From the NCBI GenBank assembly GCA_024401305.1, contig JAKSLI010000006.1, forward strand, positions 16,235 to 80,234: DNA of 64,000 nucleotides. The letters are read 5' to 3'. The notes under the pieces were generated by a model. That model did no database searches. It had not been told where the DNA came from and saw only the letters and a program-made list of their open reading frames with translations. Numbering within the stretch: the first letter of the stretch is position 1; each line of letters opens with the position of its first letter. Shown piece after piece: positions 1-64,000 of the stretch. A program made the position numbers and the translations under genes. The stretch is from Bacteroidaceae bacterium. Lineage in GTDB: Bacteria > Bacteroidota > Bacteroidia > Bacteroidales > Bacteroidaceae.

Positions 1-309
1 AAGAGTCTTCAGCAGAAACTCCGCATCCAGCCCATTGCCTTCAAGCTGCTTAACAATGTGTTCAGGATGAGCGAGTTGCAGCGAATCTATGAGATTATCC
101 ACGAGACTACATACGACCGCCGCAACTTTGCCCGGAAGATGGTAGCATCGGGATTTGTCAATGAGGAGACTGTAGATAATGCGATGTGTTTCTCAGCAGC
201 AGAAAAGCCTATACGAGGTAGGGCGGCAACACTATTCTCGTTTGACGAGGAGAAGTTCGAAAAGACACTTTCGTCGCAGGAGTGGCGAAAATTCCCGTTT
301 GACTTCTAA
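1..309 (+). CDS. Nudix-linked NrtR-like regulator, C-terminal part
   Basis: Open from base 1 to a stop at 309, so the N-terminus lies outside the window. The visible 102 residues have the features of the winged-helix domain that follows the Nudix domain in NrtR-type regulators: 'LQPIAF' near the beginning, then 'LQRIYE' and 'YDRRNFARKM' for the helix-turn-helix, then 'SFDEEKFEK'. Known members sense ADP-ribose-related ligands and repress NAD or sugar genes. An ADP-ribosylglycohydrolase lies two genes downstream, which fits an ADP-ribose theme. The internal ATG at 58 is not taken as the start because the reading frame continues upstream. The exact regulon cannot be inferred. Confidence 0.75.
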   Translation, partial: KSLQQKLRIQPIAFKLLNNVFRMSELQRIYEIIHETTYDRRNFARKMVASGFVNEETVDNAMCFSAAEKPIRGRAATLFSFDEEKFEKTLSSQEWRKFPFDF

Positions 310-324
310 AAACAACAAAAAACT

Positions 325-1038
325 ATGGAAACTAAGAAAAACCAGATTTACAATCTTATTATTCTCGACGAAAGCGGTTCTATGGGCTGCGTGACTAACC
401 AGACTATCTCAGGATGCAACGAAACACTCAACACAATCCGTTCTGCACAGCAGAAATATGCTGACACTCAGGAGCACTTTGTAAGCATCTATGCTTTCCA
501 AAGCGACGGTCGTCCTTCTCGCTATATCTTCAAGAATGTGCCTGTTGACGAAGTGAAGAACATCACCGGCAAGGACTATGAGCCATGGGGATGCACTCCG
601 CTGAACGATGCTGTGGGCATGACTCTCGCCGATCTGAAGGCTACAACGAAGTCCAAGGAGAACGCTATCGGCAGCGTAACAATCATCACTGACGGCTACG
701 AGAATGCATCAAAGGAATATACCATTGACAAGGTTGCCCAGATGATTGCGCAGCTGAAGGAACTCGGTTGGTCGTTCAACTTCATTGGCGCAAACATAGA
801 TGTCATCCGCACTGCGTCAGCATACAATATCGACAACACCCTGGAGTTCCAGCAGGACGAGGAAGGCACTCGCCAGATGTTCCACAAGGAGAGATCATCT
901 CGCATGAAGTACTATGGCAGGGTTCAGGCTTGCATGGCAGCACCAGATTGTGTGGAAGAAGAGTCTGCCCCATCACTTAAGGAAAGACTGATAGCGGCTG
1001 CCAAAGGCTACTTCGACGATGATAAGGAGGAGGATTAA
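325..1038 (+). CDS. von Willebrand factor A domain protein
   Basis: A 237-residue cytosolic protein starting 15 bp after the regulator. It is almost entirely a vWA fold. The metal-ion-dependent adhesion site is complete: 'DESGS' at residues 15-19, the threonine of 'GCTPLND' at 91 and the aspartate of 'IITDG' at 123. Such stand-alone vWA proteins act as metal-dependent binding or scaffold modules; the partner is not visible. There is no signal peptide or membrane segment. The C-terminus is acidic ('DDDKEED'). It probably shares a transcript with the regulator upstream; a 37-nt palindrome separates it from the ADP-ribosylglycohydrolase gene. Confidence 0.85.
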   Translation: METKKNQIYNLIILDESGSMGCVTNQTISGCNETLNTIRSAQQKYADTQEHFVSIYAFQSDGRPSRYIFKNVPVDEVKNITGKDYEPWGCTPLNDAVGMTLADLKATTKSKENAIGSVTIITDGYENASKEYTIDKVAQMIAQLKELGWSFNFIGANIDVIRTASAYNIDNTLEFQQDEEGTRQMFHKERSSRMKYYGRVQACMAAPDCVEEESAPSLKERLIAAAKGYFDDDKEED

Positions 1039-1041
1039 GCG

Positions 1042-1078
1042 AATTTGCACAAAGGGGTCTGACCCTTTTGTGCAAATT
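1042..1078. repeat. Palindrome family P1, copy 1 (GGGTC centre)
   Basis: A 37-nt near-perfect palindrome: two 18-base arms starting AATTTGCACAAA and ending GGGGTC, with a single T at the centre and one G/A difference between arms. A second copy in the opposite orientation is at 3427-3463. The two copies bracket the ADP-ribosylglycohydrolase gene and the HUH transposase gene. As RNA it would form a strong hairpin between the vWA gene and the next gene, and could act as a terminator or processing site. Confidence 0.85.
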
Positions 1079-1104
1079 GAGACCATTAAATAGTTTAAGA
1101 TATT

Positions 1105-1935
1105 ATGCTTGGAGCAATTATAGGAGATATCGTAGGGAGTCGTTGGGAGTTCAACAGAACTAACGACTATAACTTCCCGCTGTTCTCAGAGAAGAACGGC
1201 TTTACAGACGATACCATCTGTACCATAGCAGTTGCGGATGCTTTGCTTAATCGTAGCGATGACTATGGCAAGTTCATTCACGAATGGTGCCGCAAATATC
1301 CTAATCCGATGGGAGGTTACGGCGGCAGATTTTGCCAATGGGTAATGAGTGACAATTCACAGCCATATAACAGTTTCGGTAATGGCAGTGCTATGCGAGT
1401 GAGTCCGATAGCTTGGGCTCATCGCTATATTGGCGGTGCTGTTCATGAAGCAGAGTTGTCTGCTGCCTGTTCCCACAATCATCCCGAAGGGATAAAAGGT
1501 GCTCAAGCCGTTGTTGAGGCTATTCATTATGGCGATGAACTTCGTAGATTGGCAAAGGAAATCAACAAGGAGACAATCACAGAAGTCATTCTTCCTATCG
1601 CAGAAAGATACGGCTATAACATAAATATTGACAAAGCCTCTGTGCAGAACAGATTTGACGAAACATGCCAAGGCACAGTGCCAGTAGCTCTGTGGATAAT
1701 AACAGAAAGCAACGGCTTTGAAGATGCCATCAGAAAAGCGGTCAGCCTCGGCGCAGACGCAGACACTCTTGGCGCAATAGTCGGCAGCATAGCCGAAGCC
1801 ATCTGGGGAGTGCCAGAGGACATCGCATCAGAGGCTATGCATTATCTTCCATCGGAAATGAAAGGTGTTGTACTCAGTTTCTACAGGAAATATCCCAATT
1901 CTTGTTCGTTCGTTTGTTCGTTCGTTCGCGAATAG
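1105..1935 (+). CDS. ADP-ribosylglycohydrolase family protein
   Basis: A 276-residue protein of the DraG/ARH family, which removes ADP-ribose from proteins, nucleic acids or small molecules using two Mg ions. It begins 'MLGAIIGDIVGSRWE'. Metal ligands are visible as 'TDDT' at 34-37 and the D-x-D-T motif at 218-221 ('GADADTLG'). 'NGSAMRVSPI' near 93-102 and 'HNHPEG' near 124-129 are also family motifs. The extreme C-terminus reads 'SCSFVCSFVRE' and is encoded by a TTCG tetranucleotide tract at about 1905-1928, so the last residues may be a slippage-derived tail. It lies near the NrtR-like regulator, consistent with ADP-ribose metabolism. Substrate unknown. Confidence 0.9.
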   Translation: MLGAIIGDIVGSRWEFNRTNDYNFPLFSEKNGFTDDTICTIAVADALLNRSDDYGKFIHEWCRKYPNPMGGYGGRFCQWVMSDNSQPYNSFGNGSAMRVSPIAWAHRYIGGAVHEAELSAACSHNHPEGIKGAQAVVEAIHYGDELRRLAKEINKETITEVILPIAERYGYNINIDKASVQNRFDETCQGTVPVALWIITESNGFEDAIRKAVSLGADADTLGAIVGSIAEAIWGVPEDIASEAMHYLPSEMKGVVLSFYRKYPNSCSFVCSFVRE

Positions 1936-1968
1936 GGGGATGCTCCTCAACTCTTTACTTACTAACAC

Positions 1969-1989
1969 ACAATTTGAAAATGAAATTGT
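1969..1989. repeat. Small hairpin family P2, copy 1
   Basis: A 7-bp stem ACAATTT/AAATTGT around a GAAAATG loop, preceded by ACAC. It lies 18 bp beyond the stop codon of the HUH transposase gene. Copies at 3398-3418 and 7228-7248 keep the stem while changing its bases, so the pairing itself appears to be maintained. Confidence 0.75.
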
Positions 1990-2007
1990 AATAAGGGAAT
2001 CGCTTGT

Positions 2008-3267
2008 TCATTTCCACCAATCATCATTCTTGCCGCAGATAACTCGTGCAAGTTCGTTCATGACCATACACATCTCGCGACTTACCTTGACATCCTTCTC
2101 ATAGCGGTAGTTCCAAGGGGTTATCTGGCAAAGTTTTCTCTCTGCAAGGGCATAGAACGACTTGCCTACGCCTTTGTACTTCTCAGCGATTCCGTTGTCG
2201 ATAATCTCCACGAACGAGAGCTGCTCAGCTATAAGCAACTGCTTAATGTCGCGTTCCTTTTGTGAAATAAAGGCAGAGACAATCACGAATCCATTCCTTG
2301 CAGCATTGATAACAGCCTCCTTCTGGACTTCAAAAAGATTAGCGTCTGCTCTATGGCAAACAAGCGGTAGCTTCTTCTCTGACGACAGTAACTCAACATT
2401 CCCGATATAGTCCAGGGCAATGCCCCTTTCGTCTGCATTCAGCCTTGCCTTTACAGCCTTTTGAGCCATGGCAAGTTTCTCTGTATTATATGAGAACGCG
2501 GCAGCTACGGCATTCATCACCCTGTCAAGAGTCCAATTCCTTGAATGCCTGTTGCGATGCTTTTGGAAGCACTCGTGCCTATAGCCTTGTATCAGCCTCT
2601 TTCGCGGATTGTTACGGATATACAGCCTCTTTATCTCGACTTCATCATCCGTTATGGCCTCCATGTCGTTGTAGCCACGAACGAAGAGGGCAGGACCACG
2701 GAAGGAACGCATGTGGAGGCGGTCTTGATGTTCTTCTATCAGAGCCTTGTGCTTCACTTCTATCTCCCTTCTTGTTTCATCGTCAATATTAGCACCAGCT
2801 TCTTCCAATTTGTGCTTAAGCACATCATCCAATTGCTTGCGCATTTCGCGCCATGGTATGCCAAGCGTGTCCCAATAGGCGTGCGTGCAGCCTATCATAA
2901 GGCCGTTTACGATGCGCCCAAGATGTCCTTTGTTTCCCGGCAATAAATGCAGAAGGGCGTGAATATGCTCTGGCATTACCTGCAGCTCATCACAGATGCA
3001 ATATTTGTAATAACGGTTTATGCTTCGCCATTCCTTCTCAACGGCTTTTCCTAACTGCGTAAGTTTACATCTCGGAGCGTCCGTCGCTCCGTCTGCCGCA
3101 TTGATATCCCCTTCGCAAATGCTTAGCACCGGCACTCCGTCCCTCGTGTTCAATGTCACATGAAACCATCCCTCGTAATAGTTTACGTTGGGATCGCGTC
3201 TCATGGCGTCAGGAAGAGACGCTTCTTTCTTACGCATCATTGCTTTCTGTTCTGAAGTGTAAGGCAT
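2008..3267 (-). CDS. REP-associated HUH (Y1) transposase fused to SLOG/DprA-like domain
   Basis: A 419-residue protein. Residues about 30-235 form a Y1 transposase domain of the IS200/RAYT group: 'HIHALLH' at 101-107 carries the HUH histidines and 'YIRNNPRKRL' at 216-225 carries the probable nucleophile Tyr216 with the RAYT-type N-P signature. RAYTs nick single strands at REP palindromes, and two palindrome families flank this gene. Residues about 285-412 form an extra domain ('LVCHRADANLF', 'VIVSAFISQKERDI', 'GVGKSFYALAERKL') that resembles SLOG/DprA-like Rossmann domains. From memory this tail recurs in Bacteroidota RAYT-like proteins, but the assignment is by eye. The coding sequence itself contains a palindrome at 3073-3091. 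Confidence 0.85.
   Translation of the reverse strand: MPYTSEQKAMMRKKEASLPDAMRRDPNVNYYEGWFHVTLNTRDGVPVLSICEGDINAADGATDAPRCKLTQLGKAVEKEWRSINRYYKYCICDELQVMPEHIHALLHLLPGNKGHLGRIVNGLMIGCTHAYWDTLGIPWREMRKQLDDVLKHKLEEAGANIDDETRREIEVKHKALIEEHQDRLHMRSFRGPALFVRGYNDMEAITDDEVEIKRLYIRNNPRKRLIQGYRHECFQKHRNRHSRNWTLDRVMNAVAAAFSYNTEKLAMAQKAVKARLNADERGIALDYIGNVELLSSEKKLPLVCHRADANLFEVQKEAVINAARNGFVIVSAFISQKERDIKQLLIAEQLSFVEIIDNGIAEKYKGVGKSFYALAERKLCQITPWNYRYEKDVKVSREMCMVMNELARVICGKNDDWWK
3073..3091. repeat. Palindrome inside the transposase gene
   Basis: A perfect 7-bp inverted repeat CGGAGCG/CGCTCCG with a 5-nt centre. It is in frame within the transposase gene, in the stretch encoding residues about 59-67 between the N-terminal strand and 'KLTQLGK'. 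It is a REP-like palindrome in coding DNA, distinct from the two flanking families. Confidence 0.6.
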
Positions 3268-3397
3268 GTTTTAACGAATTTACAGAACGACTAGTCTTGA
3301 GGATTTTGATTGATAGATTGATGGATGCAAAATTACAAAATAAATCGGAAGCAACAAAACATTCCTCCATTTTCTGTCGCAAATAGATAGTTTACAC

Positions 3398-3418
3398 ACG
3401 ATTTGAAATTGAAATCGT
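3398..3418. repeat. Small hairpin family P2, copy 2
   Basis: Stem ACGATTT/AAATCGT with loop GAAATTG, preceded by ACAC, 130 bp upstream of the transposase start. It is in the same orientation as the copy beyond the transposase stop (1969-1989). The A-T to G-C change relative to that copy is compensated on the other arm. Confidence 0.75.
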
Positions 3419-3426
3419 AATAAAGA

Positions 3427-3463
3427 AAATTGCACAAAAGGGTCAGACCCCTTTGTGCAAATT
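3427..3463. repeat. Palindrome family P1, copy 2 (inverted)
   Basis: Reverse-orientation copy of the 1042-1078 palindrome, with 18-base arms and a central A instead of T. It lies just beyond the 3398-3418 hairpin and 28 bp past the stop of the methyltransferase gene at 3491, so it may also act as that operon's terminator. Confidence 0.85.
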
Positions 3464-3490
3464 CTTCTATGAACAAGAGAACCGTCCGTG

Positions 3491-4396
3491 CTATTTTTCA
3501 TCTATTGGTTTTGTGTCAAAAGGCAAGCAGCCATAAGCTACATCATCTTCATTGACAAACAAATCTTGGCTGTATCCTTCTCCTAAAACCTTTAGGTCTG
3601 CAATATGGCGTCTCAGATTAGCTCTTACACTAACATCTTCCAGTTCTTCCCTTCGCGCTTTGCTCATTTCGCAAAATTCTTCAGCCTGTTCAATTCCTGC
3701 AAACCTACGGTCACAAAGATTAGCAGCTATGCCAGTAGTAGAGCTACCGCTAAAAGGGTCAAGAATCCAATCCCCTTTGTCCGTTGAAGCAAGTATTATG
3801 CGAGTCAGAACAGATAGAGGTTTCTGCGTAGGATGCTTGCCACATGACTTTTCCCAACGACCGATGGCAGGCAAACGCCAAACATCAGTCATCTGCTTGT
3901 TGTCGTTGAGTTTCTTCATCAGTTCATAGTTGTACTTATGAGCTACTTTCTTGCACTTCCTCGCCCAGATGATGAACTCAGTTGAGTATGTAAAGAAACG
4001 ACAAGAGATATTTACAGGCGGATTGGTCTTCTGCCATGTGATTACATTCAGTATCTTGTAGCCAAGTTCAGTGAGGCAGTTAGCTACAGAAAAGATGTTA
4101 TGATATGTTCCCGAAATCCAGATAGTGCCATTATCCTTCAGCTTGTCGCGACACAATCCGAGCCACTCAATGTTGAAATCCTTCATTTCTTCAGGACTCT
4201 TTCCTTTGTCCCATTCGCCTTTGTCCACGCAAACCACCTTCCCGCTCTGTAGGCTTATGCCACCATTGGAGAGAAAGTAAGGAGGGTCGGCAAATATCAT
4301 GTCGAACTTGAAGCTAAAGTCTTTTAGCAACTGAAACGTATCTCCATGAGCAAGAAGGAAATCGTTATTGGGAGATTTGTAATAGGTTTCTATCAT
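3491..4396 (-). CDS. DpnA-like adenine-N6 DNA methyltransferase (beta class)
   Basis: A 301-residue SAM-dependent DNA methyltransferase. The catalytic motif 'DPPY' is at 37-40 and the SAM-binding motif 'DPFSGSSTTG' at 213-222, an order typical of the beta class. In DpnII-type systems this second enzyme methylates adenine in GATC, including on single strands, which protects incoming DNA. Its ATG overlaps the stop of the endonuclease gene by four bases (ATGA), so translation is probably coupled. It is the last gene of a three-gene operon. Specificity for GATC is inferred from the operon, not read from a recognition motif. Confidence 0.88.
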   Translation of the reverse strand: MIETYYKSPNNDFLLAHGDTFQLLKDFSFKFDMIFADPPYFLSNGGISLQSGKVVCVDKGEWDKGKSPEEMKDFNIEWLGLCRDKLKDNGTIWISGTYHNIFSVANCLTELGYKILNVITWQKTNPPVNISCRFFTYSTEFIIWARKCKKVAHKYNYELMKKLNDNKQMTDVWRLPAIGRWEKSCGKHPTQKPLSVLTRIILASTDKGDWILDPFSGSSTTGIAANLCDRRFAGIEQAEEFCEMSKARREELEDVSVRANLRRHIADLKVLGEGYSQDLFVNEDDVAYGCLPFDTKPIDEK

Positions 4397-5226
4397 TTCA
4401 TTTCTTGCTTTACTTCTTCAAGAAACTCAGGCAATGTCGTAAAATTGTACATACGAGGAATATCATTGTAGGCTTCAGCTAGTTTATTCTTTGCGCTATT
4501 CCATCCTTCGCCATCAGTAATCCAGACGAATTCATATCCCTCAACGCCATTTACTATAGGAGCCAGTTCACGATATGCACGAGCAACCTCGTTAAGTTTT
4601 GAACCACCTCCACTATAGTAATTCAGCTCTATGAGATAAGTTGTTTGTTTTGTCTTTATGACAAAGTCAAAGCGCTTTTCATCTTCTCCAAGAACTGCCT
4701 TAATCTCAGGAAACTCACTTGAATAAACCTCCATACGATGGATTATGTCGTTTGTGTTTAGGATTCTATGAAGGAGAGTTTCTGTTATGTCGCCACTTCT
4801 GTTCTTTCGCGCATTAGTATCAAGACCAGTTTCAACGCCAAAAACATAATCTACTAAATCGTTCACGTCTTTATTAGTGAACACTTCTGCAAGTCCTGTT
4901 TCTTCAAGGAACTTCATTACTCCATCAACGGAAGTAAACAACGAACTTACAAGATAAGCCTTACCATCATTATCTATGAATTTCTTCCTATCCTTGCGTC
5001 TTGTTGCGATAAGAATGTCAAGAACATTAAAGGCCGATTTGTCCCTTACCCAAAGTGCTGTAACCGCTTCCCTTAAGTTTTCTTTGCCCAACAGGAAATT
5101 CAGCATATTTAGGCTAATGGCTATGTTGTTTACATTATTGCGTATCTTCTTGAAATCGGAATAAAAGTCAAGAGTGGCATTTGTCTCTGATAGTTGAGAC
5201 ATGAATTTATTGAAGTCCTTTTCCAT
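4393..5226 (-). CDS. DpnII/MboI-type restriction endonuclease (GATC)
   Basis: A 277-residue type II endonuclease. Family features: N-terminal 'FNKFMSQLSETN' and 'YSDFKKIRNNVNNI', central 'DLVDYVFGVETGLDTNARKN', and the C-terminal segment 'RFDFVIKTKQTTYLIELNYYSGGGSK', whose D...E-L-N pattern is the likely catalytic site. 'FVWITDGEGW' follows near the end. The ATG at 5226 was chosen over an in-frame TTG at 5262 because it leaves a 20-bp overlap with the upstream methyltransferase and starts 'MEKDFNKF'. It cleaves unmethylated GATC. The gene sits between two methyltransferases, the classic DpnII layout. The DNA looks more AT-rich than the flanking metabolic genes. Confidence 0.92.
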   Translation of the reverse strand: MEKDFNKFMSQLSETNATLDFYSDFKKIRNNVNNIAISLNMLNFLLGKENLREAVTALWVRDKSAFNVLDILIATRRKDRKKFIDNDGKAYLVSSLFTSVDGVMKFLEETGLAEVFTNKDVNDLVDYVFGVETGLDTNARKNRSGDITETLLHRILNTNDIIHRMEVYSSEFPEIKAVLGEDEKRFDFVIKTKQTTYLIELNYYSGGGSKLNEVARAYRELAPIVNGVEGYEFVWITDGEGWNSAKNKLAEAYNDIPRMYNFTTLPEFLEEVKQEMK

Positions 5227-6133
5227 TTTTGAAAGCTTTGGTTTCTTCGTAATTATGTACAAGTATTTCAGTTAGTTTTCCTCTTTTCGTTGGATTCGCA
5301 TTGATGCTTCTTGATGCCCAAACACGTTCTATTTGATAGTCTTTGTAAAGCAAGTCAAAGAAATTGTCTGCCTCGTTCTTTCCCTTGCAGTCAGAATTGC
5401 TTAGCATAAAATGGAAACCTGCTTCTTTGATTCTATCGCAATACTCCTTCAAGCGAATCTGAGCCTCATCATTGAAAGACTCTTTAGCATAGTCGTTGAA
5501 ACTTGAAGTATCGCTCAAAGGGCGATAAGGTGGATCAAAATAGAAGAGCGTATTGCCTTGGGCATATTGAAATGTATTTTCAAAATCACCAGTCAATATC
5601 TCTACTCGTTGAAGTAATTCGCTATCTTTGCGAATGGTTATTGGATCACAAATCAGAGGATTAGTGTATTTGCCGAAAGGAACATTGAAAAGACCTTTCT
5701 TGTTCACACGATAAAGACCATTGAAACAAGTACGATTCAGGAAGAAGAATTTTGTTGTGTTCTCAATCGGTTCAAGATTCTTTTCGTTATATCGGTCACG
5801 AGCGGCAAGGAAGAAATCTTTGCGAGCTTCTTCTGTTCCAAGAGCATTGTAAACATTCTGAATATCCTGTAAAGATGATATTAGTTCTTCTGGATTGTCT
5901 CTAACCGTACGATAACATGTCGTCAAATCTGGATTAACATCATTAATTACCGCGTGATTGATATTCGGGTATCGTTGTAGCATATAGAAGAGCATAGCTC
6001 CACCGCCAACGAAAGGTTCAATGTAAGTTACATTATCCCAATTACCAAAGTCAGCTGGCAACTGTGCATCCAGTTGTTCTATGAGTTGCGACTTTCCCCC
6101 AACCCATTTGATAAAAGGTTTTGCTTTTGCCAT
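5207..6133 (-). CDS. Dam-family (alpha class) adenine-N6 DNA methyltransferase
   Basis: A 308-residue D12-class methyltransferase, the DpnM-type partner of the GATC endonuclease. The SAM-binding motif 'FIKWVGGKSQL' is at 7-17, 'YIEPFVGGGAMLF' at 37-49, the recognition-region motif 'FNGLYRVNKKG' at 137-147, and the catalytic 'DPPY' at 200-203. It is the first gene of the operon, so methylation can precede cleavage after entry into a new cell. The ATG at 6133 is preceded by an AAGAAGGA ribosome binding site buried in a hairpin, described separately. It is complete for the family. Confidence 0.93.
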   Translation of the reverse strand: MAKAKPFIKWVGGKSQLIEQLDAQLPADFGNWDNVTYIEPFVGGGAMLFYMLQRYPNINHAVINDVNPDLTTCYRTVRDNPEELISSLQDIQNVYNALGTEEARKDFFLAARDRYNEKNLEPIENTTKFFFLNRTCFNGLYRVNKKGLFNVPFGKYTNPLICDPITIRKDSELLQRVEILTGDFENTFQYAQGNTLFYFDPPYRPLSDTSSFNDYAKESFNDEAQIRLKEYCDRIKEAGFHFMLSNSDCKGKNEADNFFDLLYKDYQIERVWASRSINANPTKRGKLTEILVHNYEETKAFKNGKGLQ

Positions 6134-6260
6134 AGTAATCCTTCTTACATTACGAAAAAGCCCTTGCCTATTGTTTCAGGTAAGGGCGTGGAAGAAGGAT
6201 TGTAGTTAATCCATGGCTTAGCACTGCCAGCATCAGACAACAAAGAATCTGTCCACGCCC
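6134..6260 (-). promoter_or_regulatory. Attenuator-like leader of the GATC restriction-modification operon
   Basis: On the transcribed (minus) strand the following lie directly before the methyltransferase ATG. A 10-bp hairpin GCCCTTACCT/AGGCAAGGGC (6178-6187 with 6160-6169, one G-U) is followed by five Us and has the form of an intrinsic terminator. An outer helix AATCCTTCTT/AAGAAGGATT (6192-6201 with 6137-6146) contains the ribosome binding site. An upstream GGGCGTGGA (6252-6260) is perfectly complementary to TCCACGCCC (6184-6192), which overlaps the terminator arm. These pairings are partly exclusive, as in an attenuator or riboswitch. The ligand or trigger is unknown. Confidence 0.6.
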
Positions 6261-6439
6261 TATGTGAAGCGTGAACATCGTTGTCGTGACCGTACTGATG
6301 CTTATTTCTGAGGTGCTAATTCTGGGTTGTCAGTAACGTCAAGGATGTTCAAGGCTTATGTTCTTGTTCGGTCTTTGTCAATAAGTGCTGCCAATACCCT
6401 AATGCAGACATTACTTAGTTTAGGTTTAGCTCATAAAAA

Positions 6440-6580
6440 ACGTAGGTATTCATTCCGCTCATTCCTCGATTGAGGCCTTCCACAGCCTTGAGTTGAGAAC
6501 TTGCAGAGCAATACCTACGTCGGATATACAAATACACCCATAGTGTGCATGAAAGTCCTTGTAAGACTTTCTGCACACAC
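6440..6580 (-). ncRNA. Structured RNA with terminator, upstream of the restriction-modification operon
   Basis: Read on the minus strand, an 11-bp closing helix ACGTAGGTATT/AATACCTACGT encloses about 58 nt that contain a further GCTC/GAGC pairing and a CCTC-AATC-GAGG hairpin. The right arm runs straight into six Us. Just 5' lies a second strong hairpin (TGTGTGCA and GAAAGTC arms at 6542-6579, one bulged base). No plausible protein reads through it. It could be a small RNA between the 67-residue gene and the operon, or the sensing part of the leader. Promoter not identified. Confidence 0.45.
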
Positions 6581-6738
6581 GGGATGCATGGATTGCATAC
6601 CAATAGGCATCACTTTCAGCTTTGCTTCTGACAACTCTTTTGAATGTGGAAGTTTCAATCGATCAAAAACAAGCATCAATGACGCTTTTTCCATATGTCA
6701 TATTCCTTTAGTTTTATGCCGTAAGGAAAAAATTCGGG

Positions 6739-6942
6739 CTATCGTTTTAGACGAACTTCTTCGTCTATTTCGCACATACTAATTTTGTTTGCTATCATAT
6801 AGTAAACAGACGACTTTTTGTATCCCATCGTCTTGTAAACCAAGTTATCATAATTATTAGCATACTTGAGAACTGTGTCTTCGGATAAATTTATTAGTTC
6901 TACCGTAGCAGTCTCATAATTCAAAATAGCAAGTTGCGCCAT
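6739..6942 (-). CDS. Small conserved-looking protein (67 aa)
   Basis: I do not recognise this gene. It encodes 67 residues beginning 'MAQLAILNYETATVELINL', with alternating hydrophobic strands followed by a lysine- and tyrosine-containing helix, no signal peptide and no membrane segment. It reads away from the aldolase side towards the restriction operon, about 600 bp upstream of the Dam-type methyltransferase. Codon composition is AT-rich like the operon. It may be a small regulator or a passenger of the island. A coding origin is supported mainly by its start, length and composition. Confidence 0.5.
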   Translation of the reverse strand: MAQLAILNYETATVELINLSEDTVLKYANNYDNLVYKTMGYKKSSVYYMIANKISMCEIDEEVRLKR

Positions 6943-7253
6943 ATTCTTATTTTCGCTAGCAAAGTGGTAAATTATTCCATATAAAATAATTCCTCTTTTA
7001 GCATTTGTGTTTCAGATTTACTATTAGGTTTAAACCTATCAAGTATGATTAATCTGCTGCAAAAGTACGAATATTCTTTTTACCAACAAAAAGATTTTGA
7101 CATTATCTTTGTGTTTATGTTAAAATTAAACATGATCAACATGATCAGCAATTCTTAATGGCTATCACATTACTAGCTCATGTCCAAAATGGACACAAGA
7201 TCAGGAGAGGAACGGCAGAACTGACACACAATTTGAAATTGAAATCGTGAGCA
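6943..7253. other. Gene-free spacer with GATC cluster and TGTCC palindrome
   Basis: No credible gene. The spacer has two GATC sites nine bases apart (7134-7137 and 7143-7146, within CATGATCA repeats) and a third at 7199-7202. A palindrome TGTCC-AAAAT-GGACA lies at 7181-7195, with the form of a dimeric regulator's operator. The third copy of the P2 hairpin lies at 7228-7248. Much of the rest is AT-rich. Confidence 0.5.
7228..7248. repeat. Small hairpin family P2, copy 3
   Basis: Stem ACAATTT/AAATCGT (one G-U pair) with loop GAAATTG, preceded by ACAC. It lies 5 bp from the stop of the 98-residue gene and some 4 kb from the transposase. It shows that this hairpin occurs away from the transposase gene, as a REP-like solo copy would. 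Confidence 0.75.
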
Positions 7254-7550
7254 TTAGTGCTCCAAAACTTCCTCGAGAATTGTTTCATCAGCGAAGGTTC
7301 TTTGATAGAAAATCGGATAACCGAGGGAGACGGGATGTTCTGCTTTGTTGATTCGCTTTACGCTGTCAAGGTCGGGTAAGCCGAAGTCAAAACTCCTGCC
7401 ATAGAGTATAATCCTGCCGTTCTGATTGTCTATCTTCCACAATCCGCCGCCATGGCAAGTGGTGTGACCTTTGGGCAACAGTTCCCTGTGAAGATAGACA
7501 TTGCCAAACTTCAGCACGCCGTCGAGCGTTATGATGAATTTGTTATACAT
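7254..7550 (-). CDS. Hypothetical protein (98 aa)
   Basis: I do not recognise this gene. It encodes 98 residues with no signal peptide: 'MYNKFIITLDGVLKFGNVYLHRELL' at the start, a glycine/histidine segment 'HTTCHGGGLWKID' and a C-terminus ending 'EETILEEVLEH'-like acidic residues. It looks like a small beta-rich cytosolic protein. It is the gene nearest the aldolase, on the same strand, and is separated from it by an intrinsic terminator, so it probably has its own transcript start or depends on read-through. Confidence 0.6.
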   Translation of the reverse strand: MYNKFIITLDGVLKFGNVYLHRELLPKGHTTCHGGGLWKIDNQNGRIILYGRSFDFGLPDLDSVKRINKAEHPVSLGYPIFYQRTFADETILEEVLEH

Positions 7551-7562
7551 AGGGTTAGTTTA

Positions 7563-7604
7563 GAAAAAATCGCCACCGCACTATCTAAAGTACGATGGCG
7601 ATTC
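7563..7604 (-). terminator. Intrinsic terminator after the aldolase gene
   Basis: An 8-bp stem AATCGCCA/TGGCGATT (7569-7576 with 7596-7603), followed on the minus strand by a run of Ts (7563-7568). It lies 22 bp past the aldolase stop and before the 98-residue gene. Confidence 0.8.
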
Positions 7605-7625
7605 TGTTTGTATGAATGAATTGGT

Positions 7626-8621
7626 TTAGAGCTTGTTGTCTGAACCGAGTACGTTCACGATCTTGTGCATGTACATCTTCTTCATGTTGTCACGAGCAGG
7701 AGTGAGGTACTGACGTGGGTCGAAGTGTGATGGGTTCTCAGCGAGGTGCTTGCGGATAGCAGCAGTCATAGCGAGACGAGAGTCAGAGTCGATGTTGATC
7801 TTGCAAACAGCAGACTTAGAAGCCTCACGGAGCTGCTCCTCTGGGATACCGATAGCGTCAGGAAGCTGACCACCGAACTGGTTGATAGTAGCAACCTCAT
7901 CCTGAGGAACTGAAGAAGAACCGTGGAGTACGATTGGGAATCCAGGGAGCTTCTCCTCGATAGCGTGGAGGATGTCGAATGCCAATGGTGGAGGTACGAG
8001 GATACCCTTCTCGTTACGAGTGCACTGCTCTGGAGTGAACTTGTAAGCACCGTGAGAAGTACCGATAGAGATAGCGAGTGAATCGCAACCTGTGCGAGTA
8101 GCGAACTCGATAACCTCTTCTGGCTGTGTATAGTGTGACTCAGCAGCTGAAACCTCATCCTCAACACCAGCGAGAACGCCGAGCTCAGCCTCAACAGTTA
8201 CGTCGAACTGGTGAGCGTAGTCAACAACCTTCTTTGCGAGAGCGATGTTCTCCTCGAATGGGAGGTGTGAACCGTCGATCATTACTGAAGAGAAACCTGA
8301 GTCGATACAGTCCTTACAAGTTTCGAAAGAATCTCCGTGGTCGAGGTGGAGAACAATCTGTGGGTTCTCGCAACCGAGTTCCTTAGCGTATGCAACAGCA
8401 CCTTCAGCCATGTAGCGGAGGATTGTTGGGTTAGCGTACTTGCGTGCGCCCTTAGAAACCTGCATGATAACTGGAGACTTTGTTTCAACAGCAGCCATAA
8501 CGATTGCCTGCATCTGCTCCATTGTGTTGAAGTTGAAAGCTGGGATAGCGTAGCCACCAGCAACTGCCTTCTTGAACATCTCGCGAGTATTTACGAGACC
8601 AAGATCTTTGTAGTTTACCAT
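7626..8621 (-). CDS. fba: Class II fructose-bisphosphate aldolase
   Basis: A 331-residue zinc-dependent aldolase of glycolysis and gluconeogenesis, interconverting fructose 1,6-bisphosphate with dihydroxyacetone phosphate and glyceraldehyde 3-phosphate. Class II features: 'LHLDHGD' with the zinc-binding histidine and catalytic aspartate, 'SVMIDGSHLPFEEN', 'AELGVLAGVEDE', and 'VLHGSSSVP', followed by 'KINIDSDSRLAMTAAIR'. The length is normal for the family. It is transcribed alone: a good promoter lies upstream and an intrinsic terminator downstream. Strong, uniform codon bias is evident (many CGT/CTC-type codons), as expected for a highly expressed gene. Confidence 0.96.
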   Translation of the reverse strand: MVNYKDLGLVNTREMFKKAVAGGYAIPAFNFNTMEQMQAIVMAAVETKSPVIMQVSKGARKYANPTILRYMAEGAVAYAKELGCENPQIVLHLDHGDSFETCKDCIDSGFSSVMIDGSHLPFEENIALAKKVVDYAHQFDVTVEAELGVLAGVEDEVSAAESHYTQPEEVIEFATRTGCDSLAISIGTSHGAYKFTPEQCTRNEKGILVPPPLAFDILHAIEEKLPGFPIVLHGSSSVPQDEVATINQFGGQLPDAIGIPEEQLREASKSAVCKINIDSDSRLAMTAAIRKHLAENPSHFDPRQYLTPARDNMKKMYMHKIVNVLGSDNKL

Positions 8622-8706
8622 AATTTAATACCTTATTTTAGTTTTTTGGTTTTTAGTTTCTGTTTTTCGGTTTGGCAAAACCGAGATGCAATTTCTTAAA
8701 TCGTTG

Positions 8707-8738
8707 CAAAGTTATAGAAAAGAGCAAAAAAGAACAAA
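8707..8738 (-). promoter_or_regulatory. Bacteroidota-type promoter of fba
   Basis: On the minus strand, TTTG at 8738-8735, 20 nt spacer, then TAACTTTG at 8714-8707. This matches the Bacteroidota vegetative promoter pattern (TTTG, about 19 nt, TAnnTTTG). It leaves a leader of roughly 80 nt before the aldolase ATG. Confidence 0.8.
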
Positions 8739-8808
8739 TAAATCAACCATTTTTTAGTGAAAAGCGAGCAAATAAAAGTCGTGATACTGCCAACTTGAAA
8801 AGCAAAGA

Positions 8809-9360
8809 TTACAATGTGAGCACTTTATCCATCATTTTATCATGCTCAGAATGAGGTATTTCACCAAACTTCTGAAAGGGGAAAGCCACACCTATGAGAT
8901 ACGGAAGCCGCCCTACCCTAGCCTCGACATCAGCGAAGAATCGGTCGTAATATCCCTTGCCTCGCCCAAGTCTGTTGCCCTTTTCGTCGAATGCCATGCC
9001 CGGTACAAGAACCGTCTCAATCCGATTATAGTCATCAAACAACTTTCCCGTAGGTTCCATTATGCCAAAAACGCCTTCCTTCAGATCGCTCCTTGAATGA
9101 TATTCGCGCAACACCATCTCGGTATCGGACACCACTTCGGGCAGCAAAACAGTTTTCCCCTGGCTGACAAGCGCTTCGATCACCGTAATGACCGACACTT
9201 CGTCAGGCAGGGGAAAATATGCCAATATGCAGTTTGCTTCCCTTACATGCTGCTCAGCAAGCAAACTGGCGGAGATGTCTTCAGACATAGCCATAAGCTG
9301 TTCCTGTGTGTAACCCTTTTTCAAGGAGCGTACATATTTCCTCAGCTCAGGCTTTGTCAT
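8809..9360 (-). CDS. 5-formyltetrahydrofolate cyclo-ligase
   Basis: A 183-residue enzyme that converts 5-formyl-THF to 5,10-methenyl-THF using ATP. Starting at 9360 gives 'MTKPELRKYVRS', normal for the family; the longer in-frame reading to 9435 is only overlap with the gene upstream. Key motifs are 'ILAYFPLPDEV', 'LVPGMAFDEKGNRLGRGKGYYDRF' with the glycine-rich phosphate-binding loop, and 'LIGVAFPFQ'. Its ATG overlaps the stop of the preceding coiled-coil protein by four bases, indicating translational coupling. The chemistry is unrelated to that neighbour, so the operon link is probably economic rather than functional. Confidence 0.92.
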   Translation of the reverse strand: MTKPELRKYVRSLKKGYTQEQLMAMSEDISASLLAEQHVREANCILAYFPLPDEVSVITVIEALVSQGKTVLLPEVVSDTEMVLREYHSRSDLKEGVFGIMEPTGKLFDDYNRIETVLVPGMAFDEKGNRLGRGKGYYDRFFADVEARVGRLPYLIGVAFPFQKFGEIPHSEHDKMMDKVLTL

Positions 9361-9785
9361 TTTTTCTTTCTTCTTATTATAATGTATAGGATGATGGAAA
9401 GCAGGATGGCTCCAAGTCCAACAAGTCCCGCCCACAATGACTTCGTGTTGATCTGCGAGAGCAGGAAGTCAACCTTTCCGAGCATTTCCTCGTGGTTTCC
9501 GTCGATGTTGCCCTTCAAGGAGTTTGTGGTCTTCGTGAGGTTCTTCTGGTCAATCTGCAATGCCGTGCAGAGGGAGTCGATGAGAATCTGCTGTTCATCG
9601 ATAACCTTTGACATGCGCTCTATCTGAACAGTATCATTATATATCTGTTCTTCCAGCAGACGCACACGCATCTCAAGGTCGTTCAGATGAATCTGAATAT
9701 TGGCATCAGCACGACCGCTAAGATACTGCGCATTGACAGACAAAGCCAAGAAGCCTATGATGAATGAAAGGAGAAGTCTTTTCAT
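9357..9785 (-). CDS. Membrane-anchored coiled-coil protein
   Basis: A 142-residue protein with an N-terminal signal peptide ('MKRLLLSFIIGFLALSVNAQ'), a heptad-rich central segment of about residues 30-105 that should form a coiled coil, and one C-terminal membrane helix ('LWAGLVGLGAILLSIILYIII') ending in basic 'RRKKK'. It probably stands in the inner membrane with the coiled coil in the periplasm. No family recognised. It is part of a four-gene minus-strand run with the Ala/Pro-rich lipoprotein, the PEGA-like membrane protein and the folate enzyme. Confidence 0.8.
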   Translation of the reverse strand: MKRLLLSFIIGFLALSVNAQYLSGRADANIQIHLNDLEMRVRLLEEQIYNDTVQIERMSKVIDEQQILIDSLCTALQIDQKNLTKTTNSLKGNIDGNHEEMLGKVDFLLSQINTKSLWAGLVGLGAILLSIILYIIIRRKKK

Positions 9786-9821
9786 AACCTTATAACCTCA
9801 TAACCTTATAACCTACCTCGA
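9786..9821. repeat. Octanucleotide array between envelope genes
   Basis: Four alternating 8-mers, CATAACCT and TATAACCT, fill most of the 36-bp gap. It resembles the heptanucleotide arrays elsewhere in the window but with a period of eight. Confidence 0.7.
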
Positions 9822-11147
9822 CTACTTTCTCAACATTGGATGGATGCGGTCGAGCACTGAACGAAGGTTCACATTGCCATCCTTGCAAGCATCGCGGAGA
9901 GCAACCTTTGCATCTTCAACATTGCTCTGTGTCTTGATCTTCTGGAGATCCTTGAGAACCTGGTTGTAGTAACCATTACGCTTACTCTGGTCTATGCTGT
10001 TGTAAGCGTTAGAGCCTACGATATAGTCAATGTTACCGCTGCGGAAAGCTGCAAGGAGTCGCTTGGCATCGTCAGAAGAAGCTTCTCCCGGTACCCACTT
10101 ATCTTGCGCCTTGAGGTATGTTACATCAGCATCAGCCATTGCTGCAACTGGTTCTGCCTTAGGTTCTTCTGCAGGCTTCTCAACCTCCTTTGGTTCCTCG
10201 GTTTGTTCCACTTCCTGCACTTCTGGCTGAGGGTCGAGTGTCTGTTCATTCTCGTCAGGCTGCACCTCATCGTCCTTGACTTCCATTTCCTCTGCTGAGC
10301 CTTCTTCATCTGCTACAACTTCGGTCTTGTCCTTTTCGCTGTCGCCATCGCAAGAATTGAACATTGCAGTGATGGCTATACCAAGGATCAAGCCCACAGC
10401 AAGTGAGATGAGATATGGAATGAAGGAAACCTTGCCTGTTGAAGGCTTGTTTGCACCGCCTACTCCACCAATCTGAAGTTCGTTGAGCGGAGTGTCTGTG
10501 TGGCTTGCATCCTTGATGAACTCATAGACAGCACTTGACTGGTCGATATCCACAGAACCACGCTTGATGCCATCAGGAGTGTTGAAAGAAACCACGATGC
10601 TCTGCAACTGTGAAGCGAGCATGATGCGCTTCTCGCCCTTCTGAAGGTCAGTGTGGGTAATCTGGATACGACGATCCTTGTAACCATCAGCACTGATTGT
10701 TACATCGTAAGCATCGCGCGATTCGCTGAAGGTAATCTCCTGACCGTTCATGATTTCCTTCTGGTCAATCCTGAACTTAGGCAATGCTACGCCAGCGCCA
10801 TTGACTACGGTAAGAGTGATACGAAGGTTCTTCTTTCCGAACATCTCATTCGGATTCTGAATCTTCTGAGGCTTATTTGGAGTAGCCGATTGCTTTGGAG
10901 CGGCAGGCTGCTGAGGTCTTTGCTGTGATGCAGGCTGAGCAGCAGGTCTGGTTGGTTGAGCAGGAGTTGGCTGAGCGGCAGGTCTGCTTGGCTGAGCAGA
11001 ATCTGGCTGCTGCGCAGGCTTCTTCTCCGCAGGTGCATCTTCTTTTGAGTTGAAAACTATAGGGTTACCCTGACCGCCCTGAGCGTTTTTATTATTTGTT
11101 TCTTCGATATCGTCGCCAAAATGCAACAATGGTTCGTTATTGTTCAT
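9822..11147 (-). CDS. Single-span membrane protein with Pro/Ala-rich linker
   Basis: A 441-residue protein in clear segments: acidic N-terminus, a Pro/Ala/Gln-rich low-complexity region (about 30-95), a beta-rich part (about 105-215; 'LRITLTVVNGAGVALPKF', 'YDVTISADGYKDRRIQI') resembling PEGA-like surface domains, one membrane helix ('YLISLAVGLILGIAITAMF') near 245-265, a long Glu/Pro-rich linker, and a helical C-terminal domain of about 95 residues. Function unknown. The layout (soluble domain, membrane, acidic stalk, terminal domain) suggests a transmembrane connector. It lies 17 bp downstream of the lipoprotein gene, so they are co-transcribed. Confidence 0.8.
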   Translation of the reverse strand: MNNNEPLLHFGDDIEETNNKNAQGGQGNPIVFNSKEDAPAEKKPAQQPDSAQPSRPAAQPTPAQPTRPAAQPASQQRPQQPAAPKQSATPNKPQKIQNPNEMFGKKNLRITLTVVNGAGVALPKFRIDQKEIMNGQEITFSESRDAYDVTISADGYKDRRIQITHTDLQKGEKRIMLASQLQSIVVSFNTPDGIKRGSVDIDQSSAVYEFIKDASHTDTPLNELQIGGVGGANKPSTGKVSFIPYLISLAVGLILGIAITAMFNSCDGDSEKDKTEVVADEEGSAEEMEVKDDEVQPDENEQTLDPQPEVQEVEQTEEPKEVEKPAEEPKAEPVAAMADADVTYLKAQDKWVPGEASSDDAKRLLAAFRSGNIDYIVGSNAYNSIDQSKRNGYYNQVLKDLQKIKTQSNVEDAKVALRDACKDGNVNLRSVLDRIHPMLRK

Positions 11148-11163
11148 AGGAAATAGTTGTTTT

Positions 11164-11763
11164 TTATTGTGCTTGTCCGTCCACGATTACATCTCTCTTG
11201 CCTGGCTCTGACTTCTGAACCACGGTCTGCTGTCTTGCAGGTGCTAGGTCAGCAGCTTTCGCAGGTGCCGCTGGTGTTACAGTCTTTGCAGGTGCAGCAG
11301 GTTGTGCAGGAGTTACAGGCTTTGCTGGTGTTGCAGGAGCTGTTGCTGGTCGTGCTGGCTCTACATTTCTTGCAGGTTCAGCAGCACCGGCAGACTGGCT
11401 CGCAGGGATTGCTCCCGTAGGTGCAGACGCAACTGACGCAGCCTGAGGATTGTTATCTGTGGACGACGATTCTGTGTCGTATTCTATAGTTCCGGTTGGA
11501 TTGGAAGTTTCAGCAGTAGCGTTTGCCTCAACTGTTTTCTTCTGCTCCTCATCTTTTGCCAAGTCTGTCAAGCTTCCGTTGAACGACTTTGCGCCGTCGC
11601 TCATATCAGTGCTTCTTTTGGTTGAAGTTGTAATACCCTCTGACGATGCTGATCCGTCGTATTCCTCGAATTCAGCCTCAATCTCAGCGCGTGTCTTCTT
11701 GCTTTCACACGCTGTAAATGCCACAACAAACAATAAGAGAAATATAAAATTAAAGATTTTCAT
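11164..11763 (-). CDS. Ala/Pro-rich lipoprotein
   Basis: A 199-residue predicted lipoprotein: 'MKIFNFIFLLLFVVAFTAC' supplies the lipobox with cysteine at 19, followed by a charged and serine-rich segment and a long Ala/Pro/Val repeat region (about 110-180) of the type that spans the periplasm or wall. It ends 'GKRDVIVDGQAQ'. It is the first gene of the minus-strand envelope operon. No enzymatic domain is visible; a structural tether is a reasonable guess only. Confidence 0.82.
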   Translation of the reverse strand: MKIFNFIFLLLFVVAFTACESKKTRAEIEAEFEEYDGSASSEGITTSTKRSTDMSDGAKSFNGSLTDLAKDEEQKKTVEANATAETSNPTGTIEYDTESSSTDNNPQAASVASAPTGAIPASQSAGAAEPARNVEPARPATAPATPAKPVTPAQPAAPAKTVTPAAPAKAADLAPARQQTVVQKSEPGKRDVIVDGQAQ

Positions 11764-11825
11764 TTCTTTGTTGAAGATTAATGATGGGTTCTGAAAAATT
11801 AGACTTGTAACAATCGTTTAGGGTG

Positions 11826-11833
11826 CAAAGTTA
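11826..11833 (-). promoter_or_regulatory. -7 box of the envelope/folate operon
   Basis: TAACTTTG followed by C on the minus strand, about 60 bp before the lipoprotein ATG. The upstream TTTG element is weak. Confidence 0.65.
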
Positions 11834-11990
11834 AGTGATTTTTGGGAAAGCAGAAAATCAGCAACGATTTTTTTTATTTTATTAAGAAATAACATCAAAA
11901 AACTTAACTTGTTTTGGTTTTGATATTGGCAAAAAAGCACAAAAAACAAAACTTTTTACATCAAACGACTGATAATTTACATTAATTTAC

Positions 11991-11998
11991 TAACTTTG
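11991..11998 (+). promoter_or_regulatory. -7 box of the MBL hydrolase gene
   Basis: TAACTTTG followed by C on the plus strand, 20 bp before the ATG at 12019. It is divergent from the promoter at 11826-11833. Confidence 0.65.
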
Positions 11999-12018
11999 CG
12001 CCGAAAAAAATCAAGAAC

Positions 12019-12825
12019 ATGGTTAGATTTATGGCATTGGGAAGTGGCAGTTGTGGCAATGCGTACCTGCTGATGACTGACGGCGACAATCTGATGATTG
12101 ACGCTGGCATCGGTATTCGCCACCTGAAAAAGCACTTCACCAACCACCAGATGAAGATAACCAGTCTGCAGCGCATCCTCATAACCCACGACCATGCCGA
12201 CCACGTAAAGAGCGTCGGCTACCTGTCAACGGAGTTGGAGATTCCTGTCTATGCCACGAAATCAGTTCACGAAGGCATCTACAAGAACTATTGCGTGAAG
12301 AAGAAGGTTCCGATGGACAAGCAGATTTCCATAGAAAAAGACGAGACAATCCAGCTCGGCGATTTCAAGGTTACGCCGTTCCATGTGCCTCACGACAGCC
12401 TTGACAACGTAGGCTACACCATAGAAGTGGAAGGCATCGTGTTCTCAATAATCACTGACTGCGGCCATGTTACCGACCGTATAGCGGAAGCCATTGGGAA
12501 GAGCAACTACCTTGTCCTTGAGGCAAACTACGACAATGAGATGCTTGCAAAAGGTCCTTATCCTCCATTCCTGAAGGTGAGGGTGGCAAGCAACACTGGC
12601 CATCTTTCCAACACCCAGTGTGCCGAAGCATTGGTAAACCACGCTACTCCTGACCTTCGCCATGTATGGCTCTGCCACCTAAGCGAGCACAACAATCATC
12701 CTGAGCTTGTCCGCAAGACGATAGAGGAAGAGCTTCGACAGCACGGAATAATCGCCGGTGCCGATTTCATGGTGGATGTTCTCAAGAGAAAGCAGCCAAG
12801 CGAGATCTTCAAGTTGACAAAATAG
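12019..12825 (+). CDS. YycJ/WalJ-like metallo-beta-lactamase fold hydrolase
   Basis: A 268-residue MBL-fold hydrolase. 'ALGSGSCGNAYLL' opens the fold, 'THDHADH' at 56-62 gives the zinc ligands, 'TDCGHV' and 'LEANYD' follow, and 'SNTGHLSN' and 'HLSEHNNHPE' complete the pattern of the YycJ (WalJ) group, which are thought to be nucleases acting on DNA ends. Single-gene transcript with its own promoter. The last two codons and the TAG stop lie inside the left terminal repeat of dispersed element R1, so insertion of that element set or preserved the present 3' end. Confidence 0.9.
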   Translation: MVRFMALGSGSCGNAYLLMTDGDNLMIDAGIGIRHLKKHFTNHQMKITSLQRILITHDHADHVKSVGYLSTELEIPVYATKSVHEGIYKNYCVKKKVPMDKQISIEKDETIQLGDFKVTPFHVPHDSLDNVGYTIEVEGIVFSIITDCGHVTDRIAEAIGKSNYLVLEANYDNEMLAKGPYPPFLKVRVASNTGHLSNTQCAEALVNHATPDLRHVWLCHLSEHNNHPELVRKTIEEELRQHGIIAGADFMVDVLKRKQPSEIFKLTK

Positions 12826-13045
12826 TATCAGTGAAAGAACACTATACAAGAGCTTCTTACGGCATTTCATAACACATTAATAAACAACGCCTTACAGAGG
12901 CACAAAAAAACTCATAGCTTTTTGGGTAAAAAAGCTATGAGTTTTTTAATTATCTCTATGAGTTTTTGGTCGTTTTCCGCTGAGTTTTTATCCGTTTCCC
13001 GTAGAGTTATCATTAACCACTCCGGAAATGACAAAATAGTATCAA
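12816..13045. repeat. Dispersed element R1, copy A
   Basis: A 230-bp noncoding element bounded by direct terminal repeats GACAAAATAGTATCA(G/A) at 12816-12831 and 13030-13045, 214 bp apart. A reversed copy with the same ends 215 bp apart is at 63251-63481. Conserved interior: GAGGCACAAAAAAACTCA, then several AAAAACTC/GAGTTTTT units, and CGTTTTCCGCTGAGTTTTT near 12971-12989. It provides a bidirectional terminator hairpin. No protein reading is convincing. Confidence 0.8.
12905..12947. terminator. Bidirectional terminator within element R1
   Basis: Long hairpin with arms AAAAAACTCATAGCTTTTT and its complement around a GGGT-containing loop; T-runs follow on both strands. It serves the MBL gene on the plus strand. 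Confidence 0.8.
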
Positions 13046-13090
13046 CGGAATTAGACTCAAAAACAATACATCTTTCCAGTAGATATTTTG

Positions 13091-13164
13091 TCAATAAATT
13101 TCACTTATATGACTTATTCCAATGCTGTTGGATTTGATAAGTACAATAAGTTAGATTTATTGAT
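13091..13164. repeat. Palindromic element R2, copy 1
   Basis: Begins TCAATAAATT..ACTTAT and ends ATAAGTACAATAAG..ATTTATTGAT, forming an imperfect long hairpin. A second copy with the same ends and a different middle is at 37338-37399. Confidence 0.65.
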
Positions 13165-13200
13165 AATTCATCCATGAATATTCGATAATCCGTGATATTA

Positions 13201-13410
13201 TTAGTCAACAAATGGGCGACCTGCTACAGGAGCATCGAAAGAGAAAGTGCCGTCTGTTACAGGAATTCCGTTTGGTTTTGGATTTGGATTTACTGGTGGG
13301 TTTACTGGAGGATTTACAGGTGGGTTATCATTACCACCACTACCCAAGATTACTGCGCACTCTACATATACAGGAACTGTAGTGAGTGCTGGCTTAATAT
13401 AGTTTTTCAT
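13201..13410 (-). CDS. Small peptide 'MKxYIxP' type (69 aa)
   Basis: A 69-residue protein starting at 13410 with 'MKNYIKPALTTVPVYVE' followed by 'ILGSGGNDN', three NPPV repeats and a C-terminal 'FSFDAPVAGRPF'. No signal peptide of normal form. The N-terminal pattern M-K-x-Y-I-x-P followed by a Val-rich strand matches the peptide at 28176-28370, and both genes lie directly downstream of a large secreted-protein gene on the same strand. Such small proteins are common in Prevotella and have no assigned function that I know. The Gly-Ser-Gly-Gly segment could mark a leader/core boundary, but no modifying enzyme is nearby. Confidence 0.65.
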   Translation of the reverse strand: MKNYIKPALTTVPVYVECAVILGSGGNDNPPVNPPVNPPVNPNPKPNGIPVTDGTFSFDAPVAGRPFVD

Positions 13411-13483
13411 TTTTCTGAGTTTTGTTTCTGATTTGTTAAATTTGTAAAAGGATTGACATTCTCTCCACCACATCTAGTATAAC

Positions 13484-13532
13484 ATATTACTCCCCCTCCC
13501 ATTATACGGGGAGGGGGTAAGGGGGGAGAGGC
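13484..13532. repeat. G-rich hairpin R3, copy 1
   Basis: CCCCCTCCC-ATTATAC-GGGGAGGGGG hairpin followed by a GGGGGG run, preceded by TATTACT. An almost identical sequence in reverse orientation is at 34545-34594. It separates the small peptide gene from the large secreted-protein gene. Confidence 0.7.
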
Positions 13533-13534
13533 CT

Positions 13535-15649
13535 CTACTTCACAATCACCTTCTTGCCGTTCTTCACGTAGATGCCTGAAGTTGGGTTGCTAACCTTGCG
13601 GCCAGAGAGATCGTAGTAGTTGTTGTCAGCCTTGCTTGCGTTGATCTGCTTGATGGCTGTTGGATCGTCGTTTACGAGCAAACCGCATACAGGAACCAGT
13701 GGGCCGTCGCCAGGAGCAATCTCAAGGTATGCACGGAATGGAGGGAGAACAGCGTTCTCAGAGAGAGCATACTTGAACTCGCCATTGCTCAAACCATAGT
13801 AACCTGTCTGGTACATAGCCATTGGCTGGAATGTAGTAGAGAGAGTGTACTTAGTGCCGCTCTGATCCTTGAAGCTTGTTGGTGAGTTGAAAACGTCATC
13901 ACTGCTAAATACATCTATCAGGTTGAAATTATCCTTCTTTTCCCATGTGATTGTCATCTCGCCAACCTCTTTTGCCTTAATAAGTACTGGCTCGTAAACC
14001 AAAAGATTGTTCTTATCCATCTCTGACTGGTAGAGGAGGTAAGCCATGTCGTAGATACCATCTGGTTCAGCATCATACAGCGTAGCTCCTGTGAAAGTAG
14101 CCACTTCTGCCTTGCCTTCGAAGTCAGCGCCCTTATAAGTGAATGGCAATACCATTGACTGCCACTCAGTGTTGTTGAACGTACGAGTGTAAGTTACCTT
14201 ATCAGCAAAGAAGAACTCTGGAATGTAGAAAGGCTGAGCGTCTGTAAGGTTAAGTTCTTTAGCTCTATTTCTAACATTAATTAAGTTAGCACCTTCAAGA
14301 TAGACAACGTTAGGAATAACGCCTTCTACATCAGAAAGGTCTGCGTCAACGTAGATCAAAGCATTTGCAGCAGTTGCCTCTGCAGGCTTAACTGTTGGGT
14401 CGAAGTTCTCAATAGTAATTGGTGTTTCGTCACCATTGTAGAGAGTAGCTGTGTAGCCCTGTGGTGCAGGAGCCACATAAGCCATCTCATGAACGAATAT
14501 ATCGCCCTTGCGAACGATTTCGCCGTCTTCCTTAGCAACCTCAGCAACCAAGATTCTCATATCAGTACCGTCAGGAAGTTCTTCGAGACCAACGTACTCA
14601 AGGTAGTCTTCCATTACATCGAATGTCTGAACGCCATCAACTGCGTTAAAGAACATGTTAGAAAGCACATCAAAGAGTTCTGTATTATCTGTAGTTCCAA
14701 GAGCTTCCTCAATCTCGCCTACGATAACAGCGAAAGAATACTTGTGGTCGTTAGAAGGAGTGATAGTTACATTATTACCATCATGCTGGATCTCGAAAGA
14801 AGTAGGATCAGCTGCAGGTTCTGGCTCGGTAACAATGACATAAACGAAAGCCTGCTTTTGACCGTCCTCTGTAGTAACAACGACAGCAGCTCTACCTGCC
14901 TTGAGACCTGTTACAACGCCTTCCTCGCAAGTAATGACCTCGTCTTCCTGAATAACAGACCAAGAAGTATTCTTGTTGGTTGCGTTTGAAGGATAAACCT
15001 GAGCCACGAGATATGCAATCTGTCCCTTTTCTATAGTGATGTAGCCGTTGTCGAGAGTTTCTCCAGTAACGTCCACGAGAGACACGCTCTCTACAGGAGT
15101 CTCTTCTGTAGTCACAACGAGAGAAGTGATGAAGAGGTTTGTGCTTGCAGCTTTACGAGTCATGTTGAAAGAAGTAGCACCTGCCATTTCCTTTGTGACT
15201 GTGAGTGTGATGGTCTCTGGGGTGCCTTCGTTCAAGATATCTGGGAACTCTGGATCCACTCCTATCTCAGCTGTTGCACCATTGTCGAAGTCAAGCCAAG
15301 CTGTTGACTTCTTGGAATCATCCCCCTTGCAGCGATAGGCAGTCATAGAGATGACGTCACCTTCCTTGAGAGCCTGTGAAAGAGTAACATACATATAAGT
15401 ACCCGCAGCTGTTCCCTTACCAATATCTGTCTTTTTTCCATTAAGGCAGATTGTGTAATAGGCCTTATCGCCTGTGTGAAGATAATTGAGACGATCATTC
15501 TTGTCGCCTCCGAGACACTCAATAGAACCAACTTCAGCAACATAATCTGCCTTATTCTCAGCATTATGCCACTTGAAGATCTCCTTAGTGTCTGCATTCG
15601 CTCCTATGAAGACTGTCAGAAGAGCAAACAAAGAGAATAGTTTCTTCAT
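13535..15649 (-). CDS. Large secreted protein with Ig-like domain and C-terminal sorting-type tail
   Basis: A 704-residue exported protein: signal peptide 'MKKLFSLFALLTVFIGANA', beta-rich domains, a BIG2-like Ig domain (about 185-275, 'VYPSNATNKNTSW', 'VTGLKAGRAAVVVTT'), further domains and a C-terminal tail 'YYDLSGRKVSNPTSGIYV' ending in 'KKVIVK', the form of Bacteroidota type IX-like or surface-anchoring sorting tails. No catalytic motif found. It is probably surface exposed or released. A -7 box lies at 15738-15745. The following small peptide gene may be on the same transcript, with a G-rich hairpin between them. Confidence 0.82.
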   Translation of the reverse strand: MKKLFSLFALLTVFIGANADTKEIFKWHNAENKADYVAEVGSIECLGGDKNDRLNYLHTGDKAYYTICLNGKKTDIGKGTAAGTYMYVTLSQALKEGDVISMTAYRCKGDDSKKSTAWLDFDNGATAEIGVDPEFPDILNEGTPETITLTVTKEMAGATSFNMTRKAASTNLFITSLVVTTEETPVESVSLVDVTGETLDNGYITIEKGQIAYLVAQVYPSNATNKNTSWSVIQEDEVITCEEGVVTGLKAGRAAVVVTTEDGQKQAFVYVIVTEPEPAADPTSFEIQHDGNNVTITPSNDHKYSFAVIVGEIEEALGTTDNTELFDVLSNMFFNAVDGVQTFDVMEDYLEYVGLEELPDGTDMRILVAEVAKEDGEIVRKGDIFVHEMAYVAPAPQGYTATLYNGDETPITIENFDPTVKPAEATAANALIYVDADLSDVEGVIPNVVYLEGANLINVRNRAKELNLTDAQPFYIPEFFFADKVTYTRTFNNTEWQSMVLPFTYKGADFEGKAEVATFTGATLYDAEPDGIYDMAYLLYQSEMDKNNLLVYEPVLIKAKEVGEMTITWEKKDNFNLIDVFSSDDVFNSPTSFKDQSGTKYTLSTTFQPMAMYQTGYYGLSNGEFKYALSENAVLPPFRAYLEIAPGDGPLVPVCGLLVNDDPTAIKQINASKADNNYYDLSGRKVSNPTSGIYVKNGKKVIVK

Positions 15650-15737
15650 TAGATTAAGATTTTGGTTAATATTAGATGTTGATTAGTTATTTTCAGACAT
15701 GTTGTGAAAAGTTGCGAAAAGAACACTTTACGCGTAG

Positions 15738-15745
15738 CAAATTTA
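15738..15745 (-). promoter_or_regulatory. -7 box of the 704-residue secreted protein gene
   Basis: TAAATTTG followed by C on the minus strand, about 90 bp before the ATG at 15649. Confidence 0.6.
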
Positions 15746-15811
15746 CAAAATTAATCAACGGAAAAGAAAACAAGCAAAACAAACTTACACATCGTATGAC
15801 ACGCATCAAGA

Positions 15812-15844
15812 AAAAGCCCGCCCTCTACAAAAGGACGGGCTTTT
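15812..15844 (-). terminator. Intrinsic terminator after the symporter gene
   Basis: GC-rich stem AAAAGCCCGTCCT/AGGGCGGGCTTTT (minus-strand reading, one mismatch) with a T-run on each side, 36 bp beyond the symporter stop. Confidence 0.85.
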
Positions 15845-15880
15845 ATGAGTATTGAGTAATGAGTAATGAATGTTGACTGA

Positions 15881-17230
15881 CTACTCGAATTCATCCAAGC
15901 GGTTGCGCCATAGATACTTACGAGTTTCGTGAACAATGACGCCGCTAAGGAAGAGGAGTGCAATGAGGTTCGGAATTGCCATGAGAGCATTGAGACAGTC
16001 GGCAAGTGTCCAAACCAAGCCTAGATCCATTGTTGCGCCAATGAAGATTGCTATGACGTATGCAATGCGATAATAGCGTGCAATGTTCTTTATCTTAAGA
16101 TATTCGGCAGCGCGTTCGCCATAAATCTCCCAGCCGAGGATTGTAGAGAAGGCGAAAGTGAGAAGACCGAAAGTAAGAAGCGGTGCGCCGATATAAGGAA
16201 TCTTTGAGAAAGCGAGCTTTGTGAGTGTGCCGCCATTGTCGTAAGTGATGTCAGGATAAGCGATGATGCTGCTCACGATGACAATACCTGTAAGAGCACA
16301 GATGATGACAGTGTCCCAGAAAGTACCGCTTGAACTTACCAGCGCCTGACGAACAGGGTTGCGTGTCTGTGCAGCAGCTGCTACGATAGGTGCGCTACCC
16401 ATACCTGATTCGTTCGAGAAAAGTCCGCGAGCCACACCGAAACGACAAGCCATCATAACCGTTGCTCCGACGAAACCGCCACCGGCAGCCGAAGGGTTGA
16501 ACGCACTTTCCACGATAAGTTTCAGTGCTGGCCATACATATTCGCTATTGATGCAAAGGATAACGATGCAACCTACCACATACAAGCACGCCATGAAAGG
16601 AACAAGAGCCGTACAAACCTTTGCGATACTCTTTATGCCACCGAGAAGGACAGCACCAGCGAGAAGCGTGATGACGAGTCCGCTAACCCATGTCGGAACG
16701 CCAAGAGTCTCATCGGCAATGGTAGAGATGGCGTTTGCCTGGACCGTATCGCCAATGCCAAAGGCAGCGAGAGCTGTGAAGATGGCGAAAGCTATGCCGA
16801 GCCATTTCCAGCCAAGACCTTTTTCAAGGGCATACATCGGACCGCCATGAACCTTTCCGTCCGCATCTGTTTCGCGATATTTCACGGCGAGAAGTCCCTC
16901 AGCATATTTCGTGGCAATACCGAAGATACCTGTCACCCAGCACCAGAAGATGGCTCCAGGTCCACCGAGAGAGATAGCCGTAGCCACACCAACGATGTTT
17001 CCCGTACCGATAGTGGCAGCGAGAGCAGTGGCAAGAGCGCCAAACTGCGACACCTCTCCGTCGGCATCCTTGTCTTTCTTCAGCGAGAGGCGAATAGCCT
17101 TGAATATATGGCGCTGAGGAAACTTGAGTCGGACAGTGAGGAAGACGTGAGTGCCAAGGAGCAGAATCATCATTGGCCATCCCCAGAGGATGTCGGCAAG
17201 TCCAGTGATGATTTGTTCTATAGAAGTCAT
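15881..17230 (-). CDS. Sodium:alanine/glycine symporter (AGCS family)
   Basis: A 449-residue inner-membrane transporter with about ten to eleven hydrophobic spans, importing alanine or glycine with Na+. Family motifs: 'LATALAATIGTGNIVGVATAI' near the start of the core, 'GGPGAIFWCWV', 'GVARGLFSNESGMGSAPI' and 'GTFWDTVIICALTG'. The start at 17230 ('MTSIEQIITGLADILWG') is preferred over a 20-residue longer reading because it matches the family N-terminus. It follows the SLBB export gene by 31 bp on the same strand, so the two share a transcript. Confidence 0.93.
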   Translation of the reverse strand: MTSIEQIITGLADILWGWPMMILLLGTHVFLTVRLKFPQRHIFKAIRLSLKKDKDADGEVSQFGALATALAATIGTGNIVGVATAISLGGPGAIFWCWVTGIFGIATKYAEGLLAVKYRETDADGKVHGGPMYALEKGLGWKWLGIAFAIFTALAAFGIGDTVQANAISTIADETLGVPTWVSGLVITLLAGAVLLGGIKSIAKVCTALVPFMACLYVVGCIVILCINSEYVWPALKLIVESAFNPSAAGGGFVGATVMMACRFGVARGLFSNESGMGSAPIVAAAAQTRNPVRQALVSSSGTFWDTVIICALTGIVIVSSIIAYPDITYDNGGTLTKLAFSKIPYIGAPLLTFGLLTFAFSTILGWEIYGERAAEYLKIKNIARYYRIAYVIAIFIGATMDLGLVWTLADCLNALMAIPNLIALLFLSGVIVHETRKYLWRNRLDEFE

Positions 17231-17261
17231 ATTGTTTAGAGAGTGTGTTGGTTTTTGGTTG

Positions 17262-19868
17262 TTACTTGATGATGTTCGCAATAGAAGCAATCATCGTAGC
17301 GATAGAAGCGGCGCTAGTACCGATAGAGAGCGATTCGGCAAGTGTCATCTTGGCAGCAGACTTCGCAGGTACGATAATCTCACAACCAGGACGCGGTTTG
17401 GCTCCGTTGGAAAGCTTATCTACAGTACCATTCATATAAACTATGTACGCGCGACCCTTCTTTGCATTGTCAGAATATCCACCCGCTTGGTCGATGTAGT
17501 AGTTTGCCTTCTTGCCCTTAATATAGCTTACGGTGTTAGGATACATCACTTCACCGTTGATCTTGACAGTAGAGATATACTGCGGAACCACTACCCTATC
17601 GCCTTCACGAAGCACGATGTCGTCGTCGCTGCCCGGATTCTTCAGGGCTTTTCCGAGGTCGATACCGACATAGTAAGTGGCACCGATTTCATACTTCTTC
17701 GTATTGACCAATTGCGACAGTGAGTTGGCAGCACCAGCATTCTTCATAGCCTCACGCTTTATTTCATTCTGCGCATCTTCCTTTGCCTTGTCGAGAACGG
17801 CTTCCATTCGGATTCGTTCTTCAGGAGTGATGCGGCGTTCAAGACGGGCACCTGAAGCATAAGCCATATCCGTAAGACCGCCAGCAGCCTTCAATGCGTC
17901 AGAAAGTCGCATGTTCTTCACTGGCATTGTATAAGTTCCGGCGAACATCACTTCACCGTCAACCACTATATTCTGCTGCTTGGAGTACGCAGGACTCTTT
18001 CTCACATAGACCTCATCGAAAGGCATCAGTTCGAAGCCCGGTTCACCGTCAATCACAAAACCTTCCTTGAGAGCGAAGGTGAAAGTCTGTGCGATGAGAG
18101 AGTCAGTCTTGAGCGCTGTAGGATTGCTCGTGCGTCGTGCCACATCCACCTTCACCGTTGAAGCAGTTTCCTTCAGACCACCAGCCTGCAGAACGAAGTC
18201 TTCGAGCGTTTCCTTTGCAGCATATTTATACACACCAGGGAAATGCACCTCGCCATGGATCGTGACTGTGCGTTCTTCCATCATCTCCGATTTCGTCGGA
18301 ATGAAGAGCACATCGTTTGCACGGAGAGCGATATCAGGAGTTGTGCCGTTCAATATGCCCTTAACATCTACCGAGAGAGCCTCGAGCGTGCGGTCTGGTC
18401 TGAGTCTGTGCATCACGCCGCGTGTTATGAAAGCCTCTTCACGAAGACCTTCAGCAGCCTCGATGAGCGCACGAACAGTGTTGATGCGACCATCTACCTG
18501 ATACATTCCAGGACGGAACACAGCACCCTTTATCTCAACGCTGTTGGAGAAGCGCTGGATGATTGAGTCAACGGTTATGGAGTCCTCGTCGTTGACAAGG
18601 AATGAAGGCATATCGTATTCGTCCACATTATGGATTGAGAACTCAGTGCCGGTCTTTCGGATTACGCGAACAGACTTCTTGTAGGCATCTCCCGTGAAGC
18701 CGCCTGAATAGCGAAGAATGTCGGAAAGCGTCTCGCTCTTCTTCATTTCGTAATACATTGGGCGCTTCACCTTACCCACGATGTTCACAAGACAATCGTA
18801 AGCACCAACGATGATCACGTCATTGTCGGCAAGTCGCACATTGCCTGTAAGACGACCATTCAGGATATAATCGTAGATATCGACAACGGAGATGAGCTGA
18901 TTGTTGCGGAATACCTTGATATTACGGAGTGTACCAAGTTCATCAACGCCACCTGCCATGTAAAGAGCATGGAAAACGGAAGCGAAAGCAGAGAGTGTGT
19001 AAGTGCCAGGAGCCTTCACATTACCCATCACATTGACCATGATGGCGCGTGTCTCGCCTACGCTGAGACGAATCTTTGAAGATGTGTAGCGAGAACCCAT
19101 CGTGTTTCTCACCTTCTGGTTTGCCTGATCTACGGTCAAACCAATCACGCTGACAGGACCGAAACCTTCAAGCGTTATCGTACCGTCGGGAGCCACAGTG
19201 CTTTGGATTGTCTTTGCAGAAGCGCCATAGACATCGATGAACACGGCATCGCCAGGACCTAGACGGTAGTTTGTAGGCGTAGCAATGTTCATGTTAGGCT
19301 CGAACGACAGCTTCTCATTGTTGAAGATGTCACGACCGAACACCTTCTTCTTCACGATGGCACGCTCAGCAAGGAGCTTGTCGAGGAGTGCAGCCGTGTC
19401 AGGAAGGATATAGTTTATTTCGTCCTGTGCTTCGAGCCAGTTCTGGTTGGTTTCGTCCATGCGGTTGCGGTTTGCCATGCGACGCTCGTCGTAAGAGTCG
19501 ATCATGTAGTTGCCGCCACGCTGCTCGTCGTCATAATCGCCATTTCTTGACTTTGTTGATGACCTCTGGGTCTTCGTGTTCTTGCCTGTACGCATACGGT
19601 CGTTGCCATCGTCTTCAGCGCCAAACTGCTCGTCCATCGCACCCATCGAAGCATCCTTCTTGAGCCTTTCCGCCTTTCTTCTTACGCGACGAATCTGCTC
19701 TATGTTAACGCCTTGCTGCATGAGTTTCGTAACGATGCGAGCCGACGAAGTGCCAGCCTCACGCTCCTTAAGCACAATTTGCATTACCTGTTCGTCGCTC
19801 ATCGACTGCGCGTTTGCAGTGATGCAGCATAAAGAAAACAGCAGTATGAAGGTCAATATCTTTTTCAT
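17262..19868 (-). CDS. Polysaccharide export protein with multiple SLBB domains
   Basis: An 868-residue exported protein. Signal peptide 'MKKILTFILLFSLCCITANAQ'; N-terminal helical, basic and acidic region to about 160; Poly_export domain from about 195 ('NYRLGPGDAVFIDVYGASA'); then repeated SLBB domains ('VMGNVKAPGTYTLSAFASVFHALYMAGGVDE', 'GEVHFPGVYKYAAKETLEDFVLQAGGLKE', 'GEVMFAGTYTMPVKNMRLSDALKAAGGLTD'). These proteins form Wza-like outer-membrane export channels, and this one is of the extended Bacteroidota type. A sugar-phosphate transferase gene is divergent from it. It has a -7 box at 19923-19930. Confidence 0.92.
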   Translation of the reverse strand: MKKILTFILLFSLCCITANAQSMSDEQVMQIVLKEREAGTSSARIVTKLMQQGVNIEQIRRVRRKAERLKKDASMGAMDEQFGAEDDGNDRMRTGKNTKTQRSSTKSRNGDYDDEQRGGNYMIDSYDERRMANRNRMDETNQNWLEAQDEINYILPDTAALLDKLLAERAIVKKKVFGRDIFNNEKLSFEPNMNIATPTNYRLGPGDAVFIDVYGASAKTIQSTVAPDGTITLEGFGPVSVIGLTVDQANQKVRNTMGSRYTSSKIRLSVGETRAIMVNVMGNVKAPGTYTLSAFASVFHALYMAGGVDELGTLRNIKVFRNNQLISVVDIYDYILNGRLTGNVRLADNDVIIVGAYDCLVNIVGKVKRPMYYEMKKSETLSDILRYSGGFTGDAYKKSVRVIRKTGTEFSIHNVDEYDMPSFLVNDEDSITVDSIIQRFSNSVEIKGAVFRPGMYQVDGRINTVRALIEAAEGLREEAFITRGVMHRLRPDRTLEALSVDVKGILNGTTPDIALRANDVLFIPTKSEMMEERTVTIHGEVHFPGVYKYAAKETLEDFVLQAGGLKETASTVKVDVARRTSNPTALKTDSLIAQTFTFALKEGFVIDGEPGFELMPFDEVYVRKSPAYSKQQNIVVDGEVMFAGTYTMPVKNMRLSDALKAAGGLTDMAYASGARLERRITPEERIRMEAVLDKAKEDAQNEIKREAMKNAGAANSLSQLVNTKKYEIGATYYVGIDLGKALKNPGSDDDIVLREGDRVVVPQYISTVKINGEVMYPNTVSYIKGKKANYYIDQAGGYSDNAKKGRAYIVYMNGTVDKLSNGAKPRPGCEIIVPAKSAAKMTLAESLSIGTSAASIATMIASIANIIK

Positions 19869-19922
19869 TGTGATTTAGTTTTAGGTAGCCTTTTTAATAA
19901 CGCAAAAGCTTGAAAATTATTG

Positions 19923-19930
19923 CAAAGTTA
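19923..19930 (-). promoter_or_regulatory. -7 box of the SLBB export gene
   Basis: TAACTTTG followed by C on the minus strand, 55 bp before the ATG. Confidence 0.65.
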
Positions 19931-20065
19931 AAAAAAAATCAATCGTTTCATAACTTTTATTCATATTTTAGACAATAAAGACTGCAATTCTTAGTTTTTA
20001 TTTAGGTTGATTACGAAAAAAGAGCCCAAAATCCGTAAATTGTAAATCCGTAAATTGTAAATCCC

Positions 20066-21145
20066 GTGTCTTACCTCATAATATTCATATCGTTATTCCT
20101 CAGCTCTGCGTTGGGATTCATCATTATCCCACGCATCCTGAAGTACTGCAGCAACAAGAACCTGTACGACCGCATGGACGAACGAAAGCTGCACACCTCG
20201 AACGTGCCTCGTCTCGGCGGCATGTCGTTCTTGCCATCAATGCTGCTGTCGTTCATCATTGCCATCATCGTCTATCATTTCACGGCTTTTGAAATAAAGA
20301 TAAACCTCTGGACAATTGGCGTTGTTTCGGGCATGGTGATCGTCTATGTCGTAGGACTTGTTGACGACTACTCAGAACTTTCGCCAAAGACGAAATATCT
20401 CGCACAGTTCATCGCTGCTGCCCTCATGCCTCTCTGCGGACTTTACATGAACAATCTCTACGGACTCTTCGGCATCTACGAGATTTCCCCATTCGTCGGC
20501 ATTCCGCTCACAATATTCCTGATCATGTTTGTCAACAACTCGATAAACCTCATCGACGGCATCGACGGACTGGCTGCAAGTCTCTGTATAATAGCACTTT
20601 TCGTATTCCTGCTCACATTCATCCAAGGTGAGTTGCCAGTTTATTCAGCACTCGTTGCCGGCATGATCGGAGTGCTTATATCATACCTCTACTTCAACAT
20701 ACTCGGAAAAGCGGAAAAAGGCACGAAGATATTCATGGGCGACAGCGGAAGCCTACTTCTCGGCTACATGCTGAGCTTCTTCGCCCTCAAGCATTGCGTA
20801 AACAACGCACTCGTAATGCCATACCGTGACTACGCACTAATGCTGCCTCTCACCATACTCATCATCCCAACATTCGATGTCGTCAGAGTAATCATCGTGC
20901 GCAAGCTTCACGGACTTTCAATGTCGCAGCCTGACAAGCGCCACATCCACCACAAGCTGCTCGCCATCGGACTAAACCAACATCAGACCCTCGGCGTCCT
21001 CATCGTAGCGCAACTCTGCTACATTGCCCTCAACTACGCCCTCTACATCATGCAGCTCAACTGCAACATCATCCTTGCCATCGATGTGGCGATATTCATC
21101 TTCGGAAACTGGATTCTCAATGTTCTGAAGAAAGAAGAGGAATAA
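20066..21145 (+). CDS. Undecaprenyl-phosphate sugar-1-phosphate transferase (MraY/WecA family)
   Basis: A 359-residue polytopic membrane enzyme with about ten spans. It transfers a sugar 1-phosphate to undecaprenyl phosphate to begin lipid-linked polysaccharide synthesis. Family motifs are 'DERKLHTSNVPRLGG', 'GLVDDYSELSPKTKY', 'NSINLIDGIDGLAASL', 'IFMGDSGSLLLGYM' and 'PDKRHIHHKLLAIG'. The last histidine motif is typical of WecA/TagO rather than MraY. The start is a GTG at 20066; two copies of a 15-bp repeat (AATCCGTAAATTGTA) precede it directly. It is divergent from the SLBB export gene, consistent with a surface polysaccharide role. Confidence 0.92.
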   Translation: MSYLIIFISLFLSSALGFIIIPRILKYCSNKNLYDRMDERKLHTSNVPRLGGMSFLPSMLLSFIIAIIVYHFTAFEIKINLWTIGVVSGMVIVYVVGLVDDYSELSPKTKYLAQFIAAALMPLCGLYMNNLYGLFGIYEISPFVGIPLTIFLIMFVNNSINLIDGIDGLAASLCIIALFVFLLTFIQGELPVYSALVAGMIGVLISYLYFNILGKAEKGTKIFMGDSGSLLLGYMLSFFALKHCVNNALVMPYRDYALMLPLTILIIPTFDVVRVIIVRKLHGLSMSQPDKRHIHHKLLAIGLNQHQTLGVLIVAQLCYIALNYALYIMQLNCNIILAIDVAIFIFGNWILNVLKKEEE

Positions 21146-21185
21146 CACTAAACACATAAACACTAAACACTAAATCGAGATACCC

Positions 21186-21758
21186 TTGGTTCGCATAAAA
21201 TTCAAATATACGCAAGAGATCGTTCAGGCAAAGTTCGTCAATCTCATTATTCTCACTGACGAGAAAGAAAGCCGACAGTTGGTTGTCATCACCGACAAAC
21301 CGACTGCCACGAACATCTCTGCCACTTACGAATCGAGGAAATCAGCACTGACTAGGAAGAAGTTCTTCGAGCGTTCGGCACTCTATGTAGCCCTTTCGCT
21401 GTTGCCTGACGAGATGAAGAAGCTCATGTTCATCCACATCGATGCACTTGTTGACGGACAATACCACGCCCACCTCGTGCGCCGCAATGCCGACATCAAC
21501 GAGCCTGACCACGACCTCCGCATTTCGGAAGCCGTACTGCTCTCCATCGTTGCCGACATACCAATCTACATCGACGACCACCTCTGGCGCATCCAGTCAA
21601 CAATTCACAACAAGCTGTCCAACGGCACAAGCATACCATTGAACACCCTCCCCCTCCCGATGCTCAAGGAAGCTCTGCAGCAAGCCATCGACAAGGAGAA
21701 CTACGAAATGGCAAAACTCCTCAACGACGAGATACACAACCGCTTCCCAGAAGCGTAA
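21186..21758 (+). CDS. Bifunctional nuclease domain protein with UVR motif
   Basis: A 190-residue protein. Residues about 1-140 form a BFN (DUF151) domain, recognised by 'DHDLRISEAVLLSIVADIPIYI'. The C-terminal 'LKEALQQAIDKENYEMAKLLNDEIHNR' is a UvrB/UvrC-type coiled motif split here only for description; this BFN-UVR pairing is usual in Bacteroidota. BFN proteins have been described with DNase and RNase activity. The start appears to be TTG at 21186, following a TAAACAC heptamer array; no better ATG is in frame upstream. Probably co-transcribed with the sugar transferase. Confidence 0.85.
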   Translation: MVRIKFKYTQEIVQAKFVNLIILTDEKESRQLVVITDKPTATNISATYESRKSALTRKKFFERSALYVALSLLPDEMKKLMFIHIDALVDGQYHAHLVRRNADINEPDHDLRISEAVLLSIVADIPIYIDDHLWRIQSTIHNKLSNGTSIPLNTLPLPMLKEALQQAIDKENYEMAKLLNDEIHNRFPEA

Positions 21759-21873
21759 CGAAAAGACTTCAAGCAAAAATAACATTTTTACCCTTTTCTT
21801 GCAAGGTTCCGGCATTTCATTCGTTATATATAATAATGCTTACAAGAACAAACAAAATAAAACCTACATAATT

Positions 21874-23832
21874 ATGAAAAAGACATTTGGACGAGTACTG
21901 ATGCTCGTTGCTATCATGCTCCTTATGGGTATCTCTACTGCTGATGCCCAGGGAAAGAAGGTGAAGTTCGGTCAGGTTTCCACAGAAGAATTTTCGGTAA
22001 GACCTAGCGAGAAGGATTCTAGTGCCACAGCCATCTACCTGCATGAGAAAGACGATTATACGTTCACTCTTACGGTACATGGTCTGAAGGTGAGCCAAAT
22101 TCACGACGCCCGCATCCTTGTGCTGAAGGACGACGGCAAGGACTACGCCAACTTCACTGTGCCTGAAGGTACAAGGGCGCTGAAGGCTTGTGCCATAAAC
22201 ATGGAAAACGGCAAGCAGGTGCGCACAGACATGAAGAAAGAGAACATCAATGTGGAAGAGTTATCGAAGGGCAAAGAACGATATTCAATAAAGAAATGTG
22301 CAGTGCCAGAAGTGCGCGTTGGCACCATTATCGATATTCATTACGAATATGACCATGACTGGGTAAGCGAGATAAACTTCCAGCGCAGCGTGCCTATCAA
22401 GTACCGTTACGTGAACTATGCAGTGCCAGACATCGTTATGATAAGCATGAACTCTCGCGGCTATTACCATGTTTCGCCAAAAACAAAGGAAGCTGATGTG
22501 CGTCTGGGCGATGAGGTTTATGGCGGCAAGAGCCATGTCTTCGAGTTGAACGACGTGCCAGCAATCAAGAAGGACGACTACGTGAATTGTGTAGCCGACT
22601 ATTGCAGCGGCATTGACCTTCAGTTTGTTGGCATAAACATCCCTGGCGTTGCTTGGACAAAGAACAACTACGATTCATGGGGAGAGGTTTTCCGCATAAT
22701 GAATGAAGACGACGATTTCGGCGGTCAGCTTAAGACGAAGAACCCTCTGTCAGCCGAAACAAAGAGCATCATGGCTTCAGACAAGAGCGATGCCGACAAG
22801 ATTCTCGCGCTAACACGTCTTGTCCAGGAGAAAATAAAGTGGAACGAGCATTACAGCGAGTATCCGAAGAATGGCATTCGTAAGGCATTGAAGGAAGGCG
22901 AAGGCAACAGTTCCGACATGAACTTTCTGCTTTACACCATGCTCAAGGATGCTGGCTACGACGCAAACATCATCCTTCTCAATCCTCGCTCCGACGGTAG
23001 ATTGCCATTCGGCCGTCCTTTCCTCAACAAGATAAACATGGCTATCATCCAAGTCGTGACGAAAGATGGCAAGACGCTCTATGTAGATGCTTCGGACAAG
23101 TACGGTTGGCCAGGTGTCATCGACTCTGACTACATGGCAAATCGCGCACTCGTCTTTGACCCGACAAGTGCTATGGAGAAGGCTGTTGACCTTAGCAAGA
23201 TAAATACGAGTCGCCAAGTGGAACAATACAACATGAAACTCAGCGAGGACGGCACAATAAGCGGCAATGCCCGTTGGAACCTAAACAACGAGATAGCCCG
23301 CGATTTCAAGGAAGCCCACGCTGACGACACTGAGGACGAGCGCACAAAAAGCGTGGAGTCCATGGAGGAAAGATATGACTGCACCATCAGCGACTACGAG
23401 GTAAAAGGCATGGACGGAACTGTAGTTGACCGCAATTTCACTATGGAAAAGGAAACTACGGTAAGCGCCGACGGTCGTATCACGTTGAATCCAATGATAA
23501 TTCCTTTCATGGCAAAGAATCCGTTTACGGAAGAGGAACGAATGTTGCCAGTGGAATTCAGTTATCCTGCAAATTACATCGTTACTTCTGTCATTGAGCT
23601 GCCTGATGGTTATGTGGCAGAAGAACTGCCAAGACCGATACAGATGCAGGCTTGCGACGGGAAACTGGCTCTGCGCTACACTATCGGACAGCAGGACAAT
23701 CGACTTACGACAAACTTCACTTTCAATCACAAGGAAACACTTTTACCTGTGACCGACTACAAGGACATCGCGTTCTTCTTTGCTGAGTTGAGCCGTTTGT
23801 CCAATCTCCAAATCGTACTGAAAAAGCAATGA
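21874..23832 (+). CDS. DUF3857/transglutaminase-like secreted protein, first paralogue
   Basis: A 652-residue exported protein beginning 'MKKTFGRVLMLVAIMLLMGISTADAQ'. The N-terminal half is a DUF3857 beta-sandwich ('IIDIHYEYDHDW', 'PEVRVGTI') and the middle is a transglutaminase-like fold ('DADKILALTRLVQEKIKWNEHY'). At the expected nucleophile the sequence reads 'GNSSDMNFLLYTMLKDAGYDA', with serine where active enzymes have cysteine, so it may be catalytically inactive. The C-terminal part is beta-rich (DUF3858-like). First gene of a four-gene operon; an earlier in-frame ATG at 21799 was rejected because it leaves no signal peptide at the N-terminus. Confidence 0.88.
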   Translation: MKKTFGRVLMLVAIMLLMGISTADAQGKKVKFGQVSTEEFSVRPSEKDSSATAIYLHEKDDYTFTLTVHGLKVSQIHDARILVLKDDGKDYANFTVPEGTRALKACAINMENGKQVRTDMKKENINVEELSKGKERYSIKKCAVPEVRVGTIIDIHYEYDHDWVSEINFQRSVPIKYRYVNYAVPDIVMISMNSRGYYHVSPKTKEADVRLGDEVYGGKSHVFELNDVPAIKKDDYVNCVADYCSGIDLQFVGINIPGVAWTKNNYDSWGEVFRIMNEDDDFGGQLKTKNPLSAETKSIMASDKSDADKILALTRLVQEKIKWNEHYSEYPKNGIRKALKEGEGNSSDMNFLLYTMLKDAGYDANIILLNPRSDGRLPFGRPFLNKINMAIIQVVTKDGKTLYVDASDKYGWPGVIDSDYMANRALVFDPTSAMEKAVDLSKINTSRQVEQYNMKLSEDGTISGNARWNLNNEIARDFKEAHADDTEDERTKSVESMEERYDCTISDYEVKGMDGTVVDRNFTMEKETTVSADGRITLNPMIIPFMAKNPFTEEERMLPVEFSYPANYIVTSVIELPDGYVAEELPRPIQMQACDGKLALRYTIGQQDNRLTTNFTFNHKETLLPVTDYKDIAFFFAELSRLSNLQIVLKKQ

Positions 23833-25607
23833 TAATGCACCGAATATTATCAATAACAGCCGTCGCATTCCTGTTTGTTGCCAATGCTTTGGCTGCCGAT
23901 GAGAAATATCCCTTGTCAGCCATTCCTGACAGCCTCAAGACTGGTTGCGATGCCGTGGTTCGTCTCGATGACGTGACGGTTACCGTTATTAGTGACCGTG
24001 AGACAAATGTCAGCAACACATACGTTGTAACCGTGCTAAACGAGAAGGGCGCTTCCGCTGCCAGGTTTCACGAAATGAGCGATGAATACGACAAGCTTTC
24101 CGACTTCCGCGCCGTTGTGTATGACGCGGCAGGAAAGGTTGTGGAGCGAGGCAAGAAAAGCGATTTGATACGCTCGGAGTTTTCGGGCGAAACGACATTG
24201 GCTGACGATAATGTAAATTACTATTTCACACCTACTTGCAAGGATTATCCTTACACCGTGGAATACATCTATACCATCGAAAGCAAGAAACTAGTGCCAA
24301 TATACCCAGGCTTTCATCCAGTGACGCAGACGGAGACTTCCACTCAGGACGCTTACTACCGTCTGATTACGCCAAAAGGCTTTGAGGTTCTTACGCAAGA
24401 GTTCAATCCGCAATGGAAAAAGGATGTGCGAGAGACGCCAAAAGGCACTGAGCAATGCTGGCAGATTCATGGCATGACAGGTTTGAAGACAGAGCGTTTC
24501 ATGCCGGATGCCGACACTTTCGTGCCAAGCCTTTATGTGGAGCCGAAGCAGTTTGACTTCAACGGACAGAAGGTTTCAAACGAATCATGGGCGGCTTACG
24601 GTCAGTGGATGTACTCGCTTATGGAAGGTCGCGGCGAACTGCCAGCGGAACTGAAGACTAAGGTTCATGCACTTACGGACAATGTCCAGAGTCGCAAGGG
24701 CAAGATTGAGGCGCTTTATAGATACATGTGTGAGACTTGCCGCTACATGAACGTATCTCTTGGCGTGGGCGGCTTGCAGCCAAAGACCGTGACAGACACT
24801 TATCGTACGAAATATGGCGACTGCAAGGCTCTCGTGTTCTATCTTCTTTCCATGCTTCGTGAGATAGGCATCGAGTCAAACATGTGCATGATAAGCACCG
24901 GCAACGAGCGCATCTGCCCCGACTTCGCTTCCCATCAAGGCATAAACCACGTTATACTGAAAGTGCCTGGCACAGATGGCGAAGAAACATTGTGGTTGGA
25001 ATGTACCAATAGCCAATTGCCTTTCGGCTACATCCATTCCAAGATGGACGGTCACGACGTGATAGTTATTGCCGACGGAAATTCGCATCTGGAAACTATC
25101 CCTGCGCAACTTCCCGACTATCACTACGAGCGAAACATTGCTTCCCTGACCATTGCTGCCGACGGAAACATACAAGGCTCTTATCGCATAGAGCAGCCGG
25201 ATGAGAAAACGGAGACGAAGGACTACAAGTCGCACAAGGCTTGCACGCAGAACAGCATCTCCATCGACGCCAATCCTTTCAACGAAGGCTTCGGCAAGCT
25301 CCGCACCGCACGCACTTACGACATCTGCATTCCGATTGCCTTCAGCGAGTTGGATTCCATCGTCTATGCTCTTCCGGAAGGCTACAAGATGGACATTGCG
25401 CCAGCTGCCGTAAGCGAGAGCTGCCAGTTCGGCACTTTCCAGACGAGCTACACCTACAATGCAGAGAAGCACACCGTGAGCATTGTTCAAAGCCTGCGCA
25501 TGAACCGTGGCACATATCCGAAATCTTCCGCTACGGAACTTAAACGCTTCTTCGACCTTATAAACAAGCACCGCAAAGCAACGGTAATGGTGAAGGCGGA
25601 GAAATAA
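23829..25607 (+). CDS. DUF3857/transglutaminase-like secreted protein, second paralogue
   Basis: A 592-residue exported protein whose ATG overlaps the previous stop (ATGA). Signal peptide 'MIMHRILSITAVAFLFVANALA'. DUF3857 domain, then a transglutaminase-type core with 'TYRTKYGDCKALVFYLLSMLREIGIESN', where the cysteine of 'YGDCKA' sits at the catalytic position, and 'HVILKVPG' with a histidine further on. In contrast to its upstream paralogue this copy looks catalytically complete. The pair may act together as an active and an inactive subunit in the periplasm. Substrate unknown. Confidence 0.88.
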   Translation: MIMHRILSITAVAFLFVANALAADEKYPLSAIPDSLKTGCDAVVRLDDVTVTVISDRETNVSNTYVVTVLNEKGASAARFHEMSDEYDKLSDFRAVVYDAAGKVVERGKKSDLIRSEFSGETTLADDNVNYYFTPTCKDYPYTVEYIYTIESKKLVPIYPGFHPVTQTETSTQDAYYRLITPKGFEVLTQEFNPQWKKDVRETPKGTEQCWQIHGMTGLKTERFMPDADTFVPSLYVEPKQFDFNGQKVSNESWAAYGQWMYSLMEGRGELPAELKTKVHALTDNVQSRKGKIEALYRYMCETCRYMNVSLGVGGLQPKTVTDTYRTKYGDCKALVFYLLSMLREIGIESNMCMISTGNERICPDFASHQGINHVILKVPGTDGEETLWLECTNSQLPFGYIHSKMDGHDVIVIADGNSHLETIPAQLPDYHYERNIASLTIAADGNIQGSYRIEQPDEKTETKDYKSHKACTQNSISIDANPFNEGFGKLRTARTYDICIPIAFSELDSIVYALPEGYKMDIAPAAVSESCQFGTFQTSYTYNAEKHTVSIVQSLRMNRGTYPKSSATELKRFFDLINKHRKATVMVKAEK

Positions 25608-25635
25608 ACCCTCTACTCATAAAAATCAGAATTCT

Positions 25636-26739
25636 ATGCGTACCATTTATTCTTTATTGCTGACATTCTTTATTGCACTTCCGTCTTATGCGCAGATTGA
25701 GGATGAATACGACACTGCTTGGGTTGACACTGTTGCGGTTGCTGATGGTGATTTTGGCGAATACGTCGAAGAGTCTTTAGAAGTTCCTTCTGATTCTGCT
25801 TTTACGGCTGCTTTTATCCAAAAGGAGCTCCAAGAGCAATTTGGAGAAGGTGTCGATGTAAATGAAGTTCTTAAAGATCCCGATGCTTTCTGTCAGAAGA
25901 TGAGAAAACGCCATGACCTGAAGGCAAAGACTCTCATATCGCTCTCTGTGATGGAACCAATTTTAGGCTATTACAATAGGCAAAAAGCTTCTGGAGAAGC
26001 TGTTAGCGACGGTGAAGAGGTTAAAAGGGAAAATGCAGATATCTTAAACCCAAGATTCTGGACAGACTTCTATGCCGCTATCTTTGAACATCAGCTGCTC
26101 ATTGCCATGGGTGGAGAGGACGCAGAGGAAAGTCAGGTACTTTCTGCTCTAAGGGGTAATCTGGCAGAAGCTTTTGCACCTGTGATGCAACGCAATCCGG
26201 AAGTCTATTGTCAAGCCGTTGATTCCGTGGCGCAGTATCTTCGCAATCTTGACTATATTGGCGATATCTACAAAGGTCAGGACAGCATAAAGCCAGCTGC
26301 CGACCAGGAGGCTACCGTCTATGGAATGATTGAGGCGTTGGACATATTGAAGGATAACATTCGTGAACAGGCGCAAGCGTACGACCTTTTCACTCAGCTC
26401 GTGACTGACCTCTATCGCAATCCGAAGGATACAGACCTCAGCAAGTATTTTACGCCGGAAGCACAAAAGGCAATAAAGAAGCGTAAGCTCAAGCTCAATC
26501 TCATTACTCCTTCTTCGGAATGGGATGAATGGGACGCAAGCGATATCCGATTATGCTCTTTGCTCCCTTATGACGAAAATACCTATTCCGCTATCATTTC
26601 TAGATATGACCTTAATTTAGCACTACAGGAGAATGCAACGGAAAGTGACGTAAAGGGATTCTACATCACTTTCGAGAAGCACGGCGACAAATTGCTGATA
26701 AGCAGTTTTGTGGATTTAAGGAATGGATGGAAAGATTGA
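25636..26739 (+). CDS. Secreted hypothetical protein
   Basis: A 367-residue protein with a signal peptide ('MRTIYSLLLTFFIALPSYAQ') and then a mostly helical, acidic mature region, with aromatic 'WDEWDASDIRLCSLLPYDENTY' near the C-terminus. No family recognised. It lies 28 bp after the second DUF3857 gene and 18 bp before the next membrane protein, so it belongs to the same operon and may work with the transglutaminase-like pair. Confidence 0.75.
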   Translation: MRTIYSLLLTFFIALPSYAQIEDEYDTAWVDTVAVADGDFGEYVEESLEVPSDSAFTAAFIQKELQEQFGEGVDVNEVLKDPDAFCQKMRKRHDLKAKTLISLSVMEPILGYYNRQKASGEAVSDGEEVKRENADILNPRFWTDFYAAIFEHQLLIAMGGEDAEESQVLSALRGNLAEAFAPVMQRNPEVYCQAVDSVAQYLRNLDYIGDIYKGQDSIKPAADQEATVYGMIEALDILKDNIREQAQAYDLFTQLVTDLYRNPKDTDLSKYFTPEAQKAIKKRKLKLNLITPSSEWDEWDASDIRLCSLLPYDENTYSAIISRYDLNLALQENATESDVKGFYITFEKHGDKLLISSFVDLRNGWKD

Positions 26740-26757
26740 TGAAAGATAGTCATTTCT

Positions 26758-27915
26758 ATGAGAAAGGCATTTAAATACACATTGTTTGCCGTATCAGCCT
26801 TGATGGTGTTGGTATGGCTGTGTCTGGGAGCCATAAAGGCGTGGAATAAAGGCTGTCAAGTGTCGCCTTTGTCAAAGTATTACTTTACGGACGGCAAGGG
26901 CGTGTTCTTCCGTGAGTCATCGGGGGCGGACGATCGTTTGTCCAACAATCTGCTGCTGAACAAGCATTATCTTGAGGATGCTGATCCAGAGAGCTTTGTG
27001 GTGCTTGACGACAATCTTGCGCGAGACAAGAGCCATTTGTTTTGTCGGGATTCCATTGTCAGTGGTGTCGATTTGAACACGCTGAAGGTAAAAGACGGTA
27101 TGGTTTACGACAAGGACTATGTATATGAGTATAATTTCCTGACTCTGAAAAAGAGCGATATTCGCGTGAACACAAAGAAGTTGCGACAGTTGGCGAATTC
27201 TGCAGATGACAATTACCAGTATTGGACGGACGACAGTCGCATCTACGCATATATGCGAAGCAACGGACTTGAAATCCTTGACACTCTTCGCCAACCGCTT
27301 GATACTATAAACAGCAGCATACTGCGCAATGGCAACAACATAATATGCTACGACACGATAGTTCCTTTCGACACCATCAAGAGCATCACTCGTCTTGAGC
27401 GCAACTATGTTAAGGTAAACGACAGCATTGTAAGGCCGAATGGCTTCTTTACGGGGAGCGGCGGCGTAGTTTCAAAGGAGGAATACGAGAAGGATATTAG
27501 CATACCTATAAAAGACAGTTTCTTCGCAGACCCTTCATTTGCAGATAAATGCATTGTCTTGATAGTTTATCTGGTGTCTGCCTTGTTTGCTTGCGCTTTT
27601 TTCACTATAAGGGCAAAACTGCCAATGGCAATGAGGATAGCGAACGCCTTTATCTTGGCACCAGTTCTATACATTCCTTTTGTATTGCTTCTTACGGGAA
27701 TGGTACATTTTCCTCCATACAGCATCGACTCCTTTCAGCGTCTGCTATTCTTTACGTTGGACTACTACGCAGTATTCCTGTTCCAAATAGTCTATGGCGC
27801 GAAGCAAGTGCATCTGAGATTCCAGAAACCGTTGCTCACAGCTCTCTATTACCCGCTAGGCATCGCAGCCTTCATTCTGTTCTACTCTCTCGTATTTTGG
27901 GTGGAAAGACTATAA
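26758..27915 (+). CDS. DKNYY-type membrane protein
   Basis: A 385-residue protein. One N-terminal membrane helix (about 7-27), an extracytoplasmic region with repeats of the DKNYY kind ('NLARDKSHLFC', 'MVYDKDYVYEYN', 'SFVVLD') and four C-terminal membrane helices (about 262-380). DKNYY repeats occur in bacterial surface proteins of unknown role. It is the last gene of the operon with the two DUF3857 proteins; downstream is the R2-independent element R4. Confidence 0.72.
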   Translation: MRKAFKYTLFAVSALMVLVWLCLGAIKAWNKGCQVSPLSKYYFTDGKGVFFRESSGADDRLSNNLLLNKHYLEDADPESFVVLDDNLARDKSHLFCRDSIVSGVDLNTLKVKDGMVYDKDYVYEYNFLTLKKSDIRVNTKKLRQLANSADDNYQYWTDDSRIYAYMRSNGLEILDTLRQPLDTINSSILRNGNNIICYDTIVPFDTIKSITRLERNYVKVNDSIVRPNGFFTGSGGVVSKEEYEKDISIPIKDSFFADPSFADKCIVLIVYLVSALFACAFFTIRAKLPMAMRIANAFILAPVLYIPFVLLLTGMVHFPPYSIDSFQRLLFFTLDYYAVFLFQIVYGAKQVHLRFQKPLLTALYYPLGIAAFILFYSLVFWVERL

Positions 27916-27926
27916 TAAATTTAGCT

Positions 27927-28143
27927 ACAACTCTCCACCTCTCCGCAGTTGCCCTGTAAATAGCTGACCTCCAATGGCTTGCAATTGCGGAGAGTTACGT
28001 AAACTCTCCGCAACTCTCCGCAACTCTCCGCAGCTTTTTTTGCCTCATAACTCACAGAAATACACTCCATAACTTATCGGGAAAATATAATAACTCATAA
28101 GAAAACGCCTCAAAAAATGCATTTTTTGAGGCGTTTTCTTATG
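27927..28143. repeat. Dispersed element R4, copy A (ACTCTCCGC type)
   Basis: A 217-bp noncoding element with several tandem and inverted AACTCTCCGC units and a terminal perfect 48-nt palindrome at 28096-28143. An inverted copy is at 52581-52798 with the same order of parts. The two copies match most strongly at the unit array and at the palindrome. It lies between convergent genes, so the palindrome may also terminate transcription from both sides. Confidence 0.8.
28096..28143. terminator. 48-nt perfect palindrome, bidirectional terminator form
   Basis: Arms CATAAGAAAACGCCTC and complement, with A and T runs meeting at an ATGCAT centre. It would be a long uninterrupted hairpin on either strand between convergent genes. 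Confidence 0.7.
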
Positions 28144-28175
28144 GAGGAAGATCCTTATTTCTCAAAAATGGGCAG

Positions 28176-28370
28176 TCAATAGAAGCTTGCTTCCTGCTCT
28201 CCCCATTCTTCTAGCTCATCAGAATCATCTTGGATAGTCGTAGCACGCTTTGCATCTCCTTGGATGCCAGGCTTAGGCGTATCATCTATTAAAATACTCC
28301 ATACAGTGAGAGTGTGTTCTGTTGAAATATATTTGACATAGATTGTTGGGGATATATATTTCTTCTTCAT
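28176..28370 (-). CDS. Small peptide 'MKxYIxP' type (64 aa)
   Basis: A 64-residue protein beginning 'MKKKYISPTIYVKYISTEHTL' (shown to 20 as MKKKYISPTIYVKYISTEHT), followed by an acidic, tryptophan-containing C-terminus ('DELEEWGEQEASFY'). It lies 3 bp downstream of a large secreted-protein gene. It shares the M-K-x-Y-I-x-P opening with the 13201-13410 peptide. A broken relative of its middle part is present at 32880-32905. Function unknown; the size, repeated association and lack of a normal signal peptide suggest a peptide product or small regulator. Confidence 0.7.
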   Translation of the reverse strand: MKKKYISPTIYVKYISTEHTLTVWSILIDDTPKPGIQGDAKRATTIQDDSDELEEWGEQEASFY

Positions 28371-28373
28371 ACC

Positions 28374-30503
28374 TTACTTCTTGAGCATTTTCTTTCCGTT
28401 CATTATCACTATGCCTTTCGTACCTTGTGGAATGCGTATGCCACTGACATTATGGCGAACTGCTTCACCACCCTCAATGCGGATGCCGCTAACATTAGTG
28501 GCTCCATCAAGTCCGATGACTGCCATCTTTGCAGCAGCTACAGAGCCTTCCACATACGGTGGAACCTCATCCATATCAATGTAAGCACGATTGCCAGCAA
28601 TAGAGCAGCCTTCACCACACTTCACGAACGTATTGTTCGAAAGAAGATAAAGGCCTTCTGCCACATCCATATACTCGAAACTTCCCACAAGACCGTTCTG
28701 CGAACCTGCCTCAGCTACAGCCTCACCAGAATAGATGACGTGCAGATTAGCGCCTGAACCTAGGAAGATATATGGCTGTCCTGCAGCAATGTCGCTAACT
28801 TCCTCAAGCACAATCGATGTAGGAACATCATTACCATTCACACGTTTACCGGCTATGCTGTAGAATGTTGCGCCGGTGATGTTGTCAGCTGTTGCCCCCT
28901 TAGGCAGGCAGACTGTGCCATAACGACCTTCGGTAGTGGCGCGGGTGTAAGAAAGTATATCTTCCCACACAGCGTAAAGAGTTGTCTCGCCCTCGTCATA
29001 GATTACTCCATCCTTATGAACGAACAATTCGCCAGAAGCGTAATCGACACTACCGCCTTCCGTCGCACTCCATCCTAAGAATATAGAACCAGGCTTAACT
29101 GGAACCACAGACGAAACCGCAACTTCACCATAGTTTGCAGAAGTTGGAGCCACCGTGCTTCCATTCGCTCCAGTACTATAGTTTATGGTTACATTGTTTG
29201 AAATAGCCTTAAGACCGACTTGCAAGATGCAACCATCATTGTCGCCAGTAGAACCTTTGATGACAGAATAGCAGCTTACGCGTACATAATCCGTATTGGC
29301 AGGAACAACAACGGAAGAAGTCTTGTCATGTATAACGTATGAGGTTGTATTTGGCCATTCATGATCTTTGTTGGTAAAGTGCACTTTGCTGCCAATCAAA
29401 ACGCCATTCTCATCGTAGAATCTGAATTCAATACCAGCATAGTCTCCTTGGGTTTTATAGTATGACAATGTACCATATACATCTACATTGAGGTTACCTG
29501 TCTGAGGCACGAAGTTATCCAAGCGAATATCCTGATAGATATAGCCATGTGAATTGCTAGCACCATGGAAAACAACTCGCTGCGCATTGAAATCGGTTGT
29601 ATGATCCCCTTCATAACTTGTAGAATAGCCTTTCATCAGAGCATCCGCAACCATTTTTGTGTATGACACACCGTCCACTACTCCGTTCTTCTGCTTCCAA
29701 CCATCAAGAGCAGGATTCTCGCCATTCTTAACGAGGTTTTCGCCATAAGCCAAATCAACGGCTTCACCAACAATGCCTATTGTCACATCATGGGTTATGA
29801 TAGAACTCCAACGATTATTGGTGTCGCAGAAACGAATGCTCAGATTATGGTCACCGAGAGACAGGTTATCTACATTTATAAGCTCGTTCAGTTCAAGATT
29901 CTTCACCTCTGGATCAAGCGATGTGGTAACTACTGTTGAGAAGTCATTGTCAAACCAATACTGATAAGAAGCTATGTTTGCTGAATTATAAACGGTTTGG
30001 TCAATCTTGAAAAAAGTGTGACTGAGAATGGAACTCCAATTTCCTTCTGTATCCTTGACTCTGAATTTGAGGGAGTGAACTCCATCAGGAATATTTGGAA
30101 TATCAATCGTAGGATCAATCGTAGTCGTGCCTTCTGGAACAGATTGTGTGATAGCCGCAGCATCATTCTTGTCAAACCAATACTGATAACAAACAATCTT
30201 AGAACTGCTAAAGTTGTCTGCATTCAGTTTCACAAAAGCATGTTTCATTATTGAACTCCACCTAGCATATGTATCAACGACACGGAAGTACATTGTATGC
30301 GCACCATCCGCCAAAGCAGAGGCATCAATGGTAGGAGAAACGACTGTTGTGCCAGCCTCCACAACTACCATCACCGCATTGGCAGCATCCCGATCAAACC
30401 AATACTGATAGGCAGCAATGTTTGTTTGCTTAGGAATTGATGATTGCGCATTGGCAGTTACGATACTGCAAATGCACAAAAATAACAGAATTATTCTTCT
30501 CAT
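28374..30503 (-). CDS. Secreted repeat protein with sorting-type tail
   Basis: A 709-residue exported protein: signal peptide 'MRRIILLFLCICSIVTANAQ', then three consecutive repeats of about 65-70 residues, each with 'YQYWFD' and 'HTMYFRV'/'HSLKFRV'-like ends (about 30-240). A carbohydrate-binding-like region (about 260-420), an InlB-type segment ('GSIFLGWSATEGGSVDY') and a C-terminal 'VSGIRIPQGTKGIVIMNGKK' tail follow. It probably acts at the cell surface. Same strand and operon as the beta-helix protein upstream and the small peptide downstream. Confidence 0.82.
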   Translation of the reverse strand: MRRIILLFLCICSIVTANAQSSIPKQTNIAAYQYWFDRDAANAVMVVVEAGTTVVSPTIDASALADGAHTMYFRVVDTYARWSSIMKHAFVKLNADNFSSSKIVCYQYWFDKNDAAAITQSVPEGTTTIDPTIDIPNIPDGVHSLKFRVKDTEGNWSSILSHTFFKIDQTVYNSANIASYQYWFDNDFSTVVTTSLDPEVKNLELNELINVDNLSLGDHNLSIRFCDTNNRWSSIITHDVTIGIVGEAVDLAYGENLVKNGENPALDGWKQKNGVVDGVSYTKMVADALMKGYSTSYEGDHTTDFNAQRVVFHGASNSHGYIYQDIRLDNFVPQTGNLNVDVYGTLSYYKTQGDYAGIEFRFYDENGVLIGSKVHFTNKDHEWPNTTSYVIHDKTSSVVVPANTDYVRVSCYSVIKGSTGDNDGCILQVGLKAISNNVTINYSTGANGSTVAPTSANYGEVAVSSVVPVKPGSIFLGWSATEGGSVDYASGELFVHKDGVIYDEGETTLYAVWEDILSYTRATTEGRYGTVCLPKGATADNITGATFYSIAGKRVNGNDVPTSIVLEEVSDIAAGQPYIFLGSGANLHVIYSGEAVAEAGSQNGLVGSFEYMDVAEGLYLLSNNTFVKCGEGCSIAGNRAYIDMDEVPPYVEGSVAAAKMAVIGLDGATNVSGIRIEGGEAVRHNVSGIRIPQGTKGIVIMNGKKMLKK

Positions 30504-30516
30504 AATGCACTATATA

Positions 30517-31518
30517 TTACTGAGCACTTACTTTAATGTTCAGCAGCAACTTGCCCTCTGAGTTGGTCTTTGTGCCAGATGTATTGCTCATGATGTGAGG
30601 ATTTGAAGGCATAACATCTTCGTTCCATGGGAAGAGGCCACCATAGAGACCCACCTCAGTGTCATCTGTGCCGACATAAGTTGTAGGTTCGTTAAGATGG
30701 TAGTTTTTGTCAAATGTGAAATTATCGTCATCATAATCAACAAATATCTCTGCATCCTTACCTGTTCCTACACAATAGTTATTAACTTCAGTGCCAAGAT
30801 ATGTTATGTTCTTTCGCATGGTATTTTCACCTGAATACCAACCACCATATCCACCAGAACTTAATGTAAAGATATTATTCTCTACGACACATGCAGTTGC
30901 TACCAGACCAAAAGAATAACTATTAAAATCATCACCAACACCCCTTCTACGGAATATGTTATTCTTTATGGTATTCTCACGGCATCTGTGTAAGCCATTG
31001 TGAATATAGTTATTGGAAATAACGCAACCTGTTGAAAGTTGGGTAGCACGATCCATTCTACATGTATCACCCAATCGTACTGCACCCCAAACAATATTGT
31101 TGTACATAAGGAGATTGTGAGAAAGTCTTGCTTCAACTTCTCCTACATGACAATATCTGATAGTTACATTTTCTGCGCTATTAAGTCTTATGGCATTAGC
31201 TTTTATGCCTTCGATGTGGCTCTCAGTTCCAGCTGCATTTACATAAATCGTAGCTAATTGAGAAATTCCTGTAACTTCGGTATTGTTTGGATTTACACCT
31301 GTTCCATAGATTTTAAGTTTCTTCTCTACGGTAAGGTCGCCATACGAACCACCAGAGAGGTAGAGTACATCTCCATCTACAGCCTGAGCGTATGCCTGAG
31401 CCAACGACTGACCTCCATAAAAGATAGTTGATGCTCCTTCATGTTCGAGTGCTACACTCTGTGCACTCATCGTGATTGCTAATATCGCCATCAGCGATAA
31501 CAAAAATAGTTTTTTCAT
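30517..31518 (-). CDS. Secreted right-handed beta-helix protein
   Basis: A 333-residue exported protein from the ATG at 31518 (signal peptide 'MKKLFLLSLMAILAITMSAQ'). Many short strands with Asn and Ile ladders ('NNYIHNGLHRCRENTIKNNIF', 'ENVTIRYCHVGEV') indicate a parallel beta-helix of the pectate lyase/DUF1565 kind, often seen in polysaccharide-acting or surface proteins. No catalytic residues can be assigned. It is the first gene of the three-gene unit and is divergent from the AraC-type regulator. The longer reading to 31674 is unsupported because the signal peptide would be internal. Confidence 0.8.
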   Translation of the reverse strand: MKKLFLLSLMAILAITMSAQSVALEHEGASTIFYGGQSLAQAYAQAVDGDVLYLSGGSYGDLTVEKKLKIYGTGVNPNNTEVTGISQLATIYVNAAGTESHIEGIKANAIRLNSAENVTIRYCHVGEVEARLSHNLLMYNNIVWGAVRLGDTCRMDRATQLSTGCVISNNYIHNGLHRCRENTIKNNIFRRRGVGDDFNSYSFGLVATACVVENNIFTLSSGGYGGWYSGENTMRKNITYLGTEVNNYCVGTGKDAEIFVDYDDDNFTFDKNYHLNEPTTYVGTDDTEVGLYGGLFPWNEDVMPSNPHIMSNTSGTKTNSEGKLLLNIKVSAQ

Positions 31519-31565
31519 GTTATTTATTGTGTTTATTGATTTTGCGTTTTTCGTTTTATCTCTTG

Positions 31566-31573
31566 CAAAGGTA
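31566..31573 (-). promoter_or_regulatory. -7 box of the beta-helix operon
   Basis: TACCTTTG followed by C on the minus strand, about 50 bp before the ATG at 31518. Confidence 0.65.
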
Positions 31574-31615
31574 CTAATATAATAATGATTGCCGCCTAAC
31601 ACATTAGGCAATATG

Positions 31616-31651
31616 ACTAACAATTCATAAAAAGTTACTAACAATTCGTAA
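31616..31651. promoter_or_regulatory. Probable AraC-type operator: two direct repeats 21 bp apart
   Basis: ACTAACAATTCATAA at 31616-31630 and ACTAACAATTCGTAA at 31637-31651 differ at one position and are exactly 21 bp apart, two helical turns, as is usual for adjacent AraC-family half-sites. They lie in the divergent region between the beta-helix operon and the AraC-type regulator, about 43 bp upstream of the operon's -7 box. A GCCTAA-TTAGGC inverted repeat at 31593-31608 is next to them. Confidence 0.6.
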
Positions 31652-31724
31652 GGATTGCTGATAATCAGACACATAGCAAATCAAAAAAGAAGAGCCGCAC
31701 AACCGAGGTTTTGGTTTATTTTTG

Positions 31725-31732
31725 TAACTTTG
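31725..31732 (+). promoter_or_regulatory. -7 box of the AraC-type regulator gene
   Basis: TAACTTTG followed by C on the plus strand, about 70 bp before the ATG at 31801. Confidence 0.65.
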
Positions 31733-31800
31733 CACCTTGAAAAGAGGACTCACATAACCTCTTGCCTCATACATTTTACCTCTTACCTCTTTCTGCAAGT

Positions 31801-32865
31801 ATGACGGAGACTCAATTACTACATACCGTGTTCAGCATACTGCCTTGCGCTGTATGTCTGTTTTGGCTCATCTGCTTTCTTGTTCAAAGCAACAGGAACG
31901 ACATGCCTAAGCGCTACTTCATGGGCTACATCGCCACATGCGTAGTGCTGTATTTCTGTCATGCCCTATTCTTCACCGTCGGACTGTCGTATGCTATGGA
32001 ATGTCTTTGGACTCTCTGCTCACTCTCTGTCTATCCACTGTTCTATGGCTACCTCTGCCGACTGACATCAAGCAGTTACAAGATTACGAAGCTACTGCCA
32101 TGGCTCTTGCCCGGAATCGTTGTGGCACTGTCAAAATTTCTGTTTCCCGAAGCGGGAATGGACAGGGCGAGGGTAGCCGTTTTTGCCTGTCAGATCATCG
32201 GCGTATGCTATTTCGGCATCAAGAAACTCAAGACTTTTGACCGCGAACTACAGTCGGTATATGCCGATACGGAAGGGCGCAATACTACTGCTGTGCATCA
32301 CCTGCTAATCGCAATAATCACCGTAAGCATCCTCGCTGGCGCAGCAAACTCAGTCGGCAAGCAGTTCTTCGGCGAGAGTCTGTGGCTGCTAGCTCCAATA
32401 TCGCTGAGCTTTTCCGCGCTGCTTTTCGCTCTAAGCTACATCTGTTTCAACAGAGATTTTACTATTGACAACATCAGCTCCAACAATGAGGAAGGAGAAG
32501 AGCAAGATCTCGCAGACCCACAGGAGCAGACGGAGCAGATAGGCAAGCGATTTGAGGAACTGATGATAGCCCAACGCTTCTTCATAAGGAAGGATCTCAA
32601 GATAGACGATATTGTGAAGGAGATTGGCTCCAATCGCACCTACGTTTCAAACTACATCAACCGAACATACAATTGCTCTTTCTCCGAATACACCAACAAA
32701 CTGCGAATAGAATATGCCAAGACGCTACTGGCAAGCTCTGCCAAAGGGACAAAGCTTTCGCAGATAGCCGAGGAAGCCGGCTTTGCCAGCGAGCAGTCTT
32801 TCTACCGGAACTTCAAGAAATTCGTCGGCATGACACCGATAGAATGGGCAAAAGTCAATTTGTAG
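31801..32865 (+). CDS. Membrane-spanning AraC-family transcriptional regulator
   Basis: A 354-residue protein with six or seven N-terminal membrane helices (about 8-225) and a C-terminal AraC-type double helix-turn-helix (about 250-350: 'KIDDIVKEIGSNRTYVSNYI', 'GTKLSQIAEEAGFASEQSFY', 'FKKFVGMTPIEWAK'). This architecture senses a signal at the membrane and binds DNA directly. The ATG at 31801 was preferred to a TTG at 31762. It is divergent from the beta-helix/repeat/peptide operon, with a candidate operator between them, so it probably controls that operon. Confidence 0.88.
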   Translation: MTETQLLHTVFSILPCAVCLFWLICFLVQSNRNDMPKRYFMGYIATCVVLYFCHALFFTVGLSYAMECLWTLCSLSVYPLFYGYLCRLTSSSYKITKLLPWLLPGIVVALSKFLFPEAGMDRARVAVFACQIIGVCYFGIKKLKTFDRELQSVYADTEGRNTTAVHHLLIAIITVSILAGAANSVGKQFFGESLWLLAPISLSFSALLFALSYICFNRDFTIDNISSNNEEGEEQDLADPQEQTEQIGKRFEELMIAQRFFIRKDLKIDDIVKEIGSNRTYVSNYINRTYNCSFSEYTNKLRIEYAKTLLASSAKGTKLSQIAEEAGFASEQSFYRNFKKFVGMTPIEWAKVNL

Positions 32866-32879
32866 CAAAATTTTCTAAA

Positions 32880-32905
32880 CAGCGAGAGTGTGTTCTATTG
32901 AAATA
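32880..32905 (-). pseudogene. Relic of a small-peptide gene
   Basis: A 26-nt segment matching 28304-28329 at 24 positions. In the peptide gene this stretch encodes 'ISTEHTLT'; here on the minus strand it encodes 'ISIEHTLAV' and then a stop. No start or N-terminus survives. It sits 15 bp past the AraC-type regulator's stop. Confidence 0.5.
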
Positions 32906-32918
32906 ACACTAGATCGAC

Positions 32919-32994
32919 TAATGAGTATTGAGTAATGACTAATGACAGCGTCCCGAACGGACTTCATTACTCAACAGTCATTACTCAACAGTCA
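32919..32994. repeat. Heptamer-armed inverted repeat, copy at SSS gene 3' end
   Basis: Left arm of four heptamers (TAATGAG, TATTGAG, TAATGAC, TAATGAC), a core GCGTCCCGAACGGAC, and a right arm of four heptamers in reverse sense (TTACTCA and ACAGTCA alternating). It abuts the stop codon of the transporter gene at 32995. The 34939-35014 copy at the other end of that gene has the same core reversed. Confidence 0.8.
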
Positions 32995-34542
32995 TCAGCG
33001 CTTATACCCATAAACGGTGAGAGCCTTGTCGGCAAGCGGTGTCTTGAAGAAGAGCGAAGCGATGTAGCCCACGATGAGTACGATGAGATGGCTATATACG
33101 CCGAGCATGTATGTGGAGTGAGGGAAGTTCCATGAGCCGAGGTCGAGGAGCAGCTGCTTGCCATTGCCCATGTCGAACTCCGTGGATGTGAGCACGGCGT
33201 AGGCAGTGAAGAGCACGGAGGCGGCAATGCCTACCATCAAGCCACGATTGTTTGCACGGCGGGAGAAGAGTCCGAGGATCAGTACGCCGACGATGCCGGC
33301 AGAGAAGATGGCGTAGATGGCAAAGAGGGAGCCTAGCAGACTCTGTCCGCCCCACCTGAGATAGAGCGTGGCGATGTAAACGGCAAGAACGCCCACGACG
33401 AGCACGGCAACCTTTCCGACGCGGAGCTTCTGGCGGTCGGTGGCATTCTTCCTGATGCGTCCGTAATAGTCCTCGACGATGACTGCCGATATGCAGTTCA
33501 CGTCGGAGTCAACGCTGGAGATGCCTCCTGCCACAAGTGCCGCGACGATGAGTCCCGTTATTCCGACTGGCATCTGCGTCTTTATGAACTCTGGAAAGAC
33601 CTTGTCGTTTGCAATGCCTTCTGGAAGGAGTTCGGGATTCTGCTGATAGAACACGAGCAGGCATGTGCCGACGAACATGAACAGCGCCCATGCTGGTACG
33701 CTGAGTCCCACGCCGACGAAGGTGGCACGCTCCGCCTCCTTGTCGCTGCGTGCCGCAAGGTAACGCTGCACGAGACTCTGGTCAGTGCCGTATTTCTGGA
33801 GTGCGAAGAAGAAGCCGTTGAGCACCATGACGAGGAATGTCGTCTCGACAAGGTTCCAACGGTCGGTGCCGAGATTTATCAGGTTATGCTCCGAAGACTC
33901 ATGGACAACGGTAGCGAGACCGCCATCGATGGAGGTGAGAAGGACCACTATTGCCACCACACCGCCAAGAACGAGCAGGAAGCCTTGCACCACATCCATC
34001 CAGATGATGGCTTCCATGCCGCCGAGATAAGTGAGCAGTATGACCGCCACGCCGATGGCAACAACAATGGTCTGCGCATCGACGAGTCCTCCGGCAAAGA
34101 CTTCCGTAGCCGATGCCATGAGATAGATGATGGCTGCCATCTTCGCGAAATGCTCCACGAGGAAGGCTAGGCTGATGTAATAGCGTGCGAAGGAACCGAA
34201 ACGCCGCTCGAAATATTCGTAGGTGGAGAGTTTTATGACCTTTCTGTACAAAGGCACGATGAAGCCTATGGCTCCAACAAGAACAATCGGCAGCATCAAG
34301 CCCTGCACGAGCAAGACCCAGTCGCCGCCGTAAGCATATCCCGGATAGGCAAGGAATGTTACCGAGGAGATTATCGTGGCAAACATCGACATGCCGACAG
34401 CCCACGCAGGTATATTGCCGCTGGCTGCGTAATAGGCGTCGGTGGATTTCTGCTTGCGCGAAAACCACACGCCACAAACAACTGCCAGAAGGACCGAGAC
34501 AATGACTATTGTGGAGTCTATCCAGTGAAGAATACTATGCAC
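32995..34542 (-). CDS. Sodium:solute symporter (SSS family)
   Basis: A 515-residue inner-membrane transporter with about thirteen spans ('STIVIVSVLLAVVCGVWFS', 'YYISLAFLVEHFAKMAAIIY'). Family features include 'SKST..YYAASGNIPAWAVGMSMFAT', the 'GG(M)EAIIWMDVVQGFLL' segment and 'GISSVDSDVNC'. The N-terminal arrangement is like that of Bacteroidota SSS proteins used for sugar or sialic-acid uptake, but the substrate cannot be read. GC content appears higher than in the neighbours. Both flanks carry related heptamer-armed inverted repeats, and a G-rich hairpin precedes the start. Confidence 0.9.
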   Translation of the reverse strand: MHSILHWIDSTIVIVSVLLAVVCGVWFSRKQKSTDAYYAASGNIPAWAVGMSMFATIISSVTFLAYPGYAYGGDWVLLVQGLMLPIVLVGAIGFIVPLYRKVIKLSTYEYFERRFGSFARYYISLAFLVEHFAKMAAIIYLMASATEVFAGGLVDAQTIVVAIGVAVILLTYLGGMEAIIWMDVVQGFLLVLGGVVAIVVLLTSIDGGLATVVHESSEHNLINLGTDRWNLVETTFLVMVLNGFFFALQKYGTDQSLVQRYLAARSDKEAERATFVGVGLSVPAWALFMFVGTCLLVFYQQNPELLPEGIANDKVFPEFIKTQMPVGITGLIVAALVAGGISSVDSDVNCISAVIVEDYYGRIRKNATDRQKLRVGKVAVLVVGVLAVYIATLYLRWGGQSLLGSLFAIYAIFSAGIVGVLILGLFSRRANNRGLMVGIAASVLFTAYAVLTSTEFDMGNGKQLLLDLGSWNFPHSTYMLGVYSHLIVLIVGYIASLFFKTPLADKALTVYGYKR

Positions 34543-34544
34543 GA

Positions 34545-34594
34545 TAAAGCCTCTCCCCCCAGCCCCCTCCCCATAATAATGGGAGGGGGAGTAA
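34545..34594. repeat. G-rich hairpin R3, copy 2 (reverse)
   Basis: Reverse complement of the 13484-13532 hairpin with few differences; GGGAGGGGG arm and C6 run. It lies directly upstream of the SSS gene start and could affect its 5' leader. Confidence 0.7.
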
Positions 34595-34639
34595 TATGTC
34601 TTGCAGGAGGAGTTATATTTTTTATGTTATATGATAGGG

Positions 34640-34882
34640 TGTCCAGTTTATGGTTCTGGTTTAGTTAGGATTTTTAGTAGGATTTTTGGTTAAGATTTTG
34701 AGAAGCTATGCTTCGACCATCTAAATACTATCGTTGAGATATTTTCTGTAAGATTTTAAGTAAAGATTTTAAAATCATAACAAAAAATCTTTCTGAAAAT
34801 AATGAAAGGTATTGATATTTAGGTCGCTGCGCTCAAAATCTTATTGAAAATCTTACAGAAAATCTTTACTGATAACTGGACA
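34640..34882. mobile_element. MITE-like element R5, copy 1
   Basis: A 243-bp AT-rich element with terminal inverted repeats TGTCCAGTT/AACTGGACA, internal repeated AGATTTT/AAAATCT units and a GATTTTAAAATC centre; no coding capacity. A second copy in the same orientation is at 36987-37231. Flanking sequence has GTTATA on both sides. Confidence 0.75.
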
Positions 34883-34938
34883 TCCTAGTTATAGATATAT
34901 GAATTTATATTACGCTTTGCTCATCCCCCTAAAGCGAG

Positions 34939-35014
34939 TATTGAGTAATGACTAATGAGTAATGAAGTCCGTTCGGGACGCCGTCAACAGTCATTACTCA
35001 TTACTCAACAGTCA
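34939..35014. repeat. Heptamer-armed inverted repeat, copy at hisC 3' end
   Basis: Left arm TATTGAG, TAATGAC, TAATGAG, TAATGAA; core GTCCGTTCGGGACG; right arm ACAGTCA, TTACTCA, TTACTCA, ACAGTCA. It ends 6 bp from the hisC stop. Related to 32919-32994 with the core inverted. Confidence 0.8.
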
Positions 35015-35019
35015 TTGCC

Positions 35020-36060
35020 TCACTGCTCAATATTCCTGAGCGCCTTGAGGAGTTCCTCGTTTTCGGATTTCGAGCCGATGGTTATTCTCAGGCAGTCGCC
35101 GCAGAGGGCTATCTTGCTGCGGTTGCGAACGATAATGCCGAGGTCAACGAGATAGTTGTAGATAGCAGTGGCGTTAGGCATCTTTGCCAGGAAGAAGTTG
35201 GCGCTGGTAGGGTAAACCTTCTCGCAGATAGGCAGCACCTTCATCGCCTCTATCATCTTAGCGCGTTCGTGGAGAAGAATCTTCACCCATTCGTCAACCT
35301 GGAAGAAGTCTGACACTATCTCCTTCGCCTTCTGCTGCGTAAGCATGTTGATGTTGTAAGGATACTTCACCTTATTGAAGATGGCAATGATGTCAGGATG
35401 CGCGAATGCCATGCCCAAGCGGAGTCCCGCCGATGCCCATGCCTTGCTCATCGTGTTGAGCACTATCATGTTAGGATATTTCTCCAGCTCGTGTCGGAAG
35501 GAAGGAGATGGCGAGAAGTCGCTGTAAGCCTCGTCTATGACAACGAGTCCGCCGAACTCCACAAGCACCTTCTCTATCTGTTCACGGCAGATGTCGTTGC
35601 CGGTAGGGTTGTTTGGCGTGCAAATCCAGATAGCCTTGGTGTTCTCGTCGCAAGCGGCAAGCACCTCGTCGGCGTTCATCTGGAAGTTTTCGTCGAGGAG
35701 AACCTTGCGATATTCCACATCATTGATGTCGGCACATACCTTGTACATGCCGTAAGTAGGCTCGATGGCAACAACATTGTCGATGCCAGGGCGAGTGAAA
35801 CTGCGATAGACAAGGTCGATGGCCTCATCGGAACCGTTGCCAAGGAAGATGCACTGAGCAGGAACGCCCTTCACCCTGCCGATCTGCGCCTTGAGCTCGC
35901 GCTGAAGGGGGTCTGGGTAACGGTTGTACGGACCGTTGTAAGGATTCTCGTTGGCATCGAGAAACACATGTGCTTCCTTGCCAGAATACTCATCGCGAGC
36001 AGAGCTGTAAGGTTCAAGTGCCCAGATGTTTGGGCGTGTGAGTTCCTGTAAATTTTTCAT
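35020..36060 (-). CDS. hisC: Histidinol-phosphate aminotransferase
   Basis: A 346-residue PLP enzyme that makes L-histidinol phosphate from imidazole-acetol phosphate. Features: '[17 protein letters not shown]' at the N-terminus, '[13 protein letters not shown]', 'CTPNNPTGN', '[10 protein letters not shown]', and the PLP-lysine motif '[17 protein letters not shown]'. The arginine of '[11 protein letters not shown]' is near the end. Normal length. It is separated from hisD by an unrelated exported protein gene and several repeats, so it has probably lost its place in an ancestral hisG-hisD-hisC operon; hisB is not in the window. Confidence 0.95.
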
Positions 36061-36074
36061 TTTATTCTTTTTGT

Positions 36075-36248
36075 TCGCGACTAGTCGCGAGGGTAAAGGC
36101 TAAAGGGTAAAGGGTAAAGGCTGTTGAGTAATGACTGTTGAGTAATGACTTCCCGTCCTATATCTCAAATCCGAGAGGCTGTCATTAGTCTTTAGTCTTT
36201 ACTCATTACTCTTTAGCCTATAGCCTCAGGTTTCGACCGCGAAACCTG
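36075..36248. repeat. Modular heptamer element E1
   Basis: Perfect palindrome TCGCGACTAGTCGCGA (36075-36090), eight contiguous heptamers (36093-36148; GTAAAGG, CTAAAGG, CTGTTGA and GTAATGA forms), a central spacer, six reverse-sense heptamers (36181-36222; GTCATTA, GTCTTTA, CTCATTA forms), then hairpin CAGGTTTCG-ACCG-CGAAACCTG (36227-36248). It fills the hisC/next-gene spacer. The same cap-arm-core-arm-cap plan recurs at 38953-39105 and 46778-46893. Confidence 0.8.
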
Positions 36249-36250
36249 AA

Positions 36251-36946
36251 TTATTTCTTTTTCTTGACCACATAGACAGGGCGGATTGACAATCCTTCAT
36301 AGAATAAATTCCAACTGCTACGTATGGTCTTTCTGCCTTCATTGAACCTCAATGCCCATGATGATTCATTACCACCTTTTGTTGAAGTCCAATAGCAGCC
36401 TAACCACTCGGTGTTAGGTGACTTACCGTCTTCATATTTGTAGTTTGCTGCAGGAAGGAAAATCCAGTTACTGTTTCCTGCCTTCTTGCTCTTTACCTTG
36501 AATCCCTTAACACCATTAAGTTCAGTCTGTTCCCAGTTACAGTATTTGCGGAGTTCGTCGAAATGTCCAAGGTTAGGCATTCTCCAATTGCCTCCCCAAT
36601 GAGAAAACGCGGCATCATAAATTTCGGTGCCAGCAATATCCAGAGGAAGTGGTCTTGGTGTAGGCATACCAACACCTTCCGGTTTGAGATGCATGTATGT
36701 CTTGTCGTCATAATACGACTTTGGCTGCAATTCTGCCCATGCGAAGTAATCGCCGAACGCCTCTGGTGAAGCTGCGCCGAGATTGCATGAAGCCCAAAGC
36801 GTACCTGAAGGCAAGCCGAGATCAACTGCTTCTACTGAAACCTTCTGTCCCTTGACAATAACAATTTGTTCAATACCAGTCTTTGACTGTGCCGAAGCAC
36901 TGACAAACAATGTAACGGCAAATAATAAAGCAAGAAAATGTTTCAT
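36251..36946 (-). CDS. Exported protein of the Fibrobacter-type paralogous domain family
   Basis: A 231-residue protein starting at 36946 ('MKHFLALLFAVTLFVSASAQ' signal peptide). The mature part has the pattern 'DLGLPSGTLWASCNLGAASPEAFGDYFAWAE', 'GGNWRMPNLGHFDELRKYC' and 'YWTSTKGGNESSWALRF', ending 'LSIRPVYVV', as in the Fibrobacter succinogenes major paralogous domain common in Prevotella. Role unknown, likely surface or periplasmic. Its position between hisC and hisD, with a modular heptamer element on one side and a MITE-like element on the other, suggests insertion into a former his operon. Confidence 0.85.
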   Translation of the reverse strand: MKHFLALLFAVTLFVSASAQSKTGIEQIVIVKGQKVSVEAVDLGLPSGTLWASCNLGAASPEAFGDYFAWAELQPKSYYDDKTYMHLKPEGVGMPTPRPLPLDIAGTEIYDAAFSHWGGNWRMPNLGHFDELRKYCNWEQTELNGVKGFKVKSKKAGNSNWIFLPAANYKYEDGKSPNTEWLGCYWTSTKGGNESSWALRFNEGRKTIRSSWNLFYEGLSIRPVYVVKKKK

Positions 36947-36986
36947 AAGCAAGTAATCATATTTATTTTTAGGTTATTATATAGGG

Positions 36987-37231
36987 TGTCCAGTTTATTG
37001 CTCCATTTTTAGTTTAGATTTTTAGCATGATTTTAAGTCGAGATTTTGAGAAGCTTTGCTTCGACCATCTAAATATAACCGCAAAAAAATTTTTAGCTTG
37101 ATTTTTAGTTTAGATTTTAAAATCAATACTGAAAATCTTTCTGAAAATAATGCAAGGCATTTATATTGTAGTCGCTACGCTCATAATCCTCACTGAAAAT
37201 CTCACTGAAAATCTTTACTTAAAACTGGACA
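36987..37231. mobile_element. MITE-like element R5, copy 2
   Basis: A 245-bp element with the same TGTCCAGTT/AACTGGACA ends and interior as copy 1, in the same orientation. A direct repeat TTATTATATA lies on both sides (36974-36983 and 37238-37247), consistent with target-site duplication. No coding capacity; mobilisation would need an enzyme encoded elsewhere. Confidence 0.78.
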
Positions 37232-37337
37232 CAATAGTTATTATATACAATTTGGCATTATAGTTTGGACTCTTTTAGACAAAAAACATTAAAAACAACG
37301 CTTCGCTAAAAACAAGGTCGCAGTCAACTGAAGATTA

Positions 37338-37399
37338 TCAATAAATTATACTTATACAACTGATGCACACGATAAGTATAATAAGTTAAATTTATTGAT
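37338..37399. repeat. Palindromic element R2, copy 2
   Basis: Same ends as the 13091-13164 element (TCAATAAATT..ACTTAT and ATAAGTATAATAAG..ATTTATTGA) with a shorter, different middle. Confidence 0.65.
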
Positions 37400-37439
37400 C
37401 AGATATAGTTTTCAGTCGAAATGTTTTTCCTGTTTTTTG

Positions 37440-37557
37440 CATGAAAGAGAAGAAACTCGTAGAGTGATGCTTTGAATTTGGGATTTTGTCTGTGAGCTTG
37501 CTCACTAGGAAAATCACGAAGGCAAAGCATCAATGGCAAAGCCATCTTCTCTTTATG
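37440..37557. repeat. Nested long hairpin downstream of hisD
   Basis: A 118-nt near-continuous palindrome: outer arms CATGAAAGAGAAGA/TCTTCTCTTTATG, inner arms GATGCTTTG/CAAAGCATC (37466-37474 and 37523-37531), then GGATTTT/AAAATC and a GTGAG-CTTG-CTCAC tip. T-rich sequence follows on the plus strand. It may terminate transcripts or be a defective mobile element. No other copy seen. Confidence 0.7.
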
Positions 37558-37642
37558 CGGTTTTTATTGTTTTTGTTTTATCATCATCTGACATTGTGCC
37601 TAATCGTATATAGTTTCCATTATAAAAATCCTTTTTACACAG

Positions 37643-38938
37643 TTACTTATTATTATTTTTCAGGGATTCAATACGCACTGTCATCGCGTTCTTGTGGGCA
37701 TCAAGGCTTTCGGCAGCTGCCATGAGTTCAACGGCGCGACCGATAGAGCGGATGCCATCCTCAGAGAGATGCTGGAAAGTGACCTTGCGCATATAGGAAT
37801 CGAGGTTCACGCCGCTGTAGCATGTTGCCCAGCCGTGGGTTGGGAGCGTGTGGTTTGTGCCTGAAGCATAGTCGCCAGCGCTTTCGCAAGCGTAGTTTCC
37901 GAGGAATACGGAACCAGCGTTGATGACCTTCTCGGCAAGCATTTCGTACTTGTCTGATGCAAGGATGAGGTGCTCTGGAGCGTAAGCATTGCTGAGAGCC
38001 ATAGCCTCCTCGTAGTCTTTCACGAGAACGAGAGTTGAGTTCTCGAGAGTCTTCTTCGCCATTTCCATGCGTGGAAGCAACTCCACCTGGCGCTCAACCT
38101 CTGCCTTAACCTTCGCGAGCATGTCCTCATCGGTAGAGATAAGGATGACCTGAGAGTCGATGCCATGCTCTGCCTGTGAGAGAAGGTCGGCTGCAACGAA
38201 CTCAGGATTGCTTGTCTCGTCAGCAACAACGCAAACCTCGCTTGGTCCTGCCGGCATGTCGATAGCCACATCACCAAGAGAGACAGCCTGCTTTGCAGCC
38301 ATCACGAAGCGGTTGCCAGGACCGAAGATCTTGTAAACCTTTGGCACGGATTCCGTTCCGTAAGCCATTGCACCGATAGCTTGAACGCCGCCAATCTTGT
38401 AAATCTTGCTAACGCCAGCTATCTCCGCAGCAGCGAGAATAGCAGGATTGACCTTGCCTTCCGCGTTTGGAGGTGTGCAGAGAACAATCTCCTTGCAACC
38501 GGCTATCTTGGCAGGAATGGCAAGCATGAGGACAGTAGAGAAGAGAGGTGCCGTGCCGCCTGGGATGTATAGTCCTACCTTCTCGATGGCAACACTCTTC
38601 TGCCAGCAGCGAACGCCAGCGCAAGTCTCTACGACCTGTCCTTCAAACTTCTGGCTCTCATGGAACTTCGAGATGTTTGAGTGGGCAAGACGAATGGCGT
38701 CAAGCAGTTCGGCAGAGACTTCCTTCATCGCAGCGTCAATCTCTTCCTGAGAGACGAGAAGCGCAGAAAGCTCCGCCTTATCAAACTTCCTTTCATACTC
38801 CTTCACCGCCTCATCGCCACGAGCCTTGATGTCAGCGAGGACAGTAGAGACAGTCTCGTTGAGCGAAGCAAGGTCAATGACTGGGCGAGCGCAAATGGCA
38901 GCGTAGTCGGAAGTTTGTGGGTTCTTTATTATTTTCAT
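37643..38938 (-). CDS. hisD: Histidinol dehydrogenase
   Basis: A 431-residue zinc enzyme that oxidises histidinol to histidine in two NAD-dependent steps. Motifs include '[33 protein letters not shown]', '[14 protein letters not shown]', '[15 protein letters not shown]', '[13 protein letters not shown]' and the C-terminal '[16 protein letters not shown]', with the expected catalytic and metal-binding Glu, His and Asp residues. Length typical. It follows hisG after a 168-bp spacer occupied by modular heptamer element E2. It is complete. Confidence 0.96.
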
Positions 38939-38952
38939 TGTGGAGGATTTAT

Positions 38953-39105
38953 CCCAGCGGAAAACCGCTGGGCACAGTGGCTAATATGCGCGAGAAAAGG
39001 CTACAGAGTACAGGCTACAGAGTACAGGCTTTCCATCCGGAGGTTAGCCTTTAGCTTTTAGCCTTTAGCTTTTAGCCTTTAGCCTTTACCCTCGCTCAAG
39101 AGCGA
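38953..39105. repeat. Modular heptamer element E2
   Basis: Cap hairpin CCCAGCGG-AAAA-CCGCTGGG (38953-38972); four heptamers TACAGAG/TACAGGC alternating (39002-39029); core TTCCATCCGGAGG; seven heptamers TTAGCCT/TTAGCTT (39044-39092); cap hairpin TCGCTC-AA-GAGCGA (39092-39105). It fills the hisG-hisD gap. The CCATCCGGA core recurs reversed at 46829-46845 and in 55870-55880 and 56302-56313. Confidence 0.8.
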
Positions 39106-39106
39106 A

Positions 39107-39958
39107 CTAGAGTATCATTTTCTCGATTGGAGTGACGAGGATGCCCTGAGCGCCGAGTTCCTTGAGCTTTCCGATGATGTCCCAGAAAGTCTTCTGGTCG
39201 AGGACTGCGTGAACTGAACACCAATCTGGATCAGCGAGAGGGATGATCGTTGGACTCTTCAAGCCAGGAAGAACATCGATGATCTCCTGCATCTTCTCCT
39301 TAGGAGCGTTCATGCGGACATACTTCTTGTCCTCTGCCTGACGAACAGCCTCCATGCGGAAGAGAATCTGTGCGAGAATATCCTTCTTCTCCTGAGTGAG
39401 ATTCTTGTTGCCAATGAGCAAAGCCTCGCTCTGCATAACGACTTCCACCTCGCGGAGGTTGTTGCTTACGAGAGTAGAACCGCTGCTCACGATGTCGAAG
39501 ATAGCATCAGCGAGACCGATGCCAGGGGCAATCTCCACAGAACCAGTGATGACATGAACATCAGCAGTAATGTTATTCTCCTTAAGGAACTTATTGAGGA
39601 TAACAGGATATGAAGTGGCAATCTTTTTTCCGTTGAACCATTCAAGACCCTTATAGTCGATAGCCTTTGGAATGGCGAGCGAAAGACGGCACTTAGAGAA
39701 GCCGAGACGCTTGATGATCTCTGCGTCCTCTGCCTTCTCGCAGAACTCGTTTTCACCAACAATACCTACATCAGCTACACCTGAAGCCACACTTTGTGGA
39801 ATATCGTCATCACGAAGATAGAGCACCTCAAGTGGGAAATTTGACGACTGCACGAGCAATGTGCGCTTTGAAGAACCGATCTTGATGTCGGATTCCGTGA
39901 GCAGATTCATTGTGTCTTCGTAAAGTCTGCCCTTGCTCTGAATAGCAATTCTTAACAT
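39107..39958 (-). CDS. hisG: ATP phosphoribosyltransferase
   Basis: A 283-residue long-form HisG, the first enzyme of histidine synthesis, coupling ATP and PRPP. Features: 'LRIAIQSKGRLYEDTMNLL', 'RDDDIPQSVASGVADVGIVGENE', 'GSVEIAPGIGLADAIFDIVSSGSTL' (PRPP-binding region) and a C-terminal regulatory domain ('LPGLKSPTIIPLADPDWCSVH') for histidine feedback. Upstream is a -7 box at 40047-40054. It is the first gene of the his set, divergent from the lytic transglycosylase pair. No leader peptide rich in histidine was seen. Confidence 0.95.
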   Translation of the reverse strand: MLRIAIQSKGRLYEDTMNLLTESDIKIGSSKRTLLVQSSNFPLEVLYLRDDDIPQSVASGVADVGIVGENEFCEKAEDAEIIKRLGFSKCRLSLAIPKAIDYKGLEWFNGKKIATSYPVILNKFLKENNITADVHVITGSVEIAPGIGLADAIFDIVSSGSTLVSNNLREVEVVMQSEALLIGNKNLTQEKKDILAQILFRMEAVRQAEDKKYVRMNAPKEKMQEIIDVLPGLKSPTIIPLADPDWCSVHAVLDQKTFWDIIGKLKELGAQGILVTPIEKMIL

Positions 39959-40046
39959 CTTAATATTTAGTTTTTGTATGTTTACAAATTACAATTTGTT
40001 AGTTTTTACGCACCTAAATGTGTAAAAGTATCTTAAAAATACGGCG

Positions 40047-40054
40047 CAAAGATA
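40047..40054 (-). promoter_or_regulatory. -7 box of hisG
   Basis: TATCTTTG followed by C on the minus strand, about 90 bp before the hisG ATG. Confidence 0.6.
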
Positions 40055-40096
40055 CTATTTTTTTACAGAAACAATGCAGATTTGTACAAAAAACAC

Positions 40097-40104
40097 TAAT
40101 TTTG
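40097..40104 (+). promoter_or_regulatory. -7 box of the transglycosylase pair
   Basis: TAATTTTG followed by C on the plus strand, 20 bp before the TTG start at 40124. Confidence 0.6.
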
Positions 40105-40123
40105 CGCCAAAATATTAAGATAA

Positions 40124-41305
40124 TTGAAACAATTCCTACCCATTATACTAATAATGTGCGCCTTGATGTTCTCGTGCGAAGAGAAAAAGGAAGGCAATAG
40201 CGCCATAACAACTCCTTGGGGCGACACATTGGACACCAGCGGAAATCTTAGCGGCGACACGAGCAATGTTTTCTCCGTTTCTGACCTTATCAGGAACGGC
40301 GAGCTCATCATGCTCACGCAAAACGGTCCGAAGACATATTACGAATATCACGGTTGCTATCTCGGCACGCAATATCTCATCATTGAATCGCTTGCGAAAA
40401 AGCTTGGAGTACGCGTCAGAGTGGAACTTTGCAAAGATTCCGTTGACATGATGAAACGCCTCGAAAACAATCAGGGCGACATCGTAGCATTCCAGGAAGT
40501 CGGCAAGTTCAAGGCGGCTAACGGTGAGCTTCAGGCAATGCTCAAGAAGCTGGTTACCATGAGTTTGATTAACCAACTCAGCAATCAGGAAAGCAGGATT
40601 GTTGCAAGTGGTGGCGTAACCCGAAAGGTTTATTCTCCTTTCCGCGATCCTTCAGGCGGAGTAATCTCCGAATACGACAATTTCTTTCGCAAATATGCCC
40701 AACAAACAGGTTGGGACTGGCGACTGGTGGCAGCACAATGTTACCAGGAATCATGCTTCGACCCTCAGGCGGTATCTTACGCTGGTGCCAAAGGTTTGAT
40801 GCAGATAATGCCAAAGACAGCAGAACATCTTGGCATAGCGCCTGACGATGTCTATAACCCGGAAAAGAGCATTTCGGCTGCTTGCAGATATATCGTGGAA
40901 CTATCGAATGTCTTCAAGGATGTGCCTGACAACTACGAGCGACAGAATTTCGTGCTTGCTGCCTACAATGGCGGTGCTGCACACATACGCGATGCAATGG
41001 CTCTTGCACAAGCTGACGGCAAGAACAAGTATTTCTGGGACGACGTGAAGCAATATGTGCTTAAGCTGGCCATTCCGGAAGGCTATACAAGTCCGCTGGT
41101 AAAGCATGGCTATATGCGTGGTACTGAGACTGTTGGCTATGTTGACAACATTCGCCGACGCTTCTCATCTTACGGAGGTTCGAACAATGCTTCCGGCAGA
41201 ACCTACTCACGCCCTAGCGCTGCGGAAAGCAGCATTCGCTTCTATGCTCCAACAGCAACTCCACAAAGGGCTGGAGCAAACAATGACGAGAAAAACAACA
41301 AATGA
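40124..41305 (+). CDS. MltF-like lytic transglycosylase lipoprotein, first copy
   Basis: A 393-residue lipoprotein starting at TTG 40124 ('MKQFLPIILIMCALMFSC', cysteine 18). The N-terminal half is a periplasmic binding-protein-like domain ('YYEYHGCYLGTQYLIIESLAKKLGV') and the C-terminal half an SLT domain with catalytic glutamate in 'QCYQESCFDPQAVS' and the 'GAKGLMQIMPKTAEHLGI' motif. It cleaves peptidoglycan glycan strands and forms 1,6-anhydro ends. The next gene encodes a paralogue of the same build; their stop and start overlap (ATGA). Anchored in the outer membrane by the lipid. Confidence 0.9.
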   Translation: MKQFLPIILIMCALMFSCEEKKEGNSAITTPWGDTLDTSGNLSGDTSNVFSVSDLIRNGELIMLTQNGPKTYYEYHGCYLGTQYLIIESLAKKLGVRVRVELCKDSVDMMKRLENNQGDIVAFQEVGKFKAANGELQAMLKKLVTMSLINQLSNQESRIVASGGVTRKVYSPFRDPSGGVISEYDNFFRKYAQQTGWDWRLVAAQCYQESCFDPQAVSYAGAKGLMQIMPKTAEHLGIAPDDVYNPEKSISAACRYIVELSNVFKDVPDNYERQNFVLAAYNGGAAHIRDAMALAQADGKNKYFWDDVKQYVLKLAIPEGYTSPLVKHGYMRGTETVGYVDNIRRRFSSYGGSNNASGRTYSRPSAAESSIRFYAPTATPQRAGANNDEKNNK

Positions 41306-42540
41306 AAAAGCTACCTCTCATAACATTCCTTCTGATCATTGTTCTCGGTGCTTGCCAAAACAAGGATTTCACGGATTATTGCATAATAACACCACAGGGC
41401 GACTCCATATTCCTCAACGACACCACTCCTCCACCCCACGCTCTCACTTTCAAGGAAATAAAGGCAAGGGGAGTAATACATCTGGCGGCTTTCGTTGACC
41501 ATAAGACTTACTATCGTTACAACAATCAAGAGCTTGGCACTCAGTATCTTATAGCAAAAGCATTCGCAAAGCATCATGGACTTGAAATCGTTGCGGATTC
41601 ATGCAAGGACTCTACGGAAGTGAACGCAAAACTGAAGGGTTTCGAAGTGGATTTCGGAGCTTGTGCTGAGGTGGGAAAATTCCATGCAACAAGCAAGGAA
41701 CTGCTCGACAGCATAAATGCGTGGTACGATGACTCCATCGTCAGCTATGTTGAAAACTGGGAAAAGGATTGGCTGCTCAACGGTGGCATTGTCCGACATG
41801 AATATCCGATGTTCATAAACCTCAAGGCTGAGCATTATTCGGAATATGATTCGCTGTTCAGGAACTATGCTCGCGAGTGCAAATGGGACTGGAAGCTCAT
41901 TGCTGCACAGTGCTATCAGGAATCAACATTCGACAAAGAGGCGGTGTCTTTCGCTGGTGCTCGTGGACTCATGCAGATAATGCCTAAGACGGCTGAGCAT
42001 CTTGGACTGCCTTTCACCGAGATGTTTACGCCAGACATGAGCATAAAGGCTGCCGTGAAATACATTAAGGAACTTGAGGAAGACTTCAGTTTCATTGAGG
42101 ATGAATACGAGCGACAGAACTTTGTGCTCGGTGCCTATAACGGCGGAACTGCTCACATCATGGACGCGATTGCATTGGCTGCGGAAGATTCCGTGACCTC
42201 CTTGAAATGGGATTCTATCGCTCCTTATGTGCTTTATCTTTCAGAACCGAAAGGCTACAGGAATCCAGTTGTAAAGCATGGCTACATGCGTGGTACGGAG
42301 ACAGCAAACTATGTCCAGCGCATCAGAAAGATTTACGGTGTCTATGGCGGTGAGAATCTCCTTCAGATAGAGCCTTACGTCATGCCAGAATTCGGCAAGA
42401 AGCGAGAAGAAGCCGAGCTTAGGGCACTCGAAGCGGAAAACGGCGAGCAAGAAGATGAAAACACCCCAACCGCCAAGAACGATAAATCCGCCAAGAACGA
42501 TAAATCCGTTAAGAACGTCAAAAACGCCCAAAAACGTTAA
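41302..42540 (+). CDS. MltF-like lytic transglycosylase lipoprotein, second copy
   Basis: A 412-residue paralogue of the preceding protein: lipobox 'LITFLLIIVLGAC', binding-protein-like domain ('KTYYRYNNQELGTQYLIAKAF') and SLT domain with 'QCYQESTFDKEAVSFAGARG' and 'LMQIMPKTAEHLGL'. It has a C-terminal charged tail in which a short unit, NDKSAK/NDKSVK, is repeated. The tandem arrangement points to gene duplication, and the divergent N-terminal domains suggest different regulatory ligands. Translationally coupled to the first copy. Confidence 0.9.
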   Translation: MKKLPLITFLLIIVLGACQNKDFTDYCIITPQGDSIFLNDTTPPPHALTFKEIKARGVIHLAAFVDHKTYYRYNNQELGTQYLIAKAFAKHHGLEIVADSCKDSTEVNAKLKGFEVDFGACAEVGKFHATSKELLDSINAWYDDSIVSYVENWEKDWLLNGGIVRHEYPMFINLKAEHYSEYDSLFRNYARECKWDWKLIAAQCYQESTFDKEAVSFAGARGLMQIMPKTAEHLGLPFTEMFTPDMSIKAAVKYIKELEEDFSFIEDEYERQNFVLGAYNGGTAHIMDAIALAAEDSVTSLKWDSIAPYVLYLSEPKGYRNPVVKHGYMRGTETANYVQRIRKIYGVYGGENLLQIEPYVMPEFGKKREEAELRALEAENGEQEDENTPTAKNDKSAKNDKSVKNVKNAQKR

Positions 42541-42586
42541 GAACGAAAAAATCCGTTAAAAAGCAATAAATCAAACCCCTTAACCG

Positions 42587-44029
42587 ATGAACAAACTTTT
42601 ACTAACCTTACTCTCAATCTGCTTATCAGCAGCAACTTACGCCGCACCAAAGGACTACTCTTACCTTTACAAAGACCTGCCTTTCAAGATGGAAAAGGTC
42701 AAGGTGGCAAGTTTTCCAAACCGTTCTGTAAACCTTTGGGATTTGAACATCAAAGGTGACGGCAAGACAATGCACACAGCGAAAATACAGAAAGCCATTG
42801 ACGACCTCTCGAAGAAAGGCGGTGGAAAGCTCGTTGTTCCTTCTGGCACATGGCTCACAGGACCTCTCAACCTCAAGAGCAATGTGAACCTTTGCATCAA
42901 CAAGGGCGCTATCTTGCTTTTCTCTCCTGATGTCAAGGATTATCCTCTCGTCAAGACTACATACGAAGGACAGCCTGCAGAGCGTCATCAGAGTCCGATA
43001 ACTGCCGACAACTGCACAAACATTGCCATCACAGGACAAGGAATCATCGATGGCAACGGTCAGTCTTGGCGTCCGCTAAAAAGGGAGAAAGTGACTGATT
43101 CCCAATGGAAAAGACTCACCGGCAATGGCGGTTCATTCCGTCGTCCCGACCTTTGGGCACCAGCAGAAAAGGACTATGCTCGTCCTGTAATGGTGCATCT
43201 CATCAAGTGCAAGAAAGTGCTTCTTGAAGGTGTTGTATTCCAAAACTCACCAGCTTGGAACATTCACCCGGAACTTTGCGAAGACTTCATCATGGACGGC
43301 GTTGAGGTTCGCAACCCAAGTTACGCGCAGAATGGCGACGGACTCGACCTTGAATCTTGTCGCAACTGTCTGATTGTCAACTCTTCGTTCGATGTCGGAG
43401 ATGATGGCATTTGCTTGAAATCCGGCAAAGATGAGGCAGGAAGAAAGCGTGGCAAGGCAACTGAAAATGTGATCATAGATGGCTGTACCGTCTATGCTTC
43501 TCACGGAGGTTTCGTAATCGGCTCGGAGATGAGTGGCGGCGTAAGGAACATCAAGTGCGCAAACAGCCAGTTCTCAGGCACTGACATCGGTCTTCGCTTC
43601 AAAAGTTGCCGCGGTCGTGGTGGTGTTGTCGAGAACATCTGGGTGGAAAACATTGCGATGATAAACATCCTCGCCGATGCCATCCGCTTCAATCTTTATT
43701 ACGGAGGAAAGTCGGCTGTGGAGGAACTTGCCGACGGCACAAAGCGTCCTGCGAAGATTGCATCGGAACCTCTCAGCGAGAAGACTCCTTCTTTCCGTGA
43801 CATCCATATCAAGAACATCACTTGCAACGGCGCTCTTCGTGCACTTTACTTCAACGGACTGCCGGAAATGCCTGTCAAAAAGATCACTCTCGATGATGTT
43901 CACATCAAGTCTGACGAGCCTGGCGAACTCATTTATTGCGAGGATATCAAGATGAAACGAGTTACCATTGACGCAAAGAACGGCAAGAATCTTCCTGAAT
44001 ACTATTGCAAAAATATAAGCAAGAAATAG
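42587..44029 (+). CDS. Glycoside hydrolase family 28 (polygalacturonase-like)
   Basis: A 480-residue exported enzyme with signal peptide 'MNKLLLTLLSICLSAATYAA' and a pectinase-type beta-helix. GH28 catalytic motifs: 'NGDGLDLESCRN', 'DDGICLKSG' and 'SHGGFVIGSEMSGGV' with the conserved histidine-glycine pair, plus 'RFKSCRGRGG'. It should hydrolyse galacturonan or rhamnogalacturonan linkages. It is not in a SusC/SusD locus here and stands 46 bp after the second transglycosylase gene, so it may be read through from that promoter. Confidence 0.92.
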   Translation: MNKLLLTLLSICLSAATYAAPKDYSYLYKDLPFKMEKVKVASFPNRSVNLWDLNIKGDGKTMHTAKIQKAIDDLSKKGGGKLVVPSGTWLTGPLNLKSNVNLCINKGAILLFSPDVKDYPLVKTTYEGQPAERHQSPITADNCTNIAITGQGIIDGNGQSWRPLKREKVTDSQWKRLTGNGGSFRRPDLWAPAEKDYARPVMVHLIKCKKVLLEGVVFQNSPAWNIHPELCEDFIMDGVEVRNPSYAQNGDGLDLESCRNCLIVNSSFDVGDDGICLKSGKDEAGRKRGKATENVIIDGCTVYASHGGFVIGSEMSGGVRNIKCANSQFSGTDIGLRFKSCRGRGGVVENIWVENIAMINILADAIRFNLYYGGKSAVEELADGTKRPAKIASEPLSEKTPSFRDIHIKNITCNGALRALYFNGLPEMPVKKITLDDVHIKSDEPGELIYCEDIKMKRVTIDAKNGKNLPEYYCKNISKK

Positions 44030-44078
44030 GCTTAACGCCTAAAAAACCGCATGAAAGTGACAATTTTTGTGAAAAAGT

Positions 44079-44109
44079 TTTGTTGTTTGCTTGTTTTAGA
44101 CTAAATTTG
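44079..44109 (+). promoter_or_regulatory. Bacteroidota-type promoter of nadB
   Basis: TTTG at 44079-44082, a 19-nt spacer and TAAATTTG at 44102-44109, 36 bp before the ATG. A near-ideal match to the Bacteroidota pattern. Confidence 0.8.
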
Positions 44110-44145
44110 CAGCGAAATATATAAATATAGAATTCGACAAAAAAA

Positions 44146-45738
44146 ATGATTTTCGAATACGACTATCTAATCATAGGTAGTGGCGTAGCTGGAATGAGTT
44201 ACGCACTAAAGGTTGCCCGAAAGCATACGGGCAAGATTTGCATTATCTGCAAAACAACTCTCGACGAAGCAAATACAAAGTTTGCTCAAGGTGGTATTGC
44301 GAGCGTTACAGACCGCGTTGTTGACAACTTCGAAAAGCACATCGAAGACACGATGATTGCGGGCGACTACATCAGCGACCCTGCAGCAGTGAAGCAGGTT
44401 GTGGAAATGGCTCCTTCGCAGATCAAGGAACTCGTTGAATGGGGCGTGAAGTTCGACAAGAAACCTTCCGGACAGTTCGACCTTCACCGTGAAGGCGGAC
44501 ACTCTGAATTCCGCATCCTTCACCACGCCGATGACACTGGTCGCGAGATTCAGCGCGGACTCATGGAGGCTGTTCGCAGCAATCCTTACATCGACATCAA
44601 GGAAAATCATTTCGCTGTTGAGATCATCACGCAGCATCACCTCGGCATTGAGGTCACTCGCCGCACTCCGGACATTGAGTGTTTCGGTGCATACGTGCTC
44701 AACCCAAAGACTCAGAAGGTTGACACTTACCTCAGCAAGGTTACCGTGATGTGTACTGGCGGCTGCGGTGCTGTTTACGAGACGACGACAAACCCAATCA
44801 TTGCCACTGGCGACGGCGAAGCAATGGTATATCGTGCTAAGGGAACAGTGAAGGACATGGAGTTCGTTCAGTTCCACCCAACAGCACTCTATCACCAAGG
44901 CGAGACACACCCTGCTTACCTCATCACAGAGGCTATGCGCGGTTACGGCGGCATACTTCGTCTTCCTGACGGAACTTCGTTCATGGAGAAATATGACGAG
45001 CGTCTCTCTCTTGCTCCACGCGACATCGTGGCACGCGCCATCGACAAGGAAATGAAGATTCACGGCATCGACCATGTTTGCCTGGATGTCACTCACAAAG
45101 ACCCAGAAGAGACAAAGCGTCACTTCCCTAACATCTACAAGAAGTGCCTTTCCATCGGCATCGACATCACAAAGGAATACATTCCTGTTCGCCCAGCAGC
45201 CCACTACATGTGCGGCGGTATCTTGGTTGACACCGACGGATGTTCTTCAATCAAGCGACTCTATGCTCTCGGCGAATGTTCTTGCACTGGTCTTCACGGC
45301 GGCAACCGCCTCGCATCAAACTCTCTCATAGAAGCTGTAGTATATGCTGAGACTGCTGCCAACCACTCTATGGCACACATTGACGAGTACGAATTCAACC
45401 ACAATGTGCCGGAATGGAACGACGAAGGCACAATGACAAACGAGGAGAAGGTGCTCATCACACAAAGTGTGAAGGAAGTAGGCGAAATCATGGCTAACTA
45501 TGTTGGCATCGTCCGTTCCGACCTTCGTCTGAAGCGTGCTTGGACTCGCCTCGATGTTCTCTACGAAGAGACAGAAGCTCTCTTCAAGCGTGTTCATGCC
45601 ACAAAAGACATCTGCGAACTGCGCAACATGATAAACTCAGCTTATCTCATCACACGCTTCGCCATCGAACGCAAGGAATGTCGCGGTCTCCATTACACTA
45701 TCGACTACAAGCACCACGCTTACGACGAGAAAGCGTAA
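44146..45738 (+). CDS. nadB: L-aspartate oxidase
   Basis: A 530-residue FAD enzyme that oxidises aspartate to iminoaspartate for NAD synthesis. FAD-binding N-terminus 'YDYLIIGSGVAGMSYALKVA', substrate-site motifs 'HREGGHSEFRILHH' and 'QFHPTALYH', 'TEAMRGYGGILR', 'PVRPAAHYMCGGI', 'LYALGECSCTGLHGGNRLASNSLIEA' and the C-terminal helical domain. Length typical. nadA and nadC are not adjacent. Own promoter; strong codon bias suggests good expression. Confidence 0.95.
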   Translation: MIFEYDYLIIGSGVAGMSYALKVARKHTGKICIICKTTLDEANTKFAQGGIASVTDRVVDNFEKHIEDTMIAGDYISDPAAVKQVVEMAPSQIKELVEWGVKFDKKPSGQFDLHREGGHSEFRILHHADDTGREIQRGLMEAVRSNPYIDIKENHFAVEIITQHHLGIEVTRRTPDIECFGAYVLNPKTQKVDTYLSKVTVMCTGGCGAVYETTTNPIIATGDGEAMVYRAKGTVKDMEFVQFHPTALYHQGETHPAYLITEAMRGYGGILRLPDGTSFMEKYDERLSLAPRDIVARAIDKEMKIHGIDHVCLDVTHKDPEETKRHFPNIYKKCLSIGIDITKEYIPVRPAAHYMCGGILVDTDGCSSIKRLYALGECSCTGLHGGNRLASNSLIEAVVYAETAANHSMAHIDEYEFNHNVPEWNDEGTMTNEEKVLITQSVKEVGEIMANYVGIVRSDLRLKRAWTRLDVLYEETEALFKRVHATKDICELRNMINSAYLITRFAIERKECRGLHYTIDYKHHAYDEKA

Positions 45739-45757
45739 TGCATAATTTAACGATAAA

Positions 45758-45833
45758 GCCCCCGTGTTCGAAGCGTCAGCTTTGAAAATATAACGATCAC
45801 GCCACTGTGTTTGAAGCACCAGCTTCGAATCCC
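45758..45833. repeat. TTCGAAGC hairpin family R6, two adjacent copies
   Basis: Two units in tandem (45758-45786 and 45801-45833), each with a CCCGTG/CACTGTG lead and a TTCGAAGC-x-TCAGCTTCGAA hairpin, the first having a TTTGAA right arm and the second a TTTGAAGC left arm. Further single copies at 49038-49070 and 50044-50075, all in the same orientation and in spacers of the same plus-strand run. Confidence 0.75.
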
Positions 45834-45859
45834 AAACCAAAAACCAAAAAACAAAAACA

Positions 45860-46774
45860 ATGAAAAAGCTATATTATCTTTTGATTGCCGCTGTAATCGG
45901 CTCATTCGCATCTTGTAATCTCAACAAGAACGAGAAGTTGAAGGACATGGAAATCAGCGACTCTCTCCAGCATCTTCTTAACCTTCGTGACGCAGAAATC
46001 AACGACCTGCTCACCACTTTCAACGATGTACAGGAGAGTTTCAACGAGATTAACGAGGCTGAAGACCGCATCGTACTTGCCCAGAGAGGCGAGCGTGGTT
46101 CTTCTGCACAGACCATCAAGGAGAACTTCAACTTCATCAAGGATAAGATGCGCCAGAACCGCGAACTCATCGACCAACTCCAGCAGCAGCTTCGTGAAAG
46201 CACTTTCAAGGGCGAAGAACTCAAGCGCACACTCAACGGACTCATCAAGCAGCTCGAGGAGAAGGACCGTGAGATGGCAGAGATGGCTAAGCTCATCGAG
46301 GAGAAGAATGTGACTATCGCTTCTCAGGACGAGAAGATCATCGCCCAGGACCAGCGCATCACTCAGCAGGAGAACACAATCACTGAGCAGAACCAGAACA
46401 TCACAAGCCTCAATACTCAGGTTGACGAGCAGAAGGCAGAGAACACCCGCAACCAGGAGACCATCGCTTCTCAGGACAAGGCTATCAACACAGCATACTA
46501 TGCTTTCGGTACAAAGTCTGAACTCAAGGAGCAGAACATCCTCGTGAAGGGCAAGGTGCTTCAGGGCAACTACAACAAGAACTACTTCCGACAGATTGAT
46601 ATCCGCAACATGAAGGAAATCAAGCTCTACTCTAAGTCGGCAGAACTCCTTACTGCACACCCAGCAGGTTCTTACTATCTCCAGAAGGACATGAACAACC
46701 AGTATGTCCTCAAGATTTCCGACCCTCAGAGATTCTGGTCTTCAAGCAAATATCTCGTCATTCAGGTTAAATAG
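45860..46774 (+). CDS. Coiled-coil lipoprotein
   Basis: A 304-residue lipoprotein ('MKKLYYLLIAAVIGSFASC') with a long alpha-helical coiled coil from about residue 30 to 220 ('EISDSLQHLLNLRDAEINDL', 'EKDREMAEMAKLIEEKNVTI', repeated 'DEKIIAQDQRITQQENTIT') and a compact C-terminal domain of some 80 residues containing 'ELKEQNILVKGKVLQGNYN'. This kind of protein occurs in many Bacteroidota; function not assigned. Followed by modular heptamer element E3. Confidence 0.85.
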   Translation: MKKLYYLLIAAVIGSFASCNLNKNEKLKDMEISDSLQHLLNLRDAEINDLLTTFNDVQESFNEINEAEDRIVLAQRGERGSSAQTIKENFNFIKDKMRQNRELIDQLQQQLRESTFKGEELKRTLNGLIKQLEEKDREMAEMAKLIEEKNVTIASQDEKIIAQDQRITQQENTITEQNQNITSLNTQVDEQKAENTRNQETIASQDKAINTAYYAFGTKSELKEQNILVKGKVLQGNYNKNYFRQIDIRNMKEIKLYSKSAELLTAHPAGSYYLQKDMNNQYVLKISDPQRFWSSSKYLVIQVK

Positions 46775-46777
46775 TTC

Positions 46778-46893
46778 AACTTTCGCAAGCTCAAGTTGAG
46801 GCTACAAACTACAGAGTACAAACTACAGGCTAACCTCCGGATGGAAAGCCTGTACTCTGTAGCCTGTACTCTGTAGCCTCGCGATGATCGCGA
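46778..46893. repeat. Modular heptamer element E3
   Basis: Left cap CAACTT-AAGTTG (46778-46798), four heptamers TACAAAC/TACAGAG/TACAGGC (46803-46830), core CCTCCGGATGGA, four reverse heptamers TGTACTC/TGTAGCC (46851-46878), right cap TCGCGATGATCGCGA (46879-46893). It separates the coiled-coil lipoprotein gene from the AI-2E gene; its right cap overlaps the upstream in-frame ATG of the latter. Confidence 0.8.
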
Positions 46894-46901
46894 ATCAATT
46901 T

Positions 46902-47996
46902 ATGCACAAGCCAATAACCCTACAACGCGTTATTCATTTCACCACGATTGCCGTGGTAGTCATTGCTGTGATAGCTCTTCTGAACTATCTCAGCAATGTT
47001 CTTATGCCCTTCTTCGTAGCATGGGCGCTGGCTTACCTCATCTATCCGCTCGTAAAGTTCGTGCAGTACAAGATGAAGGTCAAGAACCGTTCTCTCGCCA
47101 TCATCATCTCGCTCATTTTCATCATCATTGTCGTTGGCGGATTCATCGGATTGTTCAGCGGACAAATGATTTCACAGCTCAAGCAGCTCGGTGGCTATAT
47201 CGACAACTTCGTCAAGATGCACACCGAAAGCGACAGCGTGACAATGTATATTAAGGAATGGCTCGACGAGAACCGCGAGGAGATAGGACGCTTCGTGAAA
47301 GAGCAAGATGTGGCAGGCACGCTGAAATCCGCACTTCCGCAGCTCTGGCTTGTCATCAGCAAGACCTACAACATCATCATCGGCTTCGGTGTTGTGCTCA
47401 TGGCAATGCTTTACATGTTCTTCATACTCCTCGACTACGAATATCTCACCACCAACTGGATAAAGATTTTCCCAAAGAGCGTTCGTCCGTTCTGGCAGAA
47501 TGTGGCTACGGATGTCGAGAAGGCAATGAACAGCTACATTCGTGGACAGAGCCTTGTCGCACTGACCATGGGCATCCTGTTCTGCATCGGATTCACGATA
47601 ATCGATTTCCCTATGGCAATAGGTCTCGGCATTCTTATCGGCATAATGGACCTCGTGCCATATCTCCACACCTTCGCACTCATTCCAACAGCCTTCCTCG
47701 CACTGATGAAAGCTGCCGACACAGGTCAGAACTTCTTCGTCGTCTTCGGACTTGCCGTGCTGGTCTTCTGCGTCGTGCAAGTAATCATCGACATGGTTGT
47801 CACGCCAAAGATCATGGGTAAGGCTATGGGCATGAACCCTGCCGTGCTGCTCCTCTCGCTCTCCGTTTGGGGCAGTCTGCTCGGCTTCATCGGACTCATC
47901 ATCGCCCTTCCGCTCACAACAATCCTCATGGCTTATTACAAGCGTTATGTTACAAGGGATGAGGAAGATATTATGGAGGAGGAACAAAACAAATGA
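46902..47996 (+). CDS. AI-2E/TqsA-family membrane protein
   Basis: A 364-residue inner-membrane protein starting 'MHKPITLQRVIHFTT', with the eight-span PerM/AI-2E architecture: paired N-terminal helices, an extracytoplasmic loop (about 70-140) and the conserved 'GQSLVALTMGILFCIGF', 'DLVPYLHTFALIPTAFLAL' and 'PKIMGKAMGMNPAVLLLSL' segments. The family includes exporters and ion-coupled transporters; the substrate is not predictable. An in-frame ATG at 46884 lies within the cap of repeat element E3 and is less likely as the start. Its stop overlaps the next gene's ATG. Confidence 0.9.
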   Translation: MHKPITLQRVIHFTTIAVVVIAVIALLNYLSNVLMPFFVAWALAYLIYPLVKFVQYKMKVKNRSLAIIISLIFIIIVVGGFIGLFSGQMISQLKQLGGYIDNFVKMHTESDSVTMYIKEWLDENREEIGRFVKEQDVAGTLKSALPQLWLVISKTYNIIIGFGVVLMAMLYMFFILLDYEYLTTNWIKIFPKSVRPFWQNVATDVEKAMNSYIRGQSLVALTMGILFCIGFTIIDFPMAIGLGILIGIMDLVPYLHTFALIPTAFLALMKAADTGQNFFVVFGLAVLVFCVVQVIIDMVVTPKIMGKAMGMNPAVLLLSLSVWGSLLGFIGLIIALPLTTILMAYYKRYVTRDEEDIMEEEQNK

Positions 47997-49033
47997 AAGC
48001 TCTTCAGAAAGCAAAAGTAATCATACTTATTACTTATTACTTAATACTTATTACTTGCCTTACCTCCTGCATCACCGAGGATCAGCAGCCCATGAATCCC
48101 AAAGGGTCCTTCGAGTCGCTCTGGAAGATTGTGGACGAGCATTACTGCTTCTTCGACTACAAGCAGAAGGAATACGGACTTGACTGGGACGAGGTTTACA
48201 AGAAATACGCAAAGCAGTTTCAAGACAACAAGCTCACATCCCACCAGACCTACGAGCTGCTCACCTCCATGCTCAGCGAACTTCGTGACGGTCATGTGAA
48301 CCTTACCACGTCTTTCGATTTCGGACGCTATTGGGCGTGGAAAGAAGACTATCCGCAGAACTTCTCCGACACATTGCAGCGAAACTATCTTGGCACCGAC
48401 TACGGCATCGCGTCTTCATTGAAATATCGCATCCTCGACGATAATATCGGCTACATCTATTACGGTTCCTTCAGCAGCGGCATTGGCGATGGCAATCTCG
48501 ACGCCGTACTCATGGAACTTGCCACATGCAACGCGCTGATAATAGATGTAAGGGACAACGGCGGCGGCCAACTGACACTCGCCGAGAAACTCGCAGCACG
48601 CTTCACGAACAAGGAAATCCTCGTGGGCTACATCCAGCACAAGACGGGCAAGGGCCACAACGATTTCTCGAAGATGGAAGAGCAAATCCTCAAGCCCTCT
48701 TCCGGACTGCGTTGGCAGAAGAAGATTGCCGTGCTCACAAACCGTTCCGTCTTCAGTGCAGCAAATGAGTTCGTGAAATACATGAAATGCTGTCCGAACG
48801 CCATCATCGTTGGCGACAAGACTGGCGGCGGCGCCGGAATGCCCTTCTCAAGCGAACTCCCTAACGGATGGGCAGTACGCTTCTCCGCATGTCCCATCTA
48901 CGACAAGGACAAGCAATCCACAGAGTTCGGCATCGAACCAGACATAAAAGTCGATATTACTCCAGAAGATTTCTCCAAAGGCATCGACACAATAATAGAA
49001 ACCGCGCGAAAATGCCTAACTCATAAATCATAA
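47993..49033 (+). CDS. S41-family (tail-specific-type) peptidase lipoprotein
   Basis: A 346-residue serine peptidase of the C-terminal processing type. Helical domain 'SLWKIVDEHYCFFDYKQKEY', then the core 'NIGYIYYGSFSSG', 'IIDVRDNGGGQLTLAEKLA', 'AVLTNRSVFSAANEFVKYM' with catalytic serine, and 'VGDKTGGGAGMPFSSELPNGW'. No PDZ domain is visible. The signal peptide ends at cysteine 26 (ITCLTSC). A heptanucleotide array (ACTTATT units, 48025-48059) encodes the hydrophobic part as the repeated peptide ILITYYL. The ATG overlaps the previous stop. Confidence 0.9.
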   Translation: MKALQKAKVIILITYYLILITCLTSCITEDQQPMNPKGSFESLWKIVDEHYCFFDYKQKEYGLDWDEVYKKYAKQFQDNKLTSHQTYELLTSMLSELRDGHVNLTTSFDFGRYWAWKEDYPQNFSDTLQRNYLGTDYGIASSLKYRILDDNIGYIYYGSFSSGIGDGNLDAVLMELATCNALIIDVRDNGGGQLTLAEKLAARFTNKEILVGYIQHKTGKGHNDFSKMEEQILKPSSGLRWQKKIAVLTNRSVFSAANEFVKYMKCCPNAIIVGDKTGGGAGMPFSSELPNGWAVRFSACPIYDKDKQSTEFGIEPDIKVDITPEDFSKGIDTIIETARKCLTHKS

Positions 49034-49037
49034 TAAC

Positions 49038-49070
49038 GCCCCTGTGTTCGAAGCATCAGCTTCGAATCCC
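49038..49070. repeat. TTCGAAGC hairpin family R6, copy 3
   Basis: GCCCCTGTGTTCGAAGCATC then AGCTTCGAATCCC; a 8-bp hairpin stem with near-identical flanks to the copies at 45758-45833 and 50044-50075. Confidence 0.75.
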
Positions 49071-49089
49071 AAACCCCAAACCCAACCCC

Positions 49090-50013
49090 ATGTCCAAAAG
49101 AACCTCAATATTTCTCTCTGCACTTCTTGCAGGAACCATGCTGATATTCAATTCATCATGTCTCGTCAAATCTCCACAAGAAGCTCCTGACACCCTCGCA
49201 GCTGGCGGCTTCAAGGAAACCATCCATGATCCTTCGGAAGCACCTACGGGACTCATTCAGGAAGATGCAGTGATGGAAGAGACCACAACAGAAAATGCCG
49301 CTACAGGCGAGCCTGTACCCGAAGGAGCTACGATTCCTATGGCGAAGTTCACGCTGAAGGTAGGTGGCGGTTCAAAGGTGTTCAACATCGCCGATGTCAA
49401 CGACGAAGCCCACATCTACGGACAGTGCGCAAGCAAGAAGAACACATGGCTCGTCATTTCCAAGAAGGAATATCGCGTCTATGTCTATGAGGCTGTTGGC
49501 GGCGACACAGTGCTGCGTGCCACATTCCCTGTCTGCTACGCCATGAACACCCAGGACAAGACCCGTTCCGGCGACTCTTGCACACCGGAATGTCGCGATG
49601 CAAACACTCCGTTCACAATCTCGCAGATCGTTGACGCTTCCGCTTGGCGCCACACCTTCAAGAACGACCCTCGCGGCAACATCCTTGCCTACGGACCTTT
49701 CTTCATGCGACTGAAACTCACGGGCTCACAGGTGCCAGGCAACAGCAGCATCGGCATCCACGGTTGCGGCGGCTACGACGGAAAGAGCAACTCCTACTCT
49801 GTGCCAGGACGCGACTCGGAAGGATGTCTTCGTCTTCGCGACAACGACCTCCGCACCCTTCGCCTCAACTACTGTGATGTAGGCACAAAGGTTTACATCA
49901 AGGCAGCCACAGCAAACAAGTATCCGTACGAGATGAAAGCCGTAAAGGCATGCAAGGGCTATACCCCAGCAACCTTCGGCAACCCACTTTCCGGAAAGAC
50001 AAAGCAATTGTAA
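49090..50013 (+). CDS. L,D-transpeptidase-like murein enzyme (lipoprotein)
   Basis: A 307-residue protein with an N-terminal lipobox region ('MLIFNSSC'), a linker and a YkuD-type catalytic domain from about residue 115 ('NTWLVISKKEYRVYVYE'). The active-site pattern 'SSIGIHGCGGYDG' followed by 'DSEGCLRLRDNDLRTL' carries the histidine and catalytic cysteine. Such enzymes cross-link peptidoglycan or tether proteins to it. Co-directional with the S41 peptidase and the SH3 protein, making an envelope gene group. Confidence 0.88.
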   Translation: MSKRTSIFLSALLAGTMLIFNSSCLVKSPQEAPDTLAAGGFKETIHDPSEAPTGLIQEDAVMEETTTENAATGEPVPEGATIPMAKFTLKVGGGSKVFNIADVNDEAHIYGQCASKKNTWLVISKKEYRVYVYEAVGGDTVLRATFPVCYAMNTQDKTRSGDSCTPECRDANTPFTISQIVDASAWRHTFKNDPRGNILAYGPFFMRLKLTGSQVPGNSSIGIHGCGGYDGKSNSYSVPGRDSEGCLRLRDNDLRTLRLNYCDVGTKVYIKAATANKYPYEMKAVKACKGYTPATFGNPLSGKTKQL

Positions 50014-50043
50014 TGCGTAATTCACAATGCGTAATTAGTATAA

Positions 50044-50075
50044 GCCCCCGTGTTCGAAGCGTCAGCTTCGAATCC
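50044..50075. repeat. TTCGAAGC hairpin family R6, copy 4
   Basis: GCCCCCGTGTTCGAAGCGTC then AGCTTCGAATCCC, upstream of the SH3 protein gene, preceded by two 14-bp AATGCGTAATT repeats. Confidence 0.75.
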
Positions 50076-50104
50076 CTAAACTATAACTTTAAATTCAACA
50101 AACT

Positions 50105-50563
50105 ATGAAAAAACTATTTTTCGCGCTCATCATGATCATCAGCGCAGTAGCAGCAAAGGCTCAGACAGTCGTTATCGACGGTAACAATGTTTGCATCCGT
50201 GCCTCAGCCTACATCCAGTCAGACAACATCATGGCACATGCCAACAAAGGCGCGTCATTCAAGTACAAGGGCACTTACGGCTCATTCTATTGCATCGACT
50301 ACAAGGGAGCTTACGGCTTTGTCCACAAGAGCTTCGCACATGTAAAGCAGCAGAAGCAGTCACAGCCAGCAAAGCAAACCTTCGCTCATGTCACAGGCGA
50401 CAATGTTCGCATCCGCACAGCAGCATCTCTCAATGCAGGCGTTGTCGCAGCAGCTAACAAGGGCGACTACTTCGTATTCCTCGGTTTCTCAGGCGAATGG
50501 TGCAAGGTTAAGTACGGCGGCAAGACACGCTATATCCACGCAGATTTCGTAAACGTATACTAA
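50105..50563 (+). CDS. Exported double SH3-like domain protein
   Basis: A 152-residue protein with signal peptide 'MKKLFFALIMIISAVAAKAQ' and two bacterial SH3 (SH3b) units: 'VVIDGNNVCIRASAYIQSDN' with 'YGSFYCIDYKGAYGFVHKSF', and 'VTGDNVRIRTAASLNAGVVA' with 'GEWCKVKYGGKTRYIHADF'. SH3b domains bind peptidoglycan, so it likely works with the neighbouring murein enzymes. Starts 4 bp before the next gene ends no overlap; the SpmA/B-like gene begins 3 bp after its stop. Confidence 0.88.
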   Translation: MKKLFFALIMIISAVAAKAQTVVIDGNNVCIRASAYIQSDNIMAHANKGASFKYKGTYGSFYCIDYKGAYGFVHKSFAHVKQQKQSQPAKQTFAHVTGDNVRIRTAASLNAGVVAAANKGDYFVFLGFSGEWCKVKYGGKTRYIHADFVNVY

Positions 50564-50566
50564 TTC

Positions 50567-51841
50567 ATGGCTATAAACTACATTTGGCTCGGACTATTCC
50601 TCATCGGAATCCTCATCGGAATAATCCGCTTGGTGTTCATGGGCGACACACAGGCGCTGCCAGCGATGATGGACTCCACCTTCGAGATGTCCAAATATGC
50701 TTTTGAGATAACCATCGGACTCACCGGAACCCTCACCCTGTGGATGGGCATACTGAAGATTGGCGAAGACTCCGGTCTCGTTAACCGCTTGGCAAAGCTG
50801 CTGTCGCCGGTGCTCACGAAGCTCTTCCCCGACATTCCGAAAAACCATCCCGCACTCGGAAGCATCTTCATGAACATCTCGGCAAATGTTCTCGGACTTG
50901 ACAATGCCGCAACACCCTGCGGACTGAAAGCCATGCAGGACTTGCAGAGCATAAACGACAAGAAGGACACCGCGTCGAATGCAATGATAATGTTCCTGGT
51001 GCTCAACACCAGCGGACTGACCATCATACCCGTTTCCATCATGGCATACCGCTCACAAGCCATGATGAAGGAGTTTGGCGACGCGGCGGCAATGGCAGCC
51101 GCGGGCGTCACACCTACCGACGTCTTCATACCGCTGCTCCTTACCACGATGTGCTCAACACTCATGGGACTCCTCATCGTTTCCATCTTCCAGCGCATCA
51201 ACCTCTTCAAGAAGGCATTCCTCGTAATGTTCGGAATAATCGGAGCACTTGTAGCATCCCTCTTCTGGACCATCATGAGCATGGATTCCAGCAAGGAGAT
51301 TGAGGCATTCTGCAATCTCCTCAGCGCAATACTCATCCTCGGCGCCATAGCCATCTTCCTCATCTCGGGAATGGTAAAGAAGATGGACGTTTACAGTTCA
51401 TTCATCGAAGGAGCCAAGGGCGGTTTCAAGATAGCCGTCTCGCTCATACCATATTGCGTAGCCATCCTCGCAGCCATCGGAGTATTCAAGGCAAGCGGAT
51501 GCCTAGCAATGCTCATGGACGGAACGAAATATTGCGTGGAAGCCATCGGCTGCAACAGCGACTGGGTAACAACCCTACCACAAATGATCCTCAAGCCACT
51601 CAACGGACCAGGTGCGCGAGGCGTCATGCTCGACACATGGAACACCTACGGCACAACATCATTCGTAGGCCACCTGTCAAGCATCCTCCAAGGCTCTACC
51701 GACACCACCTTCTACATCCTCACCATATATTTCGGTAGCGTAGGCATCAAGAAATACCGCTACGCCGTAGGAGCAGGAGTCCTCGCAGACCTCGCAGGCA
51801 TCATCGCAGCAGTACTCATCTCATACTTCTTCTGGGGATAA
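50567..51841 (+). CDS. SpmA/SpmB-type nucleoside-recognition (Gate) membrane protein
   Basis: A 424-residue inner-membrane protein combining two Gate domains, the equivalent of fused SpmA and SpmB. N-terminal 'NYIWLGLFLIGILIGIIRLV', 'GLTGTLTLWMGILKIGEDSG', then 'NMSANVLGLDNAATPCGLKA' and the second half with 'FKIAVSLIPYCVAILAAIGVF' and 'PFNGPGARG..DTW'. In sporulating bacteria SpmA/B affect spore-core dehydration; in Bacteroidota the role is unknown. Start follows the SH3 gene by 3 bp. It ends the plus-strand envelope run. Confidence 0.9.
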   Translation: MAINYIWLGLFLIGILIGIIRLVFMGDTQALPAMMDSTFEMSKYAFEITIGLTGTLTLWMGILKIGEDSGLVNRLAKLLSPVLTKLFPDIPKNHPALGSIFMNISANVLGLDNAATPCGLKAMQDLQSINDKKDTASNAMIMFLVLNTSGLTIIPVSIMAYRSQAMMKEFGDAAAMAAAGVTPTDVFIPLLLTTMCSTLMGLLIVSIFQRINLFKKAFLVMFGIIGALVASLFWTIMSMDSSKEIEAFCNLLSAILILGAIAIFLISGMVKKMDVYSSFIEGAKGGFKIAVSLIPYCVAILAAIGVFKASGCLAMLMDGTKYCVEAIGCNSDWVTTLPQMILKPLNGPGARGVMLDTWNTYGTTSFVGHLSSILQGSTDTTFYILTIYFGSVGIKKYRYAVGAGVLADLAGIIAAVLISYFFWG

Positions 51842-52351
51842 TAGGAAGAGAGGGCTAATGAGTAATGAGTAATGACTAATGACTTATTACCTGTCCTCTT
51901 TAGTTTTGCACCATAATCCATAAGGAAACGCCTCAATATGGCTGAAGCTGCATGAAAAATGGTGGGAAACGATGCTGTTCAGCATGAAAAAACGCAGAAA
52001 CGTGGCTCTCCGGAGTTAGAAAAGTGGCGGTTGTTGTGCTACGCTAAGCATTTCCCTACATCCCTACATAGATATGTAATAATCAGCTGGCTATCAGCGT
52101 ATTATATCTATGTAGGGAACTATTTTTCCCTACATACATTTTTTTATATACTTGTATGTTTAACTTGTCCAACTTCTTGGGTTCACTTCAAGACTGTCCC
52201 TGTCCTTCCTACACTTCCGTCAACAGGAAAGCCATGTACATCGGTATAGTTAAGAGATTATCCTTTCTGCCAATGTTGTAATCACCATGTGGAACGGATC
52301 ATCCAACCATGCCTGAAGCCTTTTTTCTATCTTCCTGTTATACATACTTTG

Positions 52352-52448
52352 ACACATTTTCCACCCGAGTTTTTATTGAGTTCCACACATTTTCCACCCG
52401 AGTTTTCATTGAGTTTCACACATTTTCCACCCGAGTTTCGGTGCAAAG
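52352..52448. repeat. Three tandem 33-bp repeats
   Basis: Units begin ACACATTTTCCACCCGAGTT and end ATTGAGTTCC/TTC; the third is cut after GAGTTT. They abut without spacers. A minus-strand TACCTTTG box at 52444-52451 would direct transcription through them. Confidence 0.8.
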
Positions 52449-52580
52449 GTACGATTAAGTGAGTGAAATACCAAATTTATTTGGATATTTCTCGCAGATG
52501 GGGTGGAAAGCACAGAGGAGGTTCACTCTATAATTTACACAGAATTGTTACCTGTCCTCTTTAGTTTTGCACCATAATCC

Positions 52581-52798
52581 ATAAGGAAACGCCTCAAAAA
52601 ATGCATTTTTTGAGGCGTTTCTTCGTGAGTTATTTTTCGTATTCCTATTACTTACATGGCGTATTCCTGTGAGTTATGGGGCAAAAATAGCTGCGGAGAG
52701 TTGGCGGAGAGTTGCGGAGAGTTGAGCTAACTCTCCGCAATTGTAACTCGTTGGTAATCAGTATCTCCAATACCCCTTGCGGAGAGGTGGAGAGTTGT
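52581..52798. repeat. Dispersed element R4, copy B (inverted)
   Basis: Inverted relative to copy A at 27927-28143: the palindrome GAAACGCCTC..GAGGCGTTTC (52586-52621), then GCGGAGAGTT units and a matching end (AGAGTTGT at 52791-52798). Confidence 0.8.
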
Positions 52799-52821
52799 AC
52801 AACCGTCCCGAAGATTCGTTA

Positions 52822-53337
52822 TCATTTTTTACGAGAAAATTTAATTTGAATTAATGCAAGTGATATTATGGTATAAAGGAGAGTGTCGATAGCTGTAAAA
52901 ACTGATTGTATCGGCTCACTATCACCAGTTAATCCTCGATTACATAGTAAATCGCATCTTTGGCAGAATCCGATAACCATCATTGTGTTAATACTAAGTA
53001 CTGTTAATTGTTTAATATCGTTGGAAATATGATAGTTGATTAATAAAGGTATTAAAAATAATATATTTATTAATAAATATGCTAAGCCATCATCATGAGG
53101 ATATAGGTACATAGGTATAATTAATAAATAGCTACCGATTATTGCAGCGAGAAAATAAAAAGGTCTTTCTCCCCAACAGTTCCATTGTTTAGATGCAATG
53201 ATAAGCAGAAACAAGTGCGTTATTACACCTGTATATAGTGCTGGTTCATCACGCATATTTACAAAAAACAGGAATACATCCACAGAAGCAATGCTTGTAA
53301 TTAGCATGCATAAGTTGCGTAACGATTTGAGTTCCAT
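52822..53337 (-). CDS. Small polytopic membrane protein
   Basis: A 171-residue protein with five or six hydrophobic spans and a weakly charged, AT-rich codon use. Start taken at ATG 53337 ('MELKSLRNLCMLITSIASVD') because a -7 box at 53403-53410 would leave no leader for the longer reading from 53394; the longer form adds 19 residues. 'FCQRCDLLCNRGLTG' contains three cysteines before the last span. No family recognised. It reads towards the repeat block; its stop lies 23 bp from element R4 copy B. Confidence 0.65.
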   Translation of the reverse strand: MELKSLRNLCMLITSIASVDVFLFFVNMRDEPALYTGVITHLFLLIIASKQWNCWGERPFYFLAAIIGSYLLIIPMYLYPHDDGLAYLLINILFLIPLLINYHISNDIKQLTVLSINTMMVIGFCQRCDLLCNRGLTGDSEPIQSVFTAIDTLLYTIISLALIQIKFSRKK

Positions 53338-53394
53338 AATGATCAGTTTATCTCTTAAATTTTCGGGGCTTTGTATTATCATTGATGTTATCAT

Positions 53395-53882
53395 TCTTGT
53401 TGCAAAATTACTAAAAATTTATTCTAACGACCAAATAATTCCGAATATTTCTTATTGAGAGATAAATCACCTCTCCCTATTGAAATACATCAAGCGTAGA
53501 GAGTATTTACCCTAATAGTTCATTGGAGGTTTAAGTTCTTTGGTCGATGCAAAATTAGAAAACATTTTACAAACAAAGATAATTGACGAAAAAACACACA
53601 CCTGCTTTAAAGAATGACAAGGAGACCGCACCTTTTCTTGGTACAGTCCCCTTGCCGTTAAATGTTATTGACTAATAAGACGAAGAAGATTCTCGGGCCC
53701 TTCAGCTATTGGCATTATTGATTCGTACTCCCGTACGCCCGAAGGAGTCTTTTTGCTCCCGCTTTTGATCAGTGAGGTCACGTGGGGAGTTTTGTAGTTT
53801 AGAGTTCGTTCAACCATAAACATTAAACGCTCGTTAAACTATAAACCCTAAACTTTAAACATTAAACATTAAACATTAAACT
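53395..53882. other. Gene-free spacer with strong hairpin and heptamer arrays
   Basis: No credible gene. A 15-bp stem (with G-U pairs) CAAGGAGACCGCACC/GGTACAGTCCCCTTG lies at 53618-53654. Other inverted repeats (TCGGGC/GCCCGA near 53692-53746, GGAG/CTCC near 53749-53769) follow. TAAACNN heptamers run from 53835 into the stop of the small protein gene at 53883. Confidence 0.6.
53403..53410 (-). promoter_or_regulatory. -7 box of the small membrane protein gene
   Basis: TAATTTTG followed by C on the minus strand. A second TAATTTTG at 53550-53557 also points left and may be an alternative start. Confidence 0.5.
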
Positions 53883-54053
53883 TTAACCGTTTAACCCTTT
53901 ATGCTTCTCCTTGCGGGTGTAGGTCTTTTTTGATTTGTATGTGCGGTTGATGGCATGGAAGCCAGGACCGAGAAGTTCCATCTCCGCTTCTCGCCCACCG
54001 CGCCTCATAGCCTTGATGGCATCGAGGTTGATGTTCGTCTTCTTTCGTTTCAT
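53883..54053 (-). CDS. Small basic protein (56 aa)
   Basis: A 56-residue, strongly basic protein reading 'MKRKKTNINLDAIKAMRRGG' at the start, 'REAEMELLGPGFHAINRTYK' in the middle and 'TYTRKEKHKGLNG' at the end. Lysine and arginine content suggests nucleic-acid or ribosome association. Similar short basic proteins occur in Bacteroidales by memory only; I cannot name a family. Heptamer repeats meet its stop codon. The start ATG is 46 bp from the GH67 gene end, both on the minus strand, so it may be on the same transcript. Confidence 0.55.
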   Translation of the reverse strand: MKRKKTNINLDAIKAMRRGGREAEMELLGPGFHAINRTYKSKKTYTRKEKHKGLNG

Positions 54054-54098
54054 AGCTGTAAGTAACTGTAAATGCGTTTTTGAGTGGAAAGATGAGAC

Positions 54099-55805
54099 TT
54101 AGTATGGCATTGCGTTAGTGTAGTTGTCGATGTTGAGCTTGAACTTCTTGAGTTCGTCGAGGGTGCGTTGTGGCTTCTCGCAATAATCAGGTATTGGCTG
54201 CTTTGAGAATGTTTGGAAATACTGCACGCAAGCGTCGCGCCACCAGATGGCATCATGCTCCTCAATGGCAAGGCGGTTCTTGATGTCGCCGTAAGTGCCT
54301 CTTGGGATGTAGCCTGCTGATTCTGCCATGAGTGCCAAATCCTGGAAGGCAGCCCACTTCACCTGCATCTGGCGAACCATGTCAACGCCGTGCTGATAGC
54401 GATAGCAGAGTTCGTTCCAGAGTGTGCGACCGCTGTGGAGCTTGTCGTTCCAGCCTACATGATGGAACCAAAGCACGAGTTCGTCAGGGCAAGTGGCGCG
54501 AGAGTCGAGTCGCTTGCAGAAAGCTTCCGGATACTGCGCTGTGGCATTGGAACCTGTAGAAGAACGGTTGAAGCCGAGACCTTCTGCGTCAGCGCGGTGA
54601 TAGTAAGATGGCATCCAGTCAGGACGACCGCCCTCTATCTTGCACCATGGCTCTGGACCGTAGTGATGTCCCCATGCGAAGAGGTGATGAAGACCGAGAG
54701 GCATCATGAAGTTGACGGTTGCCTCGCGCGACATCATGAGCATATCGACGAACTCGTCGATTTCAGAACCGCTGTAACCGAACTTGTTCTGCATCCAGTT
54801 GTTTATAATCTGTCGGCAGTCAGCCTTTGGGTTTGCAGCGAGAACACCGAAGGCATACTCGTTGAGGTCTGCCACGATATGGTTTGCCTTAGGGTCGTTG
54901 CCACGGTTTGACACGCCAGCAGCACCCACATAGTTGATGTTTGAGCCGTAGCGATACATGTCGTCGAGCATTTCCTTCCACATCGGAGCGAGGTAGTTTA
55001 CATGGTTTGCGTGACCGAGATACTCCTGGGTGATCTGGAACTCTGCCATAACCTTCGTCTTTGGCATGGCATAGAAGAGAGGAGATATAGGCTCGCGTGG
55101 CTGGAAGTCGATAGGTCCGTTCTTTATCTGGATAATCACATTGTCGCGGAACTGTCCGTCGAGGTCAACAAATTCAATGTATGCCTGCTTTGCACGGTCA
55201 GGGTCGTTCTGGCTATAGACGAAAGCACGCCACATCACGATGCCCTTGTATGGCTTGAGAGCATCTGCAAGCATGTTTGCACCGTCGGCATGGTTTCTGC
55301 CGTAATCCATAGGACCAGGCTCGCCCTCAGAGTTTGCCTTCACGAGGAAACCGCCGAAATCAGGTATCTTCTTGTAGATGGACTTAGCCTTGTTCTTCCA
55401 CCATTTCTGGACATTCTTGTCAAGAGGGTCGGCTGTCTGGAGTCCACCAATGACCTTTGGCGAAGCAAAGTTGATTGAGAGATAAACCTTCACGCCGTAA
55501 GGACGGAAGATGTCGGCGAAATACTTCACGCTGTCAAGATACTCCTCAGTGAGAATCTTTGGCGAAGCATTGACATTGTTGAGCACAGTGCCGTTGATGC
55601 CTTCAGACTGTAGTTCGCGAGCGTACTTGGCATAGTCGTAGTTTCTGCCGTTGTTCCAGAAGATGCTTCTTCCTGCATAGCCGCGCTCCACAGTGCCGTT
55701 GAGGTTGTCCCAATGGTTGAGGAGACGAAGGGGAAGAGCGTTGTCAGCAGCAAAAGAAGAGAGGGAGATGATTGCTGCGAGGAGGGTTAGATAGATTTTA
55801 CGCAT
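54099..55805 (-). CDS. GH67-type alpha-glucuronidase lacking the usual N-terminal domain
   Basis: A 568-residue exported protein: signal peptide 'MRKIYLTLLAAIISLSSFAA' then directly the GH67 catalytic barrel ('LRLLNHWDNLNGTVERGYAGRSIFWN'). Catalytic region: 'VKANSEGEPGPMDYGRNHADGAN' with the proposed acid, 'AEFQITQEYLGHANHVNY' with the proposed base, 'LHHLFAWGHHYGPEP' and 'VGWNDKLHSGRTLWNELCYR'. Known GH67 enzymes (about 680-730 residues) have an extra N-terminal beta domain of about 130 residues that is not present here, while the start is clean. It should release 4-O-methylglucuronic acid from xylo-oligosaccharides. Confidence 0.88.
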   Translation of the reverse strand: MRKIYLTLLAAIISLSSFAADNALPLRLLNHWDNLNGTVERGYAGRSIFWNNGRNYDYAKYARELQSEGINGTVLNNVNASPKILTEEYLDSVKYFADIFRPYGVKVYLSINFASPKVIGGLQTADPLDKNVQKWWKNKAKSIYKKIPDFGGFLVKANSEGEPGPMDYGRNHADGANMLADALKPYKGIVMWRAFVYSQNDPDRAKQAYIEFVDLDGQFRDNVIIQIKNGPIDFQPREPISPLFYAMPKTKVMAEFQITQEYLGHANHVNYLAPMWKEMLDDMYRYGSNINYVGAAGVSNRGNDPKANHIVADLNEYAFGVLAANPKADCRQIINNWMQNKFGYSGSEIDEFVDMLMMSREATVNFMMPLGLHHLFAWGHHYGPEPWCKIEGGRPDWMPSYYHRADAEGLGFNRSSTGSNATAQYPEAFCKRLDSRATCPDELVLWFHHVGWNDKLHSGRTLWNELCYRYQHGVDMVRQMQVKWAAFQDLALMAESAGYIPRGTYGDIKNRLAIEEHDAIWWRDACVQYFQTFSKQPIPDYCEKPQRTLDELKKFKLNIDNYTNAMPY

Positions 55806-55830
55806 AGGATTTATAAGGTTGATAGGTTAT

Positions 55831-55917
55831 GATCCCCTCCAACTCCCCCACAGGGGGAGGGAAGAGCCTTCCGGATGGTTAGCCCTCCCCTTGTGGGGGA
55901 GTTAGAGGGGGGCGAGG
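55831..55917. repeat. C/G-rich inverted repeat with CCTTCCGGATGG core
   Basis: Arms of CCCCTCCAACTCCCCCAC type on both sides of a centre containing CCTTCCGGATGG. A related shorter C/G-rich hairpin (CCCCTCTC..GAGAGGGG then GGGGGTGAGG) is at 56309-56352. Both lie in minus-strand spacers next to GH67, CrcB and Fur-family genes. Confidence 0.65.
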
Positions 55918-56259
55918 TTAGATTTTACTTGCGAGCCATGCGCCGGCGAAGACGGCAAGGATGCCGAGGACTACGGAAGCGGCTATGTAGCAGACAGCCT
56001 GCATGGTGTCACCGCTGCGAAGCATGGCGGTTGTCTCATTGCTGAATGTAGAGAAGGTGGTGAAGCCTCCGCAGAAGCCCGTGACGAGGAGCAGTTTCCA
56101 CTCGGCATTGGAAATCAGCGACGACAATGCGCCGATGATCAGGCAGCCAAAGATGTTGGCTACGAGAGTGGCGAATGGGGTGTGGAAGAGGAAAGTGAGC
56201 AGATAGCGCAAGCAGCTTCCCGTGCCGCCACCGAGGAATATGAGGAGGAACTTCATCAT
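55918..56259 (-). CDS. crcB: Fluoride channel CrcB/FluC
   Basis: A 113-residue membrane protein with four spans: 'MMKFLLIFLGGGTGSCLRYL', 'LVANIFGCLIIGALSSLI' and 'LLLVTGFCGGFTTFSTFSNE', the last containing the signature G-x-x-G-G-[FL]-T-T-F-S-T-F-S. It forms dual-topology dimers that export fluoride. No fluoride riboswitch was recognised upstream. Its stop is next to a C/G-rich repeat. Confidence 0.93.
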   Translation of the reverse strand: MMKFLLIFLGGGTGSCLRYLLTFLFHTPFATLVANIFGCLIIGALSSLISNAEWKLLLVTGFCGGFTTFSTFSNETTAMLRSGDTMQAVCYIAASVVLGILAVFAGAWLASKI

Positions 56260-56352
56260 TTGGCGATTAGATGATTTTGCGATTTACTGATTTACTATTT
56301 GCCATCCGGATGGTGCTCCCCTCTCATTACGGAGAGGGGTTGGGGGTGAGGC

Positions 56353-56763
56353 TTACTCGTTGCATTTGGCACATAGGCCCTTTATCACGAACGATGCTGA
56401 CGATGCGGTAAAGCCTTCGGGAAGGTTGAACTGCGAGAGATGGACATGGTCAAGGCAGAAGGTCTGCTGGCATCGCTCGCAGAAGAAATGGACATGATGG
56501 TCATCATGTGTACATTCGCCTTCGCTTTCGCAAAGTTCATACGAGAGTGTGCCGCGACCGTCCTGGAAAGCGTGGACAACATCATGCTTATGAAACAAGG
56601 TAAGCACACGGAAGATGCTCGACTTGTCCATCGTTGACAAGCGTTTCTCAAGGTCCGAAAGACTGGCTGGCGCGGAGAATCGCAACAGTTCCTTAAGAAC
56701 AAGGATCCTGTTGGATGTAGGCTTCACGCCCTTTTGCTGTAATCTGTTTATGATAGCTTCCAT
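56353..56763 (-). CDS. Fur-family metal-dependent regulator
   Basis: A 136-residue Fur-family repressor: N-terminal winged helix ('RLQQKGVKPTSNRILVLKEL', 'SSIFRVLTLFHKHDVVHAF'), a histidine-rich hinge ('CTHDDHHVHFFCERCQQTFCL') and a C-terminal CxxC pair ('GLCAKCNE'). The two CxxC pairs form the structural zinc site. Histidine spacing is more like Zur or generic Fur than PerR, but the type cannot be decided by eye. It is adjacent to crcB and MBOAT genes; no regulon is evident. Confidence 0.88.
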   Translation of the reverse strand: MEAIINRLQQKGVKPTSNRILVLKELLRFSAPASLSDLEKRLSTMDKSSIFRVLTLFHKHDVVHAFQDGRGTLSYELCESEGECTHDDHHVHFFCERCQQTFCLDHVHLSQFNLPEGFTASSASFVIKGLCAKCNE

Positions 56764-56769
56764 AGCAAG

Positions 56770-58251
56770 TTAGAATTGGAAGTAGATGAACGGCTGTATA
56801 TCGCTGCTCTTCACCTGAATGACGACATAAACGACGGCGATGATGATAAGCGCCTGTACGAAGATGTTCTGTCGCGAGATGAAGGACTTTGCTGTTTCCG
56901 TAGTCCTTGACGGCAGGAAATGGAGGGCATAGCCGGTGAGCATCAGCAGCGCAACGCCCCAATATGACATTACCCAATCGAAGAGTATCTGCGGCTGAAG
57001 GTTTGTGAAGATCATCTTTATCATCAGCCATGAGTTCTCGAATGTTGAGTTGCGGAAGAATATCCAGCAGAATGCCACGAAATGGAATGTCAGGAAGACC
57101 TCCAGGAATCGTTTCATGCCTTCGGAATGATAGCCTTTCGGACGACCCAGAAGTTCGTTCTTTTTCTTGTCGATAGCCAATGCCACGCCGTGGAGTCCAC
57201 CCCACATCACGAAGTTCAGCGATGCTCCATGCCAGAGTCCACCAAGGAGCATTGTGATGATGAGGTTAATGTACTGGCGAACCTTGCCCTTGCGGTTTCC
57301 ACCAAGCGAAATGTAGAGATAATCCTTCAGCCAAGAAGAGAGCGAGATGTGCCAACGGCGCCAGAACTCCGTAGGCGAATCCGACTTGTAAGGCGAGTTG
57401 AAGTTTACTGGGAAACGGAAGCCAAGCAGCAACGCAATGCCGATAGCCATGTCGGAATAGCCGGAGAAATCGCAATATATTTGCAGCGTATAACCGTAAG
57501 TAGCAAGCAGGTTTTCAATGCCGCTATACATGTCTGGGCGGTCGAAAACGCGCTCCACGAAGTTTACGCTGATATAGTCGGAGATGACTGCCTTCTTGAA
57601 TAATCCGCTGATTATCAGGAATACGCCCTCGGAAAACATCTGCTGCGTAACGACGAGCGGCTTGCGAATCTGCGGGATGAAATCGGCTGCACGCACGATA
57701 GGTCCTGCCACAAGCTGCGGGAAGAACGATACGAAGAAGGCGTAGTCGAGGATATTGTCGAGCGGTTTTATGCGACCACGATAGATGTCTATAGTGTAAC
57801 TCAGCGACTGGAATGTGAAGAACGAGATGCCTACAGGCAGGAAAATGTCCCACGGCTGGAAATTGCTTGTCCACATCTGCGAAAGCATTCCTGCGAAGAA
57901 GTTGGTGTATTTGAAGTAGGCAAGAAGCCCAAGGTCGATAGCCACACTAAGGGCAACAAGCCATCTTGACCGCGTTCTCGCTATCTGCTTGCCTATGAAG
58001 AAGTCGCTCAAGGTGACAACAGCCAGCAAGAAGAAGTATATTCCGCTGCTCTTGTAGTAGAAATAGTAAGAGAAGAGCGTTACGAAGAGTATGCGAAGGG
58101 TGTTTGCCTTCCTGAGTGAGATGTACACAGCAGAAAAGGCAAGAAAGAGGAACAGGAAGAAACCGCTGCTGAAAATCAGCGGCTCTTGCGGATTGTAAGC
58201 AAACTGCTCCGCAACCTTACTCCATATTATGTCGCTCCAAGGAAAGTGCAA
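56770..58251 (-). CDS. MBOAT-family O-acyltransferase (AlgI-like)
   Basis: A 493-residue polytopic membrane protein with about eleven spans. The MBOAT core shows 'YLYISLGGNRKGKVRQYINL' and 'MLLGGLWHGASLNFVMWGGLHGVAL', with the catalytic histidine in the second, and 'FWRRWHISLSSWLKDYLYIS'. AlgI, PatA and DltB type enzymes move acyl groups across the membrane to a partner. Two SGNH-fold exported proteins follow upstream on the same strand, so this is probably a complete surface-polymer O-acetylation set. Confidence 0.92.
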   Translation of the reverse strand: MHFPWSDIIWSKVAEQFAYNPQEPLIFSSGFFLFLFLAFSAVYISLRKANTLRILFVTLFSYYFYYKSSGIYFFLLAVVTLSDFFIGKQIARTRSRWLVALSVAIDLGLLAYFKYTNFFAGMLSQMWTSNFQPWDIFLPVGISFFTFQSLSYTIDIYRGRIKPLDNILDYAFFVSFFPQLVAGPIVRAADFIPQIRKPLVVTQQMFSEGVFLIISGLFKKAVISDYISVNFVERVFDRPDMYSGIENLLATYGYTLQIYCDFSGYSDMAIGIALLLGFRFPVNFNSPYKSDSPTEFWRRWHISLSSWLKDYLYISLGGNRKGKVRQYINLIITMLLGGLWHGASLNFVMWGGLHGVALAIDKKKNELLGRPKGYHSEGMKRFLEVFLTFHFVAFCWIFFRNSTFENSWLMIKMIFTNLQPQILFDWVMSYWGVALLMLTGYALHFLPSRTTETAKSFISRQNIFVQALIIIAVVYVVIQVKSSDIQPFIYFQF

Positions 58252-58388
58252 TGATGGTGCAAATTTATGGTTTATAGTTTATAGTTTATGGTGTAAAGGG
58301 CGTGGAGAGTTTTTTAGTTTAGAGTTCGTTCAACCATAAACATTAAACACCCGTTAAACATTAAACATTAAACATTAAACTTTAAACA

Positions 58389-59240
58389 TTAATAGAATGC
58401 CGCCTTTGATATCGCTTGACCAAGAAGTCTGCCTTGAAGTTCGTAAGCAGTGTTCTTGAAATGAACGCCGTCGCCCTGGAAATAGTTTCCACGCTGCCAG
58501 TTCTTGCAGGCATTCTCGTCGCCACCTACTATATCGTAAAGATTCCAAAGGGCGAGGTTGTTTTCACGAGCAAAGTTGGCAATTGTCTCTGCCACAATGC
58601 CGTTGTTCTTGTTCTCGACTTTACCGCCATCAGCCGCCTTGCGAAGACAACCTGGAGGCGTTGTGAGGAGGATGCAGACGCTGTCGCCGCAGTTTTCGCG
58701 CAATGCAGCGATGAAGCGTTGTAGCTGTCCGATGTGGCGCTCTGCACGATATTCCGTGTCGTAACCTTCGTTTGTACCGAAGGAAAGTATCAGCAAGTCA
58801 GGGCGTTGCGCCTTGATGGCTGCAAGTTGCTCTGGCTTCATATAGTTTCGCGTAGTAGCGCCGTTGATGCCAATGGCACTGAACACCAAGCCCGGTTTGC
58901 CTGTCTCTGTGGCAATACTCGGCTTGTTGTAGCCTATTGGATCATTGCCCATGGCTTCTGAACCGAAGGAAATCTCCATAGCCTTGCGGACATAGCCTGG
59001 GAAGAAATGTCCACGAACATGGGAATCGCCCACATGAAGTACGCGGGCTTGCTCCTTACCTTCCTTGAACTTGTCGAAGAAGAGCGAGAGAGCCTCGGCG
59101 TTTTCTATCTTGTTTTCCTTTGCACCAACGAATGTCTCGGGAAGCGTTGTCGCATCGTATTCCACTTGCTGAGCGCAAGCAGGAAGCATGATAAGCGCAG
59201 TCATTACGCAGAAGAGATGCTTTATATATTTAATGTACAT
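58389..59240 (-). CDS. SGNH-fold exported esterase/acetyltransferase, small
   Basis: A 283-residue protein with a signal peptide ending near 'MLPACAQQ' and an SGNH hydrolase fold: block I 'VLHVGDSHVRGHFF', block III-like 'LSFGTNEGYD', and block V 'GDGVHFKNTAYELQG' with the Asp-x-x-His pair. The partner to the neighbouring SGNH protein and the MBOAT. Such proteins either remove or accept acetyl groups during polymer O-acetylation. Next to a TAAACAT heptamer array at its 3' side. Confidence 0.85.
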   Translation of the reverse strand: MYIKYIKHLFCVMTALIMLPACAQQVEYDATTLPETFVGAKENKIENAEALSLFFDKFKEGKEQARVLHVGDSHVRGHFFPGYVRKAMEISFGSEAMGNDPIGYNKPSIATETGKPGLVFSAIGINGATTRNYMKPEQLAAIKAQRPDLLILSFGTNEGYDTEYRAERHIGQLQRFIAALRENCGDSVCILLTTPPGCLRKAADGGKVENKNNGIVAETIANFARENNLALWNLYDIVGGDENACKNWQRGNYFQGDGVHFKNTAYELQGRLLGQAISKAAFY

Positions 59241-59266
59241 GGGATAGTTTCGGGATTTCGTTACGG

Positions 59267-60685
59267 TTATCTAGTGATGTCCTTTATGCCACTGACCTTC
59301 TCGTCGTATTCGCTCATCGTCTTGACGCGACGCTTGTAGTTGAAGATGCCGTTGTCGATGGCGTCGTAGAACTTCTTGGCGATGAGTTTTCCCCCCTTGA
59401 AATTCATGTGAGTATAGTCTTTCTCAGCATTTCCCTCAGCAGCAAGACGACCCATAGAGCCGTTTCCACCCATAGCCGAGAACATGTTCCAGAAGGCTAT
59501 CTTGCTCTGCTTTGCCAAATCGCGCTGCTGGCAGACAAGTTCCTCTATGCCTTTCATCGTCACAGGTTTGCCGTTCTGCTGACCTTTGCAACGGTCGCTC
59601 ACGCTGACAAGGAGAATGGCGGCATTTGGCCATGCCTTGCGGAAATTCGAGATAACCTCGCTCATGCCCTTGGCATAATTCTTATAGTTCGGAATATTCT
59701 CTGGAGAAGCTACATTCAAACCGTACTGCATGATTATCAGGTCGTAAGGACGCACGGCAGCAAACTCCTCAAGGACGCTCTGCGGAATGTTCTTATGTTG
59801 AGTTCCTTGCACGGCAACGATGCCAAAATTGTCGAGCACAACGCCGTTCTTGCCTTCGTTTGATGCGAAATAGAACACATTGCCCTTGCCCATGAAACTC
59901 CATTCCACCGAATGCGTCTCGCCCTCTACCTTTACCACTTGCAGCTTGTCGCTCTTGCCTGAATAGACTTGCTGAGCCTCCTTGCCATCAATCTTGCACT
60001 TTACGGTTGCGCCATTGATTGGGCGGAAATAGAGGAAAGAGTTCTGCCAAGAGTTCGTGAATGTGCCGTGTTCGCTGGTTGTGCCTGTCTGTGTGGCAGA
60101 AGCTGTCGGGTCACTTGTCACATAGATGTTGTTCATGCTCTGCAAATCCGACTTGAAATCCTTTCGGTTTGTAGGCAAGTGAGATAGCAGGCCATTCGAT
60201 TTCTGGTTGATGGTGACGCGCGAATATGTGTGGACCAAATCCACGGCGCCGGCACCTTGTCCGCCAAATTCCTTCTGCAGATACTCGCGAATATCGCAGG
60301 TGATGACATCGCCACCGATGAAAGAGTCGCCGTAATAAGCTATTCTTACTGGGCGATCAAGACTCTTCACCTCCGTTAGAGCCTTGTAGAAGACATCCAT
60401 TATTCGCACGCTGTCGCCGGCAGAGAAGTCTTCAATCGGCGTAATGCCAGCAGGCACGCTGTCATTGTCGAGCATCTTCTTGCGCTCAGCCTCAGCCTCA
60501 GCGATAAGTTTGCTTGCCTCGCTATCGGAATATGTGAATTTCCTTACATCTGAGAGGATGTCCACCTTCTTCAAGGTTTCGTCGTCAAAGATGTGTAGTT
60601 CAGGCAGATAATAAAGAAAGAGCAATCCTGCTATGACGAGAGCAGGCAGTATGAGTATTTTTTTTAACTTGTTGTCCTTGTTCAC
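59267..60685 (-). CDS. SGNH-fold exported esterase/acetyltransferase, large
   Basis: A 472-residue protein with an N-terminal membrane segment ('ILILPALVIAGLLFLYYL') and a long SGNH domain: 'RIAYYGDSFIGGDVITCDIR', an inserted beta-rich region, 'DLIIMQYGLNVASPENIPNY', 'AILLVSVSDRCKGQQNG' and the C-terminal 'YTHMNFKGGKLIAKKFYDAI' with Asp/His-type block V. It is probably the main acetyl transfer or release partner of the MBOAT protein, exposed outside the inner membrane. First in the three-gene set on the minus strand. Confidence 0.85.
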   Translation of the reverse strand: MNKDNKLKKILILPALVIAGLLFLYYLPELHIFDDETLKKVDILSDVRKFTYSDSEASKLIAEAEAERKKMLDNDSVPAGITPIEDFSAGDSVRIMDVFYKALTEVKSLDRPVRIAYYGDSFIGGDVITCDIREYLQKEFGGQGAGAVDLVHTYSRVTINQKSNGLLSHLPTNRKDFKSDLQSMNNIYVTSDPTASATQTGTTSEHGTFTNSWQNSFLYFRPINGATVKCKIDGKEAQQVYSGKSDKLQVVKVEGETHSVEWSFMGKGNVFYFASNEGKNGVVLDNFGIVAVQGTQHKNIPQSVLEEFAAVRPYDLIIMQYGLNVASPENIPNYKNYAKGMSEVISNFRKAWPNAAILLVSVSDRCKGQQNGKPVTMKGIEELVCQQRDLAKQSKIAFWNMFSAMGGNGSMGRLAAEGNAEKDYTHMNFKGGKLIAKKFYDAIDNGIFNYKRRVKTMSEYDEKVSGIKDITR

Positions 60686-60688
60686 TTG

Positions 60689-61261
60689 TTATCCTTCAAT
60701 GAAATCCTTTATCTTATTGTATGTTTCTGCCATGGCAGTTTTGAGATCGTCGTTGATGACTGTTGTATCGAACTTCTCGCCTTTGGCAAGTTCGTATGTT
60801 GCACGCTTTATGCGGTCTTCTATAACTTCAGGGGCGTCGGTATTGCGAGAAACGAGACGCTTGCGAAGTTCCTCTATTGAAGGCGGTTGGATGAAAACGC
60901 TCAATGCACGCTCCTTATAGAATTCCTTCACACGCATTCCACCGTTGACATCAATGTCAAGAACTACATTCTCGCCATTGAGAAGCTGCTTCTCCACTTG
61001 CGATTTCAACGTGCCATAGAAGCGGTTTGTATAGACTTCCTCATACTCAAGGAACTCATCGGCTTCAATCTTCTCGCGGAATTCCTCCGGAGTAATGAAG
61101 AAATATTCCACGCCATTCTGCTCCTGTCCGCGTGGAGGGCGTGATGTGCAGCTTATGCTAAACTTCATGTTGAGCTCAGGATGCTCCTGCATAAGCCAGT
61201 TTATGATAGTGCTCTTGCCACTTCCTGATGGGGCAGAGAATATGATTACTTTTCCTTCCAT
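60689..61261 (-). CDS. gmk: Guanylate kinase
   Basis: A 190-residue nucleotide kinase converting GMP to GDP. P-loop 'SAPSGSGKSTIINWLM' at the N-terminus, 'STSRPPRGQEQNGVEYFFI'-type GMP-binding region (here 'CTSRPPRGQE'), 'LDIDVNGGMRVKEFY' and the Arg-rich 'RLVSRNTDAPEVIEDRIKRA'. Start taken at 61261 ('MEGKVIIFSAPSG'); an in-frame ATG 12 bp upstream overlaps the yicC stop. Co-transcribed with yicC upstream. Confidence 0.95.
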   Translation of the reverse strand: MEGKVIIFSAPSGSGKSTIINWLMQEHPELNMKFSISCTSRPPRGQEQNGVEYFFITPEEFREKIEADEFLEYEEVYTNRFYGTLKSQVEKQLLNGENVVLDIDVNGGMRVKEFYKERALSVFIQPPSIEELRKRLVSRNTDAPEVIEDRIKRATYELAKGEKFDTTVINDDLKTAMAETYNKIKDFIEG

Positions 61262-61262
61262 T

Positions 61263-62138
61263 TTAAAGTGCATTTAATACTTGCTCCTTGATTTGTTCAA
61301 GTTCGTCCTTCATCTTCACCACGATGTTCTGCATTTCAGCCTGGTTGCTCTTCGAACCAGTGGTGTTGATCTCGCGTCCCATTTCCTGAGAGATGAAACC
61401 GAGCTTCTTGCCCTGAGCCTCTTCGTTGAGGATGGTCTCGCGGAAATAGTTGATGTGGTTAGCAAGACGCTGCTTTTCCTCTGAAATGTCGAGCTTCTCG
61501 ATGTAGTAGATAAGTTCCTGCTCAAGGCGGTTGCGGTCGTATTCCACATTAGGAATATTCTTCAAGCCTTCCTCTATTCTCGCACGAATCTTCTCTACGC
61601 GCTCCTTCTCGTAAGGTTCGATTGAGAGCATGAGTTTCTCGATATTGTCAGCCTTCTCAAGGAATTTCTCCTGAAGAGCCTTGCCTTCCTGAGTGCGATA
61701 GTCGATGATGTTGTCAAGAGCCTTGTTTACTGTAGCCAAAGCAGCAGCCCAAAGTTCGTCGGTAAGTTCGTCTTCCTCTGCCTTTGTCATAACATCCGGC
61801 ATACGAAGAAGAGATACGAACCAGTCCTTTGGCTCTTCAATATTATACTGCTGGCAGATGGAAAGAATCTGCTGGTGGTAGTTCTCAACAAGCGCTGAGT
61901 TGATGACCTGAGCGTCAGCAGCCGTCTCTTTCTCTACCCAGATAGAGAAGTCTATCTTGCCACGAACGAGTCGAGAGGCAAGAAGTTGGCGAATTTCTAT
62001 ATCTTTCTCACGGAAAATCGGAGCAATTCTTGTCTGAATGTCAGCATTCTTTGAGTTGAGCGACTTGATCTCAACATGGATTGTTTTGTTGTCGATTACG
62101 GCTTCTGCTTTGCCGAAACCTGTCATTGACTGTATCAT
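61263..62138 (-). CDS. yicC: YicC-family endoribonuclease
   Basis: A 291-residue protein with the N-terminal YicC signature 'MIQSMTGFGKAEAVIDNKTI' and 'EIKSLNSKNADIQTRI', a long helical middle, and the C-terminal DUF1732 part 'NEEAQGKKLGFISQEMGREINTTGSKSNQ'. YicC-type proteins are RNases; the E. coli protein is linked to RyhB decay. Precedes gmk, an arrangement conserved in many bacteria. -7 box at 62188-62195. Confidence 0.93.
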   Translation of the reverse strand: MIQSMTGFGKAEAVIDNKTIHVEIKSLNSKNADIQTRIAPIFREKDIEIRQLLASRLVRGKIDFSIWVEKETAADAQVINSALVENYHQQILSICQQYNIEEPKDWFVSLLRMPDVMTKAEEDELTDELWAAALATVNKALDNIIDYRTQEGKALQEKFLEKADNIEKLMLSIEPYEKERVEKIRARIEEGLKNIPNVEYDRNRLEQELIYYIEKLDISEEKQRLANHINYFRETILNEEAQGKKLGFISQEMGREINTTGSKSNQAEMQNIVVKMKDELEQIKEQVLNAL

Positions 62139-62187
62139 ATATTATATAATGTGTATGATTTTGTGTTATAAACAAGATATTTGGGGG

Positions 62188-62195
62188 CAAAATTA
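62188..62195 (-). promoter_or_regulatory. -7 box of the yicC-gmk operon
   Basis: TAATTTTG followed by C on the minus strand, about 50 bp before the yicC ATG. Confidence 0.65.
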
Positions 62196-62238
62196 AGAAA
62201 AATTCGGCAATTACTCTCCATTTATCAACATTTTATAT

Positions 62239-62246
62239 TAACTTTG
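62239..62246 (+). promoter_or_regulatory. -7 box of the aldo/keto reductase gene
   Basis: TAACTTTG followed by C on the plus strand, 37 bp before the ATG at 62283; divergent from the yicC promoter. Confidence 0.65.
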
Positions 62247-62282
62247 CCCAAAATATTAACTAATCTCACAAACGACCAAACC

Positions 62283-63239
62283 ATGATTCTCAAACCACAG
62301 TACATTGCAGCAGAAGACCGATATGCTGATGCCAGTGTCATCTACAACCGCTGCGGACGCTCTGGCGTAATGCTTCCAAAAGTGTCGCTCGGCTTCTGGC
62401 ATAATTTCGACTATCAGGCTCCTTACGAGCGCAGTCGCGACATCACTCACTTCGCCTTCGACCACGGCGTTTGCCACTTTGACCTAGCCAACAACTACGG
62501 ACCTCCTTACGGTTCTGCCGAGGAAACTTTCGGCAAACTCATGGCGGAGGACTTCGCTCCTTACCGCGACGAACTGTTCGTTGCAACTAAGGCTGGCTAC
62601 GACATGTGGCAAGGTCCTTACGGCGACTGGGGCTCTCGCAAGTATCTCTTCGCTAGTCTCAACCAGAGTTTAAAGCGAATGAACCTTGAATATGTTGACC
62701 TCTTCTACAGCCATCGCTACGATCCTAACACTCCGCTTGAGGAAACTTGCCAGGCACTCGTTGACATCGTTCGCCAGGGCAAGGCTCTTTATGTCGGCGT
62801 GTCAAACTGGCCGTTGGAAGCCTTGAAGTTCGGAAATGAGTATCTCAAGGCTCACGACTGTCCTTTGCTCATCTATCAGGGCAAGCTCAACATGATAAAC
62901 CGCGACCCTATGGAGCAGGGCATTCTGGAATATTGCCACCAAAACGGCATCGGCTTCATCGCCTTCTCGCCTCTCGCACAAGGTCTGCTCACCGACCGTT
63001 ACCTCAACGGCATTCCAGCTGACAGTCGCATGGCAAAGAACTATTTCCTAAAGGAGTCAGCTCTCACACCTGAACTTCTCGCGCAGCTCAACCGTTGGCA
63101 GGCAGAAGCTACGGAGCAAGGCATCACACTCGCAGAATACTCTCTCCGCTGGATTCTCAAGCAGCAGGGCGTGACAAGCGTACTCGTTGGCGCAAGCAGC
63201 GTAGCACAGCTCGAGAAGAACATCCGCGTGATGAAATGA
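62283..63239 (+). CDS. Aldo/keto reductase (YghZ-like)
   Basis: A 318-residue NADPH-dependent reductase starting 'MILKPQYIAAEDRYADASV'. Features: 'RSGVMLPKVSLGFWHNF', 'FDLANNYGPPYGSAEETFGK' with the catalytic tyrosine of the tetrad, 'ELFVATKAGYDMWQGPYGDW', 'YVDLFYSHRYDPNTPLEETC', 'GVSNWP' and 'SPLAQGLLTDRY'. The set is typical of YghZ-like enzymes that act on L-glyceraldehyde 3-phosphate or methylglyoxal. The long N-terminal reading from 62181 lacks support. Its stop is followed at 12 bp by dispersed element R1. Confidence 0.93.
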   Translation: MILKPQYIAAEDRYADASVIYNRCGRSGVMLPKVSLGFWHNFDYQAPYERSRDITHFAFDHGVCHFDLANNYGPPYGSAEETFGKLMAEDFAPYRDELFVATKAGYDMWQGPYGDWGSRKYLFASLNQSLKRMNLEYVDLFYSHRYDPNTPLEETCQALVDIVRQGKALYVGVSNWPLEALKFGNEYLKAHDCPLLIYQGKLNMINRDPMEQGILEYCHQNGIGFIAFSPLAQGLLTDRYLNGIPADSRMAKNYFLKESALTPELLAQLNRWQAEATEQGITLAEYSLRWILKQQGVTSVLVGASSVAQLEKNIRVMK

Positions 63240-63250
63240 TGTTTGTGCGG

Positions 63251-63481
63251 CTGATACTATTTTGTCATTCCGAGGGGCTTTTTTCGTAACTATATGGATT
63301 ACGAACAAAAACTCAGCGGAAAACGATCAAAAACTCTATGACTTTTTACCCAAAACTCAGCAAGTTTTCATGCAAAACTCGCTGAGTTTTTTTGTGCCTC
63401 ACTAACACCCACATTTTCAACGCGTTACAAAAACCAATTTTTATCCATGGAAACACAAAACACCACTGATACTATTTTGTC
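63251..63481. repeat. Dispersed element R1, copy B (inverted)
   Basis: A 231-bp inverted homologue of 12816-13045, with terminal repeats CTGATACTATTTTGTC at 63251-63266 and 63466-63481 (215 bp apart) and the same conserved interior. Contains the terminator described next. The sequence between the conserved blocks differs from copy A, so the ends and core are what is kept. Confidence 0.8.
63352..63393 (+). terminator. Terminator of the aldo/keto reductase gene, within R1
   Basis: Stem AAAACTCAGC/GCTGAGTTTT followed by seven Ts on the plus strand, with inner complementarity between AGTTTT and AAAACT. Some 115 bp beyond the stop codon. Confidence 0.75.
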
Positions 63482-63540
63482 AGAACCTCCTGTGTTTTAC
63501 AGATGAAAGACACCCATAATCACACTTTTTCTTGAATTTC

Positions 63541-63572
63541 TTTGGCAGATTGAAAATTAATGTTTACTTTTG
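63541..63572 (+). promoter_or_regulatory. Bacteroidota-type promoter of the right-end leader
   Basis: TTTG at 63541-63544, a 20-nt spacer, then TACTTTTG at 63565-63572, followed by C. A strong match to the Bacteroidota pattern, pointing to the window's right edge. Confidence 0.75.
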
Positions 63573-63578
63573 CAGCGT

Positions 63579-63960
63579 CCTTCTAATATCCGAAGTCCAC
63601 TAAGGGAATAGGTTCGGGAGGGCACTTACATTTCGGAATAGCGTTTACGCGCTTGTTTCTTGACGATTTGAAACTTCGCAAACTTCATATTAACTCAAGG
63701 ACATGCAACGTAGATGCTCATGGGTGTGGTATATACCAACCATTCTTGCGTCAGCTCAAATAGGGTGTTGATGCAAATAGGTTGTATATATACTGCAAGC
63801 GTGGGTTTCAGTGTTGCTCGTTCGAGTTAATAGGGCAATGCGAGAGCCTCAAGACGTGGAACGGGTAACGTACGGCTCCACGCTTGAACTATCTTTTATT
63901 TTGTATAGTACTGATAATCAGTATAGAATTGCAGTAAAGTAGCAAGAATGTTCCCAAATG
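63579..63960 (+). ncRNA. Long structured leader or noncoding RNA at the right edge
   Basis: No gene follows within the window. The transcript would contain the palindrome TGGTATATACCA at about 63728-63739 and a 9-bp helix CAAGCGTGG/CCACGCTTG at 63796-63804 with 63878-63886. Inside this helix CGTGGA at 63855-63860 can pair instead with TCCACG, so two foldings compete for the same right arm. A T-rich stretch (63889-63905) follows. It has the look of a regulated 5' leader for a gene beyond the edge. I recognise no Rfam family by eye. Confidence 0.45.
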
Positions 63961-64000
63961 TTTCCAGTGGATTTGTAAGTGGGGAACATAATAAGTTTTG

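Follow-up and report, generated by a model that had tools for sequence, protein, structure and literature searches.

A probable cis-acting leader RNA class of Bacteroidota, found in tandem before a DpnII-type restriction-modification operon

Described control of restriction-modification genes and related RNAs

The control of restriction-modification (R-M) systems by C proteins, antisense RNA and hairpins is covered in the parts considered here of two reviews, from 2013 (PMC3874152) and 2025 (PMC12707154); in those parts the word 'riboswitch' does not occur, and the stem 'attenuat' occurs once in the former and not in the latter. Like the known mechanisms, that is, C proteins, methyltransferase repressors, the antisense RNAs of EcoRI and Eco29kI and hairpins at REase start sites, the RNA described here would set the timing or level of R-M expression; unlike them, each described for single systems, it belongs to a class found before type I, type II and type III systems alike. 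So far, R-M control has been described as private to each system, and a shared RNA would, if true, represent control of innate immunity and DNA uptake at the level of the cell. Such control could explain the silence of new R-M systems on arrival and could help make rumen Prevotella transformable.

Helices that share a strand, a terminator before the start codon and tandem copies are general features of riboswitches and attenuators. The leader analysed here resembles riboswitches and terminator-antiterminator attenuators in all of these, being a structured leader with one strand in two exclusive helices, a terminator with a U-run before the start codon and tandem copies, but differs from them in that it reaches no Rfam 15 threshold and has R-M and other genes, rather than a metabolic pathway, as its targets. 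Indeed, Rfam 15 yields no match at threshold in the window, by which we mean the whole stretch of 64,000 nucleotides that was analysed, and, at E-values of up to 5, positions 6000-7300 match only five unrelated families, far below threshold. Nor does any Rfam match overlap the RNA in 17 loci of the wider family described below or in 20 further loci, the matches elsewhere in those loci being one tRNA and three sub-threshold matches of other families, one on both strands. No earlier description was found in the literature searched, a scope outside which lies a list of 224 candidate RNAs that has reportedly been published.

Structured RNAs beside defence genes are known from type III toxin-antitoxin systems, in the part of PMC3874152 considered, and from AbiF. 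The antitoxin RNA, however, binds its toxin protein, whereas the proteins encoded downstream of the present RNA class appear to differ too much from one another to be bound by a single RNA. The smtA motif ('Soda Lake RNA'), similarly a large structured RNA upstream of a gene for a SAM-dependent methyltransferase, is reported only from Thioalkalivibrio and its methylase is not described as an R-M enzyme in the passages of PMC11109978 concerned, so that the two are set apart by description rather than by structure. Word searches of structured-RNA screens revealed no such motif in the passages found (PMC2864571, PMC7366714, PMC11109978, PMC6429828), and none of the words is present in PMC8632094.

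The tandem leader of the DpnII-type operon

The DpnII-type operon lies on the minus strand, where Pfam identifies a D12 adenine methyltransferase (positions 5207-6133; PF02086, E 5.3e-60), the DpnII restriction endonuclease (4393-5262; PF04556, E 1.8e-92) and a second DNA methylase, N6_N4_Mtase (3491-4396; PF01555, E 1e-57), in this order of transcription. The initial annotation had placed three helices 5' of the ATG of the D12 methylase gene (position 6133), and all three are found there. The structure signal is far larger than that stretch: the fold of positions 6270-6125 has a z-score of -2.79 relative to shuffled sequences, whereas that of positions 6640-6131 (510 nt) reaches -7.23, with 0 of 100 shuffles equally stable.

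This larger signal comprises two copies of the RNA on the minus strand, a long copy A (6437-6698) and a short copy B (6156-6350), the latter holding the features of the initial annotation. A core model, R3, built from 19 distant members without any copy-A or copy-B sequence (94.4% paired, 32 of 36 pairs changing on both sides), when run on the window with filters off, scores copy B at 66.9 bits (core match 6207-6329, E 2.1e-15) and copy A at 38.8 bits (6466-6662, E 1.2e-8), the next best match having 6.9 bits. Given that neither copy contributed to the model, the leader is a tandem of one RNA class. A weak further member, with GCGUGG and CCACGC strands, is seen on the plus strand near the contig end (63664-63856; R3 20.9 bits, E 0.044), the gene that follows it falling outside the window.

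A candidate promoter, judged by sequence, is TACTTTTG (7060-7067, minus strand), which fits TAnnTTTG, a Bacteroidetes -7 consensus; in an alignment of ten copies that includes the window, the same motif stands just 5' of the RNA element in 8 of the 9 others. The presumed leader further contains, on the minus strand, a 67-aa open reading frame (ORF) without a Pfam family (6942-6739), where aligned relatives have a 5' hairpin. A 29-nt repeat occurs in three direct copies around the operon (1961-1989, 3390-3418 and 7220-7248) and recurs about 0.6 kb ahead of the window and on a different contig; the repeats adjoin an ORF (3267-2008) without a Pfam match, which resembles, judged by eye, a REP-associated transposase with an HIH motif. 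The bases after the U-run (6153-6125, minus strand), GTAATGTAAGAAGGA, resemble ATGTCAAAGAAGAAA, with which methylase genes that follow the same leader begin, and, judging from the alignment of relatives, the DpnII operon may have replaced another cassette there.

In detail, the three helices fared differently. The terminator hairpin with its U-run is present on the minus strand (6155-6187; arms 6187-6178 and 6169-6160, five U at 6159-6155), but one A.C mismatch leaves 9 of 10 positions paired instead of the full 10 bp proposed. The sequence upstream that complements its left arm is perfect over 10 nt, one more than originally counted (AGGGCGTGGA, 6261-6252, with TCCACGCCCT, 6192-6183). The 10-bp helix with the ribosome-binding site (RBS) likewise has 10 of 10 pairs in the window (AATCCTTCTT, 6201-6192, with AAGAAGGATT, 6146-6137) and encloses the terminator hairpin. 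As a general design, however, the burial of the RBS does not hold: this outer helix (6137-6201, minus strand), which pairs the RBS-like AAGAAGGA, reaches -10 kcal/mol in only 2 of 63 testable sequences, namely, the window and locus L137, the other 61 falling below, so that no conserved pairing of the kind expected of a translational switch is found among them.

Covariation and one strand in two exclusive helices

Ten copies, the window included, align over the whole element, with GGGCGUGGAC invariant; in 8 of the 9 others a single base separates the terminator U-run from an ATG, in place of which the ninth has GTG. A DNA search of 100 genomes, including the genome of origin, gave matches in 22, some to short stretches only. 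An alignment of 13 sequences, made without structural guidance, has 46 predicted pairs, of which 16 vary at both positions and still pair. At an E-value of 0.001 or lower, a model built from these 13, the window among them (R1; window score 150.9 bits), has matches in 88 of the 398 genomes of the genus, and 67 matches score at least 88 bits; across 65 close relatives, 97.2% of paired cells pair, compared with 39-46% when partners are slid, and both sides vary in 31 of 46 pairs. In helix PB, for example, the 5' strand UUAGCAC (6313-6319, minus strand; partner 6224-6218) contains a pair that is GC in 46 relatives and CG in 19. The terminator helix (helix 7) also covaries in the 65 sequences, 8 of its 10 pairs changing on both sides, which, together with the retained competing complementarity, points to more than a chance arrangement. 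Among non-Watson-Crick cells, G-U (186) far exceeds A-C (21; other, 78), which points to a structure on the transcribed strand, as fits RNA. Alignments A2, A3, A4, A6 and A8 are fitted to a model and favour its pairs, A1 and A9 are not, and A3 omits the cut-off L120 and L139, L138 as a near copy of L137, and weak matches.

The strict copy-B form is confined to the family level, given that model R2 has matches in 29 of the 301 family genomes at 1e-5, whereas across the phylum, at 1e-4, it matches only 3 of 296, these being the genome of origin and two weak matches. By contrast, R3 matches 26 of 247 phylum genomes in eight families, with the genome of origin and two training genomes counted. Because model searches over more than 40 genomes score few candidates per genome, all such genome counts are lower bounds. 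The weak matches share the architecture: in 52 members (8 strong, 44 weak), 94.5% of cells pair, both sides vary in 34 of 36 pairs and the score is 0.80, compared with about 0.1 for slid partners. The distant members have little common primary sequence outside the loops, in several of them the next ORF is at least 200 nt away, and the next genes of wide-family members often look, by eye, secreted or lipoprotein-like. This wider class is an orphan switch-like RNA of Bacteroidota, whose signal can now be sought.

The long and short modules can occur separately; in the window and many relatives, A is followed by B, copy A being found by a pattern test within 500 nt upstream of copy B in 27 of 74 matches, weak ones included. 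Another tandem, at locus L122, joins a wide-family type (615-802) to an R-M type (1201-1380). From 57 distinct copy-A sequences, 8 without a 3' end by pattern and 3 cut short were omitted and the window was entered by its own coordinates; in the remaining 46, helices PA, PB and PC and the terminator-type helix at the 3' end each prefer their own partner over swapped ones (0 of 5000 permutations as good). The apical alternative of copy A is weakly supported (44 of 5000). The first U-run of copy A was considered as a third terminator and set aside; in copy-A relatives, UUGUUUUUG can pair with CAAAAACAA further on, a pairing that may or may not be genuine, given that 107 of 5000 permutations do as well in the swap test. 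The copy-A model that RNAalifold itself proposes, weighted towards the terminator hairpin and with 11 of 40 pairs changing on both sides, was likewise set aside.

Each copy folds into a long irregular hairpin of helices PA, PB, PC, PD and apical PE, PD being the least regular. The middle strand (GGGCGUGGA in copy B) is the 3' strand of the apical hairpin and can instead pair with a second partner immediately 5' of the gene, one pairing excluding the other. On the minus strand, the apical 5' strand of copy B is GUUCACGCUU (6267-6276), the middle strand, which is the upstream 9-nt sequence of the initial annotation, AGGGCGUGGA (6252-6261), and the second partner UCCACGCCCU (6183-6192), which overlaps the 5' arm of the terminator and touches the RBS helix. 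The apical helix covaries, with 96.4% of cells paired and 9 of 10 pairs changing on both sides in the 52 members. The long-range helix lies outside model R3 and was evaluated by swapping partners: own pairing averages -16.4 kcal/mol compared with -13.9 for swapped pairing in the 52 members and -17.1 compared with -14.1 in 33 R3 matches (0 of 5000 permutations in either case), and it beats the swapped mean in 48 of the 52, being no better in 4. The 33 derive from 41 distinct R3 matches, seven without a locus and the window's own being omitted, and include L314 and L315, which are also among the 19 training sequences. Beside a U-run, 30 of the 33 reach -14 kcal/mol, compared with 2.3% after mononucleotide shuffling of the downstream stretch; in the U-run-bound search of the 52 members, the window itself yields -5.9, although its 10-bp helix is present, because no U-run comes directly after its 3' strand. 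One count of apical hairpins in R3 matches read a short stretch and misses hairpins with long loops. Pairs of middle strand and 3' partner include GCGCAG/CUGCGC, GUGUGG/CCACAC and GGACGUGG/CCACGUCC, and all 65 close relatives have uninterrupted complementarity of at least 8 bp between the two regions, G-U allowed, in a count without a shuffled control.

Because the apical and long-range helices use the same bases, they cannot form together. In sequence comparisons, both pairings of the middle strand are conserved and mutually exclusive, as a switch requires, and what emerges is a conserved, covarying structured leader 5' of genes, the exclusive helices of which link the core to the terminator, as in riboswitches, together with a conserved hairpin and U-run before the gene, as in attenuators. 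A terminator and a competing helix before the methyltransferase gene were read as a switch by the initial annotation, and this much of its interpretation stands, these two elements being conserved, whereas the burial of the RBS is peculiar to the window copy.

As long as the apical hairpin engages the middle strand, the terminator of copy B would form and transcription would stop before dpnM; once freed, the middle strand would pair with CCACGCCC, the second partner that doubles as the 5' arm of the intrinsic terminator, the terminator would be broken and the operon transcribed. The long-range helix of copy B would therefore oppose termination, given the overlap of its 3' partner with the terminator arm. 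In copy A and most wide-family members seen, by contrast, a U-run comes after the long-range helix, which should therefore be the terminator itself, so that one signal would act oppositely on the two copies; opposite signs in tandem could make a two-input or band-pass gate. The leader probably acts on transcription rather than otherwise. In energy models of the window, the terminator state (-68.3 kcal/mol) is dominant over the competing, long-range state (-61.5 kcal/mol), the competing helix having a mean pair probability of 1e-5 without a factor, from which we infer a leader that is OFF by default and, presumably, a signal that tips the balance.

Downstream genes and competing explanations

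An exact pattern within copy B gave 72 loci, all in Prevotellaceae, Bacteroidaceae or Bacteroidales and mostly from ruminant-gut assemblies, with Prevotella communis E15-14, Xylanibacter brevis ATCC 19188, X. ruminicola Ga6B6 and Prevotella sp. tc2-28 as cultured carriers; many of these loci are also R1-search loci, and the two samples are thus not independent. In seven the stretch ended before a first ORF. Of the remaining 65 first proteins, 59 are C5 DNA methylases, two contain AIPR and one each MutH, ICEA and AAA_5, the tally not naming its members. The first ORF begins within 3 nt of the U-run (TTTT) in 55 of the 65; of the 10 others, 5 have no terminator end by pattern, so that their ORF distance is not real. 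Scanned singly, 18 loci have as first gene eight C5, two D12, one type I and one type III methylase, one MutH-type and one Alw26I-type enzyme, one TPR protein and two proteins without a Pfam family, one of which (L043) PADLOC assigns to the type II methylases; at L050, also among the 18, the scanned gene is solely a HigB toxin gene on the other strand. Diverged copies, likewise scanned singly in a set that excludes L133, are followed by a BstXI- or MjaI-type enzyme as first or second gene (L124, L125) or by another type II enzyme according to PADLOC (L115, L123, L132, L134, L135), and no family was found for the first or second gene at L121 and L128.

Within the genome of origin (86% complete), the RNA precedes the DpnII operon in tandem, a type I hsdM gene (L054, copy A type, 41.9 bits), a type III res gene (L311, 55.5 bits) and an EcoRI-type methylase gene (L313, 32.0 bits, the weakest), as well as the gene of a BspA-type protein (L310) and that of a small protein with no family assigned (L312). 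Thus, 4 of 11 methylase loci (four methylase families plus the EcoRI-type) have the RNA, with the type III locus, where res lies between RNA and methylase, counted as one operon; the other 7 have none within flanks of at most 1.5 kb, cut at contig ends, and PF00145 has no locus in this genome. The RNA is, therefore, not exclusive to R-M.

Taken together, the feature is probably the 3' end of the second tandem copy of an undescribed class of cis-acting leader RNA of Bacteroidota, which stands before R-M and related defence genes in Prevotella-type bacteria. The class, its structure, the selection on two exclusive helices and the position before R-M genes are established by comparison of sequences. 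An attenuator specific to DpnII, with a buried RBS and nothing more, as the initial annotation implied, is scarcely tenable: all the helices it names are present in the window, but the comparative data contradict it, given that the same RNA class precedes many other R-M families, stands in two tandem copies in the window and does not conserve the RBS helix. It is very unlikely that the conserved unit is a DNA element, that is, a site of recombination or cassette exchange before interchangeable R-M cassettes. One conserved leader does abut many unrelated R-M genes, with sequence conserved up to the ATG; the compensating changes, among which G-U cells are many and A-C cells few, nevertheless indicate RNA, distant members share little sequence outside the loops, and exact matches to three patterns are absent from the viral contigs searched.

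Two explanations accept an RNA. The copies could be independent non-coding RNAs, each transcribed from a promoter and ended by a terminator of its own, that act in trans and lie before these genes by chance, the gene being expressed by read-through or from its own promoter; the promoter-like motif just upstream of aligned copies, the terminator-like end of each copy and the distant ORFs of several remote relatives are compatible with this, but we regard it as quite unlikely because 55 of 65 first ORFs in the R-M subset nearly touch the U-run, a plain small RNA needs no two exclusive helices, and the genes vary while the RNA stays. A constitutive or ribosome-coupled attenuator, in which tandem terminators keep R-M low without a ligand and the fold times the terminator or blocks translation, is unlikely, though it deserves consideration: the terminator state dominates the predicted ensemble and low R-M expression is useful by itself, whereas the conserved alternative pairing and a complex core kept over the phylum exceed the needs of a simple terminator.

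Under the preferred reading of a cis-acting leader class, close relatives before many unrelated R-M systems in rumen Prevotella-type bacteria suggest common RNA control of such immunity, and the RNA may coordinate several R-M systems in one cell. Whether a phylum-wide switch RNA was recruited as the common R-M regulator, with one intracellular signal setting restriction as a regulon, is a tentative proposal that we hold at slightly under even chances; the RNA before types I, II and III in one cell, often in tandem, would then respond, for example, to a nucleotide- or SAM-related cue or to a sign of phage attack. Methylation of one site, put forward earlier as a signal, seems unlikely as a general one, given that the leader is common to R-M systems of many families and types. 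The data speak neither for nor against SAM level or arrival in a new host, which the initial annotation also named.

Among the diverged copies, L118 and L127 precede an operon of TPR, MazG-like and Schlafen-type helicase genes, a candidate defence operon. The TPR protein behind the same RNA, for which PADLOC gives no match at L118, is followed there by a MazG-like protein and at L127 by a Schlafen-type helicase, and loci L131 and L048 resemble these two by their N-termini.
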